A stretch of 46,403 bases of DNA from a virus. Shown here piece by piece: positions 1-46,403 of this stretch. The position numbers and the translations under genes were made by a program. The stretch is taken from IMG/VR virus record IMGVR_UViG_3300030109_003718, positions 1 to 46,403 of that record; one strand, given 5' to 3'. How positions within the stretch are numbered: position 1 is the stretch's first letter; the number at the start of each line of letters is the position of its first letter. The notes beneath the pieces were generated by a model, which had not been told where the DNA came from, made no database searches, and saw nothing but the letters and a program-made list of their open reading frames with translations.

Positions 1-63
1 GGTAAGGCAACTGACGTAAACGTAAGGTAACTTACTAAAAAGTCACTTTTTTAACGTAAACGT
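1..63. repeat. Terminal/tandem 63-bp repeat, left copy
   Basis: This segment matches 46340-46402 at 61 of 63 positions (differences at window positions 7 and 52). It contains ACTGACGTA at 10-18, AACGTAAACGT at 53-63, the inverted repeat GTAAG-GTAA-CTTAC and the near-palindrome AAAAAGT-C-ACTTTTT. If the molecule is circular the two copies lie in tandem with a 64-base period. An exact assembler overlap should not carry mismatches, so a genuine tandem or terminal repeat is more likely. Confidence 0.85.
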
Positions 64-166
64 TATTTTTCTAACGGGAACGGAAGGGGGGCACATAGCG
101 CAAATAAGGCTTACGCACATTGTACGGCTATTTTTTATAGTTTATGAGTTTAATGTAGTGTTGTTT
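64..166. other. Non-coding left flank
   Basis: There is no plausible gene here. The stretch has a local G-rich run near 80-92 and several TAAGG/CTTAC motifs that echo the terminal repeat. With 46050-46403 it forms about 520 bases of non-coding DNA across the window junction, which suits an origin or packaging region; this is inference. Confidence 0.5.
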
Positions 167-409
167 TTAGCTACAGGGGTACATATTACCTGCATATTCT
201 TCAAAATCTAATATTTCTAGAGTGTCTGCATTTTGCAATCTAGCTACTATTTCTGTCATTTTGTATAAAGTTGGCGCTTCTGCATCTATTATCTCTGTCA
301 TTGTAATCTTCTTAGCAAGTTCTATAGATTTATTAATATTGTGCATTCCGCTTTTTTCTTTAAATTCACTATGTAGTAAAGCATGCTCTGTAGTTGTTGA
401 ATCTTTCAC
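167..409 (-). CDS. Hypothetical protein, 80 aa
   Basis: I do not recognise this protein. It is predicted to be helical and mildly acidic, with one central stretch rich in Ile, Glu and Thr. Translation starts at a GTG at 409 that overlaps the stop of the upstream zinc-ribbon gene (GTGA overlap), with a GAGGG purine run a few bases upstream. It is the last gene of a short leftward unit that runs toward the non-coding junction, so it is likely co-expressed with the zinc-ribbon gene from the promoter at 609-638. The overlapping plus-strand frame at 222-476 lacks such context and was discarded. Confidence 0.6.
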   Translation of the reverse strand: MKDSTTTEHALLHSEFKEKSGMHNINKSIELAKKITMTEIIDAEAPTLYKMTEIVARLQNADTLEILDFEEYAGNMYPCS

Positions 410-585
410 TTCTTTCCCTCTTTTTTCTTATCATACGTATGATATATCATATAAACAGTGTTGCATTTATCATTAGAACAGGATAGATTGGTTACTATTC
501 CCTCGTGTCCCTCAAATTTTTCTTCTAAATCAAAATCATGGTCACCACCCCATATTAATTTATTATCACAATGCCAACAGTTCAT
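406..585 (-). CDS. Small zinc-ribbon protein, 59 aa
   Basis: The frame encodes 59 residues. It has a CxxC pair at residues 3 and 6 and a second pair at 36 and 41, as in a small zinc ribbon. Between them is the motif IWGGDHD (residues 11-17) followed by an acidic segment and NLSC, a pattern I associate with a small phage and bacterial zinc-ribbon family of unknown role. The start ATG at 585 lies just downstream of an AAAGGG ribosome-binding purine run and about 24 bases past the -10 element of the promoter at 609-638. Its stop overlaps the GTG of the next gene. Metal binding is inferred from the cysteines. Confidence 0.75.
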   Translation of the reverse strand: MNCWHCDNKLIWGGDHDFDLEEKFEGHEGIVTNLSCSNDKCNTVYMIYHTYDKKKEGKK

Positions 586-893
586 TTTTTCAACCCTTTT
601 GTTAATTGAATTTACTTATAAAAAGTTGATTAAGGCAAGTGTTTTTAAAATATATTGTAAAATTTTTAAAAAGGGATTATAGGTACTAGTGGTAAATATG
701 TTTATTTGGCGATATTTTGCCTATATACGGAGTTTTTATGTAAAAGTGGTATATATACTAGGGTTTGTCTAATTTAAGGGAATTTTCCCTTGTTTTTGTG
801 TCTACTATATAATATAAATAATTTAATATTTCGTGTTCTGCTTCATTGCCACGAACTCCTGCGGTAGCAGTGACCTTTTCTACTTCATAAGCT
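586..893. other. Intergenic stretch with leftward promoter
   Basis: This stretch of about 300 bases holds the promoter at 609-638 and otherwise very AT-rich DNA. An out-of-frame extension of the 894-1058 region stays open on the minus strand down to 758, but I see no start or ribosome-binding site that convinces me it is translated. No RNA gene is visible. Confidence 0.4.
609..638 (-). promoter_or_regulatory. Predicted promoter, TTGCCT-N18-TAAATT type
   Basis: On the minus strand TTGCCT (638-633) is followed after exactly 18 bases by TAAATT (614-609). Its position about 24 bases before the ATG at 585 suits a promoter for the zinc-ribbon gene. The same hexamers and spacing recur at 1157-1186, 1223-1252, 5538-5567 and 39304-39333. 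Confidence 0.6.
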
Positions 894-1058
894 TCAGTTG
901 TTACTTCTTCTACTTCTTTCCACTTGGCTTGTTGAAATAACTTGTTTAGGTCTAGGTCTTCCGTTTGTAACATTGGGAGTATTACCAAAAATCTTTTCAT
1001 AGTTGTCTTGGTATCTCTTAATATCTGAAGTCCTATCCTTGTCTCCCTTTCCATTCAT
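894..1058 (-). CDS. Small basic protein beginning MNGKGD, 54 aa
   Basis: The frame from ATG 1058 gives a 54-residue protein with an N-terminal MNGKGD motif and a Y-x(2)-N-Y-x(2)-I-F-G segment at residues 16-25. This is typical of a small, widespread phage family of unknown function (pattern recalled from family knowledge, not searched). A longer minus-strand frame at 758-1054 overlaps it, but its sequence resembles nothing I know; I prefer the shorter one. The C-terminal half is rich in Arg, Ser and Asn. It would be transcribed from the promoter at 1157-1186, which gives a leader of roughly 90 bases. The ribosome-binding site is weak (A/G-rich only). Confidence 0.6.
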   Translation of the reverse strand: MNGKGDKDRTSDIKRYQDNYEKIFGNTPNVTNGRPRPKQVISTSQVERSRRSNN

Positions 1059-1156
1059 GCTTTTCTTTCTTTTAATATTACGTTAGTAATATATTTTCTT
1101 TCTTTTATTTAGTAAACTAAGTAAAATATATAAACTCTTGGGCTAAAACCCTATAC

Positions 1157-1186
1157 AATTTAATAACAAATAACATACTTATGCAA
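1157..1186 (-). promoter_or_regulatory. Predicted leftward promoter, TTGCAT-N18-TAAATT
   Basis: On the minus strand TTGCAT (1186-1181) is followed after 18 bases by TAAATT (1162-1157). It faces the MNGKGD gene and lies back to back with the rightward promoter at 1223-1252, so 1059-1264 is a divergent control region. Confidence 0.55.
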
Positions 1187-1222
1187 GGGATTATTTAAAA
1201 AACTTTATATTAAAGATAATAC

Positions 1223-1252
1223 TTGCCTTATTTAATGTTTATGTTATAAATT
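1223..1252 (+). promoter_or_regulatory. Predicted rightward promoter, TTGCCT-N18-TAAATT
   Basis: TTGCCT at 1223-1228 is followed after 18 bases by TAAATT at 1247-1252. A TATAAA reading at 1245-1250 with 16-base spacing would also suit host sigma-70. It precedes the first gene of the long rightward block; transcription from it would start only a few bases before the ATG at 1265, leaving almost no leader. Confidence 0.6.
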
Positions 1253-1264
1253 AACAACAAGTGT

Positions 1265-1486
1265 ATGACTAAATTATTAAACATTGCTAGGCAATACTGT
1301 GGGAATTGGGACGCAGGTAAATGTGTTGGATGTGTTTTCTATAGAAAAGACGGACAACTTACTTATTATGTCAATTCTAAGCTCAGTGGAAAAAATTGTA
1401 GTGTTGAAGAAGGTTGTGAATACTTTGAAAATATAGTTGTACCGGGAATAGACGATAAAAGAATAATAAAAAGTATAGGAGCATAA
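1265..1486 (+). CDS. Cysteine-containing hypothetical protein, 73 aa
   Basis: This 73-residue protein has cysteines at the motifs YCGNW, KCVGC, KNC and EGC, and ends with a hydrophobic VVPGI segment. The arrangement of a CGNWD start, a short FYRKDG strand and a second cysteine group resembles small marine-phage proteins of unknown function. It is the first gene after the rightward promoter at 1223-1252. No ribosome-binding site is visible before the ATG, which with the very short predicted leader suggests near-leaderless translation. The minus-strand frame across the same DNA looks like a shadow. Confidence 0.65.
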   Translation: MTKLLNIARQYCGNWDAGKCVGCVFYRKDGQLTYYVNSKLSGKNCSVEEGCEYFENIVVPGIDDKRIIKSIGA

Positions 1487-1771
1487 ATGATAATTGGCGG
1501 ACATCAATATAAAATTAACCTCGTAAATGAAATGAAAGTTGAAGGCGGAAGCATTATGGGGTTGCACGATGCAAGAAAATGCAATATTAATATAGATAAG
1601 AACCTAACTTCATCTAGAAAGAAAGAAACATTAATACATGAAACACTGCACGCAATATTAACAAATGCTGGCTTTCAAGAGCAAGATGAGCATTATATCG
1701 ACACAATAGCAAATGGATTGCTTCAATTAGGTGTTGGTGATTTATTATGGAAAAAAGCTGAGGTTAAATAA
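1487..1771 (+). CDS. Putative HExxH metallopeptidase-like protein, 94 aa
   Basis: The central motif is H-E-T-L-H followed by AIL, a zinc-binding HExxH helix. A downstream acidic helix (EQDEHYIDTIANGL) could supply the third ligand. This layout matches compact phage ImmA/IrrE-like or SprT-like proteins, usually annotated as Zn peptidases without known substrate. The gene begins directly after the stop of 1265-1486 and its TAA overlaps the ATG of the next gene (TAATG), so it is translationally coupled in the first rightward operon. Fold assignment is inferred from the motif; catalytic activity is not shown. Confidence 0.6.
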   Translation: MIIGGHQYKINLVNEMKVEGGSIMGLHDARKCNINIDKNLTSSRKKETLIHETLHAILTNAGFQEQDEHYIDTIANGLLQLGVGDLLWKKAEVK

Positions 1772-1881
1772 TGAAAACAGCTATTGTTATAATAACTATG
1801 ATTTCTGGAAAGCTTTGGTTTTTTCTAGAAGCATTATTTGTAATTTGCCTAGTAAAAGTGCTTAAGGGAGTAATTAAATGA
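1771..1881 (+). CDS. Small membrane protein, 36 aa
   Basis: The frame encodes 36 residues: a short Met-Lys start, then a hydrophobic stretch of about 25 residues (AIVIITMI, then FFLEALFVICLV) and a lysine-containing end. One membrane segment is likely. It is joined to its neighbours by a TAATG overlap upstream and an ATGA overlap downstream, which supports real translation despite its size. Function unknown. Confidence 0.5.
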   Translation: MKTAIVIITMISGKLWFFLEALFVICLVKVLKGVIK

Positions 1882-2639
1882 AACGTGCTATAGTTACTCC
1901 CGATAAGCATTTTCCTTTTGAAGATAAAAAAGCAATAAAGGTTCTTTGTAAAGCTATTGAGCTTGTAAAGCCAGATATATATATAGACTTAGGCGACACT
2001 GGTGAATGGGAATCTGTTTCTCATTGGCAATGGAAAAAGAAAAAAAGACCACCACTGGAATATCAATTGCCTTTTGTATATAAAGAAATAGAAGCTGTCA
2101 ATAAAGGTATGGATACTATTGATGCATCCTTAGATAAAGCAGGAACTAAAGAACGTCATTTCGTGGAGGGGAATCATGAAGATTGGCTTAATAGATTTGT
2201 TGAGGAAAATCCATACTTGGCTGAAGATATCCTCGTTAAAAATGCGCTTAAGTTGCGAGAGCGTGGTTATAAGTACCATAAAATCGGAAAGATGCTTAAA
2301 ATTGGTAAAATTAATTTCTATCATGGGCATCATTTTGCTGGAATTAATCACACTAGGAATCATCTTCTTAGGCTCGGTGGTAATGTTATGTATGGTCACC
2401 ATCATGATATTCAGCAAAGCTCTGTTACACACATTGACGGTGTCAAGTCAGCGTGGTCAATAGGATGCTTAAAAGATATGAGAGCCGAAGCTAATGTGTG
2501 GTTAGGTAATAGACAGCATAATTGGCAACATGCTTTTGCTATAGTGGATTTTCATAAGAATGGAAACTTTAATGTAACTGTTCACCAGATAGTAAATGGC
2601 GTTAGCACTGTAGATGGTAAGGTTTTAACATACAAATGA
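1878..2639 (+). CDS. Calcineurin-like metallophosphoesterase
   Basis: The 253-residue protein carries the metallophosphoesterase motif series in order: D-x-H (residues 9-11), GD (39-40), GNHE (98-101), HGHH (149-152) and GHHH (173-176). These residues bind two metal ions in phosphodiesterases and phosphatases of this superfamily. Its size fits a single catalytic domain. The substrate is unknown; phage members act on proteins, nucleotides or nucleic-acid ends. It overlaps the small terminase gene by the ATGA motif, so it is made together with the packaging proteins, which may hint at a role in DNA-end processing (inference). Confidence 0.85.
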   Translation: MKRAIVTPDKHFPFEDKKAIKVLCKAIELVKPDIYIDLGDTGEWESVSHWQWKKKKRPPLEYQLPFVYKEIEAVNKGMDTIDASLDKAGTKERHFVEGNHEDWLNRFVEENPYLAEDILVKNALKLRERGYKYHKIGKMLKIGKINFYHGHHFAGINHTRNHLLRLGGNVMYGHHHDIQQSSVTHIDGVKSAWSIGCLKDMRAEANVWLGNRQHNWQHAFAIVDFHKNGNFNVTVHQIVNGVSTVDGKVLTYK

Positions 2640-3400
2640 ACTCAAGAACAATAAAAGGCGTAGACCATTTATTATTTGATAATGAAGATGAATTTAACAA
2701 ATATATGCCAAATACTCCAATTATAACAGATTGGAGAAAAGGAAACGAAAAAGATTGGGTATTAAGTGACGATGGTCAAATATGTCAAGTTCTTAAAAGA
2801 GGAGGTTTAAAAAATGGTGGGAGCGGAGATATTTATAATTATTATATCAGAACGATTATTGGTTCGTTTGTCTGCAGGGCAAGTGTTAGGATGGAGGGCG
2901 ATATGCGAAAGAATATATACACTTTTGGGGCAACAGATAAAACGCCTTATCAGATTGTAAAAAACAGAAAGAAACCAACAAGTAAAGAATTTTTATTTGC
3001 AAAGTACGTAGCTAAAGGAGAAGACACGGTAGATGCTTTTATGAAGGCTTTTCCTGCAAAAAGTAAAGAATATGCTAAAAGCGAATCTAAATTGCTTATG
3101 AGCACAAAAAGGATACAAAGTTTGATTAGAGAAGAAATAGAAAAAGTAATGAATGAGGCTGAAATAACCCCATTGTATATACTTGAAAAAATGAAAGATA
3201 TCATTGAGTCGGATGTGTCTAGGGATAGTGATAAGGTATCATTGTTAAAAGAACTTGTCTCTATTGCTGGTATGAAAGACACTGAAAAGAAATCAGAATC
3301 TGTTACTGTATTTCAAGGTTTTTCTTCTGAACAGCTTGATGCTATAAGTGGTAATAATGTTAAAAAAATAGCAGGCGCTAAAAAGGAAATAGAAAGTTGA
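2636..3400 (+). CDS. Terminase small subunit-like protein
   Basis: The 254-residue protein has an N-terminal part of about 95 residues that I do not recognise, then a helical domain beginning near KKPTSKEFLFAKYVAKGEDTV. This resembles the DNA-recognition helix-turn-helix region of phage small terminases (a resource-like AFMKAFP-x-KS segment, then a long IREEIEKVM helix). A final helix pair could form the oligomerisation and large-subunit-binding part. It lies two genes before the large terminase. It would recognise the packaging site and regulate the large subunit. The N-terminal extension is unusual for the family. Confidence 0.7.
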   Translation: MNSRTIKGVDHLLFDNEDEFNKYMPNTPIITDWRKGNEKDWVLSDDGQICQVLKRGGLKNGGSGDIYNYYIRTIIGSFVCRASVRMEGDMRKNIYTFGATDKTPYQIVKNRKKPTSKEFLFAKYVAKGEDTVDAFMKAFPAKSKEYAKSESKLLMSTKRIQSLIREEIEKVMNEAEITPLYILEKMKDIIESDVSRDSDKVSLLKELVSIAGMKDTEKKSESVTVFQGFSSEQLDAISGNNVKKIAGAKKEIES

Positions 3401-3609
3401 ATTTATTTGATATATGCATGGAGGTGCTAGAGCATGCCCATGATTTAGAGATGAACATATCTGATGAAAAATGTCGTGAAATTGTAGCAACTGAGATATA
3501 TGATTTGTTTTATGAATACCAAGCATATCCTCAACCTTACGATATGAGTCATGTAGGAGACATAAAAGAATATTGGGAATATAGAAGAGATTTTGATGAA
3601 GACGAGTAA
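3397..3609 (+). CDS. Small acidic protein, 70 aa
   Basis: The protein is 70 residues long and strongly acidic, ending in DFDEDE. It starts at a TTG (3397) that overlaps the TGA of the small terminase gene. It contains many Tyr and Glu residues (EIYDLFYEYQ, EYWEYR) and no recognised domain. Being wedged between the terminase subunits with overlaps on both sides, it is probably translated by coupling. An in-frame ATG exists at residue 8 and cannot be excluded as the start. Confidence 0.6.
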   Translation: MNLFDICMEVLEHAHDLEMNISDEKCREIVATEIYDLFYEYQAYPQPYDMSHVGDIKEYWEYRRDFDEDE

Positions 3610-3967
3610 GTTGGCGGTATATGGAACATTGAGAAACGGAGAAAGAGACTTGTGGAATGTTAATGGATTTTCTTTGGTATTTCCGGGTCATAGGCATTAT
3701 CCAGCCGCAATGCACGATAGAAAAGCTAAAAATATGAAAGTTGAAGTAATAGATGTTGACGACGCTGATATTGCCAATTATGATATATATGAAAGTATTA
3801 GTACTGGTTTATATGAGCGAAGAAAAGTCAAAGTGCATAATAAATACGAGACTATTGATGCTTGGATGTATACTATTGGAGCCGCATTGCTTCAAGGTAC
3901 AAAAGTATTTGAAATGGTTCCAAAGCAAGATTGGTTATCAGAAGAATGCCAAAGCCTAAAAAAATAA
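3596..3967 (+). CDS. Gamma-glutamylcyclotransferase-like (AIG2/GGCT fold) protein
   Basis: From ATG 3596 the protein is 123 residues. It begins with the family's substrate-binding loop YGTLR (residues 9-13) and carries IYE-x(4)-GLYER (64-74), where Glu66 matches the catalytic glutamate of gamma-glutamylcyclotransferases. Family members cleave gamma-glutamyl amines or peptides, releasing 5-oxoproline, and act in the cytoplasm. A TTG three bases upstream is an alternative start. It lies between the terminase genes, overlapping both neighbours, which is an odd place for this enzyme. The amidoligase cassette elsewhere in the genome makes a linked role in an amide or gamma-glutamyl modification plausible (inference). 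Confidence 0.8.
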   Translation: MKTSKLAVYGTLRNGERDLWNVNGFSLVFPGHRHYPAAMHDRKAKNMKVEVIDVDDADIANYDIYESISTGLYERRKVKVHNKYETIDAWMYTIGAALLQGTKVFEMVPKQDWLSEECQSLKK

Positions 3968-5529
3968 ATATAAACAAACATAATGTCTCTGATAAAGAGC
4001 GTGTGCTTGAAATGGCTAAAAAAGATATAATATCTTTTGGTCAGTTATTTTTACCGGAAGACTTTATGAAGTCCTCACCTGCTCCATATCATTATGAGTT
4101 AAATAATTTACTATTAGACCCAACAAAAAATAGGATATGTATTATATTGCCTAGAGGTCATAGTAAGTCTACATTAGCTAAAACTGCATTATTACACCAT
4201 TTATATTTTAACCCAGAAGGTAAAAAAGAATTTATTGCTTGGGTTGCCGAGGAGCAATCTCAAGCCATAGACCATATTAAATATATACAAAACCATATAG
4301 AAGTAAACCCTGCTTTAAATTATTACTTTGGGGATTTAAGGGGGACTAAGTGGACTGAAAAAGAATTTACCACCAGCAAAGGAGATAGGGTTATTGCTAA
4401 GGGGACATCTCAAAGATTGCGTGGTCGTTCTCAATTAGGTCTTAGATATACTAAAATTATACTTGATGATTTTGAATCAGAACTAAATACAAAAACACCT
4501 GATAGAAGACGTGAAATTAAAGAATGGGTTATGTCTACAGTTGAACCGGCTCTGGAAAATTCCAAAGGGAATGAAGGCTCTGTGTGGTTAATAGGCACAA
4601 TAGTTCATTATGATTCATTTTTACAAAGCATATACGATGGTTACTTAGAAGCTCAAAGGGAATCTAGAAGATACGCTTGGGATGTTATGTATAAAAAAGC
4701 TATCAATGCAGATGGCGAAGTATTATGGTCTAGTTATTTTTCAAAGGAAAAATTGGCAGATATACGTAAAAGATTTGAGGATGTTGGGTTAGCGCATAAA
4801 TTTGCACAAGAATATTTAAATGAAGCTAGAGACCTAGAGAATGCTAAGTTTAAAACTGAGAGACTGGAATATTATAACCATGAATTTGAAAGCAGGGAAG
4901 GATATACTTATTTAGTAAACTCCAAAGACGCTATTCCAGTTAATGTATATATGGGTGTTGATTTAGCTTACGAAGCTAATGCGTCTAGCGACTTTCAAGT
5001 TATAATGGTTATAGGAATAGATAGCAATAGAAATATATACGTTATAGACTATATGAGAGAGCATATGCCATTATATGATATGCCAGAGCAAATAATGGAG
5101 TATTGCAGAGAATATTCTCCTGTAAAGCGTGTTAATGTAGAAATGGTTGGAGCTCAAGGGATAATAAAAGACGCTGTAAATAAAATGTCCGGAACTGAAA
5201 GAAAGGTTGCTCCGGGTATAGCCTTAGGCGTAAGACCTCCATCTGGAATTAAAAAAGAAGATAGGCTGGAATCTTTATTGGCTCCCTTAGTAAACAGAGG
5301 TAAAATGTTTATAAAAAGAACGCATACTCATTTAATAGATGAAATGTTTCAATTCCCAAAAGGTAGAAACGATGATGTCTTAGATGGATTATGGTATGCG
5401 GTAAATAAAGCTAGACCTCCACTTAGTAAAGTATTTGAAGCTTCTATGTTTGAGGAAAACACTATGCCCAAAACAGTAAAGCAACAAACAAAAAGAGTTA
5501 TATCTTGGGTTACAGGACAAAAAATTTAA
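3946..5529 (+). CDS. terL: Terminase large subunit (ATPase-nuclease)
   Basis: This is the packaging motor. From ATG 3946 it has 527 residues. The ATPase domain shows Walker A PRGHSKST (about 69-76) and Walker B IILDD followed by F and Glu (about 171-177). The nuclease domain shows MGVDLAYE (Asp about 339), VNVEM (Glu about 399) and the late acidic pair in GRNDDVLDGLW (about 474-484), as in RNase-H-fold terminase nucleases. A TTG at 3931 would add five residues. The gene overlaps the end of the cyclotransferase gene and is followed by a promoter and the portal gene. It cuts concatemers and pumps DNA into the prohead. Confidence 0.95.
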   Translation: MPKPKKININKHNVSDKERVLEMAKKDIISFGQLFLPEDFMKSSPAPYHYELNNLLLDPTKNRICIILPRGHSKSTLAKTALLHHLYFNPEGKKEFIAWVAEEQSQAIDHIKYIQNHIEVNPALNYYFGDLRGTKWTEKEFTTSKGDRVIAKGTSQRLRGRSQLGLRYTKIILDDFESELNTKTPDRRREIKEWVMSTVEPALENSKGNEGSVWLIGTIVHYDSFLQSIYDGYLEAQRESRRYAWDVMYKKAINADGEVLWSSYFSKEKLADIRKRFEDVGLAHKFAQEYLNEARDLENAKFKTERLEYYNHEFESREGYTYLVNSKDAIPVNVYMGVDLAYEANASSDFQVIMVIGIDSNRNIYVIDYMREHMPLYDMPEQIMEYCREYSPVKRVNVEMVGAQGIIKDAVNKMSGTERKVAPGIALGVRPPSGIKKEDRLESLLAPLVNRGKMFIKRTHTHLIDEMFQFPKGRNDDVLDGLWYAVNKARPPLSKVFEASMFEENTMPKTVKQQTKRVISWVTGQKI

Positions 5530-5537
5530 AATAATCC

Positions 5538-5567
5538 TTGTATTATATATAATTAATTTGTTAAATT
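5538..5567 (+). promoter_or_regulatory. Predicted promoter before the portal gene
   Basis: TTGTAT at 5538-5543 is followed after 18 bases by TAAATT at 5562-5567, the same arrangement as the other predicted phage promoters. It would drive the structural genes. The expected start of transcription (about 5574) falls inside the palindrome at 5569-5585. Confidence 0.5.
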
Positions 5568-5568
5568 A

Positions 5569-5585
5569 TATAAATTAAATTTATA
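5569..5585. promoter_or_regulatory. Perfect palindrome, possible operator
   Basis: TATAAATT-A-AATTTATA is a perfect inverted repeat with 8-base arms and one central base. It lies over the predicted transcription start of the portal promoter. The short centre argues against an RNA hairpin and for a protein-binding site. AT-rich chance palindromes are common, so confidence is limited. Confidence 0.35.
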
Positions 5586-5663
5586 GGTGCACCTATTTCT
5601 AGTATAAGAGAGTTAGAGCAAAACGAAGTCAAGCATTCTGAGGTTAATCAACAGTTATGGAGG

Positions 5664-7565
5664 ATGTGGAAAGATGCCCGTGCTGATTGGGATATTGAGG
5701 CAAGAGATTCTGTAGACTTCTTTTTAGGAAACCACTACACACAAGAAGAGTCAGACGCTTTACGAGCAGTAGGTCAGGGAGACTTTGTTATAGACCGTGT
5801 ATATGCGGCTATAGAAAAACTTAAATCTTTATTAACTTCTAAAACTCCTAAGTATAGCGCTGTAGGTAGGGAAGATTCTGATAGTAGAATTTCTAATGTA
5901 TGGAGAACTATATTAGAGTATATATGGGACATTTCTGATGGAGATGTCCAATTTAAACAAGCAGTACATGATTACGCTACTGCCGGCATGGGTTATTTTT
6001 ATGCATACATAGACCCGGAAGCTGATTATGGCAGAGGTGAAGTTAAATTTACTTATGTAGACCCATTTCGAATTTATATAGACCCAGCTTCAAGACATAG
6101 ATACGCTGATGATGCATCTGGTATTATTATGTCTACCATATTAACTGAAGACCAGCTTTTAAATATGTATCCTCAAGTTGAGCAATACATTGAAGAGCTT
6201 GATAGTTATTATGATGAAGATGATTATCCGGAATCTTTAAAAAGAAATAGTTCTAATTCATTTACGCCTGATACTACCTATGATTCTCAATATAATAGAA
6301 TAAATAAATATAGAATATTAGAAAGATTTACAAAAGTAAAAGTTCCATTTTATAGAGTATTTAATAAGCAAGACGGTTCTGAAGCTATTTTAAATTCAGA
6401 AAAATATGAAGAATTATTACAGAATGAGCAAGCTCAATTACTGGTTAAGGCTGGTATGATAGAAGTGGTTGAAGTTGTTCAAACTAGAATTAAAATTACT
6501 TGCACTGTTGGGGACTTGCTTTTATACGAACAAATTTTAAATACAGATATATACCCAATAGTCCCAGTTCCTAATATATGGACAGGGACTCCTTATCCAA
6601 AATCGGATATATCAAAAGTCCAAGACTCTCAAAGACTTTTAAATAAACTTTTCTCTCTCACTCTCTCACACGCTCAAGCTTCTGCTGGATTAAAATTATT
6701 AGTCCCAGAAGGGAGCGTCGATGATTTGGGGCAGTTGGAACAGGATTGGGCTAGACCTAATGCTGTCATACCATATAACCCTGAATTTGGTGCGCCACAT
6801 TTCCCTGCCCCACAATCATTATCGGGAGAGTTTTATAATTTAATAAGTCGTATAGAACACTATATAGACTTAAGTTTCGGCATACCTGAACTTATGCAAG
6901 GGTTTAAAGAAGCGGCTCCAGAAACAGTTAGGGGCACAGCTTTACTTGCTGAAATGGGTGAAACTCGTGGTAAATCAAAGCTACGAGATGTCGAAGGAAG
7001 TTTGACTAGGTTAGGTCGTAATATATACAACTTAGCAAAAGGTCACTATACTTACGCAAAAACTTTTAGAATTGTACAGCCAAATAATGATATTACAGAA
7101 TTTACTGTAAATAATATGTACGATGATAAAGGTCAAGAGATTAATGCCATACTAAATGATATCACCATTGGGCATTATGACGTGAGAATCATATCCGGTT
7201 CTACTTTGCCGTCAAACAGGATAGCTGAATATAATATGTATCTTGAGGCGTTTAAAATGAATCTGGTAGATGATGTCGAGGTTTTGAAGAAAACAGAAAT
7301 CTTTGACAAAGAAGGTGTCTTACAGCGAAAGGGTCAAATGGCTCAAATGCAATCATATATCAAACAATTAGAAGAGCAAGTTAAGAAACTTAGTGGAGAC
7401 TTACAAACTGCTGAACGAGAAACAATAAGTTCTCGCAAGCGAACAGAAACTGAGAAATTCAAAAGCAGGCTTAATGAGATTCAAAATGATACTAAGTTTA
7501 AAACTAAAGTACAAGTTGATAATCTTAAAAGAATTGTTGATTCTGAAACGCAGGCTGTAAGCTAA
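5664..7565 (+). CDS. Portal protein
   Basis: The 633-residue protein fits a podovirus-type portal. An N-terminal helical region begins WKDARADWDIEARDSVDFF, followed by a mixed core with YVDPFRIYIDP and PVPNIWTGTPYP segments, a PELMQGFKEAAPETVRGT loop, and a long C-terminal coiled coil after residue 560. It forms the dodecameric DNA channel at one head vertex and is followed by scaffold and capsid genes. The start is uncertain: the frame is open for 30 more codons back to a TAA at 5571-5573, and the upstream translation (SIRELEQNEVKHSEVNQQLW) looks like real portal N-terminus, yet it has no ATG, GTG or TTG. The ATG at 5664 directly abuts a GGAGG, which is too close to serve it. Confidence 0.85.
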   Translation: MWKDARADWDIEARDSVDFFLGNHYTQEESDALRAVGQGDFVIDRVYAAIEKLKSLLTSKTPKYSAVGREDSDSRISNVWRTILEYIWDISDGDVQFKQAVHDYATAGMGYFYAYIDPEADYGRGEVKFTYVDPFRIYIDPASRHRYADDASGIIMSTILTEDQLLNMYPQVEQYIEELDSYYDEDDYPESLKRNSSNSFTPDTTYDSQYNRINKYRILERFTKVKVPFYRVFNKQDGSEAILNSEKYEELLQNEQAQLLVKAGMIEVVEVVQTRIKITCTVGDLLLYEQILNTDIYPIVPVPNIWTGTPYPKSDISKVQDSQRLLNKLFSLTLSHAQASAGLKLLVPEGSVDDLGQLEQDWARPNAVIPYNPEFGAPHFPAPQSLSGEFYNLISRIEHYIDLSFGIPELMQGFKEAAPETVRGTALLAEMGETRGKSKLRDVEGSLTRLGRNIYNLAKGHYTYAKTFRIVQPNNDITEFTVNNMYDDKGQEINAILNDITIGHYDVRIISGSTLPSNRIAEYNMYLEAFKMNLVDDVEVLKKTEIFDKEGVLQRKGQMAQMQSYIKQLEEQVKKLSGDLQTAERETISSRKRTETEKFKSRLNEIQNDTKFKTKVQVDNLKRIVDSETQAVS

Positions 7566-7657
7566 TGAAAACAGAAGTAGTGGACATATTACACGGTTCT
7601 GCTTTTATGGACATCTGTAAAGGTGATGCTAATAATAAAAGAAATCGAGGAATATAA
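7565..7657 (+). CDS. Possible small protein, 30 aa
   Basis: A 30-residue frame fills the gap between portal and scaffold exactly, with TAATG overlaps at both ends. It reads MKTEVVDILHGSAF then a charged tail. The precise coupling supports translation. No function can be suggested. Confidence 0.4.
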   Translation: MKTEVVDILHGSAFMDICKGDANNKRNRGI

Positions 7658-8427
7658 TGGAAGAAAACACTATGAACGGAGACGTTAACACAATAGAAGG
7701 TGTAGAAGGGCAAGTTTTAGAACAAGTTGTTGAGCCTGAACAAATAGGTAATGCTGAGGTTAGTGTAACTGAAGGACAACCTATTGATGACGCTAAGAAG
7801 TTCCAGTCTATGTATGACAAAAGAACAGCCGAATACGAAAAGCTTAATAATGAAGTTGAAGAACTGCGCAAGTATAGACAACTAGGAGAGGTTTTGGAAA
7901 AAAGACCTGACGTTGTTGAAGCTATGAGAAACACTTTGAGTGGTAACAAGGTTGATAATCAGCCACAACCACAGGCTCAAGAATTAAATGAAGATTCTTT
8001 TGACCCTTGGGAGGCTTATTATAAGCCCGGTTCACCTTCATATGAGATGAGGGTAAACCAAGAAAAGGCTCTTGTAAACGACGCTGTTCAACAACAGTTT
8101 AGTAGTTTGCAACAGCAAATGGCAGTCAATAATCTCAAGCAAGACTTAACTAATAAATATGGTTTTGAAGACCCAGCTATGGCTGATGATTTTATACAAT
8201 TTGCTACAACTCCAAGGGAAGAGCTCCCTATGGAATTGTTAGTAGATGTATATAGAAGGCATAAAGGTGGGGAGCAAAAAGTTTCTCAAAACTTAGAAGC
8301 TGTTCAAAGAACAAAAAACATAGCCCCTACGGCTGGTATTGTTCAAGGAGCGGCTCCTGAAAAACCTAATGAATTAGAAGATGTCTGGACTGGGGTTATG
8401 GGTGCTTCAAGAAACACACAAATATAA
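7657..8427 (+). CDS. Capsid scaffold/assembly protein
   Basis: The protein is 256 residues, highly acidic at the N-terminus, with a predicted coiled coil at residues 45-80 (KRTAEYEKLNNEVEELRKY) and Gln-rich helices in the middle. It lies between portal and major capsid genes, the standard place of the scaffold. Sequence character (acidic, helical, low complexity) and position are the evidence; there is no protease motif, so head maturation cleavage by this protein is unlikely. It would guide capsid shell assembly and leave before DNA packaging. Confidence 0.8.
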   Translation: MEENTMNGDVNTIEGVEGQVLEQVVEPEQIGNAEVSVTEGQPIDDAKKFQSMYDKRTAEYEKLNNEVEELRKYRQLGEVLEKRPDVVEAMRNTLSGNKVDNQPQPQAQELNEDSFDPWEAYYKPGSPSYEMRVNQEKALVNDAVQQQFSSLQQQMAVNNLKQDLTNKYGFEDPAMADDFIQFATTPREELPMELLVDVYRRHKGGEQKVSQNLEAVQRTKNIAPTAGIVQGAAPEKPNELEDVWTGVMGASRNTQI

Positions 8428-8443
8428 CTCTAAGGAGTCCTAA

Positions 8444-9775
8444 ATGGCAACTTACAATCAAGGTATTGTGAATGTTGGCGACCCGGGTTCAGCCGCTTCA
8501 GGCTATCATACTCGGAGACTGTTCAACTTCTCAGACCGTGTGGCTGACCTAGCTCCCGATGAATCTCCATTCTTCGTGTACCTTTCAAAGGTAGCTAAAG
8601 TCCCTACGGATGACCCACAATTCCGATTCTTAGAAGACAGAACAAAGGTTTCAATGACAGACAGAGCATTTTTGCTTGCTGGCTCTCATTCGATTCCTGC
8701 GGCTGGTTCTTCATTAACATATACAGTTGATACTTCTGGCGGTGCGTCAGTTGATTGGCTTGTAAAAGGTATGGTGTTTGCGGTTGGTTATACAGAAAAT
8801 AACTCACCTGAAACAATCATAGTAAGAGTTGAGTCTGCTCCAGTTGATGCTGGTTCGACAACAACTTTTCAAGGAAAAACAATTTCAGCAGTTGACGGAG
8901 CTGAAACTGGTGCGAATAACGCAAAATGTCAGGTAATCGGTACTTCATTTGCTGAAGGAACTGGTTCTCCAGACGTTTTTGCTGAAGAGCTTGATAATGA
9001 TTATGGGTATACCCAAATCTTTAAAACAGGTTGTGAAATGTCTAACACAGCTCGTGCTACGAAATATCGTGGATACGCAGATGAGTTCCAAAGAATTTGG
9101 AATCTTAAACTTCGTGAGCATAAAGTAGACATTGAACGTGCTATGCTTTTCGGACAACGTGCAAGTACTGGCGGTATCCAGTACACAGAAGGTATTGCTG
9201 GACACGTTATTAAAAATGGAACAGCAGTTGTAGATGACAGTGCGTTATCTTACAGTTCTGGTGCTCCATACTTTCGTAGTTCAACTGCGGCAGAATTAAC
9301 ATACGACAGAATCTTATCTGATTTTGAAGTTGTGTATGACCCTGCTCGTGGAGGCACTGATAGTAAATTAGCTCTTGCTAGTTTGCCAGTATTAACATTC
9401 TTTAACAAACTTGGTGACGGCTTATTTCTTGACGCATCTATGGGGCATTCAAACAATGTTTACAAATATGATGTAAGTCAGAAAGATGGCAGGTTTGGTC
9501 ATAAAGTTTTAACCATTGACACTATTCACGGTGCAATGAACATGGTAAAAGAGCCTCTATTTAGAGGATTTTCTTCCGGTTTCTTGATGATGGTTGACTT
9601 AGACCATGTGGCATATCGTCCACTAGTTGGTAACGGTGTTAATCGTGATACTCAAGTGCAAACTAATGTACAGTCTGCTGATGAAGACCTTCGTAAGGAT
9701 ATGATTCTTACAGAGGCTGGTTTAGAAGTTTCTCTTCCAGAGACTCACTATCTACTTAACTTAGAAGGAGTTTAA
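8444..9775 (+). CDS. Major capsid protein
   Basis: The 443-residue protein starts with a flexible N-arm (NVGDPGSAASGYHTRRLFNF), then AD-LAPDESPFFVYLSKVAK and a central WNLKLREHKVDIERAMLFGQ helix followed by a glycine-rich turn. These features resemble SU10-type HK97-fold capsid proteins. It follows the scaffold after 16 bases with a clear AAGGAG ribosome-binding site. Codon use is noticeably richer in C and G in third positions than its neighbours, as expected for the most abundant virion protein. It is immediately followed by a probable decoration protein and a hairpin that may reduce downstream expression. Confidence 0.9.
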   Translation: MATYNQGIVNVGDPGSAASGYHTRRLFNFSDRVADLAPDESPFFVYLSKVAKVPTDDPQFRFLEDRTKVSMTDRAFLLAGSHSIPAAGSSLTYTVDTSGGASVDWLVKGMVFAVGYTENNSPETIIVRVESAPVDAGSTTTFQGKTISAVDGAETGANNAKCQVIGTSFAEGTGSPDVFAEELDNDYGYTQIFKTGCEMSNTARATKYRGYADEFQRIWNLKLREHKVDIERAMLFGQRASTGGIQYTEGIAGHVIKNGTAVVDDSALSYSSGAPYFRSSTAAELTYDRILSDFEVVYDPARGGTDSKLALASLPVLTFFNKLGDGLFLDASMGHSNNVYKYDVSQKDGRFGHKVLTIDTIHGAMNMVKEPLFRGFSSGFLMMVDLDHVAYRPLVGNGVNRDTQVQTNVQSADEDLRKDMILTEAGLEVSLPETHYLLNLEGV

Positions 9776-9777
9776 TA

Positions 9778-10212
9778 ATGAGAGCTGATTATCTAAATGA
9801 AAACAGTGGAGCTACTAACGGTCATAAGAAAAAAGTAGAAAAAATAACAGCCGCAAGAACATTGACTAATGATGATAGCGGTAAGGTATTTATGCTTGAT
9901 TCTGCTGGTGGAGCTTATTCAATAACTCTCCCAACCGCAAGTTCTGCAGAGGAAGGAATCTACTACAAATTTATTGTAGAAGAAGAAACTCCAACTGCTG
10001 ATATTACTATTGCGGCAGGAAGTGCTATCGTAAGCTTGGTTGCTTTTGATGGTGGAGGAGATGTTGGTAACTCAACTGCAGGTACTCAAGTATCTAACAT
10101 TCTTGTGGAAGCGGCGTCTCAAAAAGGCGATTACCTAGATATTATGTTTACCAATGGTGAATATGTAGCTTCAGGTATGTCTGCTATTAATGACGGTTTC
10201 ACAACATCATAA
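9778..10212 (+). CDS. Probable head decoration protein
   Basis: This 144-residue beta-rich protein (ITLPTASSAEEGIYYKFIVEE, then ITIAAGSAIVSL) lies two bases after the capsid gene. It has a basic, disordered-looking N-terminus of about 25 residues, then short beta strands with Gly and Ser turns. Position and composition match small outer-capsid stabilising proteins. A fibre-base role is the alternative. A hairpin follows at 10248-10274. Confidence 0.6.
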   Translation: MRADYLNENSGATNGHKKKVEKITAARTLTNDDSGKVFMLDSAGGAYSITLPTASSAEEGIYYKFIVEEETPTADITIAAGSAIVSLVAFDGGGDVGNSTAGTQVSNILVEAASQKGDYLDIMFTNGEYVASGMSAINDGFTTS

Positions 10213-10247
10213 CTGAATCAATAAAGTTAAGCAGTAATTAGAACTGT

Positions 10248-10274
10248 GGGGGTTATCAATAAAAGATAGCCCCC
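10248..10274 (+). terminator. Hairpin after capsid genes, possible attenuator
   Basis: GGGGGTTATC (10248-10257) can pair with GATAGCCCCC (10265-10274) with one G-U pair and a seven-base loop. The strong stem lies just after the capsid and decoration genes. No T-run follows, so it may be a partial terminator, an RNA-stabilising structure or a processing site that keeps capsid mRNA levels high. Confidence 0.6.
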
Positions 10275-10294
10275 GAATCTAAAAAAGGAATTAT

Positions 10295-10540
10295 ATGAAT
10301 TGCGTACATTGTAAAAACCCAAACCCAGAAGAATGGTTCTACTGCAGAGCTTGTGGGAAAAAAGCATCTGAAGCTGTGTACACCACAAACTTGTTTATGA
10401 TGAGTGAAGCTGGGAGGAGAACTGATATGGAGTTTTCTTCAATAAGTATGGATAAGCATATAGCCAAAGTAAATAAAGAGAAAAAAGAGAGACATAATAA
10501 AATTTGGAAAGACAGAATAAAACAAGCGGGGATTAGTTAA
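10295..10540 (+). CDS. Small zinc-ribbon protein, 81 aa
   Basis: The N-terminus MNCVHCKNPNPEEWFYCRAC gives two CxxC pairs, a complete zinc ribbon of the type found in many small phage proteins. The rest is a charged helix rich in Lys and Glu. It starts after the capsid hairpin with an AAAGGA ribosome-binding site, and its TAA is directly followed by, and overlaps, the ATG of the next gene. A structural or assembly role is suggested only by position. Confidence 0.65.
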   Translation: MNCVHCKNPNPEEWFYCRACGKKASEAVYTTNLFMMSEAGRRTDMEFSSISMDKHIAKVNKEKKERHNKIWKDRIKQAGIS

Positions 10541-12483
10541 TGGCTACATTTGAAGCACAAGTAGAGGGGTTGACTAGTTTATCTATAGATGGGAGTAGTG
10601 CACCAACACAAACTGAATTAACTCAGTTTCTTACTGATGGGGCAAAAGAAATTTTAAATGTTTTCCCATTAGCAAAAAAAGCTTTATATACAACAGCTAC
10701 TTCATTAAATGCAAGTAGTGCTAACTTAACCATAGGTGGTTCTGAAATATTTAGTGTAACAAGGGATGATGGAACAATTAATCAACCTTGCAGATTAATA
10801 CCTGCAAACATGAGTGGTAGAGCCAGTGATTCAGATGATATGAATGCGGCTTCAGCAACAGACCCAGTGTATTACATAACTAACAATGTATTAAGTGTTA
10901 TACCTGAACCAACTAATTCAAACAATGCTCAAGTTCAAACATTAGCGTACCCATCTGTGGCTTATGGAGATAGCTCTATTACTAAATTTCCAGATGAAGC
11001 TGAATACTTAATATCCTTATATGCGTCTGTTAGGTCTTTACAAAATAAACTAAGTAGTAAATCTTTAGAGACACCTTCATTAAATATAACAGCCGTACCG
11101 CCTACTGTACCTACGTTAAGCACAGTTTCATATAGCACTGCTTCTAATGCAGATGCTTCGGCAACAGCAGTTGGGGCAATAACAGTTGCAACAGTCTCTA
11201 AGGCAGATATAAGTGGAGATGCTCCAACATATTCAAAACCTTCGTTAACAACTAGAGTTTCATTTAACACATTTTTTGAAGATACTAGTAATAAAAACCC
11301 GTTTGCAGATAGTGACCCATCAGAGTTTTCTATAAGTGTAAATATTCCAGTTGCTCCTGCAATAAGTACCGTATCTTACACAGATGCATCTAACGCTGAC
11401 GCTAGTGCTTCTGCTATAGACACTACTATTATGTCAGCTTCTCCAATATCTTATGGTAGTAGTGGAGACGCTGATGCTATTTTAGATGTTTCTTCTAATG
11501 CGCCAACATTTACAAAACCTTCTATTGCATTAGACTTTGCTAAAGTTAACAGTCATATAGATGACAATGAAGATATAGAATTAGCTCAAGTAAAACTATC
11601 GCAATTACAAGCACAAATAGCTGAATATAGTGCTAATATATCTAATGAGCAAAATGAATTTAATAAAGAAAATGTTAGATATCAAATGGAATTTCAAGAG
11701 GCTACAGAAAAAGCAAATAGAGATTTACAAGTTGCTATTCGCAATCTTGATTCTGTAACTCAAGAACTTAAACAAGAATCGCAACAAACAACTGATATAG
11801 ATAAATTTAATAAAGCTCAAGACCAAGCACTTGAGCTGGCAAATAAAGCCAAAGGAATGGAGAAGTTAATTGCCGACAATAATAATCAACTTCAAAAATA
11901 TTCAAATGAATTGCAAAGTTATCAGGCGGAAGTAAATAAAGAAATACAAGAATATACAAAAAAATTAGACAGGTATAAAACGGAAATTAATTTAGCTTTT
12001 CAAGCTTGGTCTAAAACAGAATCAGATAGTTTACAACAATATCAATTAGATATACAAAATGAATTAAATGAATACAATAAGGAAAACGTTAGATACCAAG
12101 CAAATATTCAAGCTGAGCTAGCAAAGCATAATAGCGATTTGCAAAAAGCTATTAATCAGGCTAGGTTAGACGCAGATGACGCTAAGCAAGAAGCGGCTCA
12201 AACTACAGATGTTGATAAATTTAACAAAGCTCAAGACCAAGCGTTAGACTTACAAAACAAAGCAAAAACTATGGAAGCAATAATCACAAATAACGATGAT
12301 TTAGTTTCTAAATTTTCTACTGAATTAAATAGATACACATCTATTGTTAATGAAGAAGTTCAGCAATACCAAGCAAATTTACAAAATAAACAAATGGAAT
12401 ATACTTGGTATGAAAAGCAACAAATAAAATTACAAGCCGATTACGATAAAGGCTTACAACTATTAATAGGACAAGGGGGATAA
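10540..12483 (+). CDS. Large structural protein with duplicated coiled coil
   Basis: The 647-residue protein has three parts. Residues 1-185 form a mixed domain like head-tail connector proteins. Residues 185-345 are low-complexity beta sequence with two copies of an S-T-V-S-Y-x(2)-A-S-N-A-D-A-S motif. Residues 350-640 are a long Gln/Asn-rich coiled coil that contains a tandem duplication of about 138 residues (NKENVRYQ near 372 and 510; FNKAQDQAL near 421 and 559). It probably forms an elongated trimeric or multimeric virion part such as a neck, tail-shaft or fibre rod. Its exact place in the particle is unknown. Confidence 0.6.
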   Translation: MATFEAQVEGLTSLSIDGSSAPTQTELTQFLTDGAKEILNVFPLAKKALYTTATSLNASSANLTIGGSEIFSVTRDDGTINQPCRLIPANMSGRASDSDDMNAASATDPVYYITNNVLSVIPEPTNSNNAQVQTLAYPSVAYGDSSITKFPDEAEYLISLYASVRSLQNKLSSKSLETPSLNITAVPPTVPTLSTVSYSTASNADASATAVGAITVATVSKADISGDAPTYSKPSLTTRVSFNTFFEDTSNKNPFADSDPSEFSISVNIPVAPAISTVSYTDASNADASASAIDTTIMSASPISYGSSGDADAILDVSSNAPTFTKPSIALDFAKVNSHIDDNEDIELAQVKLSQLQAQIAEYSANISNEQNEFNKENVRYQMEFQEATEKANRDLQVAIRNLDSVTQELKQESQQTTDIDKFNKAQDQALELANKAKGMEKLIADNNNQLQKYSNELQSYQAEVNKEIQEYTKKLDRYKTEINLAFQAWSKTESDSLQQYQLDIQNELNEYNKENVRYQANIQAELAKHNSDLQKAINQARLDADDAKQEAAQTTDVDKFNKAQDQALDLQNKAKTMEAIITNNDDLVSKFSTELNRYTSIVNEEVQQYQANLQNKQMEYTWYEKQQIKLQADYDKGLQLLIGQGG

Positions 12484-12484
12484 A

Positions 12485-12970
12485 ATGGCGGCTGATAAAG
12501 CAACGGTAAATGTTTCAGCATCGCTTTTACCAGATGAAATTAAAACATCAGTTGGAGGAACAACTGTTTATGATTTAAACGATTTAGGAGATAATAATAA
12601 ATGGACTTATTCATTAACTATAGTTGGTGCTAGCTCTGAAGATGCTTTGTTGGCTTCTGTTCCTTTCCTAGGTCAAGGCACAGCAGAAGAAGGAACAACT
12701 GCCACTGTTAACGGAACTGATGATATTGTATTTTTATTTATAAAACATACTGGGACTACAGATGGTAGTACGGCTTCAACTGCAAATCTTCATCTTAATT
12801 TAGGTGGGGGTACAGCAACTGGCTCTGCTGTTGGAGATATAGTTTTAAAACCAAATGAATGTTTTTATGCTAGGCTTGGAAATACAGAAATAGATGATAT
12901 AAATGCAGATTCTTCCTCTGGTAGTATACAAGCTATGGTTTTCGCAGTATGTGATGATGGTGGAGTCTAA
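12485..12970 (+). CDS. Beta-rich structural protein, 161 aa
   Basis: The 161-residue protein is rich in Gly, Thr, Ser and Asp and predicted to be mostly beta strand (TVYDLNDL, TYSLTIVGAS, IVFLFIKHTG). It lies among connector and fibre genes with only one base between it and the upstream gene and a TAATG overlap downstream. A minor virion or fibre-associated role is likely; no family is recognised. Confidence 0.5.
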   Translation: MAADKATVNVSASLLPDEIKTSVGGTTVYDLNDLGDNNKWTYSLTIVGASSEDALLASVPFLGQGTAEEGTTATVNGTDDIVFLFIKHTGTTDGSTASTANLHLNLGGGTATGSAVGDIVLKPNECFYARLGNTEIDDINADSSSGSIQAMVFAVCDDGGV

Positions 12971-13320
12971 TGGCTGTTCACTCAATAACTGTCAAAAAAT
13001 TAATTAGTAGGGTGCGTCAGGTATTCCCAGATGCACCTGAAAAGTATATTATTAATTTAATTAATGATGCTCTTGTTGAAATAGGTACTCATAAAGTTAA
13101 AGTTGTTCATGCTAAGTTAACAACTGTGGCTGATAGGATGTATTACAATTTAGCTGATGGAGCATCAGATTCTAGTGGTAATAGGTTAGAAGCTAACCAA
13201 GTAATAAGAGTTTACTTAATGGATAGCGATGGAGACTATATACAAATACCTAGACTAGTTGATAAGAATTTATTATTGGCTGATATAACAAGTGAATCTA
13301 ACTTAAACGTACCGGATTAA
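12970..13320 (+). CDS. Head-tail adaptor, N-terminal part (possible split gene)
   Basis: The 116-residue protein begins with a helix pair (ISRVRQVFPDAPEKYIINLINDALVEIG) followed by beta strands with YYNLADGA and VIRVYLMDSDGDYIQIPRL. This is the order seen in the first half of gp11-like phage adaptor proteins, which join the portal to the tail. The next gene looks like the second half, two bases downstream in another frame. Either the adaptor is made as two chains or the gene was split. Confidence 0.5.
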   Translation: MAVHSITVKKLISRVRQVFPDAPEKYIINLINDALVEIGTHKVKVVHAKLTTVADRMYYNLADGASDSSGNRLEANQVIRVYLMDSDGDYIQIPRLVDKNLLLADITSESNLNVPD

Positions 13321-13322
13321 TT

Positions 13323-13754
13323 ATGGCAAGTAGTATTAAATACCCAGAAAATCAAGCAATGTATTTTATAGAAGGTGATAAGCTTGGCTTAATAACCAAA
13401 GTAGATTCCTCTGGCTCAAATAGAACCTCATCTAGAAAAAAATGGAAAGCTATATCGGAAGCCGTTACAGATGGTATATTAATTCATTATTATGCTGAAC
13501 CTAATAGCGTATCTGCTATAACAGATAGTTTAGATATAGATAATGCATTAGAATTATCTGTTGTTGATTATGTTAAAAAATGTTTATATATGGATAAAGC
13601 TGGAGCATCTGGAGACCCTAATACTGCACAATTATCTATGTCTATGGGCATGAATCATGAAAGAAAATTTAAAGAGGCTATACAAAGATATGGCGTAAGA
13701 AAGAAAGACAAGACTGGCGGTAGCCGTGTTGTTAAAGTACCAAATTTAGTTTAA
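13323..13754 (+). CDS. Head-tail adaptor, C-terminal part (possible split gene)
   Basis: The 143-residue protein starts with a beta segment (MYFIEGDKLGLITKV), then DGILIHYYAEPNSV and a helical ALELSVVDYVKKCLYMDKAG region. This resembles the C-terminal half of portal adaptor proteins, in which the last helices contact the portal. It begins two bases after the stop of 12970-13320. The C-terminus is basic (RKKDKTGGSR). Assignment rests on segment order and location. Confidence 0.5.
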   Translation: MASSIKYPENQAMYFIEGDKLGLITKVDSSGSNRTSSRKKWKAISEAVTDGILIHYYAEPNSVSAITDSLDIDNALELSVVDYVKKCLYMDKAGASGDPNTAQLSMSMGMNHERKFKEAIQRYGVRKKDKTGGSRVVKVPNLV

Positions 13755-13758
13755 ACAA

Positions 13759-13796
13759 TCTCAGATAAGGAGACATTCTCGCCTCGCAAGCTGAGA
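13759..13796 (+). promoter_or_regulatory. Nested hairpin in the gap before 13816
   Basis: TCTCAG (13759-13764) pairs with CTGAGA (13791-13796), and inside it GAGA (13770-13773) pairs with TCTC (13777-13780). The inner stem covers an AAGGAG sequence. A second ribosome-binding site (AGGAG) lies downstream of the structure before the ATG at 13816. It could be a processing or stability element. Confidence 0.35.
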
Positions 13797-13815
13797 TACA
13801 TAACAGGAGAATACT

Positions 13816-14151
13816 ATGGCAAATATACAAAAATTTAGAGCACACGAATCGTTGGCAATAGAGTCAGCTGGAGACTGGCAAGTACAGTCTGCTGTCACTG
13901 CTGATTCAGATGGAGTAGCTGTTAATTGTACTGGATACCACCAAGTCCACGTAATGTCTGATAATGATTTTTATTTTACATTTAATACAACAGGAACAGA
14001 CTCAGATGTTAACACATCTAATGATTTATATTTAAAGGGTGGAGACACAATATATACATTAAAAGTTCCTAATGGTTTAGGTAATGGCGTTTACTTGATA
14101 ATGGAAAGAAAGGGTAGTTCTGACGCAACAGTTAGAGTTATCTTAGCTTAG
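13816..14151 (+). CDS. Small beta-rich structural protein, 111 aa
   Basis: The 111-residue protein has alternating short strands (VNCTGYHQVHVMS, FYFTFNTTG, YLIMERKG, TVRVILA) and no charged low-complexity region. It precedes the large fibre gene by eight bases. The pattern suggests a fibre-connecting or capsid surface beta-sandwich. No family is recognised. Confidence 0.5.
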   Translation: MANIQKFRAHESLAIESAGDWQVQSAVTADSDGVAVNCTGYHQVHVMSDNDFYFTFNTTGTDSDVNTSNDLYLKGGDTIYTLKVPNGLGNGVYLIMERKGSSDATVRVILA

Positions 14152-14159
14152 GAGGATAT

Positions 14160-17100
14160 ATGGCTTTTATTACAACAACGGCAAACTCTATATCTTCAGG
14201 TGGGACTATATCTGGTGACATCACTATTGAAGGAGATTTAACAGTAAATGGCGATGGTGCTGGTGCATATGATGAAATAGTAGATGGAAATCTTAGAATA
14301 TCTTCAACTAATAAATTAGAATTTGGAGATACAGGTACTTATATACACCAATCAGCAGATGGTGTTTTAGATTTAGTTTCAGATACAGAAATAGAAATCA
14401 ATGCAACTACTATTGATATGAATGGTGCGGTAGATATTTCTGGACATTTAGTATTACCAGATGCAAGTGGTTCTGGTGGCGTTTTAAAACTTGGTGGAAG
14501 CTCAGATATACAAATATATCATGATGGTAGTAATTCTTATTTTGACCATTTAACAGGTGATTTAAAAATTAGAAGTTTAGCCCATGGTGGGGATATCATT
14601 TTTCATACTGAAAAATCTGATGGTACTCAATATACCTCTGCCTTAACTATTGACAGTGATGGTAATTCTACAATGTCTGGCACACTTACAGTCAATGGTG
14701 ATTTAGCAGATATATCTGGAGCGCATCCAACATTAAAATTAACTGATAGTGATGATTCTAATTATGCAACAATAGGATATTCAGATGGTGCTTTATCTAT
14801 CCAAACAAATGGTGGTGACGAATCTGGAGCGGCAGATACAATAATCTTTTACAATCACGGCTCTACAGAAAGAATGAGAATTAAAAGTAATGGTAATGTT
14901 CAAATAGGCGCACATACTTCTGGAACTCCACTTGCATCAAATCTATTTCTTGTAGGCACAGGAGCAACAACAGAAGGAATTGTAATTGGAAGAGCAGGAG
15001 ACAGTCAAAATGCTTTAGACCAATATGCACAAGTTAATATGTATGGAGGTACTACGAACCTTATATCAAGGGGTGGTACATCCAGTGAAGGTACAATAGC
15101 ATTAGTAACTACTTCCGATGGTAGTACTTATAATACAAGATTATTTGTTAATAGCACTGGTGATATTGATTATAATAGCACTGGAGGTTCAGCAACAACT
15201 CATTCTATAAAAACATATTCAGATACAACAGGGCATACAAGTGTATTAAATTTTGATAAAAGTCATAATGATACTGTTGGTACTTTAACTGCTACAACTG
15301 ACGGAAGTTATTTAGGAATGATACAATTTAGAGGTATTGATTCTGGTGGAAATATAGATAATGGGGCATATATCGCTGGAGTTCAAGATGGTTCTGCAAG
15401 TAGTAGAGTTCCAAGTAAACTGATATTTGGTTGTTATGATGGTAGTAATGAACAAATACCTTTTATTATTGATGCTAACTCTCAAACGTCACTAAGTAAT
15501 AATGATAGTGGTGGTACTGGTGGGTCAGATAGTACGACAGGGAATACTTTATTTGGAATGTACTCTGGTTTAAATATAGCATCTGGAGGTGTAGATAACT
15601 CATTCTATGGACACGCATCTGGTGCTGGAAACACGACAGGAGATTTTAATACTGCTATTGGAAATATCTCAGGTTTTCGCAACCAAACAGGAGTTAATAA
15701 TACTTACGTTGGATATGGAAGTGGCATGGGTGCGTCTGGTAATAGTCATAGTGATAATACAGGATTAGGTTTTAAATCATTAAACGCAATCACTACTGGT
15801 GAAGATAATGTAGCAATCGGAAGTGAGGCAATGGCAGTTCATACGACAGGCGGTAAGAATGTAGCGATTGGATACCAAGTAATGCTTGATACAAATGAAG
15901 GAAGTACAAGTCTTGGTTCTTCAGAGAATGTATTTATAGGTTATCAAGTTGCCTCTGGAACATGGGCAGATGTAGCATCTAATCATAATGTTGGAATAGG
16001 TAATGATGTAATGAGAGGTGCATTAAATGGTGCTCTCTATAATGTAGCAGTTGGAAGTGAAGCCTTAATGAGCGTTACTACAGGAGATGCAAACATTGTA
16101 GCTGGGTATCAAGCTGGCAATGACATAACAACTGGTGAAGCAAATATTTGTATAGGAAATAGAGCTGGAGATGAATTTGACGCAGAAAATTATAATATTT
16201 TTATTGGAGAAGATGCAGGCGGAGGAGCAATAAATGGTGCAGATAAATGTATTGCGATAGGAAAATCTGCATTAGATGGAGCAATCACCCAAGATGGAAC
16301 GATTGCGATTGGACATGATAGTTTATCAGGAGTCACCTCTGGTAATTATAATTTAGCGATAGGATTTGAAGCCTTAAAAGGAATCACTACAGGAACTTCT
16401 AATATTGCGATTGGTTATCAAGCCTTTGACTCAGCAAATGGAGCAGAAGATAATAATATTGCAATCGGAGTATCTGCTCTTGGAAATGCAGACCATGATG
16501 ATTTAGAAAGGAATATTGCAATAGGTCATTACGCTGGTGATGGAATGGGTGCTTTTGCAAATCTTGATAATATTTTTATAGGACATGGTGCGGGTGGAGG
16601 AACTTGGGTAAATAATAATTGTGATGCTAACGTAGGTATTGGAAATTACTCAATGGATGCCGCTATGGATGATGCAAATAATAATACAGCTTTGGGGCAT
16701 CAATCGTTAAGTGCATTAACTACAGGAGATAGTAATGTCGCTGTAGGTACTAATTCTCTTGACGCTAATGATACTGGAAATGGTTATACTGCTCTTGGTT
16801 ATAATTCACTATCTGCTCAAGCTGGAACAACACATGGTACAACAGCAGTAGGTCATAATGCGTACTATCTAAATAATTATGGTGGTACTTGGGAACTTTC
16901 AGTAGCCGTAGGATATGAGGCTGGAGGTAATCAGACAGGTGGTTTTTATAATACTTTTTTAGGAGCAAGTACAACTGGAAATGATGCAACTGCTACAAAC
17001 CAAATAGTAATTGGCTATCATGCGGCTGGAATTGATGATAATTATGCAGTAATAGGTAATGAAAATATTACAAGACTTTATGCGGCAGATGATGGGGGTG

Positions 17101-17519
17101 CTACTTTTTATGGTGCTGGTCAATCTTGGTCAGACAAAAGAATAAAAGAAAATGTGAAAGATATAGGTCTGGGTTTAGATTTTATAAAAAAACTTACTCC
17201 TATTCAATTTACTAAAAAACAACCAAAGAATTATGAATCCAGTTTAAAATCAAAACTACAACTAGCAAGAGAAGTTTCGAATAAAAAATCATTAAGAGTT
17301 CTTGATGATACTGAAGTATCAAGAAAACGAGCTGGATTTTTAGCTCAAGACGTTTTATCAATAATGAAGGAATTTGGATTTGATGAAAATAATGCTATAG
17401 TGCAAATTGATGAAAAAACCACTCAACATAGCATGGATTATTCAAGTATGGTTGTTCCATTAGTGAAAGCAGTACAAGAATTATCTGCAAAGGTAGAAGA
17501 ATTAGAATCAAAACTTTAA
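14160..17519 (+). CDS. Tail fibre/spike with YadA-like head repeats and S74 chaperone
   Basis: The 1119-residue protein shows a beta-rich N-terminal region with repeated ISGDITIEGDLTVNGD-type segments. From about residue 495 to 955 it has roughly 25 repeats of the form N-x-A-[IV]-G-x(2)-[AS], the left-handed beta-roll repeat of trimeric autotransporter (YadA-type) heads. A C-terminal intramolecular chaperone (peptidase S74) begins at WSDKRIKEN: Ser991 is the expected self-cleavage nucleophile and the following Lys pair the base, with the remaining 129 residues forming the removable chaperone. The fibre would trimerise, cleave itself and bind host surface receptors. The terminal coiled coil (VVPLVKAVQELSAKVEELES) is typical. 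Confidence 0.9.
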   Translation: MAFITTTANSISSGGTISGDITIEGDLTVNGDGAGAYDEIVDGNLRISSTNKLEFGDTGTYIHQSADGVLDLVSDTEIEINATTIDMNGAVDISGHLVLPDASGSGGVLKLGGSSDIQIYHDGSNSYFDHLTGDLKIRSLAHGGDIIFHTEKSDGTQYTSALTIDSDGNSTMSGTLTVNGDLADISGAHPTLKLTDSDDSNYATIGYSDGALSIQTNGGDESGAADTIIFYNHGSTERMRIKSNGNVQIGAHTSGTPLASNLFLVGTGATTEGIVIGRAGDSQNALDQYAQVNMYGGTTNLISRGGTSSEGTIALVTTSDGSTYNTRLFVNSTGDIDYNSTGGSATTHSIKTYSDTTGHTSVLNFDKSHNDTVGTLTATTDGSYLGMIQFRGIDSGGNIDNGAYIAGVQDGSASSRVPSKLIFGCYDGSNEQIPFIIDANSQTSLSNNDSGGTGGSDSTTGNTLFGMYSGLNIASGGVDNSFYGHASGAGNTTGDFNTAIGNISGFRNQTGVNNTYVGYGSGMGASGNSHSDNTGLGFKSLNAITTGEDNVAIGSEAMAVHTTGGKNVAIGYQVMLDTNEGSTSLGSSENVFIGYQVASGTWADVASNHNVGIGNDVMRGALNGALYNVAVGSEALMSVTTGDANIVAGYQAGNDITTGEANICIGNRAGDEFDAENYNIFIGEDAGGGAINGADKCIAIGKSALDGAITQDGTIAIGHDSLSGVTSGNYNLAIGFEALKGITTGTSNIAIGYQAFDSANGAEDNNIAIGVSALGNADHDDLERNIAIGHYAGDGMGAFANLDNIFIGHGAGGGTWVNNNCDANVGIGNYSMDAAMDDANNNTALGHQSLSALTTGDSNVAVGTNSLDANDTGNGYTALGYNSLSAQAGTTHGTTAVGHNAYYLNNYGGTWELSVAVGYEAGGNQTGGFYNTFLGASTTGNDATATNQIVIGYHAAGIDDNYAVIGNENITRLYAADDGGATFYGAGQSWSDKRIKENVKDIGLGLDFIKKLTPIQFTKKQPKNYESSLKSKLQLAREVSNKKSLRVLDDTEVSRKRAGFLAQDVLSIMKEFGFDENNAIVQIDEKTTQHSMDYSSMVVPLVKAVQELSAKVEELESKL

Positions 17520-17540
17520 ATAACAAACAAGGAGTCAATA

Positions 17541-17759
17541 ATGGCTAAAAAAGAAAAAGAAAAGCCAGTCTTAAATCTTGATGACAAAGAATATGTTATT
17601 GAGGACATGACTGATGAACAGAAAATGATGGTAAACCATATTAATGATATACAAAACAAGCAAAATAATAATGCTTTTATTTCTGACCAATTAAAAGTTG
17701 GCAAGGAAGCTTTTATTAAAATGCTTAGAGATTCATTAAATAAGGAAGAAGATAGCTAA
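17541..17759 (+). CDS. Acidic helical protein, 72 aa
   Basis: The 72-residue protein is charged and helical (KEKEKPVLNLDDKEYVIEDMTDEQK, then NHINDIQNKQNN). Short proteins with a D-x-x-Y-x-x-x-D-M-T-x-E-Q pattern occur after fibre genes in several marine phages, but no role is known. It has a good AAGGAG site and overlaps the next gene by TAATG. Confidence 0.5.
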   Translation: MAKKEKEKPVLNLDDKEYVIEDMTDEQKMMVNHINDIQNKQNNNAFISDQLKVGKEAFIKMLRDSLNKEEDS

Positions 17760-18049
17760 TGATTGTCAGGAAGTGTAGTCAAGGTCATCATATAAGACTC
17801 CATAGGAATACAACTAAAGGTGCAAAACGCACTAAAACTTACAAGGATGGAACTGTTGAAACCTTGACTTACCCTTCTGCATACACTTATTTTATAGATG
17901 TTGATGGGGAAATAGTAAAAAAAAGCAATAGTTTTAAAGTAATAGAAGAAGAGTATGTTAAAGAATGTGCTAAAAAACATAGCGATGGTCATGGTAGACT
18001 TATTATTGGTAAACATAAATTAGTAAATGGAGTTGCAACAAGCTTATGA
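17759..18049 (+). CDS. Hypothetical protein, 96 aa
   Basis: The 96-residue protein is basic, with His-rich ends (CSQGHHIRLHR and KKHSDGHGRLIIGKH). It has a central YTYFIDVDGEIVKKS beta hairpin. No domain is recognised. It is joined to its neighbours by a TAATG overlap upstream and an ATGA overlap downstream. Confidence 0.5.
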   Translation: MIVRKCSQGHHIRLHRNTTKGAKRTKTYKDGTVETLTYPSAYTYFIDVDGEIVKKSNSFKVIEEEYVKECAKKHSDGHGRLIIGKHKLVNGVATSL

Positions 18050-18339
18050 AAAATCCTTTATCAACATTGGTATCATGGCAATACAATACAGGACAATTAG
18101 ATGGCTGGACTGCTTATCATTTAGCGGCAGGAGCTTTCTTTTGTAAAATATTCCAATGGTTAGATTGGTCTAACTTCTGGTGCGTAATGGGAGTATTTAT
18201 TATTGGAGTATTGTGGGAAATATTTGAGTGGGTTATTGAAGGTGACGAAGAAACCTACGGAACAAAAAAAGCGTGGGCATACAACACTATGGCTGATATA
18301 GTTGTAGAAACTGGTATTGCTTGGTGGATGGTAATATAG
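18046..18339 (+). CDS. Small membrane protein, 97 aa
   Basis: Aromatic-rich hydrophobic segments at about residues 24-45 and 46-66 (WCVMGVFIIGVLWEIFEWVI) and again at the C-terminus (VVETGIAWWMVI) indicate two or three membrane passes. The charged loop EGDEETYGTKKAW lies between them. It could be a holin or an envelope-modifying protein, since it precedes the lysis region. It overlaps the previous gene by four bases. Confidence 0.5.
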   Translation: MKNPLSTLVSWQYNTGQLDGWTAYHLAAGAFFCKIFQWLDWSNFWCVMGVFIIGVLWEIFEWVIEGDEETYGTKKAWAYNTMADIVVETGIAWWMVI

Positions 18340-18350
18340 AGGAGAATTAA

Positions 18351-18668
18351 ATGTCTACTGGATTATATAAATACACATCAAAAGAAGCTTCTAACTTATT
18401 AATAGGTCAGAATGGTTTTGATTTAATAGCGGAACATAATACAAATACATCTACACCAGATACAGGTTCTTGGATAGCTATTCAAGCTCTTGGTAAAGGT
18501 GGCGGTGATGCGGCTGTTGAATTTTTAAAATTAAAAGTTACAACAAATATTGGTGACGATATAACTAGTTTTTTTTACATGATACCCGGAGAAATATTAT
18601 ATGGAAATTTTAATGGCATTATTAATCATACAGATTCTACAGCAACGTGCATAGCTTACAGAGGGTAA
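18351..18668 (+). CDS. Small beta-rich protein, 105 aa
   Basis: The 105-residue protein has a beta-strand-rich sequence (GSWIAIQALGKGGGDAAVEFLKLKV, then FFYMIPGEILYGNFNGII). Its pattern is like that of 13816-14151, so it may be another small decoration or fibre accessory protein. An AGGAG ribosome-binding site precedes it. No family is recognised. Confidence 0.5.
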   Translation: MSTGLYKYTSKEASNLLIGQNGFDLIAEHNTNTSTPDTGSWIAIQALGKGGGDAAVEFLKLKVTTNIGDDITSFFYMIPGEILYGNFNGIINHTDSTATCIAYRG

Positions 18669-18703
18669 GGAGAACAGATAGACTCAAAAGAAGATTTGGG
18701 CAT

Positions 18704-18732
18704 TTGAAAAAACAAGAACAGTTAAGTATATT
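18704..18732 (+). promoter_or_regulatory. Candidate sigma-70-type promoter before the lysis genes
   Basis: TTGAAA (18704-18709) is followed after 17 bases by TATATT (18727-18732) within the 137-base gap at 18669-18805. It would serve the following small membrane and lysis genes. The gap is AT-rich, so chance matches are possible. Confidence 0.35.
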
Positions 18733-18805
18733 TAAAAGAGTTTTAAATTGGATAAAGTTAAAAATACTAAAAATAAAATGAATTACACAATTAAAAAATT
18801 AAAAA

Positions 18806-19051
18806 ATGGAGACTTTGAAGTTGTTAGTGCGAGTTATAATATTCCTATTAAGTATGTCTATGTTAATAAACTGTAATCAAGGGTGGAGCGTAGCAGGCAT
18901 AGAGCTAAGCCCATCAGACACCACAAATAATACTGTGTTTATAGAAGTTATTTCTCATGACTCAACAGTTCATTGGTACACTGGAAATATTTCCGATGGT
19001 AATAATTGGTGCTTTAAGCATGGTGAAATGGAAGACGTTAGGGTAAAGTGA
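18806..19051 (+). CDS. Exported or membrane-anchored small protein, 81 aa
   Basis: The N-terminus METLKLLVRVIIFLLSMSML is a signal sequence or membrane anchor; a cysteine follows at INC, which is a weak lipobox-like site. The rest is a soluble, acidic domain with two further Cys-containing segments. This could be a spanin-type or other envelope protein. No ribosome-binding site precedes the ATG. A 32-codon frame at 18778-18876 overlaps its start out of phase. It shares a GTGA overlap with the next gene. Confidence 0.5.
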   Translation: METLKLLVRVIIFLLSMSMLINCNQGWSVAGIELSPSDTTNNTVFIEVISHDSTVHWYTGNISDGNNWCFKHGEMEDVRVK

Positions 19052-19371
19052 GTGATAAACCAAAAACAGCTCGCAGTTATAGAGGGAGTATTATTGATGA
19101 TAATGCTGTCATTTCCCTTAATATTAAATGGTTGGGGCAAATCCTCTTACTTGTGGCTGGTATTGTATATGGCTATTGGCGTATTGAGTCTCGATTGGCA
19201 GGTTTGGAAGATAAAGTTACTCTTGCAGATGAACAAATTGGGGATTTACTTAGTAAACATATCATGGCAGAAAGGGTTGAACGAGAAGAGCTGGCAGAGA
19301 AAATAGCATTTTATGAAAAAGAGTTTAACATTAACCCTCTTAGTTGGGGCAAAAAAAAAGGTAAAAAATAG
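19048..19371 (+). CDS. Membrane-anchored coiled-coil protein, 107 aa
   Basis: Starting at GTG 19048, the protein has a cytoplasmic N-terminal tail, one membrane segment (LGQILLLVAGIVYGYW, about 30-45) and then a coiled coil (ESRLAGLEDKVTLADEQIGDL) with a lysine-rich end. This is the build of an inner-membrane spanin (i-spanin), which together with an outer-membrane partner completes lysis of Gram-negative hosts. A virion-associated role is also possible. It is translationally coupled to both neighbours. Confidence 0.5.
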   Translation: MSDKPKTARSYRGSIIDDNAVISLNIKWLGQILLLVAGIVYGYWRIESRLAGLEDKVTLADEQIGDLLSKHIMAERVEREELAEKIAFYEKEFNINPLSWGKKKGKK

Positions 19372-19706
19372 TGGATACAGCGACTCTATTAGAAGCATAT
19401 GGAACCCTTGGCGCTACTGGGGTTATTTCACTTTTATTTGGATTTATGATTACTAATTTAATTAAATCTCAATCAGCGCAAAATGATGCTTTAGATAAAA
19501 TGTCAGTTGATTTAGCAAAAGCTGAGGGTACTAGCGCAAATGTTGAAGGAATTTTACTTAAATTATTGGATAGAATACAAAGAGATTCTGAACAGCAATC
19601 AAACGAAAGGAACAGAAGACATGAGTCTATTATGAAAGAAGTGGATGATTTGTCTGACAAGGTTAGTTATTTATCTGGAAGAATTAATGGAGGAGGAACG
19701 CATTAG
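19371..19706 (+). CDS. Membrane-anchored coiled-coil protein, 111 aa
   Basis: The GTG start at 19371 overlaps the previous TAG. A single membrane segment (ATGVISLLFGFMITNLI, about 15-31) near the N-terminus is followed by a long charged coiled coil (NERNRRHESIMKEVDDLSDKVS). Together with 19048-19371 it forms a pair of N-terminally anchored coiled-coil proteins. Its role may be holin- or spanin-like; the sequence alone does not decide. Confidence 0.5.
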   Translation: MDTATLLEAYGTLGATGVISLLFGFMITNLIKSQSAQNDALDKMSVDLAKAEGTSANVEGILLKLLDRIQRDSEQQSNERNRRHESIMKEVDDLSDKVSYLSGRINGGGTH

Positions 19707-19843
19707 TGGATAGTTTGAAAATAGCAGTAATTAGTTTTTCAAATTACTTTATTGGGTTAACAGAGATACATGAATCTTTGCAAATTATTGTAGCTTTGTT
19801 ATCAATTGTTTTATTAATAATGAATATTAAAGGAAAAAAATAA
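19706..19843 (+). CDS. Small hydrophobic protein, 45 aa
   Basis: A 45-residue frame starts at GTG 19706 (overlapping the previous TAG) and ends in a TAATG overlap with the next gene. The C-terminal half LQIIVALLSIVLLIMNI is one membrane helix, followed by KGKK, a pinholin- or antiholin-like layout. Its position two coupled genes after the coiled-coil membrane proteins and before the endolysin supports a part in lysis, but this is inference. Confidence 0.5.
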   Translation: MDSLKIAVISFSNYFIGLTEIHESLQIIVALLSIVLLIMNIKGKK

Positions 19844-20070
19844 TGAATATAAAAACAATGCTTGTCAAACTTGCTGAAGAACAAGCAGAAAAAATGCAAG
19901 AAGAAGCAATAAAGCATTTGGCGTCAGATGAAATGTCAGATATGATTGCTACAAAAATTAATGAAAAAATTGACATCCCTTTTGTTTCAGAAGATAAAGA
20001 ACAAATTTTTTTTGAGAAAATGGTTGATGTTGTCACTGATGTTTTAGAAGGCGTATTTAAAGGAAAATAA
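19843..20070 (+). CDS. Acidic helical protein, 75 aa
   Basis: The 75-residue protein is almost entirely helical and rich in Glu, Lys and Met (LVKLAEEQAEKMQEEAIKHL). It has no membrane segment. It is coupled upstream by TAATG and ends one base before the next ATG. It may bind one of the basic or membrane neighbours. No family is recognised. Confidence 0.5.
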   Translation: MNIKTMLVKLAEEQAEKMQEEAIKHLASDEMSDMIATKINEKIDIPFVSEDKEQIFFEKMVDVVTDVLEGVFKGK

Positions 20071-20071
20071 A

Positions 20072-20257
20072 ATGAAATTACTTACTACTATATTAATGGT
20101 TACTGCTTTATCAAGTTCTGTTTATCCTTATAGCTATGATATGGATAAAGCTTCTTCAAGTGAAGTAAAAAAGAAAAAGAAGAAAAAAAAGAAACTTGCT
20201 GAAAAAGGCAAGAAGAAAAAGAAAGGTTTTTTTTCTAAAGCTTTTGGTTCTAAGTAG
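20072..20257 (+). CDS. Secreted lysine-rich peptide, 61 aa
   Basis: The N-terminus MKLLTTILMVTALSSSVYPY is a good signal peptide, with a likely cleavage site near the SSS or after YPY. The remainder is dominated by lysine runs (nine lysines in a row, then a second run) and ends KGFFSKAFGSK. A secreted polycation would bind lipopolysaccharide, peptidoglycan or DNA. It overlaps the GTG of the next gene. It stands with three further strongly basic small proteins just before the endolysin. Confidence 0.6.
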   Translation: MKLLTTILMVTALSSSVYPYSYDMDKASSSEVKKKKKKKKKLAEKGKKKKKGFFSKAFGSK

Positions 20258-20559
20258 TGGCTTCAAGAAAAAAACAAAAACCAATAAGGAAAACTACTGG
20301 CAAAGGTGGTAATTACAGACCTACTAAGTCAGGAGCTGGTATGACTAAGAAAGGGGTTAGGGCTTATAGGAAAGCTAATCCCGGCTCTAAGTTAAAAACA
20401 GCAGTTACGGGCAAAGTTAAAAAAGGAAGTAAAGCCGCCAAGAGACGTAAGTCTTATTGTGCTAGGTCTTTAGGTCAGTTAAAAAGAAGTTCTGCTAAGA
20501 CTAGAAAAAATCCAAATTCTAGAATAAGGCAAGCACGTAGAAGGTGGAAGTGTAAATAA
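20257..20559 (+). CDS. Arg/Lys-rich protein, DUF6321-like
   Basis: The 100-residue protein is very basic and has the pattern MTKKGVRAYRKANPGSKLKTAVTG, then KVKKGSKAAKRRKSYCAR and a C-terminal RRWKCK. I recognise this as a family widespread in marine phages (DUF6321-like, recalled from memory). Role unknown; high charge suggests nucleic-acid binding, perhaps packaged in the virion. The start is GTG 20257, overlapping the previous TAG. Two conserved cysteines are present. Confidence 0.65.
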   Translation: MASRKKQKPIRKTTGKGGNYRPTKSGAGMTKKGVRAYRKANPGSKLKTAVTGKVKKGSKAAKRRKSYCARSLGQLKRSSAKTRKNPNSRIRQARRRWKCK

Positions 20560-20560
20560 T

Positions 20561-20740
20561 ATGATTAAAAAAATAAAAGGGGTATCTGTAACAAGCTTAA
20601 CAACTAGGCAGGCAAATGCTATAAAAAAGCATGCAAAACATCATACTGCTAAGCATTTAAAATCTATGGTTACTGCTATGAAGAATGGTAAAACTTTTAC
20701 CCAGTCTCATAAAATAGCACAAAAAAAGGTAGGTAGGTAA
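20561..20740 (+). CDS. Small basic His/Lys-rich protein, 59 aa
   Basis: A 59-residue frame starts at ATG 20561, right after the DUF6321-like gene. It contains a basic helix TRQANAIKKHAKHHTAKHL and then a second helix MVTAMKNGKTFTQSHKIA. It looks like a DNA-binding helix pair. Its stop TAA overlaps the next ATG. It is too short for typical gene callers but its continuous coupling with neighbours supports it. Confidence 0.55.
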   Translation: MIKKIKGVSVTSLTTRQANAIKKHAKHHTAKHLKSMVTAMKNGKTFTQSHKIAQKKVGR

Positions 20741-20904
20741 TGTCAAAAAAAAAGAAAAAAGGTTTGTATGCTAATATACACGCTAAAAGAAAAAGAATAA
20801 AAGCTGGTAGTGGTGAAAAAATGAGGAAGAAAGGTGCTAAAGGTGCACCTAAATCTGGTGCATTTAAAAGAGCCGCTAAAACAGCAAAGAAAAGAAAAAG
20901 ATAA
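20740..20904 (+). CDS. Small basic protein, 54 aa
   Basis: The 54-residue frame begins MSKKKKKGLYANIHAKRKRI and continues KAGSGEKMRKKGAKGAPKSG. I recall very similar short proteins (LYANIxAKRKRIxAGSGEKMR) next to structural genes in many marine phages. Role unknown; about half the residues are Lys or Arg. It is coupled upstream by TAATG and ends two bases before the endolysin ATG. Confidence 0.6.
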   Translation: MSKKKKKGLYANIHAKRKRIKAGSGEKMRKKGAKGAPKSGAFKRAAKTAKKRKR

Positions 20905-20905
20905 T

Positions 20906-21286
20906 ATGTATAAGTTTGGTAGAAAAAGCAAAGAACGACTTAAGGGTGTTGACGCTAGGTTAGTTAACGTGCTTAATGAATTAATTAAAATTATGGATGT
21001 TACCATTATAGAAGGATTGCGAAGTGAAGAACGTCAGAAAGAGCTGTTGGCTAAGGGGGCGACGAAAGTAAAGTACTCTAAACACATGGAAGGCAAAGCG
21101 GTAGACTTAGCCCCTTATCCAATAGATTGGGAAAACAGAGACGGATTTCACTATATGGGTGGAATGGTTCGTGGTATAGGTAAACAGCTTGGAATTAATA
21201 TACGTTGGGGTGGAGATTGGGATAGTGACGGAGATGTAAAAGATAATGGGTTTGATGACTTAGTTCATGTGGAGATATTAGATTAA
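20906..21286 (+). CDS. Endolysin, M15 peptidase (L-alanyl-D-glutamate type)
   Basis: From ATG 20906 the 126-residue protein matches VanY/Ply500-like M15 peptidases. It has an EGLRSEERQKELLAKGAT region, then SKHMEGKAVDLAP, with the zinc-binding His and Asp, and a C-terminal HVEI, whose His completes the site and whose Glu is in the usual catalytic position. It cuts stem peptides in peptidoglycan to release virions. A longer frame is open upstream to 20834, but that region is occupied by the basic protein gene, so the ATG at 20906 is preferred. It overlaps the next ATG by TAATG. Confidence 0.9.
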   Translation: MYKFGRKSKERLKGVDARLVNVLNELIKIMDVTIIEGLRSEERQKELLAKGATKVKYSKHMEGKAVDLAPYPIDWENRDGFHYMGGMVRGIGKQLGINIRWGGDWDSDGDVKDNGFDDLVHVEILD

Positions 21287-23955
21287 TGCCAAAAAAGTAT
21301 TTTTCTATAAATAATTTTGGCAAAGGGATTAATAATGTAAAAAATCCTAGAGACTTAACTGTTGGAGAAATGGCTGAGTGCATTAATTGGAATGTATCTA
21401 AAAATGGAGAGTTGATACCTAGGTCTGAATGGAATACAGCAACAAATGGAACTGCTTTGACTCTGTCTGATAATACCGTTGATGTAGCTACAGCATCATT
21501 AAATCCGGGGTATGGTTTATTTTATTTTGAAGCTGATGACCCTATTGGTGTTGGTGGTGTGACAGCAAGAGCTACTGGTGCTACAAGTATATCTCAACAT
21601 AGTTCTGGTAATTATGCAATACTATTTCACGATACAAATAAAGTTTGGATTAATGATGATAATTTCTGGACTGCAAATAATTTAATATCTGCCGTTGGCG
21701 ACCTACCTCAAAAAATTGTAATTTCTGGAGCAAGTAACTCTAACAACAATGGAGTAAAAACTATTACAGGAATTGTATCACAAGCTGGCACTACTAACGC
21801 ATCTATTGCTAGCAGTAACGACCATACAATGACCGGAGCCTATGTTTTAAACACATTGCAATTAGCTGAAAATATTACTAATGAAAGTGTTTCAACTGAT
21901 ACAGATATAAATTTTAAAAGACCGGGTTTTTCTGGCGATTATATGTTAGCTATGGGAAATACAGATGATGGTAAAGTAGATATTTTTATAGATAGTAATG
22001 GCAGTTGGACTACAGATGCAATCTCTATTGTTACAGATACTGATAGCGCTCCTCAATTTGTATATTACTATACTAGCGGTTCTTTAAGAGTAGCAGATGG
22101 TAATCATAGAAACCTATCAACTCCTAAATGGTATGGACATATAGAAAGAGAGCAATTTGTAGTTGGAGATGAAGCTGGGACTAATATATCGGCTGGGATG
22201 TATGAAGAAGATAATGACCTTGCTCCTCCTAGTGATTGCGATAGAACAGCATCTTCTAGTTTAGATAGAGCTGAAGAATATTTACCAACAGGGGGAACAG
22301 GCTGGGGTTTATGTGTAGAAAAAAGCACAGAAGATGGAGAATGGGAAGGTAAAAAATATGAGTTTGGTGGTACTTTTATATATGATGGGGTTCAAGAATC
22401 CCTCATAACTTTATTTTCTGGTGGTGCGTTTACTCAAGATGATGGTAAAAAATTTAATGTTAACGTATATGGGAATACCGTTGGAAGCTCTGCAACTGCT
22501 AATTATGCTAAAAGAATAAGTGGCGGTAGGATATATATAAGAGAATCTGGAAGTAATGACGAATGGCTTTTATTTGTAGATATAGATATTAAAAATGGAG
22601 CTAGAACAAGTTTGTCCGATACTTATTATAATTGGAATGCTGACGGAACTGGAGAATTTAGAATATCTGCTACTACGACTCATGGAGATTTTGATTTGCA
22701 ATCATCAAAACCAAACTTAGATTCATACGAATCTTTAAACGGATTTTCTCCATCTACAAAGCAGATAGCTTTTGGTCAAAAAGGTTCTGGGTATAAGACA
22801 GCTGTCATAGGAGGGAACAGGGCGTTTGTAGCTAATGTTAAATATGACGATGGTTCTGCTGGGGCTATAGATGTTAATAACATATTCCCTCATTTTGGTG
22901 ATAGAATAATGTTTAGCCAAATTGGTAGGTATGATACATTCCCTGAGTTTAATAAACTAGATGTTACCAAGGGAGATGGAGAAGAGTATACTTGCTTAGC
23001 TTATTATTCAGATAGGTTATTGGCGTTTAAGCAAAGGACATTGCAAATTTTAAATATTGCATCACCTTCTCCAAGTGGATGGTTTTTAGAAAAAACAGTT
23101 CCGTATGCCGGAGTTCAATACTCTTATAGTGTTGCTAATGCAGAATATGGAATTATTTGGGGTAATAAAAACGGAGCCTATTTATTTAACGGTTCTGGAG
23201 TTGTTAATATTACTGATGGGAAGATAGCCGACGTTGGACAATCAGCTCTTTCAGGCTCTGATTGGTCTGGATTTATTAACCCTGTTGTTGGATATCTACC
23301 AGAAACAAAGCAAGCTATTTTTATAGACCAAGCTCAAGACGCAGAAGATGCTTTTTATTATGACTTTAGATATCAGAGTTGGTATTTTGGTAAAGATGCG
23401 GCTCCAAATGCAAATAACTCAGCACTTAGCTCTGGAACTACTTACGATTCTCATATATCTAATATGGTTAACGATAGCACAGGAAGGCTAATTGTTGCCT
23501 ACGATACAGACGATGTAGATGTCAATGGAGCTGGAACAGGTAAGGTTATTATTACTCATCATCAAACAGAAGAACAGGGGCATAGGTATTATAGGTTACA
23601 AACTCCAGATTTAGATTTTGGAGCACCCGGAAATAAGAAAAAAGTTTACGCATTATATATTAATTACAGGCACAGTGGGGCTACTTCTATCAATGATTCT
23701 GAAATTGAATTTATGGTTAATCAAAGTGGAACTTGGACTTCGTTAAACGCTACTTCTTCTCTTATCGCTCAAACAGATTCATCTAATAAATATTACAGTA
23801 CATTAAAATTACCTTTAACTAATTCAGCTAAAGATTTAACACCATGTCAAAGTATAATGTTTAGGTTTAATTTTGATAACTTAGCTCAAGATTCTAAGTT
23901 TGCCATTAATGATATTACGGTAGAATACAGAGTTCTATCTACTAAGGCGGCATAA
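21286..23955 (+). CDS. Large tail structural protein (nozzle-like)
   Basis: The 889-residue protein starts FSINNFGKGINNVKNPRDL, a motif seen at the N-terminus of podovirus tail nozzle or tail-tube proteins (T7 gp12 type and marine analogues), where a similar GINxxxxP region precedes an EGWNxxxxxG region; here it is AECINWNVSKNGELIP. The remainder is beta-propeller-like, with repeated short strands and conserved TYDSH, VAYDTDDV segments. It probably forms the hexameric tail tip. The assignment is moderate because the central region is divergent. Confidence 0.6.
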   Translation: MPKKYFSINNFGKGINNVKNPRDLTVGEMAECINWNVSKNGELIPRSEWNTATNGTALTLSDNTVDVATASLNPGYGLFYFEADDPIGVGGVTARATGATSISQHSSGNYAILFHDTNKVWINDDNFWTANNLISAVGDLPQKIVISGASNSNNNGVKTITGIVSQAGTTNASIASSNDHTMTGAYVLNTLQLAENITNESVSTDTDINFKRPGFSGDYMLAMGNTDDGKVDIFIDSNGSWTTDAISIVTDTDSAPQFVYYYTSGSLRVADGNHRNLSTPKWYGHIEREQFVVGDEAGTNISAGMYEEDNDLAPPSDCDRTASSSLDRAEEYLPTGGTGWGLCVEKSTEDGEWEGKKYEFGGTFIYDGVQESLITLFSGGAFTQDDGKKFNVNVYGNTVGSSATANYAKRISGGRIYIRESGSNDEWLLFVDIDIKNGARTSLSDTYYNWNADGTGEFRISATTTHGDFDLQSSKPNLDSYESLNGFSPSTKQIAFGQKGSGYKTAVIGGNRAFVANVKYDDGSAGAIDVNNIFPHFGDRIMFSQIGRYDTFPEFNKLDVTKGDGEEYTCLAYYSDRLLAFKQRTLQILNIASPSPSGWFLEKTVPYAGVQYSYSVANAEYGIIWGNKNGAYLFNGSGVVNITDGKIADVGQSALSGSDWSGFINPVVGYLPETKQAIFIDQAQDAEDAFYYDFRYQSWYFGKDAAPNANNSALSSGTTYDSHISNMVNDSTGRLIVAYDTDDVDVNGAGTGKVIITHHQTEEQGHRYYRLQTPDLDFGAPGNKKKVYALYINYRHSGATSINDSEIEFMVNQSGTWTSLNATSSLIAQTDSSNKYYSTLKLPLTNSAKDLTPCQSIMFRFNFDNLAQDSKFAINDITVEYRVLSTKAA

Positions 23956-24629
23956 TGTCAGAAAGAGAAATAAGAAAAATACAAAATTCAACTAGGTCTT
24001 TGGAAACAGATTCTATAATAACTAAAGACTCTCCTGAGGGAACAACAAATTTTACCTTAAGTAATAATAAGCAATTAGCAATGGTTAGAAAACAAAAAGG
24101 TAAACTATGGAAAACTTATTTATCAGCAGATGGAAACCAGTATGTTGACAGGACTCTTATTACAAGAGATTTAAAATACACTCATAAATTTACAGACTAT
24201 AGGACATTTAATCATAATTTTACAGATGATTTGCCAGCCACAAAAATGTATGTTCCTTGGCAAGGTTCTGGAGAGCAAACTACTATGTTAGAATCTAGAA
24301 GTGGTTACTTATCTCCTTATGATATGGTTTGTACTAAATTATTTTTTAGAGTCCCACCAATTACAACAGCCGCAACAGATATAGTTTTTAAAATAGAAAA
24401 AATAGAAAATGGTAGCACAACAATAAGAGACGTAGCGGAATATGATGCCACTGCAGATTGGTCAAACAATAGTTATATTGAAATAGGTATAAAAGATTGG
24501 GACGCAGAGCCTAAAATAGTTACTGGAGAGTTAGCTGGAATAAGTTTACAAGCAGATGATACTAACATAGTAACTTCTGAAAAACATTTTTTTATGACAT
24601 CCGTATGGAAAACAAACGTAATATCTTAA
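23955..24629 (+). CDS. Tail-associated protein, 224 aa
   Basis: The 224-residue protein has a mixed charged N-terminus, then beta strands (YKHTFTDYR-like and MYVPWQGSGEQTTML). It overlaps the nozzle-like gene by TAATG and lies before the internal protein genes. The content of Trp, Tyr and Gly in turns suggests a tail or fibre accessory. No family is recognised. Confidence 0.5.
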   Translation: MSEREIRKIQNSTRSLETDSIITKDSPEGTTNFTLSNNKQLAMVRKQKGKLWKTYLSADGNQYVDRTLITRDLKYTHKFTDYRTFNHNFTDDLPATKMYVPWQGSGEQTTMLESRSGYLSPYDMVCTKLFFRVPPITTAATDIVFKIEKIENGSTTIRDVAEYDATADWSNNSYIEIGIKDWDAEPKIVTGELAGISLQADDTNIVTSEKHFFMTSVWKTNVIS

Positions 24630-24640
24630 GAGGTTAAATT

Positions 24641-25951
24641 ATGATGATGAAAAAGAACACAATACAAGGATACTTAGGAGGTGGGTATGTTCAACCTCTA
24701 GGTTATCAAACAGGTGGAAGGGCTAGTCAACTTATGGCTAGAATAATGGCTGGAAGAAAAGCTAAATTTGGTCAAGAAGCAATAGCTGATGCTACTGCCT
24801 CAGCTACAGCGGCAAAAGATAAAATCTTAGGATATGGTAAAGGGCTTGCGTCTTTAGCTGGTATTGCGGCTCCTTTGGTAGCAAATGCAATTCTTCCCGG
24901 TTCTGGATTACTTGCTGGTGCAATAGGTAAGGGTTTAGTAGTTGGAGGGCTAGGAGCTTTAGGTAGGTTTACAGGGGAAAAATTAGGTGAAAAACTGTCT
25001 GATGCACCAGAGACTCCAAAGCCGGGAACTTGGGGTCAAGAACAATTAAGTAAAATAAGAGATTATAGGGAAGGCTTAAGAGACGATAGTCTTGAAAGGT
25101 CTTTGGCTTCTGGAGCTGTTGCTGGTGTTACTGCTGGAGTTGGTGACAAATTAAAAACATTAAAAGCTGGTCAAAAGGCGGCTAGTGATTTTAAAAATGT
25201 GGCTACAGCGGCTGGGGATACGGCTAGGGCTAGTGAGCTTTATCAGCAGTCAGGCGATACTGGAAAGTTACTTGGAAACATAATGGGTGTTAGTGATGGC
25301 TATACTCCTACAAATGCTCCAATAGCTGACTTTTTATCTAATCAAAGATATAGTTATGAACCCACAAGTCAAGGAATGGGGTATTATCTAGACGACCTAG
25401 TGCCTAATCAAAACACTTTATTCGCAGGCAACCAACAAGGTGGTATGATTGGATACCAACAAGGGGGGTTGCATAGATTAATGGATGTAGCCCAATCTAG
25501 GAGGCTAGAAGGAGCAAAACAACAAGAAAGCATGGAACGAAATCGAGAAGGTGGGTTGACAGTCTCTGCTAAATTATTATCATTATTGTCTGGAGCTAAT
25601 AAAGGGCAAGAACAAATTGAAGACATAGAACAAAGTGATGCTCCTATGGTAGATATGGAAGAAGTTTTGTCTAGTAAACTTGGGAAATCTTTTGGTAGCT
25701 ATCCAGATGCAATAGGAGCTAGAAATAAAAGGCTTGTATCTGATTATGGTAGCATAGACAATGCTTACGATTTACTAAGAAAAGGAGAAATATCTAGCGA
25801 TATTTTGAATAAAGAACGAGATGCATTTATAAATTACGGCAATAAGAAAGGACTGGTTGGATACATGAGAGGCGGTATGACACCTCAAAGAAATAATTAC
25901 AGGGGAGGAGGCTTAATAAGCATGGTTCCTTTTGCTAGGAGGATAGTATAA
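24641..25951 (+). CDS. Glycine-rich virion protein, possibly internal, 436 aa
   Basis: The protein has a hydrophobic, Ala/Gly-rich region at about residues 60-110 (AGIAAPLVANAILPGSGLLAG) that could insert into a membrane. It also carries repeated G-Y-x(2)-G-G units: GYLGGGY and GYQTGG at the start, IGYQQGG at about residues 270-277 and GYMRGG near the end. I recall this G-Y-x-x-G-G pattern in marine podovirus internal proteins, though its meaning is unknown. Position between tail and large internal proteins suggests ejection with the DNA. Confidence 0.55.
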   Translation: MMMKKNTIQGYLGGGYVQPLGYQTGGRASQLMARIMAGRKAKFGQEAIADATASATAAKDKILGYGKGLASLAGIAAPLVANAILPGSGLLAGAIGKGLVVGGLGALGRFTGEKLGEKLSDAPETPKPGTWGQEQLSKIRDYREGLRDDSLERSLASGAVAGVTAGVGDKLKTLKAGQKAASDFKNVATAAGDTARASELYQQSGDTGKLLGNIMGVSDGYTPTNAPIADFLSNQRYSYEPTSQGMGYYLDDLVPNQNTLFAGNQQGGMIGYQQGGLHRLMDVAQSRRLEGAKQQESMERNREGGLTVSAKLLSLLSGANKGQEQIEDIEQSDAPMVDMEEVLSSKLGKSFGSYPDAIGARNKRLVSDYGSIDNAYDLLRKGEISSDILNKERDAFINYGNKKGLVGYMRGGMTPQRNNYRGGGLISMVPFARRIV

Positions 25952-27036
25952 TGTATTTTGGAAACGACCCAAGACCCGGAGATAATAAAACAAAACCTAT
26001 TTATGTTGAAAATGATGAATATGTTATTAATAGAAATGCCTCTAGAAAACACAAGAATTTATTGGATTATATTAATTATGTAGATGAACCTAGGTTTGAT
26101 AATGAAGAAATGGGTGACTCTGCAATAAACGAAGCTATTGCTCTTAATACCCTTTCTGAAGTAGGTATGCAAGAAGGTGGGAAAACAGGTTACACAGAAG
26201 GTGGAAAAATAGAAGATAAAAGAGACCGTAAAGGTGGATATTCTCTTGGTGTTAAAGATTACTATGCTCAAGCTTTAGGAGAGTTTGAAAAGATGGGTGA
26301 CTTTGTTGGTGGGGCTACTGGTTCTAATAGAAGAGATATATTAGAGGCGGCTCAAGAAGCTGGGCAAATTATGGAAACTCAAGAAGCTTTAGACGCATTG
26401 CAATTAATAGCAAATAGACATCAGCAAGGTACTATGAATGTTATGGCTAACCCAAACAACTTAAAAGCAGTAAAGGGATACGCATATGGTGGCTCAACAA
26501 CTGAAGACTTGTATGAGACATTTGGAAGTAAGCTTACCTATGGAGCAGATAGAGCGGATTTTGAAAAGGGTTATGGTACTCCAGATGTGTCTGGGTTTTT
26601 AGACGCAAGGCAATCTATGGGTACTAGAGGAAGACAAGACTTAAAAAATATAAGACAACAGCAAGCTGGGGCATTATTCCAAGACCCAACAGCAACAACT
26701 CAAGCATATCAATCTTATGAAACCGGAACTAAACAAGCGCTAGATAAAGCTTTAGAGCAATCTGAGTTAGCTGGTTTAAGTTATCTAGCTGATGTAGAAA
26801 ATCAAGGCGCTAGTTTTGATGAGGGATACACAGGTATTAATGAGAATGTTGAAGCTATGAGAAGAACAGGGCAAGGAGGAGCAGGGCAAAGCGGTTTTTC
26901 AGCAGGGGCTTCTACTCCAGACGGTCAAGGAACATTCCCTCAATACGACCCTTTTACTGAAAACAATACATTTACAGCTCCAAACGGAAATGTATTTAAT
27001 TGGGATACAAACAGCAATCAATGGTATGAAGTATAA
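25951..27036 (+). CDS. Virion protein with EYVINR motif, 361 aa
   Basis: Near the N-terminus is a motif V-E-N-D-E-Y-V-I-N-R-N-A-S-x-K followed by LLDYINYV. This matches a G-E-[FY]-V-[IVM]-[NR]-x(1-4)-A-x(2)-K segment that I associate with internal or tape-measure-like tail proteins. Later residues include GKTGYTEGGK and GYAYGGS, again G-Y-x-x-G-G-type. The C-terminal half is glutamine-rich and low in complexity, ending NGNVFNWDTNSNQWYEV. It is coupled to the previous gene by TAATG. Confidence 0.5.
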   Translation: MYFGNDPRPGDNKTKPIYVENDEYVINRNASRKHKNLLDYINYVDEPRFDNEEMGDSAINEAIALNTLSEVGMQEGGKTGYTEGGKIEDKRDRKGGYSLGVKDYYAQALGEFEKMGDFVGGATGSNRRDILEAAQEAGQIMETQEALDALQLIANRHQQGTMNVMANPNNLKAVKGYAYGGSTTEDLYETFGSKLTYGADRADFEKGYGTPDVSGFLDARQSMGTRGRQDLKNIRQQQAGALFQDPTATTQAYQSYETGTKQALDKALEQSELAGLSYLADVENQGASFDEGYTGINENVEAMRRTGQGGAGQSGFSAGASTPDGQGTFPQYDPFTENNTFTAPNGNVFNWDTNSNQWYEV

Positions 27037-27048
27037 CAGGAGAATATA

Positions 27049-28452
27049 ATGGCATTACCAAGAATAGTATTAGAAAAAGCACCAACTGGATTAGATGTAT
27101 TATTTGAAGAAGCCGCTAAGGTTGCGGCTCAATATGCTGACCCAGAATACCAAATAAGAAAACAAGAATCAGATGCTAGGATAAGATTCCAAAATCAAAA
27201 AGAAGATAGAGAACAGGCTCTACTTCAGTTAGAACAAAATAAAGACTTAAGAGAAGATAGGTATACCAATATTCAAATAGAGAATGAAAAAAATAAAGCC
27301 GGAAGAGAAGAAACTAAATTTAACAATGATGTCCTTAGTAAAAAAAGAGAACAGAACTTAGATGATTTTAGTTTAGTATATAACGAAGAAAACGCAGGAA
27401 CTATGGATGGCATAGCTATAGCAGAAAGCTGGCTTTCAACAGCTAAAAATTTAACACCTAATACTTTAAACGCTATAACTAAAAAAATTGAAACAGATAA
27501 AGAATCGTTAAGAAGAAAAAATGAGATTACTGATAACCTAGGTAATGAATTAGCTTTAATGCTACCTAGCTATACATACGATGGTACTCAACGAAGTAGA
27601 GATTTTGTAAATGCAAATGCGGATATAATGTTAAAAAACGCAGTTTCTACAAAATATCTTGGTAGTATGTCACCTAATGTTCAAGCTATGTATAAACAGG
27701 ATATGAGCGACCTTTCTAATTTAATTAAATACGGTTTTGAATATATGAACAATAACGAAGAAAGGCAAAAATTTTACCTGCAAACACTTGCCCCAGCTTA
27801 TGAAAATTTAATGGAGCAATACGGAGATTATGATGTGGGTGCACCAGCAGTAGAAGGATTGCTACGTAATGCAGGTTATGAGTTTAAAGGTGAAAATATA
27901 GATTTAGAGACGATTAAAAAAATAGAGACAGGAGAAGGTGAAGCTGTGATAGAAGATATTGACCCAGATAAAGTAAAAACTGGATTTTTATCATTCCTCC
28001 TTGACCCTGAAGGTACTAAAGAAGTTATAAAAAGTAAACCCGGTCAAGCAAAAAGATTAAGAGATGAATTATCAAAGTTAAATAGGTTACAATCTAATAG
28101 ACCAGTAATAATGGCTGGAGAACCAATACCATCTACTAAAAAAGAATCTAAATACCAAGAACAAAGAAGTAAATTAATAAACGATATTGCTGGTAAGTAC
28201 GACCCAAATACTCAAAGATTTACAGACCCTAATTTTGAAAAAGCTTTTAATAGAATGGTAGGGGATAATAAAGAATTGTATTACTCTTTATTACAAGATA
28301 TGTTTCCAGTTGGAAGTACGGTAGTTAGAAATTTAGATATAGATGACCCTAAAGCTTATGAAGGTGGAGAAGATATATCACCAGCAAAAGCATCTGGTGA
28401 CCCTGTTGAGTTTTACAGAAGACTTCCATTTGGACGAAACCCATTTGAGTAA
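27049..28452 (+). CDS. Coiled-coil virion protein, 467 aa
   Basis: The 467-residue protein has a strongly charged coiled coil at residues 40-105 (RIRFQNQKEDREQALLQLEQNKD). A long helical region follows (about 130-260) and a C-terminal region rich in Lys and Pro. It starts after an AGGAG ribosome-binding site 12 bases from the previous gene. Its position just before the very large internal protein suggests an internal core or ejection component. Confidence 0.55.
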   Translation: MALPRIVLEKAPTGLDVLFEEAAKVAAQYADPEYQIRKQESDARIRFQNQKEDREQALLQLEQNKDLREDRYTNIQIENEKNKAGREETKFNNDVLSKKREQNLDDFSLVYNEENAGTMDGIAIAESWLSTAKNLTPNTLNAITKKIETDKESLRRKNEITDNLGNELALMLPSYTYDGTQRSRDFVNANADIMLKNAVSTKYLGSMSPNVQAMYKQDMSDLSNLIKYGFEYMNNNEERQKFYLQTLAPAYENLMEQYGDYDVGAPAVEGLLRNAGYEFKGENIDLETIKKIETGEGEAVIEDIDPDKVKTGFLSFLLDPEGTKEVIKSKPGQAKRLRDELSKLNRLQSNRPVIMAGEPIPSTKKESKYQEQRSKLINDIAGKYDPNTQRFTDPNFEKAFNRMVGDNKELYYSLLQDMFPVGSTVVRNLDIDDPKAYEGGEDISPAKASGDPVEFYRRLPFGRNPFE

Positions 28453-28454
28453 AT

Positions 28455-31400
28455 ATGAATAAGCAAAAACTATTAAATACCTACAGAAGTAAATACCCCT
28501 CATTATCAAACTATGATGACGATAGGCTTTTTTCAGCTTTAATAAAAAAGTTTCCAGAGTACAAAACTCAACTAGATAATCCTTACATAGTTCAATCAAC
28601 GGACGCTCTAAACAAATTACCTAATTTTATTAAAGATGCTTATGGTAAATCTATAACTGGAATAGCAGAAGAAATGTCTACTGGTAAAAAACGATTTGAT
28701 TTATCTGGATATGAACCATCTGTTCTGGCGGACATAGGTTCTGAGTTAGCTAGTTTTATAATGCCTCTTGACTTACTTACTACTGTAGCAGGAGGAGGTA
28801 TAGGTGGAGCGGCTGTAAAAGCAACTGCTACAAAATACCTAACTAAAAAATTTGTACAAAATGGAGTAAAAGGTTCTGTTGCACGAACTATAGCGGCTAA
28901 ACAAGCTTCTAATGTTGGAAAAGCTACAGTTGGTCTAGCATCATACGAGGGTCTTAAAAGTGGAGTAACTCAAAAATTTGAGACTGGAGATATACAACCA
29001 GATAAAGTTGTTAAAGATGCTATGTCAGGAGCCTTATTAGGTGGCTCTACTGCTGGCACAGGAGCTTACTTAAGCACTAAAGGGTATAGCACAATTACTA
29101 AAGTGTTAGCAGAAACTGGTGTTTTAGGAACAACTATTCCTTTGTCTGAAGGAAACTTACCAAATCCACAAGACTATATAAATGCGGCTGGTATGATTAT
29201 GGGTTTAAAAAGCGTAGGTGGTGCATTACATTCTCCTAGATTATTAAAAGAACTTTACGACAAAGGTAGAACTGGAGTTAAAAAAGCTAGAGGAACTGGT
29301 TTTACAACAGAATTAGTAGATAAACAATTAGCTAGAGAGTTTGGTGTAGCTGAAGGAAAGCTAAGTAACATAGCAAGAAGGCAATCAGAAACTTATGTAG
29401 ACGCTAAAGGTAATAAGTGGAATATTATAAGTCCAGAAAATAGAAAGAAAATTAAAATAGTAAACTACAATACTGGAGAAAGTAAAGTTATTAAAGATAC
29501 AGATTTTTCTCTTCAATATAGATTGGACAGTGAAAAGAATATACCTGTGTCTAAAATATTAGACGTAAGAAGAAATAACTTAAACACATTAGAAAAGTCT
29601 TTAGGGTTGGATAATAGCAAAAAACAATCACTAAGAACTAGTTCTATGAAAAAATCTAAAAGTAAAACTTTGTCAAATGTAGACCCTAAGAAAAATGGAG
29701 TTGGCTTGGAAGATATGGACGGTGCTGAGTTAGACAAATATAGAAACATTTTATTACAAAGAAAGTCTATTAACGAATCTATAGATAGATTAAAAAACAA
29801 AGGCTGGGTAACACAAGAAGCTAAGTTTTCTATATTTAAAGAAGATTTTTTTCCAAAACCTATTAAGGGAATGATAGAAGGATTAACTAGGGCTAAGTAC
29901 AGAGGTTCTCAAAAAGCTCCTGTTAGAAAATACTTTAATAACGTTGGTCAGTATACAACAGATAGAGAATCTTTAAACGGTGAATATTTAGGAAGGTTAA
30001 TGCAAACTGGTTTATTTAGCCCTACTAAAAAACAAATATCTAAATTTAAAGCTAGAGGTTTGACTAACGAACAAGCTGAAGATGCTTACTATGAGCGTTT
30101 ATACGATATGGTTAAAGAAGGTAAAATGCCAGAAATAAATTCTATTACATCTTTAATAGCGCAAAGGTTTACTTCTACTGGTGGTCAAATGCCGGGATTC
30201 CAACAGAACTATGTTCCAGATATGCTTAAAAAAGATTTAGCAGATATTATATTTGATGATATGCTTAAAGTATTTGACAAGAAAAGCAACATAGCTAGGG
30301 TTTTAAATACTGATTTTAATTACACAGATAATGATTTTATATTATCTATGGTTTCAAACCCAGATAAATGGATATCAAAAAACAAAGATGTTGCTATATA
30401 CTTAAATGATTTAATAAAAAAATCTATGTCTCAATATAAAACACAGACAAGAAACTTAATTAATGCAAATCTACAAAGTGGTTCTAGCTTAGAATATCTT
30501 AAAGCATTTCAGCAAGTAAGCAATGGTTTATCTGATGAGTTATTTACAACTATGGGTAATTTAGAAAAAGCAAAGAAATTTAAAATACCAGATGAATTAA
30601 AAGAAAAAAACTTAAAAACATTGTTAAGTAGATATGCTACTAAAGCCGCAGATAGAACTGCTTTTATAAAAAACTTTGGAACAAAGGGTGAAAAGTATAA
30701 AGCTTTGTTAAAAAAAGCTGAGTCAGATGACGCTAGAATTATGAGTACTATACATCACCATGTCAAGGGAGACATAGAATATCACAGTGCTTATAATTAT
30801 AGACCAAACACAAAACAAGTTTTTCAAAAAGTTATGGAGTTTGAAACTGCATCTAAAATTGGTTTAGGTTACGCTCCATTATTAAACGTAACTCAGCCTA
30901 CTATTTCAACCGCTTTAGAAGCTGGTTACTTGCCATTTTTCAAAGGTCTAATTTCGTTAAATAACAAAAAAACAAGAGAGTTAATAGAAAGGTCTGGTGC
31001 AACTAACTACTCAATGTTTACAGAAATGATGGGGCATAGTCAAAGAAAGGACTTGTCTAGTAAAGTAGCTAGTGCCTTAGCTAAGTATAGTGGTTTTACA
31101 GGAATTAATAAAATGAATCAAATTACAGCCGCCGCTACTGCCAAAGTTTTTGTAGATGATTTATTTAAAATAGTTAAAGGTAGAGGAATAAGAGGTAAGA
31201 TAAAAGCTAGTAGAGGTTGGGCTTCTACAAAATTACAAAAATTAGGAGTCAACCCTAATCAAAAAAGACTGACAGATAAAGATTATATTATAGCTATGTC
31301 TAACTTTGCAAGAAAATCACAGCTACAAAAAGATATACTAGAAGACCCTATATTATTTAATGACCCTAGAGCTAGAATGTTTACACAATTTAAAAGATTT

Positions 31401-32150
31401 GGTCTTAGACAGTATAATTACTTAAAAGATATAATGGTATCTGATTTAAGTAGGGGTAATTTTATGCCTCTTATTAGATTAGGAATAGCTGGATTTGCAG
31501 GTGGTACTATAGCTAATAAATCTAAAGCTTGGATGAAAGGTGCTTTGTCAGGAGAAACGGTGTACTCTCCAGACCAAAAAATACCAGAAGACTTAATGGA
31601 AATTGTAGATAATTTATCTGCTGTAGGGGCATTTGGATTTATGGGTGATGCAATTTCTGCTAGCATGGAAGAAGGTAAAACGTATTCTAACTCAATAAAG
31701 TTTTTTGCATACGCTCCTTTTATGTCAGACTTAGACCATTTATTTACTAAGTTTATACCAGCTATAGAAAGAGATTTTGAAATGTATGAAAGAGATGCAT
31801 TCTCAAGAATGCCTACTAGACTTTTAAGAGCTACTGGTTCATCTTTCTTAAGAGAAATTTCTAAAATACGTGAAGGCTCAGAAACTATTGGAGGGCTAAA
31901 ATTTCCTTTTTCTGTAGAAACAGAAGGTATGAATTTAGATAGAATAAAATCTATTAGAGCTAGAAGAGTAGATAAGATTTTAACAATGTTAGAAAAAGCT
32001 GGCGAAGAAAAAGATTATGAAAAAGCGTATGAAGAAGTAAAAGCTTTTAATAAATCTTTTCCCAAGTTTCCAATATTAATGTCAGATATTAACATGAAGA
32101 AAATAATGAAAAGAAAAATGAGACGTTATAAAAAAAGAGCACTTGGTTAA
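28455..32150 (+). CDS. Very large internal virion/ejection protein, 1231 aa
   Basis: The 1231-residue protein is the largest in the window. It contains Gly/Ala-rich segments that could cross a membrane (residues 95-125, 190-215 and about 1005-1030, the last LIRLGIAGFAGGTIANKSKAW). The rest is mostly helical and basic (RKMRRYKKRALG at the end). Size, position after tail genes and composition match podovirus internal core proteins that are ejected to form a channel for DNA entry. No lytic transglycosylase motif is obvious. Confidence 0.65.
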   Translation: MNKQKLLNTYRSKYPSLSNYDDDRLFSALIKKFPEYKTQLDNPYIVQSTDALNKLPNFIKDAYGKSITGIAEEMSTGKKRFDLSGYEPSVLADIGSELASFIMPLDLLTTVAGGGIGGAAVKATATKYLTKKFVQNGVKGSVARTIAAKQASNVGKATVGLASYEGLKSGVTQKFETGDIQPDKVVKDAMSGALLGGSTAGTGAYLSTKGYSTITKVLAETGVLGTTIPLSEGNLPNPQDYINAAGMIMGLKSVGGALHSPRLLKELYDKGRTGVKKARGTGFTTELVDKQLAREFGVAEGKLSNIARRQSETYVDAKGNKWNIISPENRKKIKIVNYNTGESKVIKDTDFSLQYRLDSEKNIPVSKILDVRRNNLNTLEKSLGLDNSKKQSLRTSSMKKSKSKTLSNVDPKKNGVGLEDMDGAELDKYRNILLQRKSINESIDRLKNKGWVTQEAKFSIFKEDFFPKPIKGMIEGLTRAKYRGSQKAPVRKYFNNVGQYTTDRESLNGEYLGRLMQTGLFSPTKKQISKFKARGLTNEQAEDAYYERLYDMVKEGKMPEINSITSLIAQRFTSTGGQMPGFQQNYVPDMLKKDLADIIFDDMLKVFDKKSNIARVLNTDFNYTDNDFILSMVSNPDKWISKNKDVAIYLNDLIKKSMSQYKTQTRNLINANLQSGSSLEYLKAFQQVSNGLSDELFTTMGNLEKAKKFKIPDELKEKNLKTLLSRYATKAADRTAFIKNFGTKGEKYKALLKKAESDDARIMSTIHHHVKGDIEYHSAYNYRPNTKQVFQKVMEFETASKIGLGYAPLLNVTQPTISTALEAGYLPFFKGLISLNNKKTRELIERSGATNYSMFTEMMGHSQRKDLSSKVASALAKYSGFTGINKMNQITAAATAKVFVDDLFKIVKGRGIRGKIKASRGWASTKLQKLGVNPNQKRLTDKDYIIAMSNFARKSQLQKDILEDPILFNDPRARMFTQFKRFGLRQYNYLKDIMVSDLSRGNFMPLIRLGIAGFAGGTIANKSKAWMKGALSGETVYSPDQKIPEDLMEIVDNLSAVGAFGFMGDAISASMEEGKTYSNSIKFFAYAPFMSDLDHLFTKFIPAIERDFEMYERDAFSRMPTRLLRATGSSFLREISKIREGSETIGGLKFPFSVETEGMNLDRIKSIRARRVDKILTMLEKAGEEKDYEKAYEEVKAFNKSFPKFPILMSDINMKKIMKRKMRRYKKRALG

Positions 32151-32152
32151 TA

Positions 32153-32902
32153 ATGTCTAACACAGTTAAAGGATATTTCGAACCTTCTTCTACTAAAGTT
32201 CATAGTAACATAGATGACTTAATATTACAAGCCGAACTAGATAAAAGACAATTTGGAGGAGTTAGCTATTATAAAGGTAGGCAAGAATCTCCAATAGACA
32301 TGATTAAGTATGCCAATTTTATGTCTAAAGCAAATATGCCAAAAGCCATATCAGAATTAAAAAGTGATATAACTCAAGAAGGTCAAGAAACATTATCAGA
32401 CTTAACCCAAGATGTTATAAGTAGAATGAAATTAGGTGATGCTCCTATGGGTATCATAGGATATATGTCAGGATATAATCCAAATCTCCTTGGACATTAC
32501 TCTCCTGCTAAAAATCCGCTACACGCTCCAGACACAATTAGAATTTTTGAGCCTCCAAGTGGTATCATTAGACAAACAATAAATAACATATCAAGGGATT
32601 ACCCAACAGAAACACTACTCCATGAACCTTTGCATGGTATTAATGTAGCAGACAGTATTCATCCTAGAGGACTATTATTTCACAAAAAACAAAAAGGTTT
32701 TACGACAAAGGACTTTAGGAGATACGAACAAAACATGATACAATCACTAAGTGATTATTTTGGAGGTAGAGAAAAAGTTTTTAAAGAAGCAGAAAAAATA
32801 TGGGAACCTAGACTTGATAAAACACGCTCACCAATTGACCGTGAAGCATACTTACGTAGACTTAATCCATACAATGCAATAGAAGATATTTTAAATCGTT
32901 AA
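32153..32902 (+). CDS. Putative HExxH metallopeptidase, last late gene, 249 aa
   Basis: The sequence contains LLHEPLHGINV, a zinc-binding HExxH motif (residues 162-166 approximately), in a protein with no membrane segment. An acidic residue for a third ligand is not clear. The enzyme might cleave a host or virion protein during ejection or maturation. Its TAA overlaps the stop of the minus-strand helicase gene, so the two blocks meet tail to tail. The IDREAYLRRLNPY end is well conserved-looking but not recognised. Confidence 0.5.
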   Translation: MSNTVKGYFEPSSTKVHSNIDDLILQAELDKRQFGGVSYYKGRQESPIDMIKYANFMSKANMPKAISELKSDITQEGQETLSDLTQDVISRMKLGDAPMGIIGYMSGYNPNLLGHYSPAKNPLHAPDTIRIFEPPSGIIRQTINNISRDYPTETLLHEPLHGINVADSIHPRGLLFHKKQKGFTTKDFRRYEQNMIQSLSDYFGGREKVFKEAEKIWEPRLDKTRSPIDREAYLRRLNPYNAIEDILNR

Positions 32903-34230
32903 AAAGGCTTAGGCGTACCACTTACATTATCTCCCATATTTTTAGCTATCTTAATAGCATCAGCTTCGCTATCAGTTACTAAGCAACTGTTACCATGATA
33001 CCCAACCTCGCATGAATTAGTACTACCGTATCTATTCTTAGCTACTATCAGCTCTAAATAACAATCACTATTACCATCATCTCCATACCTAGATACCCAA
33101 GGATAGTGAGAGAATACTACAATCTCTGCATCTTGCTCTAAGTTACCAGACTCAGCCAAGTCAGACAACCTAGGTACTCTATCATTTCTATGTTCCATGT
33201 TTCTATTCATCTGTGATACTAATATAACAGACATATTCTCAGCCTTAGCCAACCATTTATAACTACGGCTAACATCTCCTATCTTAAGACGTAAGTCACG
33301 TCTATCGTGAGTAGGGTATTCTATAAGACCTATATGGTCATCAATAACTACGTCTGGTTTTATTGCTTTTATTTCTCTAAATGTACCTTCCATATCTCTT
33401 ACGTTATCAAACATAAATAGTTTATCATTATAAATTTCAGATATAATAGACATTGTTTGTTCTAATGATACTTCATCTATCCCTACATTATTTCGTAGGT
33501 TTCTATATTGTATATATTTAGATTCCATAGCTATAAACTTCTTCATCATTTCTGTATTTGGCATTTCCCTATTAAACATAGCAACTTTTAATCCACGATG
33601 TACTAAATTTCTAGCAATGTTTGCTGATACTGTAGTCTTTGCATTCCCGGGTCTACCTGCTATAATAGTGATTTCACCTCTAGTCATACCGGTTATAACC
33701 CTATCTAATGTACCTATACCAGTTTGTATTTGAGTAGTAGAATTAAATATAGAATCCTTTGTATCTTGTAGTAATGAGTCTATATCAAAAGATACATTTG
33801 GCTGTAGCTTTATTATATTACTTATAGTTGTATGAGCTTCTTCTAATAAGTTATTAGTATTTAAAGACGTATCATTAATATTCTTTTTTATACCATGTAC
33901 TTGCTCATATAAAATTCTTCTTAAGTAATATGAATGTAATCTCTTAGCATACTCTACTGAACTAGCGGGGGAAATTACAGAGTCTAAAAATCCAGATATT
34001 TCATACTTAGAAGTATGACCGTCTACATCGTTCCCAACTTCTTCACATACAGTAACTAGGTCTATCTTTCCGTTTCTAGAATATAATCCATTGATAGCAT
34101 TCCATACTTTCTGATTAAAAGCAGAATAAAAGAATGTTTCATCAGGTATATATTGCTTTACTGAGTCTATGTATTCACTATCAGTTATAAGACATCCAAG
34201 TAAAGCTTTTTCTAGTTCTATACTTTTCAT
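32899..34230 (-). CDS. dnaB: Replicative DNA helicase, DnaB family
   Basis: The 443-residue protein has the DnaB N-terminal domain (residues 1-110, starting with MKSIELEKALLGCLI) and the RecA-like C-terminal ATPase. Walker A is GRPGNAKTT (192-200), Walker B VVIDD (294-298), and SQMNR (339-343) and DLAESGNLEQDA (357-368) are the H3/H4-type motifs. It unwinds DNA at the replication fork and would recruit the host primase, because no phage primase or polymerase is seen. It is the last gene of the leftward block. The gene directly upstream (34232-34597) may encode a loader. Confidence 0.93.
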   Translation of the reverse strand: MKSIELEKALLGCLITDSEYIDSVKQYIPDETFFYSAFNQKVWNAINGLYSRNGKIDLVTVCEEVGNDVDGHTSKYEISGFLDSVISPASSVEYAKRLHSYYLRRILYEQVHGIKKNINDTSLNTNNLLEEAHTTISNIIKLQPNVSFDIDSLLQDTKDSIFNSTTQIQTGIGTLDRVITGMTRGEITIIAGRPGNAKTTVSANIARNLVHRGLKVAMFNREMPNTEMMKKFIAMESKYIQYRNLRNNVGIDEVSLEQTMSIISEIYNDKLFMFDNVRDMEGTFREIKAIKPDVVIDDHIGLIEYPTHDRRDLRLKIGDVSRSYKWLAKAENMSVILVSQMNRNMEHRNDRVPRLSDLAESGNLEQDAEIVVFSHYPWVSRYGDDGNSDCYLELIVAKNRYGSTNSCEVGYHGNSCLVTDSEADAIKIAKNMGDNVSGTPKPF

Positions 34231-34231
34231 T

Positions 34232-34597
34232 TTAATCCTTTAGTTTAGGTGGGATTCTGTCTAAGTTTTTTCTTTCCCACTCTTTTCTTAACACAGCTTT
34301 CTTGCCTTCGTTTTTTATTATACCTGCTAAGTATTTTATGTTGTAACCTTGCTCAATCCCTCCCTTGTTTTGAAACTTATTAATAGATTCTAAAACAATA
34401 TCTCCATCTACTTGCTCTATATCAGCTAAAAACCCCGCTTCTACAACATTATCTATAGTCCAATGCTTAGACAAATCTTTTAAAACACTATCTACTGCTA
34501 TTAGTACTTTAGGAGACCTTGATAGTCTTAAAGAGTTTAATCTAATTTTAACGTTTTTTTTAGAAATAGTCTTATTACATAAAGGACACTTAGCCAT
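34232..34597 (-). CDS. Hypothetical zinc-containing protein, possible helicase loader
   Basis: From ATG 34597 the 121-residue protein starts MAKCPLCN (a CxxC pair), then a helical region with LAVDSVLKDLSKHW-like segments. Its C-terminal part, GYNIKYLAGIIKNEGKK, resembles the YxxGIIxN helix of small winged-helix replication proteins. Its place one base upstream of the helicase gene is typical of helicase loaders. A GTG start at 34609 would add four residues and sits close to a GGGGAG site. Function is a guess from context. Confidence 0.5.
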   Translation of the reverse strand: MAKCPLCNKTISKKNVKIRLNSLRLSRSPKVLIAVDSVLKDLSKHWTIDNVVEAGFLADIEQVDGDIVLESINKFQNKGGIEQGYNIKYLAGIIKNEGKKAVLRKEWERKNLDRIPPKLKD

Positions 34598-35003
34598 TAC
34601 ACATACCACAATCTCCCCTAACTAAAGGGACTCTTTTAAAAACATTTTTAGGTAATATTTTATTACCAATTACCCTTCCCCCTTCAAATGCTCTTGTTTC
34701 AAATGGTCTATTGCATTTGTCGCAAAACATTGGGATACTAGGGTTATTGTTTCTAGTGCCAAATCTGCTTTTATTATTTATAGCGACTTTACAAGCGCTC
34801 CAGTCTATCCAGTCTTTACCTAGGTAAAATTCTAAGTCTTTTATCCTAGTTATTGTTTTTTCTCTGTAGCTTTTCTTAGTGTTTTTACTTGAGTTATTAT
34901 TTCCATTAATTTGGTCATTGGCATTATAGCGTATATTTGACCTCTTGACTCCTTTACTAATTGTAGGTGTGAGTCCCCTATTTGCTCCGAAGGTTTCAAC
35001 CAT
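34590..35003 (-). CDS. Zinc-binding protein overlapping a nuclease gene, 137 aa
   Basis: The 137-residue protein has a zinc knuckle at its C-terminus: MFCDKCNRPF and then CGMCNG (two CxxC pairs about 35 residues apart). Its first 51 residues are encoded in another frame of the nuclease gene end (154 bases shared). The ATG at 35003 is preceded at the normal distance by AAGGA, and no other start exists before the zinc part, so the overlap looks real. The shared section is Asn- and Lys-rich and probably disordered. Confidence 0.55.
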   Translation of the reverse strand: MVETFGANRGLTPTISKGVKRSNIRYNANDQINGNNNSSKNTKKSYREKTITRIKDLEFYLGKDWIDWSACKVAINNKSRFGTRNNNPSIPMFCDKCNRPFETRAFEGGRVIGNKILPKNVFKRVPLVRGDCGMCNG

Positions 35004-35191
35004 TCTGCTATCCTTTTCCGCACTTTACATTGTACGGTATAATTTTCTATTATCATATCTACTTCCGGGTGTAGTCCTAATGAGCGACCATCAGAACCCC
35101 AAGCTCTCTTAGCTTTTAACCCATGTTGCTTAGCTATGTTTACACATTCTCTTTCGAATCTATTTCCCTTTGCTTTGCTTTTTGATGGCAC
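34850..35191 (-). CDS. PD-(D/E)XK nuclease, Holliday-junction-resolvase-like
   Basis: The 113-residue protein has the series GNRFERE (Glu in the first helix), EVDMI (metal-binding Asp) and QCKVR, the (E/Q)xK motif of PD-(D/E)XK nucleases. Length and order fit archaeal Hjc-like and phage resolvases, which cut branched DNA before packaging. It starts at GTG 35191 after an AAGGAG site. It may remove recombination intermediates made by the Rad52-type protein. Confidence 0.8.
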   Translation of the reverse strand: MPSKSKAKGNRFERECVNIAKQHGLKAKRAWGSDGRSLGLHPEVDMIIENYTVQCKVRKRIAEWLKPSEQIGDSHLQLVKESRGQIYAIMPMTKLMEIITQVKTLRKATEKKQ

Positions 35192-35276
35192 GTTTTTTTC
35201 TCCTTTGTTTCTTTTTCTTAAATGGACTTTCTAAAAACTTCTCCATTCCTTTTGCAACTTTAATAAATATATCCAT
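35160..35276 (-). CDS. Small basic protein, 38 aa
   Basis: A 38-residue frame starts at ATG 35276 after an AAGGAG site. It has an amphipathic helix (MDIFIKVAKGMEKFLESPF) and a polybasic tail KKKKQRRKKRAIKKQ. It overlaps the start of the nuclease gene by about 30 bases. Peptides of this type can bind membrane or DNA, but no function can be given. Confidence 0.45.
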   Translation of the reverse strand: MDIFIKVAKGMEKFLESPFKKKKQRRKKRAIKKQSKGK

Positions 35277-35297
35277 TACTTCTCCTTAATTTATAGA

Positions 35298-35416
35298 ATA
35301 GCGAGGAATTTTCTTATGACGCCAATCGCAAAAAAATATTATTTTTCACCCCTTCTTCTCTATTCTAAACTTAATGTTATCATCGAACTAGAGAAAGAGA
35401 ATTTCATCCTCGCTAT
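35298..35416. ncRNA. Candidate structured RNA or DNA element
   Basis: The 10-base arms ATAGCGAGGA (35298-35307) and TCCTCGCTAT (35407-35416) enclose about 100 bases. Inside, TTCTCTA (35356-35362) pairs with TAGAGAA (35389-35395). No gene lies here. Both strands could form a long stem-loop; it might be a small RNA, a leader structure for the leftward genes or an origin element. Only pairing is seen. Confidence 0.4.
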
Positions 35417-35442
35417 CCTAATTTTTTAATCTTCTATTTATT

Positions 35443-35589
35443 TTATCTAAACCTATCAATATCTATTTTCTTCTCTATCCTATTTAGTCTCCATATATGA
35501 CTAAGTTGTAGACATAACATCATTAACATAGTAAATTCCCAGTAGGGAAAATACTCTGTACTAAATAAAGCTTCCCAATAGTATCTCAT
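35443..35589 (-). CDS. Small membrane protein, 48 aa
   Basis: A 48-residue frame starts at ATG 35589 after a GAGGAG site. It has an aromatic-rich N-terminus (RYYWEALFSTEYFPYWEF), a hydrophobic stretch MLMMLCLQLSHIW and a basic tail. One membrane segment is likely. Its ATGA start overlaps the stop of the zinc-binding gene upstream. Confidence 0.5.
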   Translation of the reverse strand: MRYYWEALFSTEYFPYWEFTMLMMLCLQLSHIWRLNRIEKKIDIDRFR

Positions 35590-35699
35590 TTTTTACTCCT
35601 CTTGTTTTTATTGTTTCTTTTCTTTTTACAGTTGTCACATACTATAGACATATTAGGTGTCGGCTTATCACAGTCGTGACAATGAAATAACATAGGCAT
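35586..35699 (-). CDS. Small zinc-ribbon protein, 37 aa
   Basis: A 37-residue frame starts at ATG 35699 behind a strong AAGGAGGT ribosome-binding site. Two CxxC pairs (CHDC and CDNC) are 15 residues apart, followed by a lysine-rich tail. It is a minimal zinc ribbon. It lies downstream of the hairpin elements at 35718-35824, overlapping the next gene by ATGA. Confidence 0.55.
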   Translation of the reverse strand: MPMLFHCHDCDKPTPNMSIVCDNCKKKRNNKNKRSKK

Positions 35700-35717
35700 A
35701 TATACCTCCTTAATTTT

Positions 35718-35824
35718 TTGGGTGTTTTAGAAGGGAAAAGGAGGAAAAACAAACAAACTAACACCTTCAAGGTACACCCAAACCAATTATGAACCAAATC
35801 TTTGGGGTGTTTAAGGTACACCCC
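35718..35824. promoter_or_regulatory. Cluster of GGGTGT/ACACCC inverted and direct repeats
   Basis: A perfect hairpin GGGGTGT-TTAAGGT-ACACCCC lies at 35804-35824. A second inverted pair is TTGGGTGT (35718-35725) and ACACCCAA (35774-35781). AAGGTACACCC occurs as a direct repeat at 35769-35779 and 35813-35823. This stretch lies between the HTH gene and the zinc-ribbon gene and may act as a terminator with operators or as an RNA regulator. Confidence 0.5.
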
Positions 35825-35839
35825 TGACCTTTATCTTAT

Positions 35840-36043
35840 CTACTTAGCAGATAATGAGTATGTAGCATATCCTTTACTATTATCAGTATTGATATTCATA
35901 CTAAACGTACTTCGCAATACGTGTATTACAGCCGCTAATCTATAAATTCCAAAGCGGTTTATAGCAGTTTTTGCGGTTAACTTTTTACCTGTAAATAAAA
36001 AGTCTCTTACTTTTGCTACTTGTGATTTTCTTTTTCTTGCCAT
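35840..36043 (-). CDS. Winged helix-turn-helix DNA-binding protein, 67 aa
   Basis: The 67-residue protein is basic at the N-terminus (MARKRKSQVAKVRDFL). It then has a helix-turn-helix pattern (KLTAKTAINRFGIYRLAAVIHVLR) and a beta wing (YATYSLSAK). This is a known small phage HTH type. It could regulate the operon, for example through the repeats at 35718-35824 just downstream. It overlaps the next upstream gene by 28 bases. Confidence 0.65.
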   Translation of the reverse strand: MARKRKSQVAKVRDFLFTGKKLTAKTAINRFGIYRLAAVIHVLRSTFSMNINTDNSKGYATYSLSAK

Positions 36044-36231
36044 TTCAACTCCTCGTTGTATGTTTGTCTTAACTGTTTTATTAACTTTGTATCCTCAGAT
36101 AAAGATAGTTCGTAGACCGCTTTTGATTGTGTCATTTGTCCAGAGACGTTAATCATTAGTTCTATTCCACGCTCCCAACCAAAAGAATCAGTAAACTTTT
36201 CTTGTATCTCATTCCACTTCTTTATCTCCAA
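36016..36231 (-). CDS. Hypothetical protein, 71 aa
   Basis: The 71-residue protein is helical (WNEIQEKFTDSFGWERGIELMINVS) with a charged C-terminus (QTYNEELKWQEKENHK). No domain is recognised. It overlaps both neighbours by more than 20 bases in the same leftward unit. Confidence 0.5.
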   Translation of the reverse strand: MEIKKWNEIQEKFTDSFGWERGIELMINVSGQMTQSKAVYELSLSEDTKLIKQLRQTYNEELKWQEKENHK

Positions 36232-36457
36232 TATCGCTACCTCCGTATTCTGTGTTTGTTATGCTAGGATATATTTCTTCTTCTTCAGAAGTCATACCTC
36301 CTATCGCATTTTTTTCTGCTATTTTATCATACTCTTTTATCAGTTTATCTTTAAAGACTTTAGCTTCTTTTATATAAGAGTCTAGTTCTTTATGATAATG
36401 AATCATAGTATTGATAGCTCTAATGATGATATTATACTCGCTATTAGTTATCTTCAT
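36209..36457 (-). CDS. Hypothetical acidic protein, 82 aa
   Basis: The 82-residue protein starts with a helical segment (NSEYNIIIRAINTMIHYHKELDSYI) and ends acidic (GGSDIGDKEVE). No family is recognised. It starts immediately after the SSB-like gene stop, which suggests co-expression with the recombination genes. Confidence 0.5.
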   Translation of the reverse strand: MKITNSEYNIIIRAINTMIHYHKELDSYIKEAKVFKDKLIKEYDKIAEKNAIGGMTSEEEEIYPSITNTEYGGSDIGDKEVE

Positions 36458-37024
36458 TTAGAATGGTACGTCAGACAAGTCTCTTTTACCATTGTTCCAC
36501 GAAAATACACTAACTACTTTTGGAGATGTAACTTCTTCTCCATCTCTATTAGTCCACGTTTCATGCTTGACTTTAACTATAGTGGGCATTCCTTCTACGT
36601 TAGACGGAGTAAGAACTGGCAATGTATATAGGGTTTTGCCATCTACTTCTTTTTCTTCCGGCTTAATCCCTAACGATTCACACAGCTCTTTAAACTGTCT
36701 ATTCCCTCCAGAGTTAGGCTCAAGATTGTTTTCAGTAGGGTTTTTAAACCTAAAGAAACCTTTAGACCTTAGCTCTTTCCCAACAAATATATTACCACTG
36801 TGTTCTCCAAACTCTTTATCAGAATTTTCTTCTGCTAGTTTGAATTTTATATTGTATATATCTGCTAGATATTTACCTCTAATTACCACATCTTCTTTTA
36901 CTGTGTAGTCTTTAGAATGTGCATAGAAGTCTCCTTCCGGTATGATTACACTAGGTTTATCTTCAGTTGGGTCATAATAGGATTCTCCTCCCATCATATC
37001 TCCAAGTACATTGTCTCCATTCAT
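36458..37024 (-). CDS. SSB-like / DUF669-type single-stranded DNA-binding protein
   Basis: The 188-residue protein has beta-rich OB-fold-like sequence, with an N-terminal IPEGDFYAHSKDYTVKED region, then FRFKNPTEN and VKVKHETWTNRDGEE. It ends in DLSDVPF, the acidic-Pro-Phe tip that in SSB proteins recruits partner enzymes. It is encoded beside the Rad52-type gene and overlaps it by four bases, as SSB and annealing genes often are in phages. It would coat single-stranded DNA in replication and recombination. Confidence 0.7.
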   Translation of the reverse strand: MNGDNVLGDMMGGESYYDPTEDKPSVIIPEGDFYAHSKDYTVKEDVVIRGKYLADIYNIKFKLAEENSDKEFGEHSGNIFVGKELRSKGFFRFKNPTENNLEPNSGGNRQFKELCESLGIKPEEKEVDGKTLYTLPVLTPSNVEGMPTIVKVKHETWTNRDGEEVTSPKVVSVFSWNNGKRDLSDVPF

Positions 37025-37647
37025 TTAGCTTCTTCCTTTATTTGGTTTATTCTTGTTATCACTTTATCTATGTCATTCTTTTCTATGTCACCGCTTTCAA
37101 TAGATAGTGATATCTTTTCTTTCCACTCATCATTTAAGCCATCCATCTCCTTGTATAGTAAGTCTATATCTTCTTGACTTAATGATGTGTCTTCTACTCT
37201 ATTCCTATACACGTCGTCAGCTATGTTTAGATACATATTAAAAGCCTTCTTAATACAATCTGTATTAGCAGACTTTATGTCGTTACCAACGTCTACAAAG
37301 CTATCGCTGTTTCTCTTCTTCTGTATTCTATGAGCCGCAGTACAATCTCCTTCTCTCCATATACCACCTTCAAACCATTTTAATCTTCCGTGTACCATAA
37401 ATGCCTCACTACCTAACGTCTCTGTACTTATAATATTCCAAGACCATCCGGGATAGTGCTTATCTGCTAACTTTCTCATATAAGAATACTCTACATAGTC
37501 AACACCCATCTTATTCTTAATAAAAGACTTAGGTGTATCTTCCATAGACACTTCTTCGTGTAAGTTTCTTATTATATCAAACGAATCACTAGTCATTATA
37601 GCCCCATCTATAGGCGCTTCTTCTACTAACGATATTTTATTACTCAT
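37021..37647 (-). CDS. Rad52-type single-strand annealing recombinase
   Basis: The 208-residue protein has the Rad52/Rad22-superfamily pattern: VEYSYMRKLADKHYPGWSW, then MVHGRLKWF, DCTAAHRIQKKR, and ANTDCIKKAFNMYL. These form the single-strand-annealing core. The C-terminal 55 residues are charged and helical. It would anneal complementary DNA during recombination-dependent replication, together with the SSB-like protein and the Cas4-like nuclease in the same operon. Confidence 0.8.
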   Translation of the reverse strand: MSNKISLVEEAPIDGAIMTSDSFDIIRNLHEEVSMEDTPKSFIKNKMGVDYVEYSYMRKLADKHYPGWSWNIISTETLGSEAFMVHGRLKWFEGGIWREGDCTAAHRIQKKRNSDSFVDVGNDIKSANTDCIKKAFNMYLNIADDVYRNRVEDTSLSQEDIDLLYKEMDGLNDEWKEKISLSIESGDIEKNDIDKVITRINQIKEEAK

Positions 37648-37969
37648 CTATACCTCTCTTTTTATATTTACGTAGCATCGCTACCATTAATAATAAATAG
37701 TTTATCATATCTTGTATTCTACCTTCAATAGGTTCTGAGTATTCTTTACCATCTTTAAAGTAGTTATTAATGCTAGAGTTGTGTTTCTGATAATATACAG
37801 ATAAAACCTGTAATGGTTTTAAGTTTACTTTATCAGCTATTGTTTCAAAATTCCATAGTACATTGTCATTGTGATTTCCTTCTGTGTATTCTATTCGTTT
37901 ATCATCAGACAATTTAAATGTATCTAATATGAACTTATCTCTTAGCTTTTTATACTCTTCAGCTTTCAC
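37640..37969 (-). CDS. DUF1599/Nmad1-like protein, 109 aa
   Basis: The 109-residue all-helical protein has the sequence NHNDNVLWNFETIADKV, then VYYQKHNSSI and SEPIEGRIQDMINYLLLMVAML. This resembles DUF1599, also called nucleotide-modification-associated domain 1, related to MazG-like all-alpha NTP pyrophosphatases. Family proteins are common in phages with modified DNA or altered nucleotide pools. Assignment is from memory of the family pattern and is moderate. Confidence 0.55.
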   Translation of the reverse strand: MKAEEYKKLRDKFILDTFKLSDDKRIEYTEGNHNDNVLWNFETIADKVNLKPLQVLSVYYQKHNSSINNYFKDGKEYSEPIEGRIQDMINYLLLMVAMLRKYKKRGIDE

Positions 37970-38199
37970 GCCTCAGCTCCTTCATCATTTAAGATAGAGA
38001 AAACTTTATCTAGCTTATCAGAGATTTTCTTTTTTTCTTTTCCTTCTTTCTCGGCTTTTTCCATAATATTTTTAAAATCTGATAGCTCTTTCTCTGGGTT
38101 AGCTACAACAAACATTAAATTCATTAACGCTAGTTCTATTTGTTCTAATCTAAACTCCATATCATCTAATCTAGATAACTTCTTTAGTTCCATATCCAA
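37966..38199 (-). CDS. Coiled-coil protein, 77 aa
   Basis: The 77-residue protein starts with a leucine-rich helix (RLDDMEFRLEQIELALMNLMF) and ends in a charged helix. No domain is recognised. It overlaps its neighbours by four bases downstream and 29 bases upstream in the recombination operon. Confidence 0.5.
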   Translation of the reverse strand: MDMELKKLSRLDDMEFRLEQIELALMNLMFVVANPEKELSDFKNIMEKAEKEGKEKKKISDKLDKVFSILNDEGAEA

Positions 38200-38395
38200 A
38201 CTTCACCTCCACAACTTTACTATTTCTATTCGACCTTCTATTCATATTGTTGCAATAGTCATATACTTCTTCTTCATCATCCCATAACCTATGAGGGTAC
38301 TTTTCATTTATTACATTACTAAAAGCACCACCCCTTATTATCCACCAATCAGTACCATCTTTTTCTTCTTTAATTGTCCATTTGTTTTTAAGCAT
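38171..38395 (-). CDS. Hypothetical protein, 74 aa
   Basis: The 74-residue protein has many aromatic residues (TDWWIIRGGAFSNVI) and an acidic helix (LWDDEEEVYDYCNN). No domain is recognised. It lies directly downstream of the Cas4-like nuclease gene, overlapping it by eight bases. Confidence 0.5.
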   Translation of the reverse strand: MLKNKWTIKEEKDGTDWWIIRGGAFSNVINEKYPHRLWDDEEEVYDYCNNMNRRSNRNSKVVEVKFGYGTKEVI

Positions 38396-39278
38396 TTATC
38401 TCTCCTTTTGTTTTGTTATACGGACACACTTCTCTTACAGAACAGTATGATTCACACTTAATACCGTTCCAAGTTTCTTCTTTTGTACAAACCTCTGGAA
38501 GTTCTTTACTTGCTAATGCTTTCAAGAGAGCTTCTTTTTTCTGTGAATATCTATTAATTAGATGTTCGTTATCTATATAAGGAATATCTATCATATATAT
38601 CTTCTTTTCTATTCCACGCTCTCTAGCTATTTGCAATCCAGCATCTCTTACTGTAGCTTGTATAAACATTTTATCTACTGGGTAACCATTATTCTCTAAT
38701 AAGTATCTATAGAAATTCAACTGCCATCCCCAATCTTCTAAATCGGCAGTGTTTTTATCTATATAAAACTCTTTTATTCTTTTAGGTGTTCCCGCTTTTC
38801 CCCAACGACCACTTCTTTTATATCTCTCAGTAGGGTGTTGTACATATTTAAATTGTACACCTAAACACTTAGCTATTTTATAAGAGCCGGAAAATTTGTA
38901 GTCTACAAGCGTTCTAGTCTCTTTGTCGTACAAATCTACTGTACCTGTAATACCTAAATGTTCTAGTGTTAGTTCTGATTCTAGTCTGTCTAATCCTTCT
39001 GAAGATTCTTCTAACTTTAGATGGTGTAATGTACCAGCTAAAGAGAAAGCATTATCTTCTGGATATATATAGTAGTCAGTTGTTCTCTCTAGGTACGACT
39101 GACAAGTACCATTTAATAACTCTGTAGTGGACGGTTTTCTATTTGGTGGTCTATCTTTTGACATATGTAGTAGTGTTGGGAGAGATACTCCCATTCTACC
39201 TACATCTACGTTTCCTCTCTTCACTTTTTCTAGAAGAACCTTCTCACCATCAGAGTATTTAAAACCTCTTAACGGCAT
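38388..39278 (-). CDS. Cas4/AddB-like PD-(D/E)XK nuclease with iron-sulfur cysteines
   Basis: The 296-residue protein has His85 in the AGTLHHLKLE segment, Asp115 in GTVDLYD and the D-x-K pair in VDYKFSGS (Asp126, Lys128). The C-terminus has Cys264, Cys275, Cys279 and Cys285, and Cys59 lies near the N-terminus, so an Fe-S cluster as in Cas4 and AddB is likely. It would resect DNA ends to give the Rad52-type protein a substrate. It is the first gene after the promoter at 39304-39333, with an AAAGGGAG site. There is no CRISPR array, so a Cas4 adaptation role is unlikely. Confidence 0.8.
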   Translation of the reverse strand: MPLRGFKYSDGEKVLLEKVKRGNVDVGRMGVSLPTLLHMSKDRPPNRKPSTTELLNGTCQSYLERTTDYYIYPEDNAFSLAGTLHHLKLEESSEGLDRLESELTLEHLGITGTVDLYDKETRTLVDYKFSGSYKIAKCLGVQFKYVQHPTERYKRSGRWGKAGTPKRIKEFYIDKNTADLEDWGWQLNFYRYLLENNGYPVDKMFIQATVRDAGLQIARERGIEKKIYMIDIPYIDNEHLINRYSQKKEALLKALASKELPEVCTKEETWNGIKCESYCSVREVCPYNKTKGEINA

Positions 39279-39303
39279 AATTTTCTCCCTTTATCGTATG
39301 TTA

Positions 39304-39333
39304 AGTTTATTAAATTGACTTTTATTAATGCAA
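39304..39333 (-). promoter_or_regulatory. Predicted promoter of the recombination operon
   Basis: On the minus strand TTGCAT (39333-39328) is followed after 18 bases by TAAACT (39309-39304), one base from the TAAATT seen at the other sites. Transcription would start about 20 bases before the ATG at 39278. This separates the recombination genes from the amidoligase cassette upstream. Confidence 0.6.
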
Positions 39334-39358
39334 GGACTTTTTATATTATTTTCCTTTT

Positions 39359-40501
39359 TTATTGTGCAAACTTTGCTATTCTTTTATTCATATAACTAGC
39401 TAACTTCTTACCAAACACTTCTAATATTTTATGTTCTGCTGAAACATTAAACCATTTAAAAGTATCTTCTCTTCCTAGCTTACTTAACTCTATACCTTTT
39501 TCTACTATTGCATTACATATACTTATCCAGTTAAGTATTTTAGTTTTATTAAGAGTTCCTGAGTGTAGTCTAAATTCTAGTGAGCCGTGATAATATCTAC
39601 TATGTATATTAAGACCGCTATATCTAGCATCATTGTATTTATCTACTGAAGGAGAACACTCCATAGACTCATAATAGAGGTTTACCAATTCTTCTTCTGT
39701 ATCAATACTTATTAGTACATCAAACATCATATTAAAATCTTTACACCAGTTAGAGTCTTGCCTAGATTTTGGCATCATAGATTTTAATATCTCTTGAAAA
39801 TAACTATAAACCATACCAACTCTAGCCACTTCTTTAGCTGACATATCAGTAGAATCTATATGTATATGCAAACCACAGCTTCTATTAACATCTGCATAGA
39901 ATATGTTTTTCCAATTAATTAGATTATCTACTGCATCGACTATAAAGTCTCCACTTAAAGGAACTGATACTAGTTCTGTTGCAGAGTATCCTTCTACGTC
40001 TGAAGATATAGAACCATCTGATACGTTGTTCCAGTGCATAGGTGTCCAAAACTCTTCTCCATCTTCGTAGATACATTCTGCTTCTATACCAACAAGCCTC
40101 TTAACTTTGTAATTAAAATTACTACATTTTATAGAAGTACTTGGAGGTGTATTGTTTTCAATACGCTCTACTAAATGCTCTGATGAATCTGGAGCACAAC
40201 AATGGCAATATAAATAGTCGCCTACACATATAGTTTCTTCTCTCTCTACTGCTTCTCCACAACTCTCACAATAGGTAAAGTAATCATAGAAACAATGCTC
40301 ACAGTAGGCATTATCATGTGCCCAATATATATAGTCATCATGTACTTTGTCATCACAATTTTGACACGTAGAGTAGTTGTCCGATACACAAGTTTCACAT
40401 ACATTATGCATAGTAGAAAAGTTATTTACAGTTAGTGTTTCACCACAACATTCACAAGTTCTAGTATCTACATCTTTTCTAGTTCGTGTTCTTTGTGGCA
40501 T
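39359..40501 (-). CDS. Amidoligase (GS-fold) with cysteine-rich N-terminus, 380 aa
   Basis: The first 105 residues hold about 14 cysteines in LIM-like CxxC pairs (16/19, 35/38, 46/49, 67/70, 78/81 and 99/102), so several zinc sites are likely. The remaining domain shows the motifs of the putative amidoligase family (Amidoligase_2, glutamine-synthetase fold): GIEAE (138-142), DGS (162-164) with Glu176, CGLHIH (209-214), Arg293 and Asn298, then EFR (309-311) and GT (315-316). Such enzymes use ATP to join a carboxylate to an amine. This gene ends the cassette, before the promoter of the recombination operon. Confidence 0.85.
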   Translation of the reverse strand: MPQRTRTRKDVDTRTCECCGETLTVNNFSTMHNVCETCVSDNYSTCQNCDDKVHDDYIYWAHDNAYCEHCFYDYFTYCESCGEAVEREETICVGDYLYCHCCAPDSSEHLVERIENNTPPSTSIKCSNFNYKVKRLVGIEAECIYEDGEEFWTPMHWNNVSDGSISSDVEGYSATELVSVPLSGDFIVDAVDNLINWKNIFYADVNRSCGLHIHIDSTDMSAKEVARVGMVYSYFQEILKSMMPKSRQDSNWCKDFNMMFDVLISIDTEEELVNLYYESMECSPSVDKYNDARYSGLNIHSRYYHGSLEFRLHSGTLNKTKILNWISICNAIVEKGIELSKLGREDTFKWFNVSAEHKILEVFGKKLASYMNKRIAKFAQ

Positions 40502-40502
40502 A

Positions 40503-40817
40503 TCAGACTCCTATATTTGTAGCTTGTATAAAACCTACTACAAAAGCATTTACCACCTTCAACCATTTTATCTTTTTTAAAGCATCGTACAATTTATGTT
40601 CTACTTGCCCGGATTCTATATCTACATCTATAGAACCTAGTTGTTTTATTTGTTTATGCAGAAACTCTAAGTATTCTTCGTAGGAAGTATTTGCTAGAAA
40701 AGGATTTTTCTTAGCTTTTTCATATAACTTCTCAATTACGTATTTCTTAGACTTTAATTTAATAGGATTAGGAAATCCTATTAAGATTACCTTCTTAGAA
40801 GGGGCAGGAATCTTCAT
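40503..40817 (-). CDS. Hypothetical protein within the amidoligase cassette, 104 aa
   Basis: The 104-residue protein is basic and helical (KKYVIEKLYEKAKKNPFLANTS, then LEFLHKQIKQL) with a hydrophobic end (VVNAFVVGFIQATNIGV). No family is recognised. It overlaps the amidotransferase end by 23 bases and ends one base before the second amidoligase gene. Its location makes it a candidate substrate, carrier or assembly factor of the cassette (inference). Confidence 0.6.
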   Translation of the reverse strand: MKIPAPSKKVILIGFPNPIKLKSKKYVIEKLYEKAKKNPFLANTSYEEYLEFLHKQIKQLGSIDVDIESGQVEHKLYDALKKIKWLKVVNAFVVGFIQATNIGV

Positions 40818-41838
40818 CTGTTTTATCTCCTATGTCGTTTTCTATTATTGGGAAATACTCGCAGTCAAAACAGACTCTCTTATGATTAGCGTCTGTCCAT
40901 ATTTCATCTACTGAAACCCACTCGTAGCAATACGAACACATCTCTTTTGATGCTGTTGTATTAGTAGAACCCAATAGAGATTTAGTAGCAGGACTAGGTT
41001 TGTAATTTCTATAACCATTGTAGCCATAGTAATGGTAGTCGCCCCAACCACTAAATGTTTGTCTAGTATTGCCATAAATATTTCTACTTACAGTATTATA
41101 CTGGCTTATCGTATTGAAAGCCTCTTCTAGTCTATTAGGTCTACCATCAAACTTATCTACGTCATACGTATAGATATAATCTTCTGGTATTTTACTAACA
41201 GGTAGAACTAATCCAGCCCTAGTCATTGCATCTAGAAGTATATCTTTAGTAGATGCCCAAAACAAGGTTCTAGCTTTTTTCCAATAAGCTACCACCATAG
41301 GTCTGCCAGACTCTCTAGCTAGATGTATCTTTTTATTACTATCTTTTACCCAAGTAATAGCAAAATCTCCATCTATATTTTCAAAAGCCTCTGTTTGCTT
41401 ATTTTTATTTAAGGATTGGAATAGAACTTGCGAATCTACTTCTGGACTATTCTTACCTAGTTGTTTTGCTACTTCATTGTAATTGTAGATAATACCATTG
41501 TGAGCACCAGTTACTTCACCTATATTAAATGGGTGAGCATTATGCACTTTTATAGAACCTTGTGTAGCTAGTCTAACATGTCCTATAACAATAGTAGTAT
41601 CTCTTGTGATTTTAGATAGAATATCTTTATCCCAACTGTCTGAATCTACTAGAGCTGAAGAATCTAGAAGAGTTTTATAGGTATATCTATTATCTGTATC
41701 TATAATAGAAAAACCTGTACTATCCGTACCACGAATAGATGACTCATCTGTTACTTCTGTAAATACTCTTTTAAGAATATCTAGTTGGTTATCTGATTGT
41801 CTACCATCGGCTTTAGCAAAGCCAAAGATACCACACAT
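40795..41838 (-). CDS. Class II glutamine amidotransferase with C-terminal zinc ribbon, 347 aa
   Basis: The protein starts MCGIFGFA, so Cys2 is the N-terminal nucleophile once Met is removed. It has RGTDSTG (36-42), Arg89 in HVRLATQ, Asn114-Gly115 in AHNGI and Asp135, the glutamine-binding set known from GlmS and PurF. It is shorter than those enzymes and lacks their synthase domains. Instead it ends with a zinc ribbon (EMCSYCYEW and CFDCEYF). It would release ammonia or an acyl group from glutamine for the neighbouring amidoligases. It starts 11 bases after the large amidoligase gene. Confidence 0.88.
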   Translation of the reverse strand: MCGIFGFAKADGRQSDNQLDILKRVFTEVTDESSIRGTDSTGFSIIDTDNRYTYKTLLDSSALVDSDSWDKDILSKITRDTTIVIGHVRLATQGSIKVHNAHPFNIGEVTGAHNGIIYNYNEVAKQLGKNSPEVDSQVLFQSLNKNKQTEAFENIDGDFAITWVKDSNKKIHLARESGRPMVVAYWKKARTLFWASTKDILLDAMTRAGLVLPVSKIPEDYIYTYDVDKFDGRPNRLEEAFNTISQYNTVSRNIYGNTRQTFSGWGDYHYYGYNGYRNYKPSPATKSLLGSTNTTASKEMCSYCYEWVSVDEIWTDANHKRVCFDCEYFPIIENDIGDKTDEDSCPF

Positions 41839-41849
41839 TTATTTCTCCT

Positions 41850-43691
41850 TTATTGTTTGTTACTTATTCTATTTTCTATATATTCAACACCCCAATTTCC
41901 TGCCATATCTCTTATTACGTCTATAGGTTGAATCTTGTTAGAAATTATCTTATTATATAATGTATTATTATTAACTAATGTAGTAGATGTTTTCATTATT
42001 CTATTTAAAAACCTTATCCAATTTTTTATAGGTTCAGAGTATATAGTACCTTCGTGGTATCTAAACTCTATTGTTCCTAGAAAAAATCTAGCGTGTAAAT
42101 TTGTTCCTATGTATCTTCCTTCATTGTATTTTTCATCTGTTATACTGGTATCTGCTAATTGATAATACCTATTTACTAGAGTAGGTAAATCCTCTATTTT
42201 TTGTAGTTCATTTATAGACCAAGATAGCTCTCTACAATACGTATGCTCTCTTTCTGTTGGTAAAGTATCGTAAATAGAATCTTGAATCTTAGTCATAATC
42301 ATTAATAGTGATTTTAATTCTATAAAATTAAAGTCTATAGCGTTCATATGTATATGTACACCACAGCTAGAATCTACGCTATTGTATTCGTCAAGATTAA
42401 CAGTTTCTAAGGAATAGAGAGCTTCGTCTACTTGCTTCCCTATTATTGGCTTAGACGTCTTAAACTCTACGCCACCTCCATTTAGAGAGCCATCATCTAC
42501 TACCATAAAATGTTTAGGTATATACCCATCGTCTATATAATGGTCTGCACTATCATAATTAGATATTACTTCACTTTCTATTCCTACAAATCTATTAAAT
42601 TCACTTTTAGTACCATATTTAGTAGGTATACGTAATCCTCTAAATGGATTATATAGATGTTGATTCAAGGACTGGGTAGCACAAGGATTACAATACGTAG
42701 TAGAAAATACCGTACTAAAATTTTTGTTATTAGCTTTAAAATGTAATAGATAATCACTTTTATCAGGGTATCTTCTAAGTCTATCAAAGTCTATATATTC
42801 TATTGTTTTACATCTACAGCAAGATAGATAGAAACTATCTATACATTTCCTACAACATTTATTTATTTCTGCATCTTCTAGTATATCTTTCCTATTGTCG
42901 TTTCTAAGTCTTAAACTTTCTATATCTACATTGTAGCTTATAAAATTACCTTCATCACATACATCACAAGAAACTTTATAATTGTTATAGCAATCTAAAC
43001 ATACTTTATAATCTAGAAACTTTTTTAAGTCACTATCAATATCTATAAAATCACAATGTCTACAGGAGTTATATATAGATTTTTGGTTTCTATTTGCATA
43101 GCGAAATAAGAAAGGTAACATTCTACTCATTACTTTATGCAGATAGAATCTATTTTGGCGATTATATGTTAATCTAAAATCGTTTTTATCTACAAATTCA
43201 CCTTTTCTCCATATACGCTGAACTGCTCTATGAACTGGAGTATTAATAAATGTTCTATTAGCTAGATAATGTTCTATACTATCAGTTGAGTCTCTACTCA
43301 GTTCTTCACTCCCTAATATAGTTAATACGATATCTTCTTGAACACTGCTAGAGCTAGGACGTCTTTTATAGGTAAAATTTAATAGATTTTTGCTCATATA
43401 TAGTAAGTCACTAGCTTTACAAACAATCTTTATAGATGGATTATCTACAGACTGTATTAATACACCTAGAGGATTTCTAGTAATATTAAGATTTCTTAAA
43501 CTATATTCTTTTATATCTATTATTTTAAATAGACGCTTTTTAACAGTATCATTAGATAAGTAATCTGTGTCAATAGTATTAGATATATCATAGACACCAT
43601 CTAAACTCATATCTACATCTGCAAATGTAGTAAAATTAGTATATCTAGCATTACAGGGATTATATAATATGACCTCATTTGAATATAGCAT
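41850..43691 (-). CDS. Large amidoligase with cysteine-rich region, 613 aa
   Basis: Residues 1-205 are unrecognised. Residues 210-340 carry CxxC pairs (210/213, 231/234, 242/245, 280/283, 291/294 and 334/337), a zinc-binding block. The C-terminal domain repeats the amidoligase motif series: GIESE (370-374), DDGS (399-402) with Glu409, CGVHIH (443-448), Arg526 and Asn531, EFR (542-544) and GT (548-549). It is a diverged paralogue of the 380-residue amidoligase. Long N-terminal fusion suggests a scaffold or substrate-binding role. It is the first gene of the cassette in transcription order. Confidence 0.85.
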   Translation of the reverse strand: MLYSNEVILYNPCNARYTNFTTFADVDMSLDGVYDISNTIDTDYLSNDTVKKRLFKIIDIKEYSLRNLNITRNPLGVLIQSVDNPSIKIVCKASDLLYMSKNLLNFTYKRRPSSSSVQEDIVLTILGSEELSRDSTDSIEHYLANRTFINTPVHRAVQRIWRKGEFVDKNDFRLTYNRQNRFYLHKVMSRMLPFLFRYANRNQKSIYNSCRHCDFIDIDSDLKKFLDYKVCLDCYNNYKVSCDVCDEGNFISYNVDIESLRLRNDNRKDILEDAEINKCCRKCIDSFYLSCCRCKTIEYIDFDRLRRYPDKSDYLLHFKANNKNFSTVFSTTYCNPCATQSLNQHLYNPFRGLRIPTKYGTKSEFNRFVGIESEVISNYDSADHYIDDGYIPKHFMVVDDGSLNGGGVEFKTSKPIIGKQVDEALYSLETVNLDEYNSVDSSCGVHIHMNAIDFNFIELKSLLMIMTKIQDSIYDTLPTEREHTYCRELSWSINELQKIEDLPTLVNRYYQLADTSITDEKYNEGRYIGTNLHARFFLGTIEFRYHEGTIYSEPIKNWIRFLNRIMKTSTTLVNNNTLYNKIISNKIQPIDVIRDMAGNWGVEYIENRISNKQ

Positions 43692-43821
43692 TTCTTATCT
43701 CCTTAAGTATTGTTACTATATAATCTCTATATAGAAATACAATTCCACTAGAGAAAATCGTTAGTAGACTAACGTGACCTTCTCCACAAGAGCCAAGTAA
43801 ATGCTTAAGTATCTCTTGCAT
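43675..43821 (-). CDS. Small membrane protein, 48 aa
   Basis: A 48-residue frame starts at ATG 43821 after an AGGAG site. It has MQEILKHLLGSCGEGH at the N-terminus, then a membrane segment VSLLTIFSSGIVFLY and a basic tail. I have seen comparable short CGE-containing membrane proteins in marine phages. It overlaps the start of the large amidoligase by 17 bases. Confidence 0.55.
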   Translation of the reverse strand: MQEILKHLLGSCGEGHVSLLTIFSSGIVFLYRDYIVTILKEIRNAIFK

Positions 43822-43855
43822 ACACTCTCCTATTTTATTGTTATTGTTAAATTTA

Positions 43856-44275
43856 CTAGACTGCCCAATAGTACTCCATATCTATTGGTTCTTTCCATTT
43901 GTACTTAGAGTAATACTCTAAGTCTTTACGTAGTAGGTTACTTCTATGAGAAGCGTGTACTCTATTATCACCTAACCAAGGAGGCATCTCTATAGAATCT
44001 GGCAAACCTACAAGTTCCATTGTATTATTGAAATTTCTAAGTATCCATTCTTCTATCATTTTGTTTTTATAGAGTAACAACGCTTCTACATAACCATCCC
44101 ACATTAGAACGGCAGGATGTCTTAACCAACCTTTGTAGGGTTTACCTTTCTTGGTAAGATTACCTACTAATACATTGTATATCTGTAATGCTTCTACTCT
44201 CTGCTTACCTAGTCTTTTATCATCTAGTATACTAGCAGAGATAGAGAAATCTTTATGTGGTAGAAATGTTTGCAT
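43856..44275 (-). CDS. Pyrimidine-dimer DNA glycosylase family protein
   Basis: The 139-residue protein has the family pattern MQTFLPHKDF, then LDDKRLGKQRVEALQI, RHPAVLMWDGYVEALLLY, PPWLGD and HASHRSNLLRK. These match the Pyr_excise family (T4 endonuclease V relatives), which remove UV-induced pyrimidine dimers by glycosylase and AP-lyase action. It would protect phage DNA from sunlight damage, fitting a surface-water host. Length fits the family. Confidence 0.85.
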   Translation of the reverse strand: MQTFLPHKDFSISASILDDKRLGKQRVEALQIYNVLVGNLTKKGKPYKGWLRHPAVLMWDGYVEALLLYKNKMIEEWILRNFNNTMELVGLPDSIEMPPWLGDNRVHASHRSNLLRKDLEYYSKYKWKEPIDMEYYWAV

Positions 44276-44278
44276 CTA

Positions 44279-44503
44279 TTAACCTATCCTTCTATAAACT
44301 TTACCTTTGTACTCATTAAACTCTAGCATATCTTTTTTACTTTTATTCATAGACAATATACCACCATCTACTAATACCTCTTTACTATTTTTATATTTAC
44401 TAGGTTTATATTTTTCTATATCTCCATATTCTCCAGATAGGTAATAAGCTATGTACCACTTACCTCTGTAATTATCGCATCTATTACGCATATTTATCTC
44501 CAC
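44279..44503 (-). CDS. Hypothetical protein, 74 aa
   Basis: The 74-residue protein is Tyr- and Lys-rich (YIAYYLSGEYGDIEKYKPSKYKN), without recognised motifs. It lies three bases upstream of the glycosylase gene, in the same leftward unit. Whether its start is ATG 44503 or the ATG five codons later is unclear. Confidence 0.5.
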   Translation of the reverse strand: MEINMRNRCDNYRGKWYIAYYLSGEYGDIEKYKPSKYKNSKEVLVDGGILSMNKSKKDMLEFNEYKGKVYRRIG

Positions 44504-44505
44504 AT

Positions 44506-44814
44506 TTATTTACTTCTATGTATTTTAATTAATCTAGATATACTCATTTGCACATAAGAATACGTACTAAGTAACAAATGTTCTACTTCTAAACCTAATT
44601 CCATCCATGATGTTTCATCTATTATATCACCAGCTCTATCTATTACATCTACTTTAGATAGCATATCTTCTATTTCTAATAGAATAATATCACCTATATG
44701 TTTAGATATTTTACGACTTGTTTTTCTAGTATCGTAACTTCTTCTATCTATATTGTTATCTGAATTTAAGTAATCTACTACTGAATCACATCTATTACAC
44801 ATATCTACCACCAT
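44506..44814 (-). CDS. Hypothetical helical protein, 102 aa
   Basis: The 102-residue protein has a CNRCDSVVDYLN start, then long helices (HIGDIILLEIEDMLSKVD). No domain is recognised. A start at ATG 44814 or the ATG five codons later (MCNRCD) is possible. The next gene, 44279-44503, begins with a similar MRNRCDNYRG motif, so the two may share an N-terminal module. Confidence 0.5.
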   Translation of the reverse strand: MVVDMCNRCDSVVDYLNSDNNIDRRSYDTRKTSRKISKHIGDIILLEIEDMLSKVDVIDRAGDIIDETSWMELGLEVEHLLLSTYSYVQMSISRLIKIHRSK

Positions 44815-44933
44815 ATCCTTAGTAGTTGTATCATTAAGTAGATAAACCCAAATGCTATTAAAAATTCACCTAGACATTCTATCTTATCTATTAAAGAATC
44901 CATAAATCTATCTAGTTTGCTATAATGTTTCAT
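44805..44933 (-). CDS. Small membrane protein, 42 aa
   Basis: A 42-residue frame starts at ATG 44933 (ATGA-type overlap region with the upstream gene). It has a charged N-terminus and a membrane segment FLIAFGFIYLMIQLL ending in RIWW. It overlaps the 102-residue gene by 10 bases. Confidence 0.5.
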   Translation of the reverse strand: MKHYSKLDRFMDSLIDKIECLGEFLIAFGFIYLMIQLLRIWW

Positions 44934-45102
44934 CTATATCACCATTGTAATCAACACCTTCTACTTTTCTAGGTGTAGAAAAGGTGTTTAGTCTTATTGC
45001 ATATTCTATAGCATCTTTTCTATCTCTAGCTTTGAATCTAGTACCATCTAATAGCTCATACCAGTTGTAGTTAGAAAATTGCTTACTTTTGTTTTTAGGC
45101 AT
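44920..45102 (-). CDS. Hypothetical protein, 60 aa
   Basis: The 60-residue protein has a short motif NWYELLDGTRFKARDRKDAIEYAIRL, which resembles a small alpha-beta fold seen in other phage proteins. It ends acidic (DYNGDIDETL). No function is known. A good AAGGAGAC site precedes its ATG. Confidence 0.5.
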   Translation of the reverse strand: MPKNKSKQFSNYNWYELLDGTRFKARDRKDAIEYAIRLNTFSTPRKVEGVDYNGDIDETL

Positions 45103-45173
45103 ACTTGTCTCCTTTTACGAGTTGTTAATTACCTATTACGGCTTGTTATCTATTAATAAATCTTCTACTAGTC

Positions 45174-45647
45174 TTACACTCCTCTACTACTACTACTAGC
45201 ATATCTAGTTCTATCGTGGGCTCTCATATCTATCTTTTTAGTTCTTCTACTGTGATAAGGTGTATTACCCATTCTTCTACGAGTGCTAATAACTAGCTTG
45301 GCTTGACGTTCTACTGCTTCTTCTATCTCTTCTTGTTTTAGAGTTGTAGCAATAGATATTTTCTTATAGGTAGCATTACTATTCATATCGTGTACGTTTA
45401 CTATTTTATTACTCTTATAAGCATCTACTCTGAATATTTCTACTAGCTTCCATACGTTAAGCATGGAGTTAATACAATTATCTAATAGAACAGGCTTAGC
45501 TAGAGACTTGTCACGTAACTCTAAAGAATAACTACTACTACTATCTTTCTTAGAGATAAATATATCTACTACACCTTTTGTACTATATCTGTACTCGTCT
45601 AGTGGTGTAGGCGATTGCATATCTACTATCATATTGTTATTATTCAT
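45174..45647 (-). CDS. Hypothetical protein, 157 aa
   Basis: The 157-residue protein has a beta-rich middle (GVVDIFISKKDSSSSYSLELRD), then helix (EEIEEAVERQAKLVIS) and an Arg-rich, disordered C-terminus with HSRRTKKIDMRAHDR and a serine run. It could bind nucleic acid. No family is recognised. It lies in DNA strikingly rich in the tetramer TCTA on the plus strand. Confidence 0.55.
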   Translation of the reverse strand: MNNNNMIVDMQSPTPLDEYRYSTKGVVDIFISKKDSSSSYSLELRDKSLAKPVLLDNCINSMLNVWKLVEIFRVDAYKSNKIVNVHDMNSNATYKKISIATTLKQEEIEEAVERQAKLVISTRRRMGNTPYHSRRTKKIDMRAHDRTRYASSSSRGV

Positions 45648-45776
45648 TTAGTACCTACTATTTAACTTTCTACAAAATTCGTATCTACTATATAATACAA
45701 TAGAAACGAAGTTAATAGATGAGTTTATAGTGAACGAAGGGAATATTTCTACTCCCCCCGTTCTATTAGTGCCGTT

Positions 45777-46049
45777 CTATTTGCTTATGTTTATACTTAT
45801 TTTATTTACTAAGTCGGTCGGCTCTCCTGTTTCATCATCTATTGGCATATTATTCTGCCATTCTTCCTTATCTACTTCAAACTGTTCTAAACAGGCATCC
45901 CATTTCTCAAGAAAGCTATTAGGTGCAAATTGTAGCTTACCGATTCTCTTTGTTGCTACTCCTAGTACACTTGCAATAGAATCTGCAATGTCTTTTCCTT
46001 GCCCATCTACTAATAGTCTATATTGTTTAGCTGTTAGTTTCTTACTCAT
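45777..46049 (-). CDS. First gene of the leftward block, 90 aa
   Basis: The 90-residue protein begins MSKKLTAKQYRLLVDGQGKD, a short helical basic region, then IGKLQFAPNSFLEKWDAC and an acidic C-terminus. It is the gene closest to the putative origin or control region and would be transcribed first. The KLTAKQYRLL helix might form a small DNA-binding head, but no known HTH pattern is clear. The plus-strand frame over the same DNA is a shadow. Confidence 0.6.
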   Translation of the reverse strand: MSKKLTAKQYRLLVDGQGKDIADSIASVLGVATKRIGKLQFAPNSFLEKWDACLEQFEVDKEEWQNNMPIDDETGEPTDLVNKISINISK

Positions 46050-46097
46050 TGTATCTATTATCCTTTTCGCTCTACTAAACTCATATTTCTACTAAAA

Positions 46098-46115
46098 TGA
46101 GCGTTTTGAGCGTTT
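46098..46115. repeat. Tandem 9-mer TGAGCGTTT x2
   Basis: Two perfect head-to-tail copies of TGAGCGTTT lie at 46098-46106 and 46107-46115, 50-65 bases upstream of the leftward gene starting at 46049. Their position suits operator sites for a regulator of the leftward block. Confidence 0.55.
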
Positions 46116-46217
46116 GGTTGTTTTTTATAGTATTTCATGCCCGAATATACGACTGCCAAAAAAAAATAAAAATATTGTTTATTAACTTTATTTGTTGTAA
46201 ATTCCAGCTTTTTCGGT

Positions 46218-46315
46218 GATAATGAGACTCATTCTCAATAAGCGTGGGTTAATGCAAGTGAGATTCAGTCGCAATAAGGATACTAGGTGGCTACTGCAAA
46301 TGAGACTCATTCTCA
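46218..46315. promoter_or_regulatory. Three Fur-box-like repeats
   Basis: The first site, 46218-46236, matches the classical Fur consensus (GATAATGATAATCATTATC) at 16 of 19 positions. The third, 46297-46315, matches at 14 of 19. Their 17-base core, AATGAGACTCATTCTCA, is identical at 46221-46237 and 46299-46315. A degenerate middle copy lies at 46257-46273 (13 of 17). Iron-regulated control by the host Fur protein, or iterons for a replication protein, are the two readings. Confidence 0.5.
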
Positions 46316-46339
46316 TTCCAGGGATTTTACTGACGTATA

Positions 46340-46402
46340 GGTAAGACAACTGACGTAAACGTAAGGTAACTTACTAAAAAGTCACTTTTTCAACGTAAAC
46401 GT
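46340..46402. repeat. Terminal/tandem 63-bp repeat, right copy
   Basis: This is the second copy of the repeat at 1-63, with 61 of 63 identical bases. A further partial unit precedes it: ACTGACGTA occurs at 46329-46337 and 46349-46357, 20 bases apart, and again at 10-18. The region is therefore a nested repeat array that crosses the window ends. Confidence 0.85.
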
Positions 46403-46403
46403 C

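What the first reader, a model, noticed from the sequence alone, without database searches (positions are those of the whole stretch)
39359..43691. Phage amidoligase cassette: two cysteine-rich GS-fold amidoligases around a zinc-ribbon glutamine amidotransferase
Seen: two amidoligase paralogues (613 and 380 aa) with the full motif series (GIExE, DGS, CG[LV]HIH, EFR, GT), both fused to N-terminal CxxC arrays, flank a class II amidotransferase with its own C-terminal zinc ribbon and a small unknown protein. All are in one leftward unit with 1-23 base overlaps or gaps. Known: amidoligases of the glutamine-synthetase fold form amide bonds, and class II amidotransferases give ammonia or glutamyl groups. 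Inference: they form one complex that modifies a protein, metabolite or base; shared zinc modules may dock the parts or bind the target. No peptide or base substrate is visible, so the product is open.
Basis: partly seen in the sequence, partly recalled or inferred. Interest (0 to 1): 0.88.

Follow-up and report, generated by a model that had tools for sequence, protein, structure and literature searches.

The report
Slimmed phage amide-ligase gene cassette
A virus of bacteria carries four side-by-side genes (two related amide-bond-forming enzymes, a glutamine-splitting enzyme and a small helper) plus a distant fifth partner, and together they look like a trimmed, zinc-decorated version of an already described but still untested phage gene set thought to chemically alter the host cell.

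Summary
In detail: four leftward genes at 39359-43691 encode two PF12224 amidoligases, a class II glutamine amidotransferase (GAT) and a small protein. Active sites are invariant in about 50 relatives. The A613 model matches YbdK, glutamine synthetase and glutamate-cysteine ligase. Gene order holds in 53 of 59 S104-anchored loci.

The kind is known: a 'peptidoglycan modification cassette' has been described, without assay that I found, in phiEco32, LUZ24, RIO-1 and others (PMC5498523, PMC10580990). Two classical members, PF14395 and ATP-grasp, are absent while positive controls hit.

New points: amidoligases duplicated inside this phage group and fused to LIM-like zinc arrays; a graded series GAT-AS, GAT-S-AS, AL-GAT-S-AS; fast-evolving zinc parts beside conserved cores; the same zinc-amidoligase+GAT pair in integrative elements of Ruminococcus and in Omnitrophota.

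Docking through shared zinc modules is not supported. Best reading: glutamine-fed gamma-glutamyl/amide ligation on a host macromolecule; target unknown. New variant of a known kind.

The parts
41850..43691 (-). A613 (AL): amidoligase PF12224 with fast-evolving N-terminal part (1-205), central CxxC array (210-337), GS/GCS-fold catalytic domain (about 366-600)
40795..41838 (-). GAT: stand-alone class II glutamine amidotransferase (Cys2 nucleophile) with a C-terminal CxxC...CxxC ribbon (301-326)
40503..40817 (-). S104: small, probably helical protein with hydrophobic C-terminal stretch; never seen apart from the cassette; strongly constrained
39359..40501 (-). A380 (AS): amidoligase PF12224 with N-terminal LIM-like CxxC array (16-102) and GS/GCS-fold catalytic domain (about 134-334)
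3593..3967 (+). GGACT/AIG2-like gamma-glutamyl cyclotransferase, between terminase small- and large-subunit genes; fifth activity of the known cassette, displaced (start codon uncertain, TTG/ATG)
38388..39278 (-). Conserved downstream PDDEXK (exonuclease-like) gene; marks the 3' border of the cassette and used as a cassette-blind anchor

Best explanation
This is a reduced, zinc-fused variant of the phage 'peptidoglycan modification' cassette (amidoligase + class II amidotransferase + gamma-glutamyl cyclotransferase). Mechanism (inferred): GAT hydrolyses glutamine through Cys2, giving glutamate and/or ammonia. The two GS/GCS-fold ligases use ATP to activate a carboxylate (most likely the gamma-carboxylate of glutamate, as in YbdK and glutamate-cysteine ligase) and join it to an amine on a host macromolecule. 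The variable zinc arrays (and the A613 N-terminal part) select the target. GGACT, encoded with the packaging genes, can cleave gamma-glutamyl amines as 5-oxoproline and so trim, reverse or recycle the modification. The target most often proposed is a cell-wall peptide precursor, which would alter the surface and exclude competing phages; an intracellular protein is nearly as likely. Shown here: gene content, folds, intact active sites, linkage, conservation. Inferred: chemistry, order of steps, target, benefit. Confidence: amide/gamma-glutamyl ligation about 0.6; cell-wall target about 0.3.
For: Families, folds and intact catalytic residues of both ligases and GAT. GGACT in the window and 29/29 relatives tested. 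Over 50,697 phage records the genus counts for GGACT (278 records: Pseudomonas 105, Escherichia 93, Aeromonas 11, Proteus 8, Cronobacter 6, Pseudoalteromonas 5) closely mirror those for GAT (329 records: 121, 92, 11, 8, 6, 5). Classical cassettes keep GAT, PF12224 and GGCT near each other. In the cassette-blind scan all 62 informative loci keep an amidoligase and 61 also the GAT. Zinc parts and the A613 N-terminus diverge 1.7-1.8 times as fast as the catalytic cores of the same proteins, GAT C-terminus 2.7 times, as expected if they select targets.
Against: No member of the cassette kind has a demonstrated product that I could find. PF14395 and ATP-grasp, two of the three ligases of the classical cassette, are missing, so the product must differ from the classical one. 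GGACT is not in the same transcription unit and could serve another purpose; genus-level agreement is not record-level co-occurrence. Zinc arrays are not in the classical amidoligases examined. No dN/dS above 1, so relaxed constraint explains the fast parts as well as target selection. No adjacent GGACT was identified beside the Ruminococcus and Omnitrophota pairs.
Confidence: 0.5

Rival explanations
1. Counter-defence or host-takeover protein modification: the ligases attach glutamyl or other amide groups to a host protein (defence effector, RNA polymerase, ribosomal protein); zinc arrays recognise the protein. The cell wall is not involved.
For: Cytoplasmic enzymes with protein/nucleic-acid-binding type zinc arrays that diverge fast; cassette lies on the replication side of the genome; the same pair is cargo of integrative elements and lies near a CBASS-like pair in Omnitrophota.
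Against: No PADLOC hit; no dN/dS above 1; no target identified; no anti-defence report found in the papers searched.
Confidence: 0.27
2. Pupylation-like tagging: S104 is the tag, one GS-fold paralogue prepares it and the other ligates it to targets.
For: Two GS-fold paralogues plus a small conserved protein that is never found apart from them.
Against: S104 C-termini vary (NIGV, NIGG, YGIA, TAIS, KNIT) and never end in Gln/Glu; one-ligase relatives with S and one-ligase relatives without S exist; a glutaminase is part of the core.
Confidence: 0.06
3. DNA base hypermodification: the ligases add amino-acid groups to phage bases.
For: Next to replication/recombination-type genes; zinc arrays could bind DNA.
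Against: No base hydroxymethylase, pyrophosphorylase, kinase or glycosyltransferase family was found among the window proteins scanned; not every small ORF was scanned; the pair also sits in integrated elements with ordinary DNA replication.
Confidence: 0.05
4. Auxiliary nitrogen/amino-acid metabolism: the enzymes recycle host glutamine and peptides for the phage.
For: Proposed for Phage-ZRK32, which carries GAT, amidoligase, a glutathione-synthase-like gene and GGCT (PMC10945688).
Against: Variable zinc arrays and duplicated ligases are unexpected for central metabolism; hosts normally have their own enzymes; the growth effect in that paper was not tied to these genes.
Confidence: 0.07

Closest known systems
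Phage 'peptidoglycan modification cassette' (Iyer et al. 2009 and Hardies et al. 2013 as cited in PMC5498523 and PMC10580990): RIO-1, PSA-HP1, phiEco32, 7-11, PA11, tf, LUZ24, PaP3, CW02; also UFV-P2 (PMC3890496)
   Same: PF12224 amidoligase with the same motif series, stand-alone class II GAT, GGACT/GGCT in the genome; unit among replication-side genes
   Different: No PF14395 ligase and no ATP-grasp; two PF12224 paralogues fused to zinc arrays; S104; GGACT moved to the terminase region. The amidoligase tree sets classical members apart (99/95)
Zinc-array amidoligase + GAT pair of other elements: podovirus ctgrD200 (MW202733), Ruminococcus/Butyricicoccus integrative elements, Omnitrophota (L067, L068)
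   Same: CxxC-array amidoligase directly followed by a class II GAT
   Different: Amidoligase before GAT; mostly a single amidoligase; no S104; GAT ribbon kept in Omnitrophota but not in the Ruminococcus copies read; no neighbouring GGACT identified
Clostridial prophages with two amidoligases followed by GGCT (C. clostridioforme phi13, PMC11318856; Terrisporobacter TPDSL_ph1, PMC11253131)
   Same: Two amidoligases (PHROG 2443 in the former) with a GGCT
   Different: GGCT adjacent; no GAT named in those passages; sequences not compared here
YbdK / glutamate-cysteine ligase and glutamine synthetase (fold)
   Same: Best solved-structure matches of the A613 model
   Different: About 11% identity; extra N-terminal region and zinc array; substrate unknown
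Pup-PafA-Dop pupylation (from general knowledge)
   Same: Two GS-fold paralogues and a small protein
   Different: S104 lacks a GGQ/GGE end; GAT present; one ligase suffices in relatives

Membership tests
Amidoligase_2 (PF12224) | score above curated cut-off and intact GxExE / DGS / HxH / E(F)R motifs | tested here: met
   80.8 and 79.0 bits against cut-off 22; residues invariant in 51 relatives each
GS/GCS-fold ligase | structural match to solved GS/GCS ligases | tested here: met
   A613 model (pLDDT 88.4) against 1tt4/1r8g E 8e-5 and 6e-4, prob 1.00; TM-scores low (0.25 by query, 0.40 by target), partly because the query has about 360 extra residues
Class II glutamine amidotransferase | Cys after Met1 plus glutamine-pocket residues (R, N-G, D) | tested here: met
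   C2, R89, T92, N114, G115, D135 invariant in 54 and aligned with classical phage GATs
Phage peptidoglycan modification cassette | PF12224 amidoligase in one unit with a class II GAT | tested here: met
Phage peptidoglycan modification cassette | gamma-glutamyl cyclotransferase (GGACT/AIG2) in the cassette | tested here: inconclusive
   present in the genome and in 29/29 relatives, but about 36 kb away in the other transcription unit
Phage peptidoglycan modification cassette | second, different amidoligase PF14395 (COOH-NH2_lig) | tested here: not met
   no hit in the window, 14 window-lineage and 12 sister-lineage contigs; hits in 5 of 5 classical phages, one of them below the curated cut-off
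Phage peptidoglycan modification cassette | ATP-grasp ligase | tested here: not met
   profile A6: no hit in 21 contigs including the window; three classical positive controls at E below 1e-110
Phage peptidoglycan modification cassette | modifies peptidoglycan / excludes superinfection | not testable with these tools
   only a prediction in the literature found
LIM-type zinc domain | tandem CxxC-x16-20-CxxC pairs binding zinc | tested here: inconclusive
   spacing and periodicity fit; one BFVD match is named 'LIM domain containing protein'; no Pfam LIM hit; metal binding not testable
Pup-PafA-Dop | small tag ending in GGQ/GGE | tested here: not met
   S104 C-termini NIGV, NIGG, YGIA, TAIS etc.
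Known anti-phage defence system (PADLOC 2.0) | model hit | tested here: not met
   no hit for any of the four window proteins

The most novel reading that the evidence does not exclude
The zinc-array amidoligase + class II GAT pair is a cross-element weapon carried by phages, integrative elements and conjugative islands, whose fast-diverging zinc arrays pick host or rival targets for amide/gamma-glutamyl modification, with S104 and a duplicated ligase as later additions in this phage group: a new enzymatic counter-defence or exclusion system rather than a cell-wall decoration set.
Probability: 0.18. Interest if true: 0.78.

Novelty: new variant of a known kind. Interest (0 to 1): 0.42.

Why it matters
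Hundreds of sequenced phages (329 records with a related GAT, 278 with GGACT) carry genes of this kind, yet no substrate or product was found in the papers searched. The variant here is naturally stripped: it lacks PF14395 and ATP-grasp, and its sister phages have only one amidoligase, GAT and GGACT. That defines a minimal two-to-three-enzyme core that could be purified and assayed, which makes the old prediction of gamma-glutamyl/cell-wall modification easier to test. The same pair in integrative elements suggests the function is not only a matter of the phage lytic cycle.

Tried and rejected
Zinc modules as docking parts: not supported as a general rule. GAT ribbon homologous to the amidoligase array: best real score (18.1) does not exceed cysteine-preserving shuffles (max 18.8), so undecided. 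Positive selection: no region with dN/dS above 1. Amidoligase-GAT gene fusion: none; the one double hit (L040 GAT) matches the array profile in its CxxC stretch, 277-342. Pup-like tag: wrong C-termini. S104 fold: model too weak to search. Sequence relatives in the PDB: none for the amidoligases, weak GlmS/PurF hits for GAT. RNA elements: no Rfam hit. Promoter/terminator scan no better than shuffles. A single-sequence scan with A613 found nothing in viral contigs, probably because that protein is too variable. Host not identified: no close relative in the genome collection or among phage records. Iyer et al. 2009 is not in the library, and Hardies et al. 2013 was not looked up; both are known here only through papers that cite them.
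Full report
OBSERVATION. Both ligases pass the PF12224 cut-off by more than 55 bits and GAT passes GATase_6. S104 has no convincing family. The cysteine array of A613 is central (210-337), not N-terminal. The window is a virus record of 46,403 bases with a P22-like portal, an SU10-type capsid protein, terminases and DnaB, and no near-identity relative among 50,697 phage records (bases 20000-44999).

CONSERVATION. A GAT scan of viral contigs gave 56 loci at 29-75% identity; most keep the order AL-GAT-S-AS followed by a PDDEXK nuclease. A scan with S104 alone gave 61 loci; of the 59 tallied, 53 are AL-GAT-S-AS and the others GAT-S-AS or S-AS. A scan with the neighbouring PDDEXK nuclease, blind to the cassette, gave 62 loci with at least 3.5 kb upstream: 32 AL-GAT-S-AS, 29 GAT-AS, one AS, none empty. 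An intermediate GAT-S-AS form exists, with one PF12224 gene in the whole contig (several of these contigs are fragments). So GAT plus one amidoligase is the core, and S and AL look like additions. The tree agrees: AL is one clade (97/98), and AL, AS and the sister AS form one cluster (88/89), apart from classical phage and Ruminococcus members. The AL/AS duplication therefore appears to have happened inside this phage group.

ENZYMES. Both ligases keep the whole motif series invariant (A613 E372, E374, D400, S402, E409, H446, H448, R481, N531, R535, E542, R544; A380 the equivalents), so neither looks like a dead paralogue. The A613 model (pLDDT 88.4) matches YbdK-type carboxylate-amine ligase, glutamine synthetases and plant glutamate-cysteine ligase, and phage amidoligases. 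GAT keeps C2, R89, T92, N114-G115 and D135, aligned with the GATs of phiEco32-like and Zobellviridae phages, and has no synthetase domain, so it presumably needs a partner. S104 is helical in a low-confidence model (pLDDT 63.5), has a hydrophobic C-terminal stretch across the family, and is among the most constrained of the parts (dN/dS 0-0.17 in most pairs, 0.36 in one).

THE MISSED PARTNER. A gamma-glutamyl cyclotransferase (PF06094, E 6.7e-14) lies at 3593-3967 (+) between the terminase genes, with the YGTLR motif and the Glu column shared with cassette GGCTs. It is in the window, 14/14 window-lineage and 15/15 sister-lineage contigs tested. Among phage records the GGACT and GAT genus counts mirror each other. 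This points to gamma-glutamyl amides as product or intermediate. Genus-level counts are not record-level proof.

PRIOR ART. PMC5498523 describes a seven-gene 'peptidoglycan modification cassette' (gamma-glutamyl amidoligase, second amidoligase, ATP-grasp, GGCT, GAT) in RIO-1-like phages, phiEco32, 7-11, PA11, tf, MR299-2, LUZ24, PaP3 and CW02; PMC3890496 lists the same set in UFV-P2. PMC10580990, PMC11318856 and PMC11253131 repeat the surface-modification or superinfection-exclusion idea, citing Iyer et al. 2009; that paper was not available here. None of the passages read reports a product.

DIFFERENCES. PF14395 and the ATP-grasp enzyme are absent from the window and its relatives, while classical phages serve as positive controls. 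The zinc arrays are not in the classical amidoligases examined but are in podovirus ctgrD200, whose next gene is an unannotated GAT, and in cellular elements. In the genome collection the array-amidoligase + GAT pair recurs in Ruminococcus, Butyricicoccus and other Clostridia, often several copies per genome, near integrases, resolvases, a relaxase and DUF960, and in Omnitrophota beside TraG and a DncV-like nucleotidyltransferase + patatin pair.

ZINC PARTS. The arrays of A613 and A380 are similar to each other (hhalign probability about 92%); the GAT ribbon is not demonstrably so. In close pairs the non-catalytic parts differ far more than the cores (A613 N-part 0.64, A613 array 0.64, A380 array 0.59, GAT C-terminus 0.50, against 0.36, 0.35 and 0.18 for the cores), with dN/dS up to 0.83 but never above 1. 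They do not co-diverge beyond the general rate (partial r at most 0.21). This fits target selection or relaxed constraint better than mutual docking.

MECHANISM. Most likely: glutamine hydrolysis by GAT feeds ATP-dependent amide formation by the two ligases on a host macromolecule chosen by the zinc parts; GGACT removes or recycles gamma-glutamyl groups. The place of GGACT among packaging genes suggests later expression than the cassette, but transcription was not measured. Target: cell-wall precursor (literature prediction), protein, or a defence component; the data do not decide. Rivals (pupylation-like tagging, DNA base modification, nitrogen metabolism) are less likely for the reasons listed with them.

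VERDICT. Real, conserved, with intact active sites, and a new variant of a known but, as far as found here, unassayed kind. Its interest lies in the minimal core it reveals, the link to gamma-glutamyl chemistry in this genome, and the occurrence of the pair in other mobile elements.

Noticed in passing
window 3593-3967 (+): Gamma-glutamyl cyclotransferase gene between the terminase subunit genes, conserved in all 29 relatives tested; the fifth activity of the known cassette, displaced.
   Followed up: yes
L069-L073, L075-L076, L078-L131 (Ruminococcus, Butyricicoccus and other Clostridia): Array-amidoligase + GAT pairs in many integrative elements, several per genome, with a DUF960 protein upstream (43 loci) and integrase/resolvase nearby; function unknown.
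   Followed up: partly
L073:5820-5999, L078:5814-5987, L094:5794-5988, L126:5833-5997: Small ORFs of 54-64 aa, at least two of them with a hydrophobic stretch, between amidoligase and GAT in some Ruminococcus-type elements; no Pfam family for the two tested; possible peptide substrate or analogue of S104.
   Followed up: no
L067:4666-11196 (Omnitrophota MAG): Amidoligase-GAT pair close to a DncV-like nucleotidyltransferase + patatin (CBASS-like) pair and a TraG-type coupling protein.
   Followed up: no
L358:3488-4402 (MW202733, ctgrD200): Hypothetical protein next to the annotated amidoligase is a class II GAT (GATase_4 E 3e-6).
   Followed up: yes
window 43856-44275 (-): Pyrimidine dimer DNA glycosylase (PF03013 E 3.8e-21) just upstream of the cassette, kept in many relatives.
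   Followed up: no
L342:5034-5306: Sister-lineage phage contig carries an ORF that reads like a GroES co-chaperonin near the cassette (judged by eye only).
   Followed up: no
OK172329 (Alcaligenes phage QDWS535) 35654-36472 (-): The ATP-grasp match of its cassette runs through one in-frame TGA: broken gene, sequencing error or recoding.
   Followed up: no
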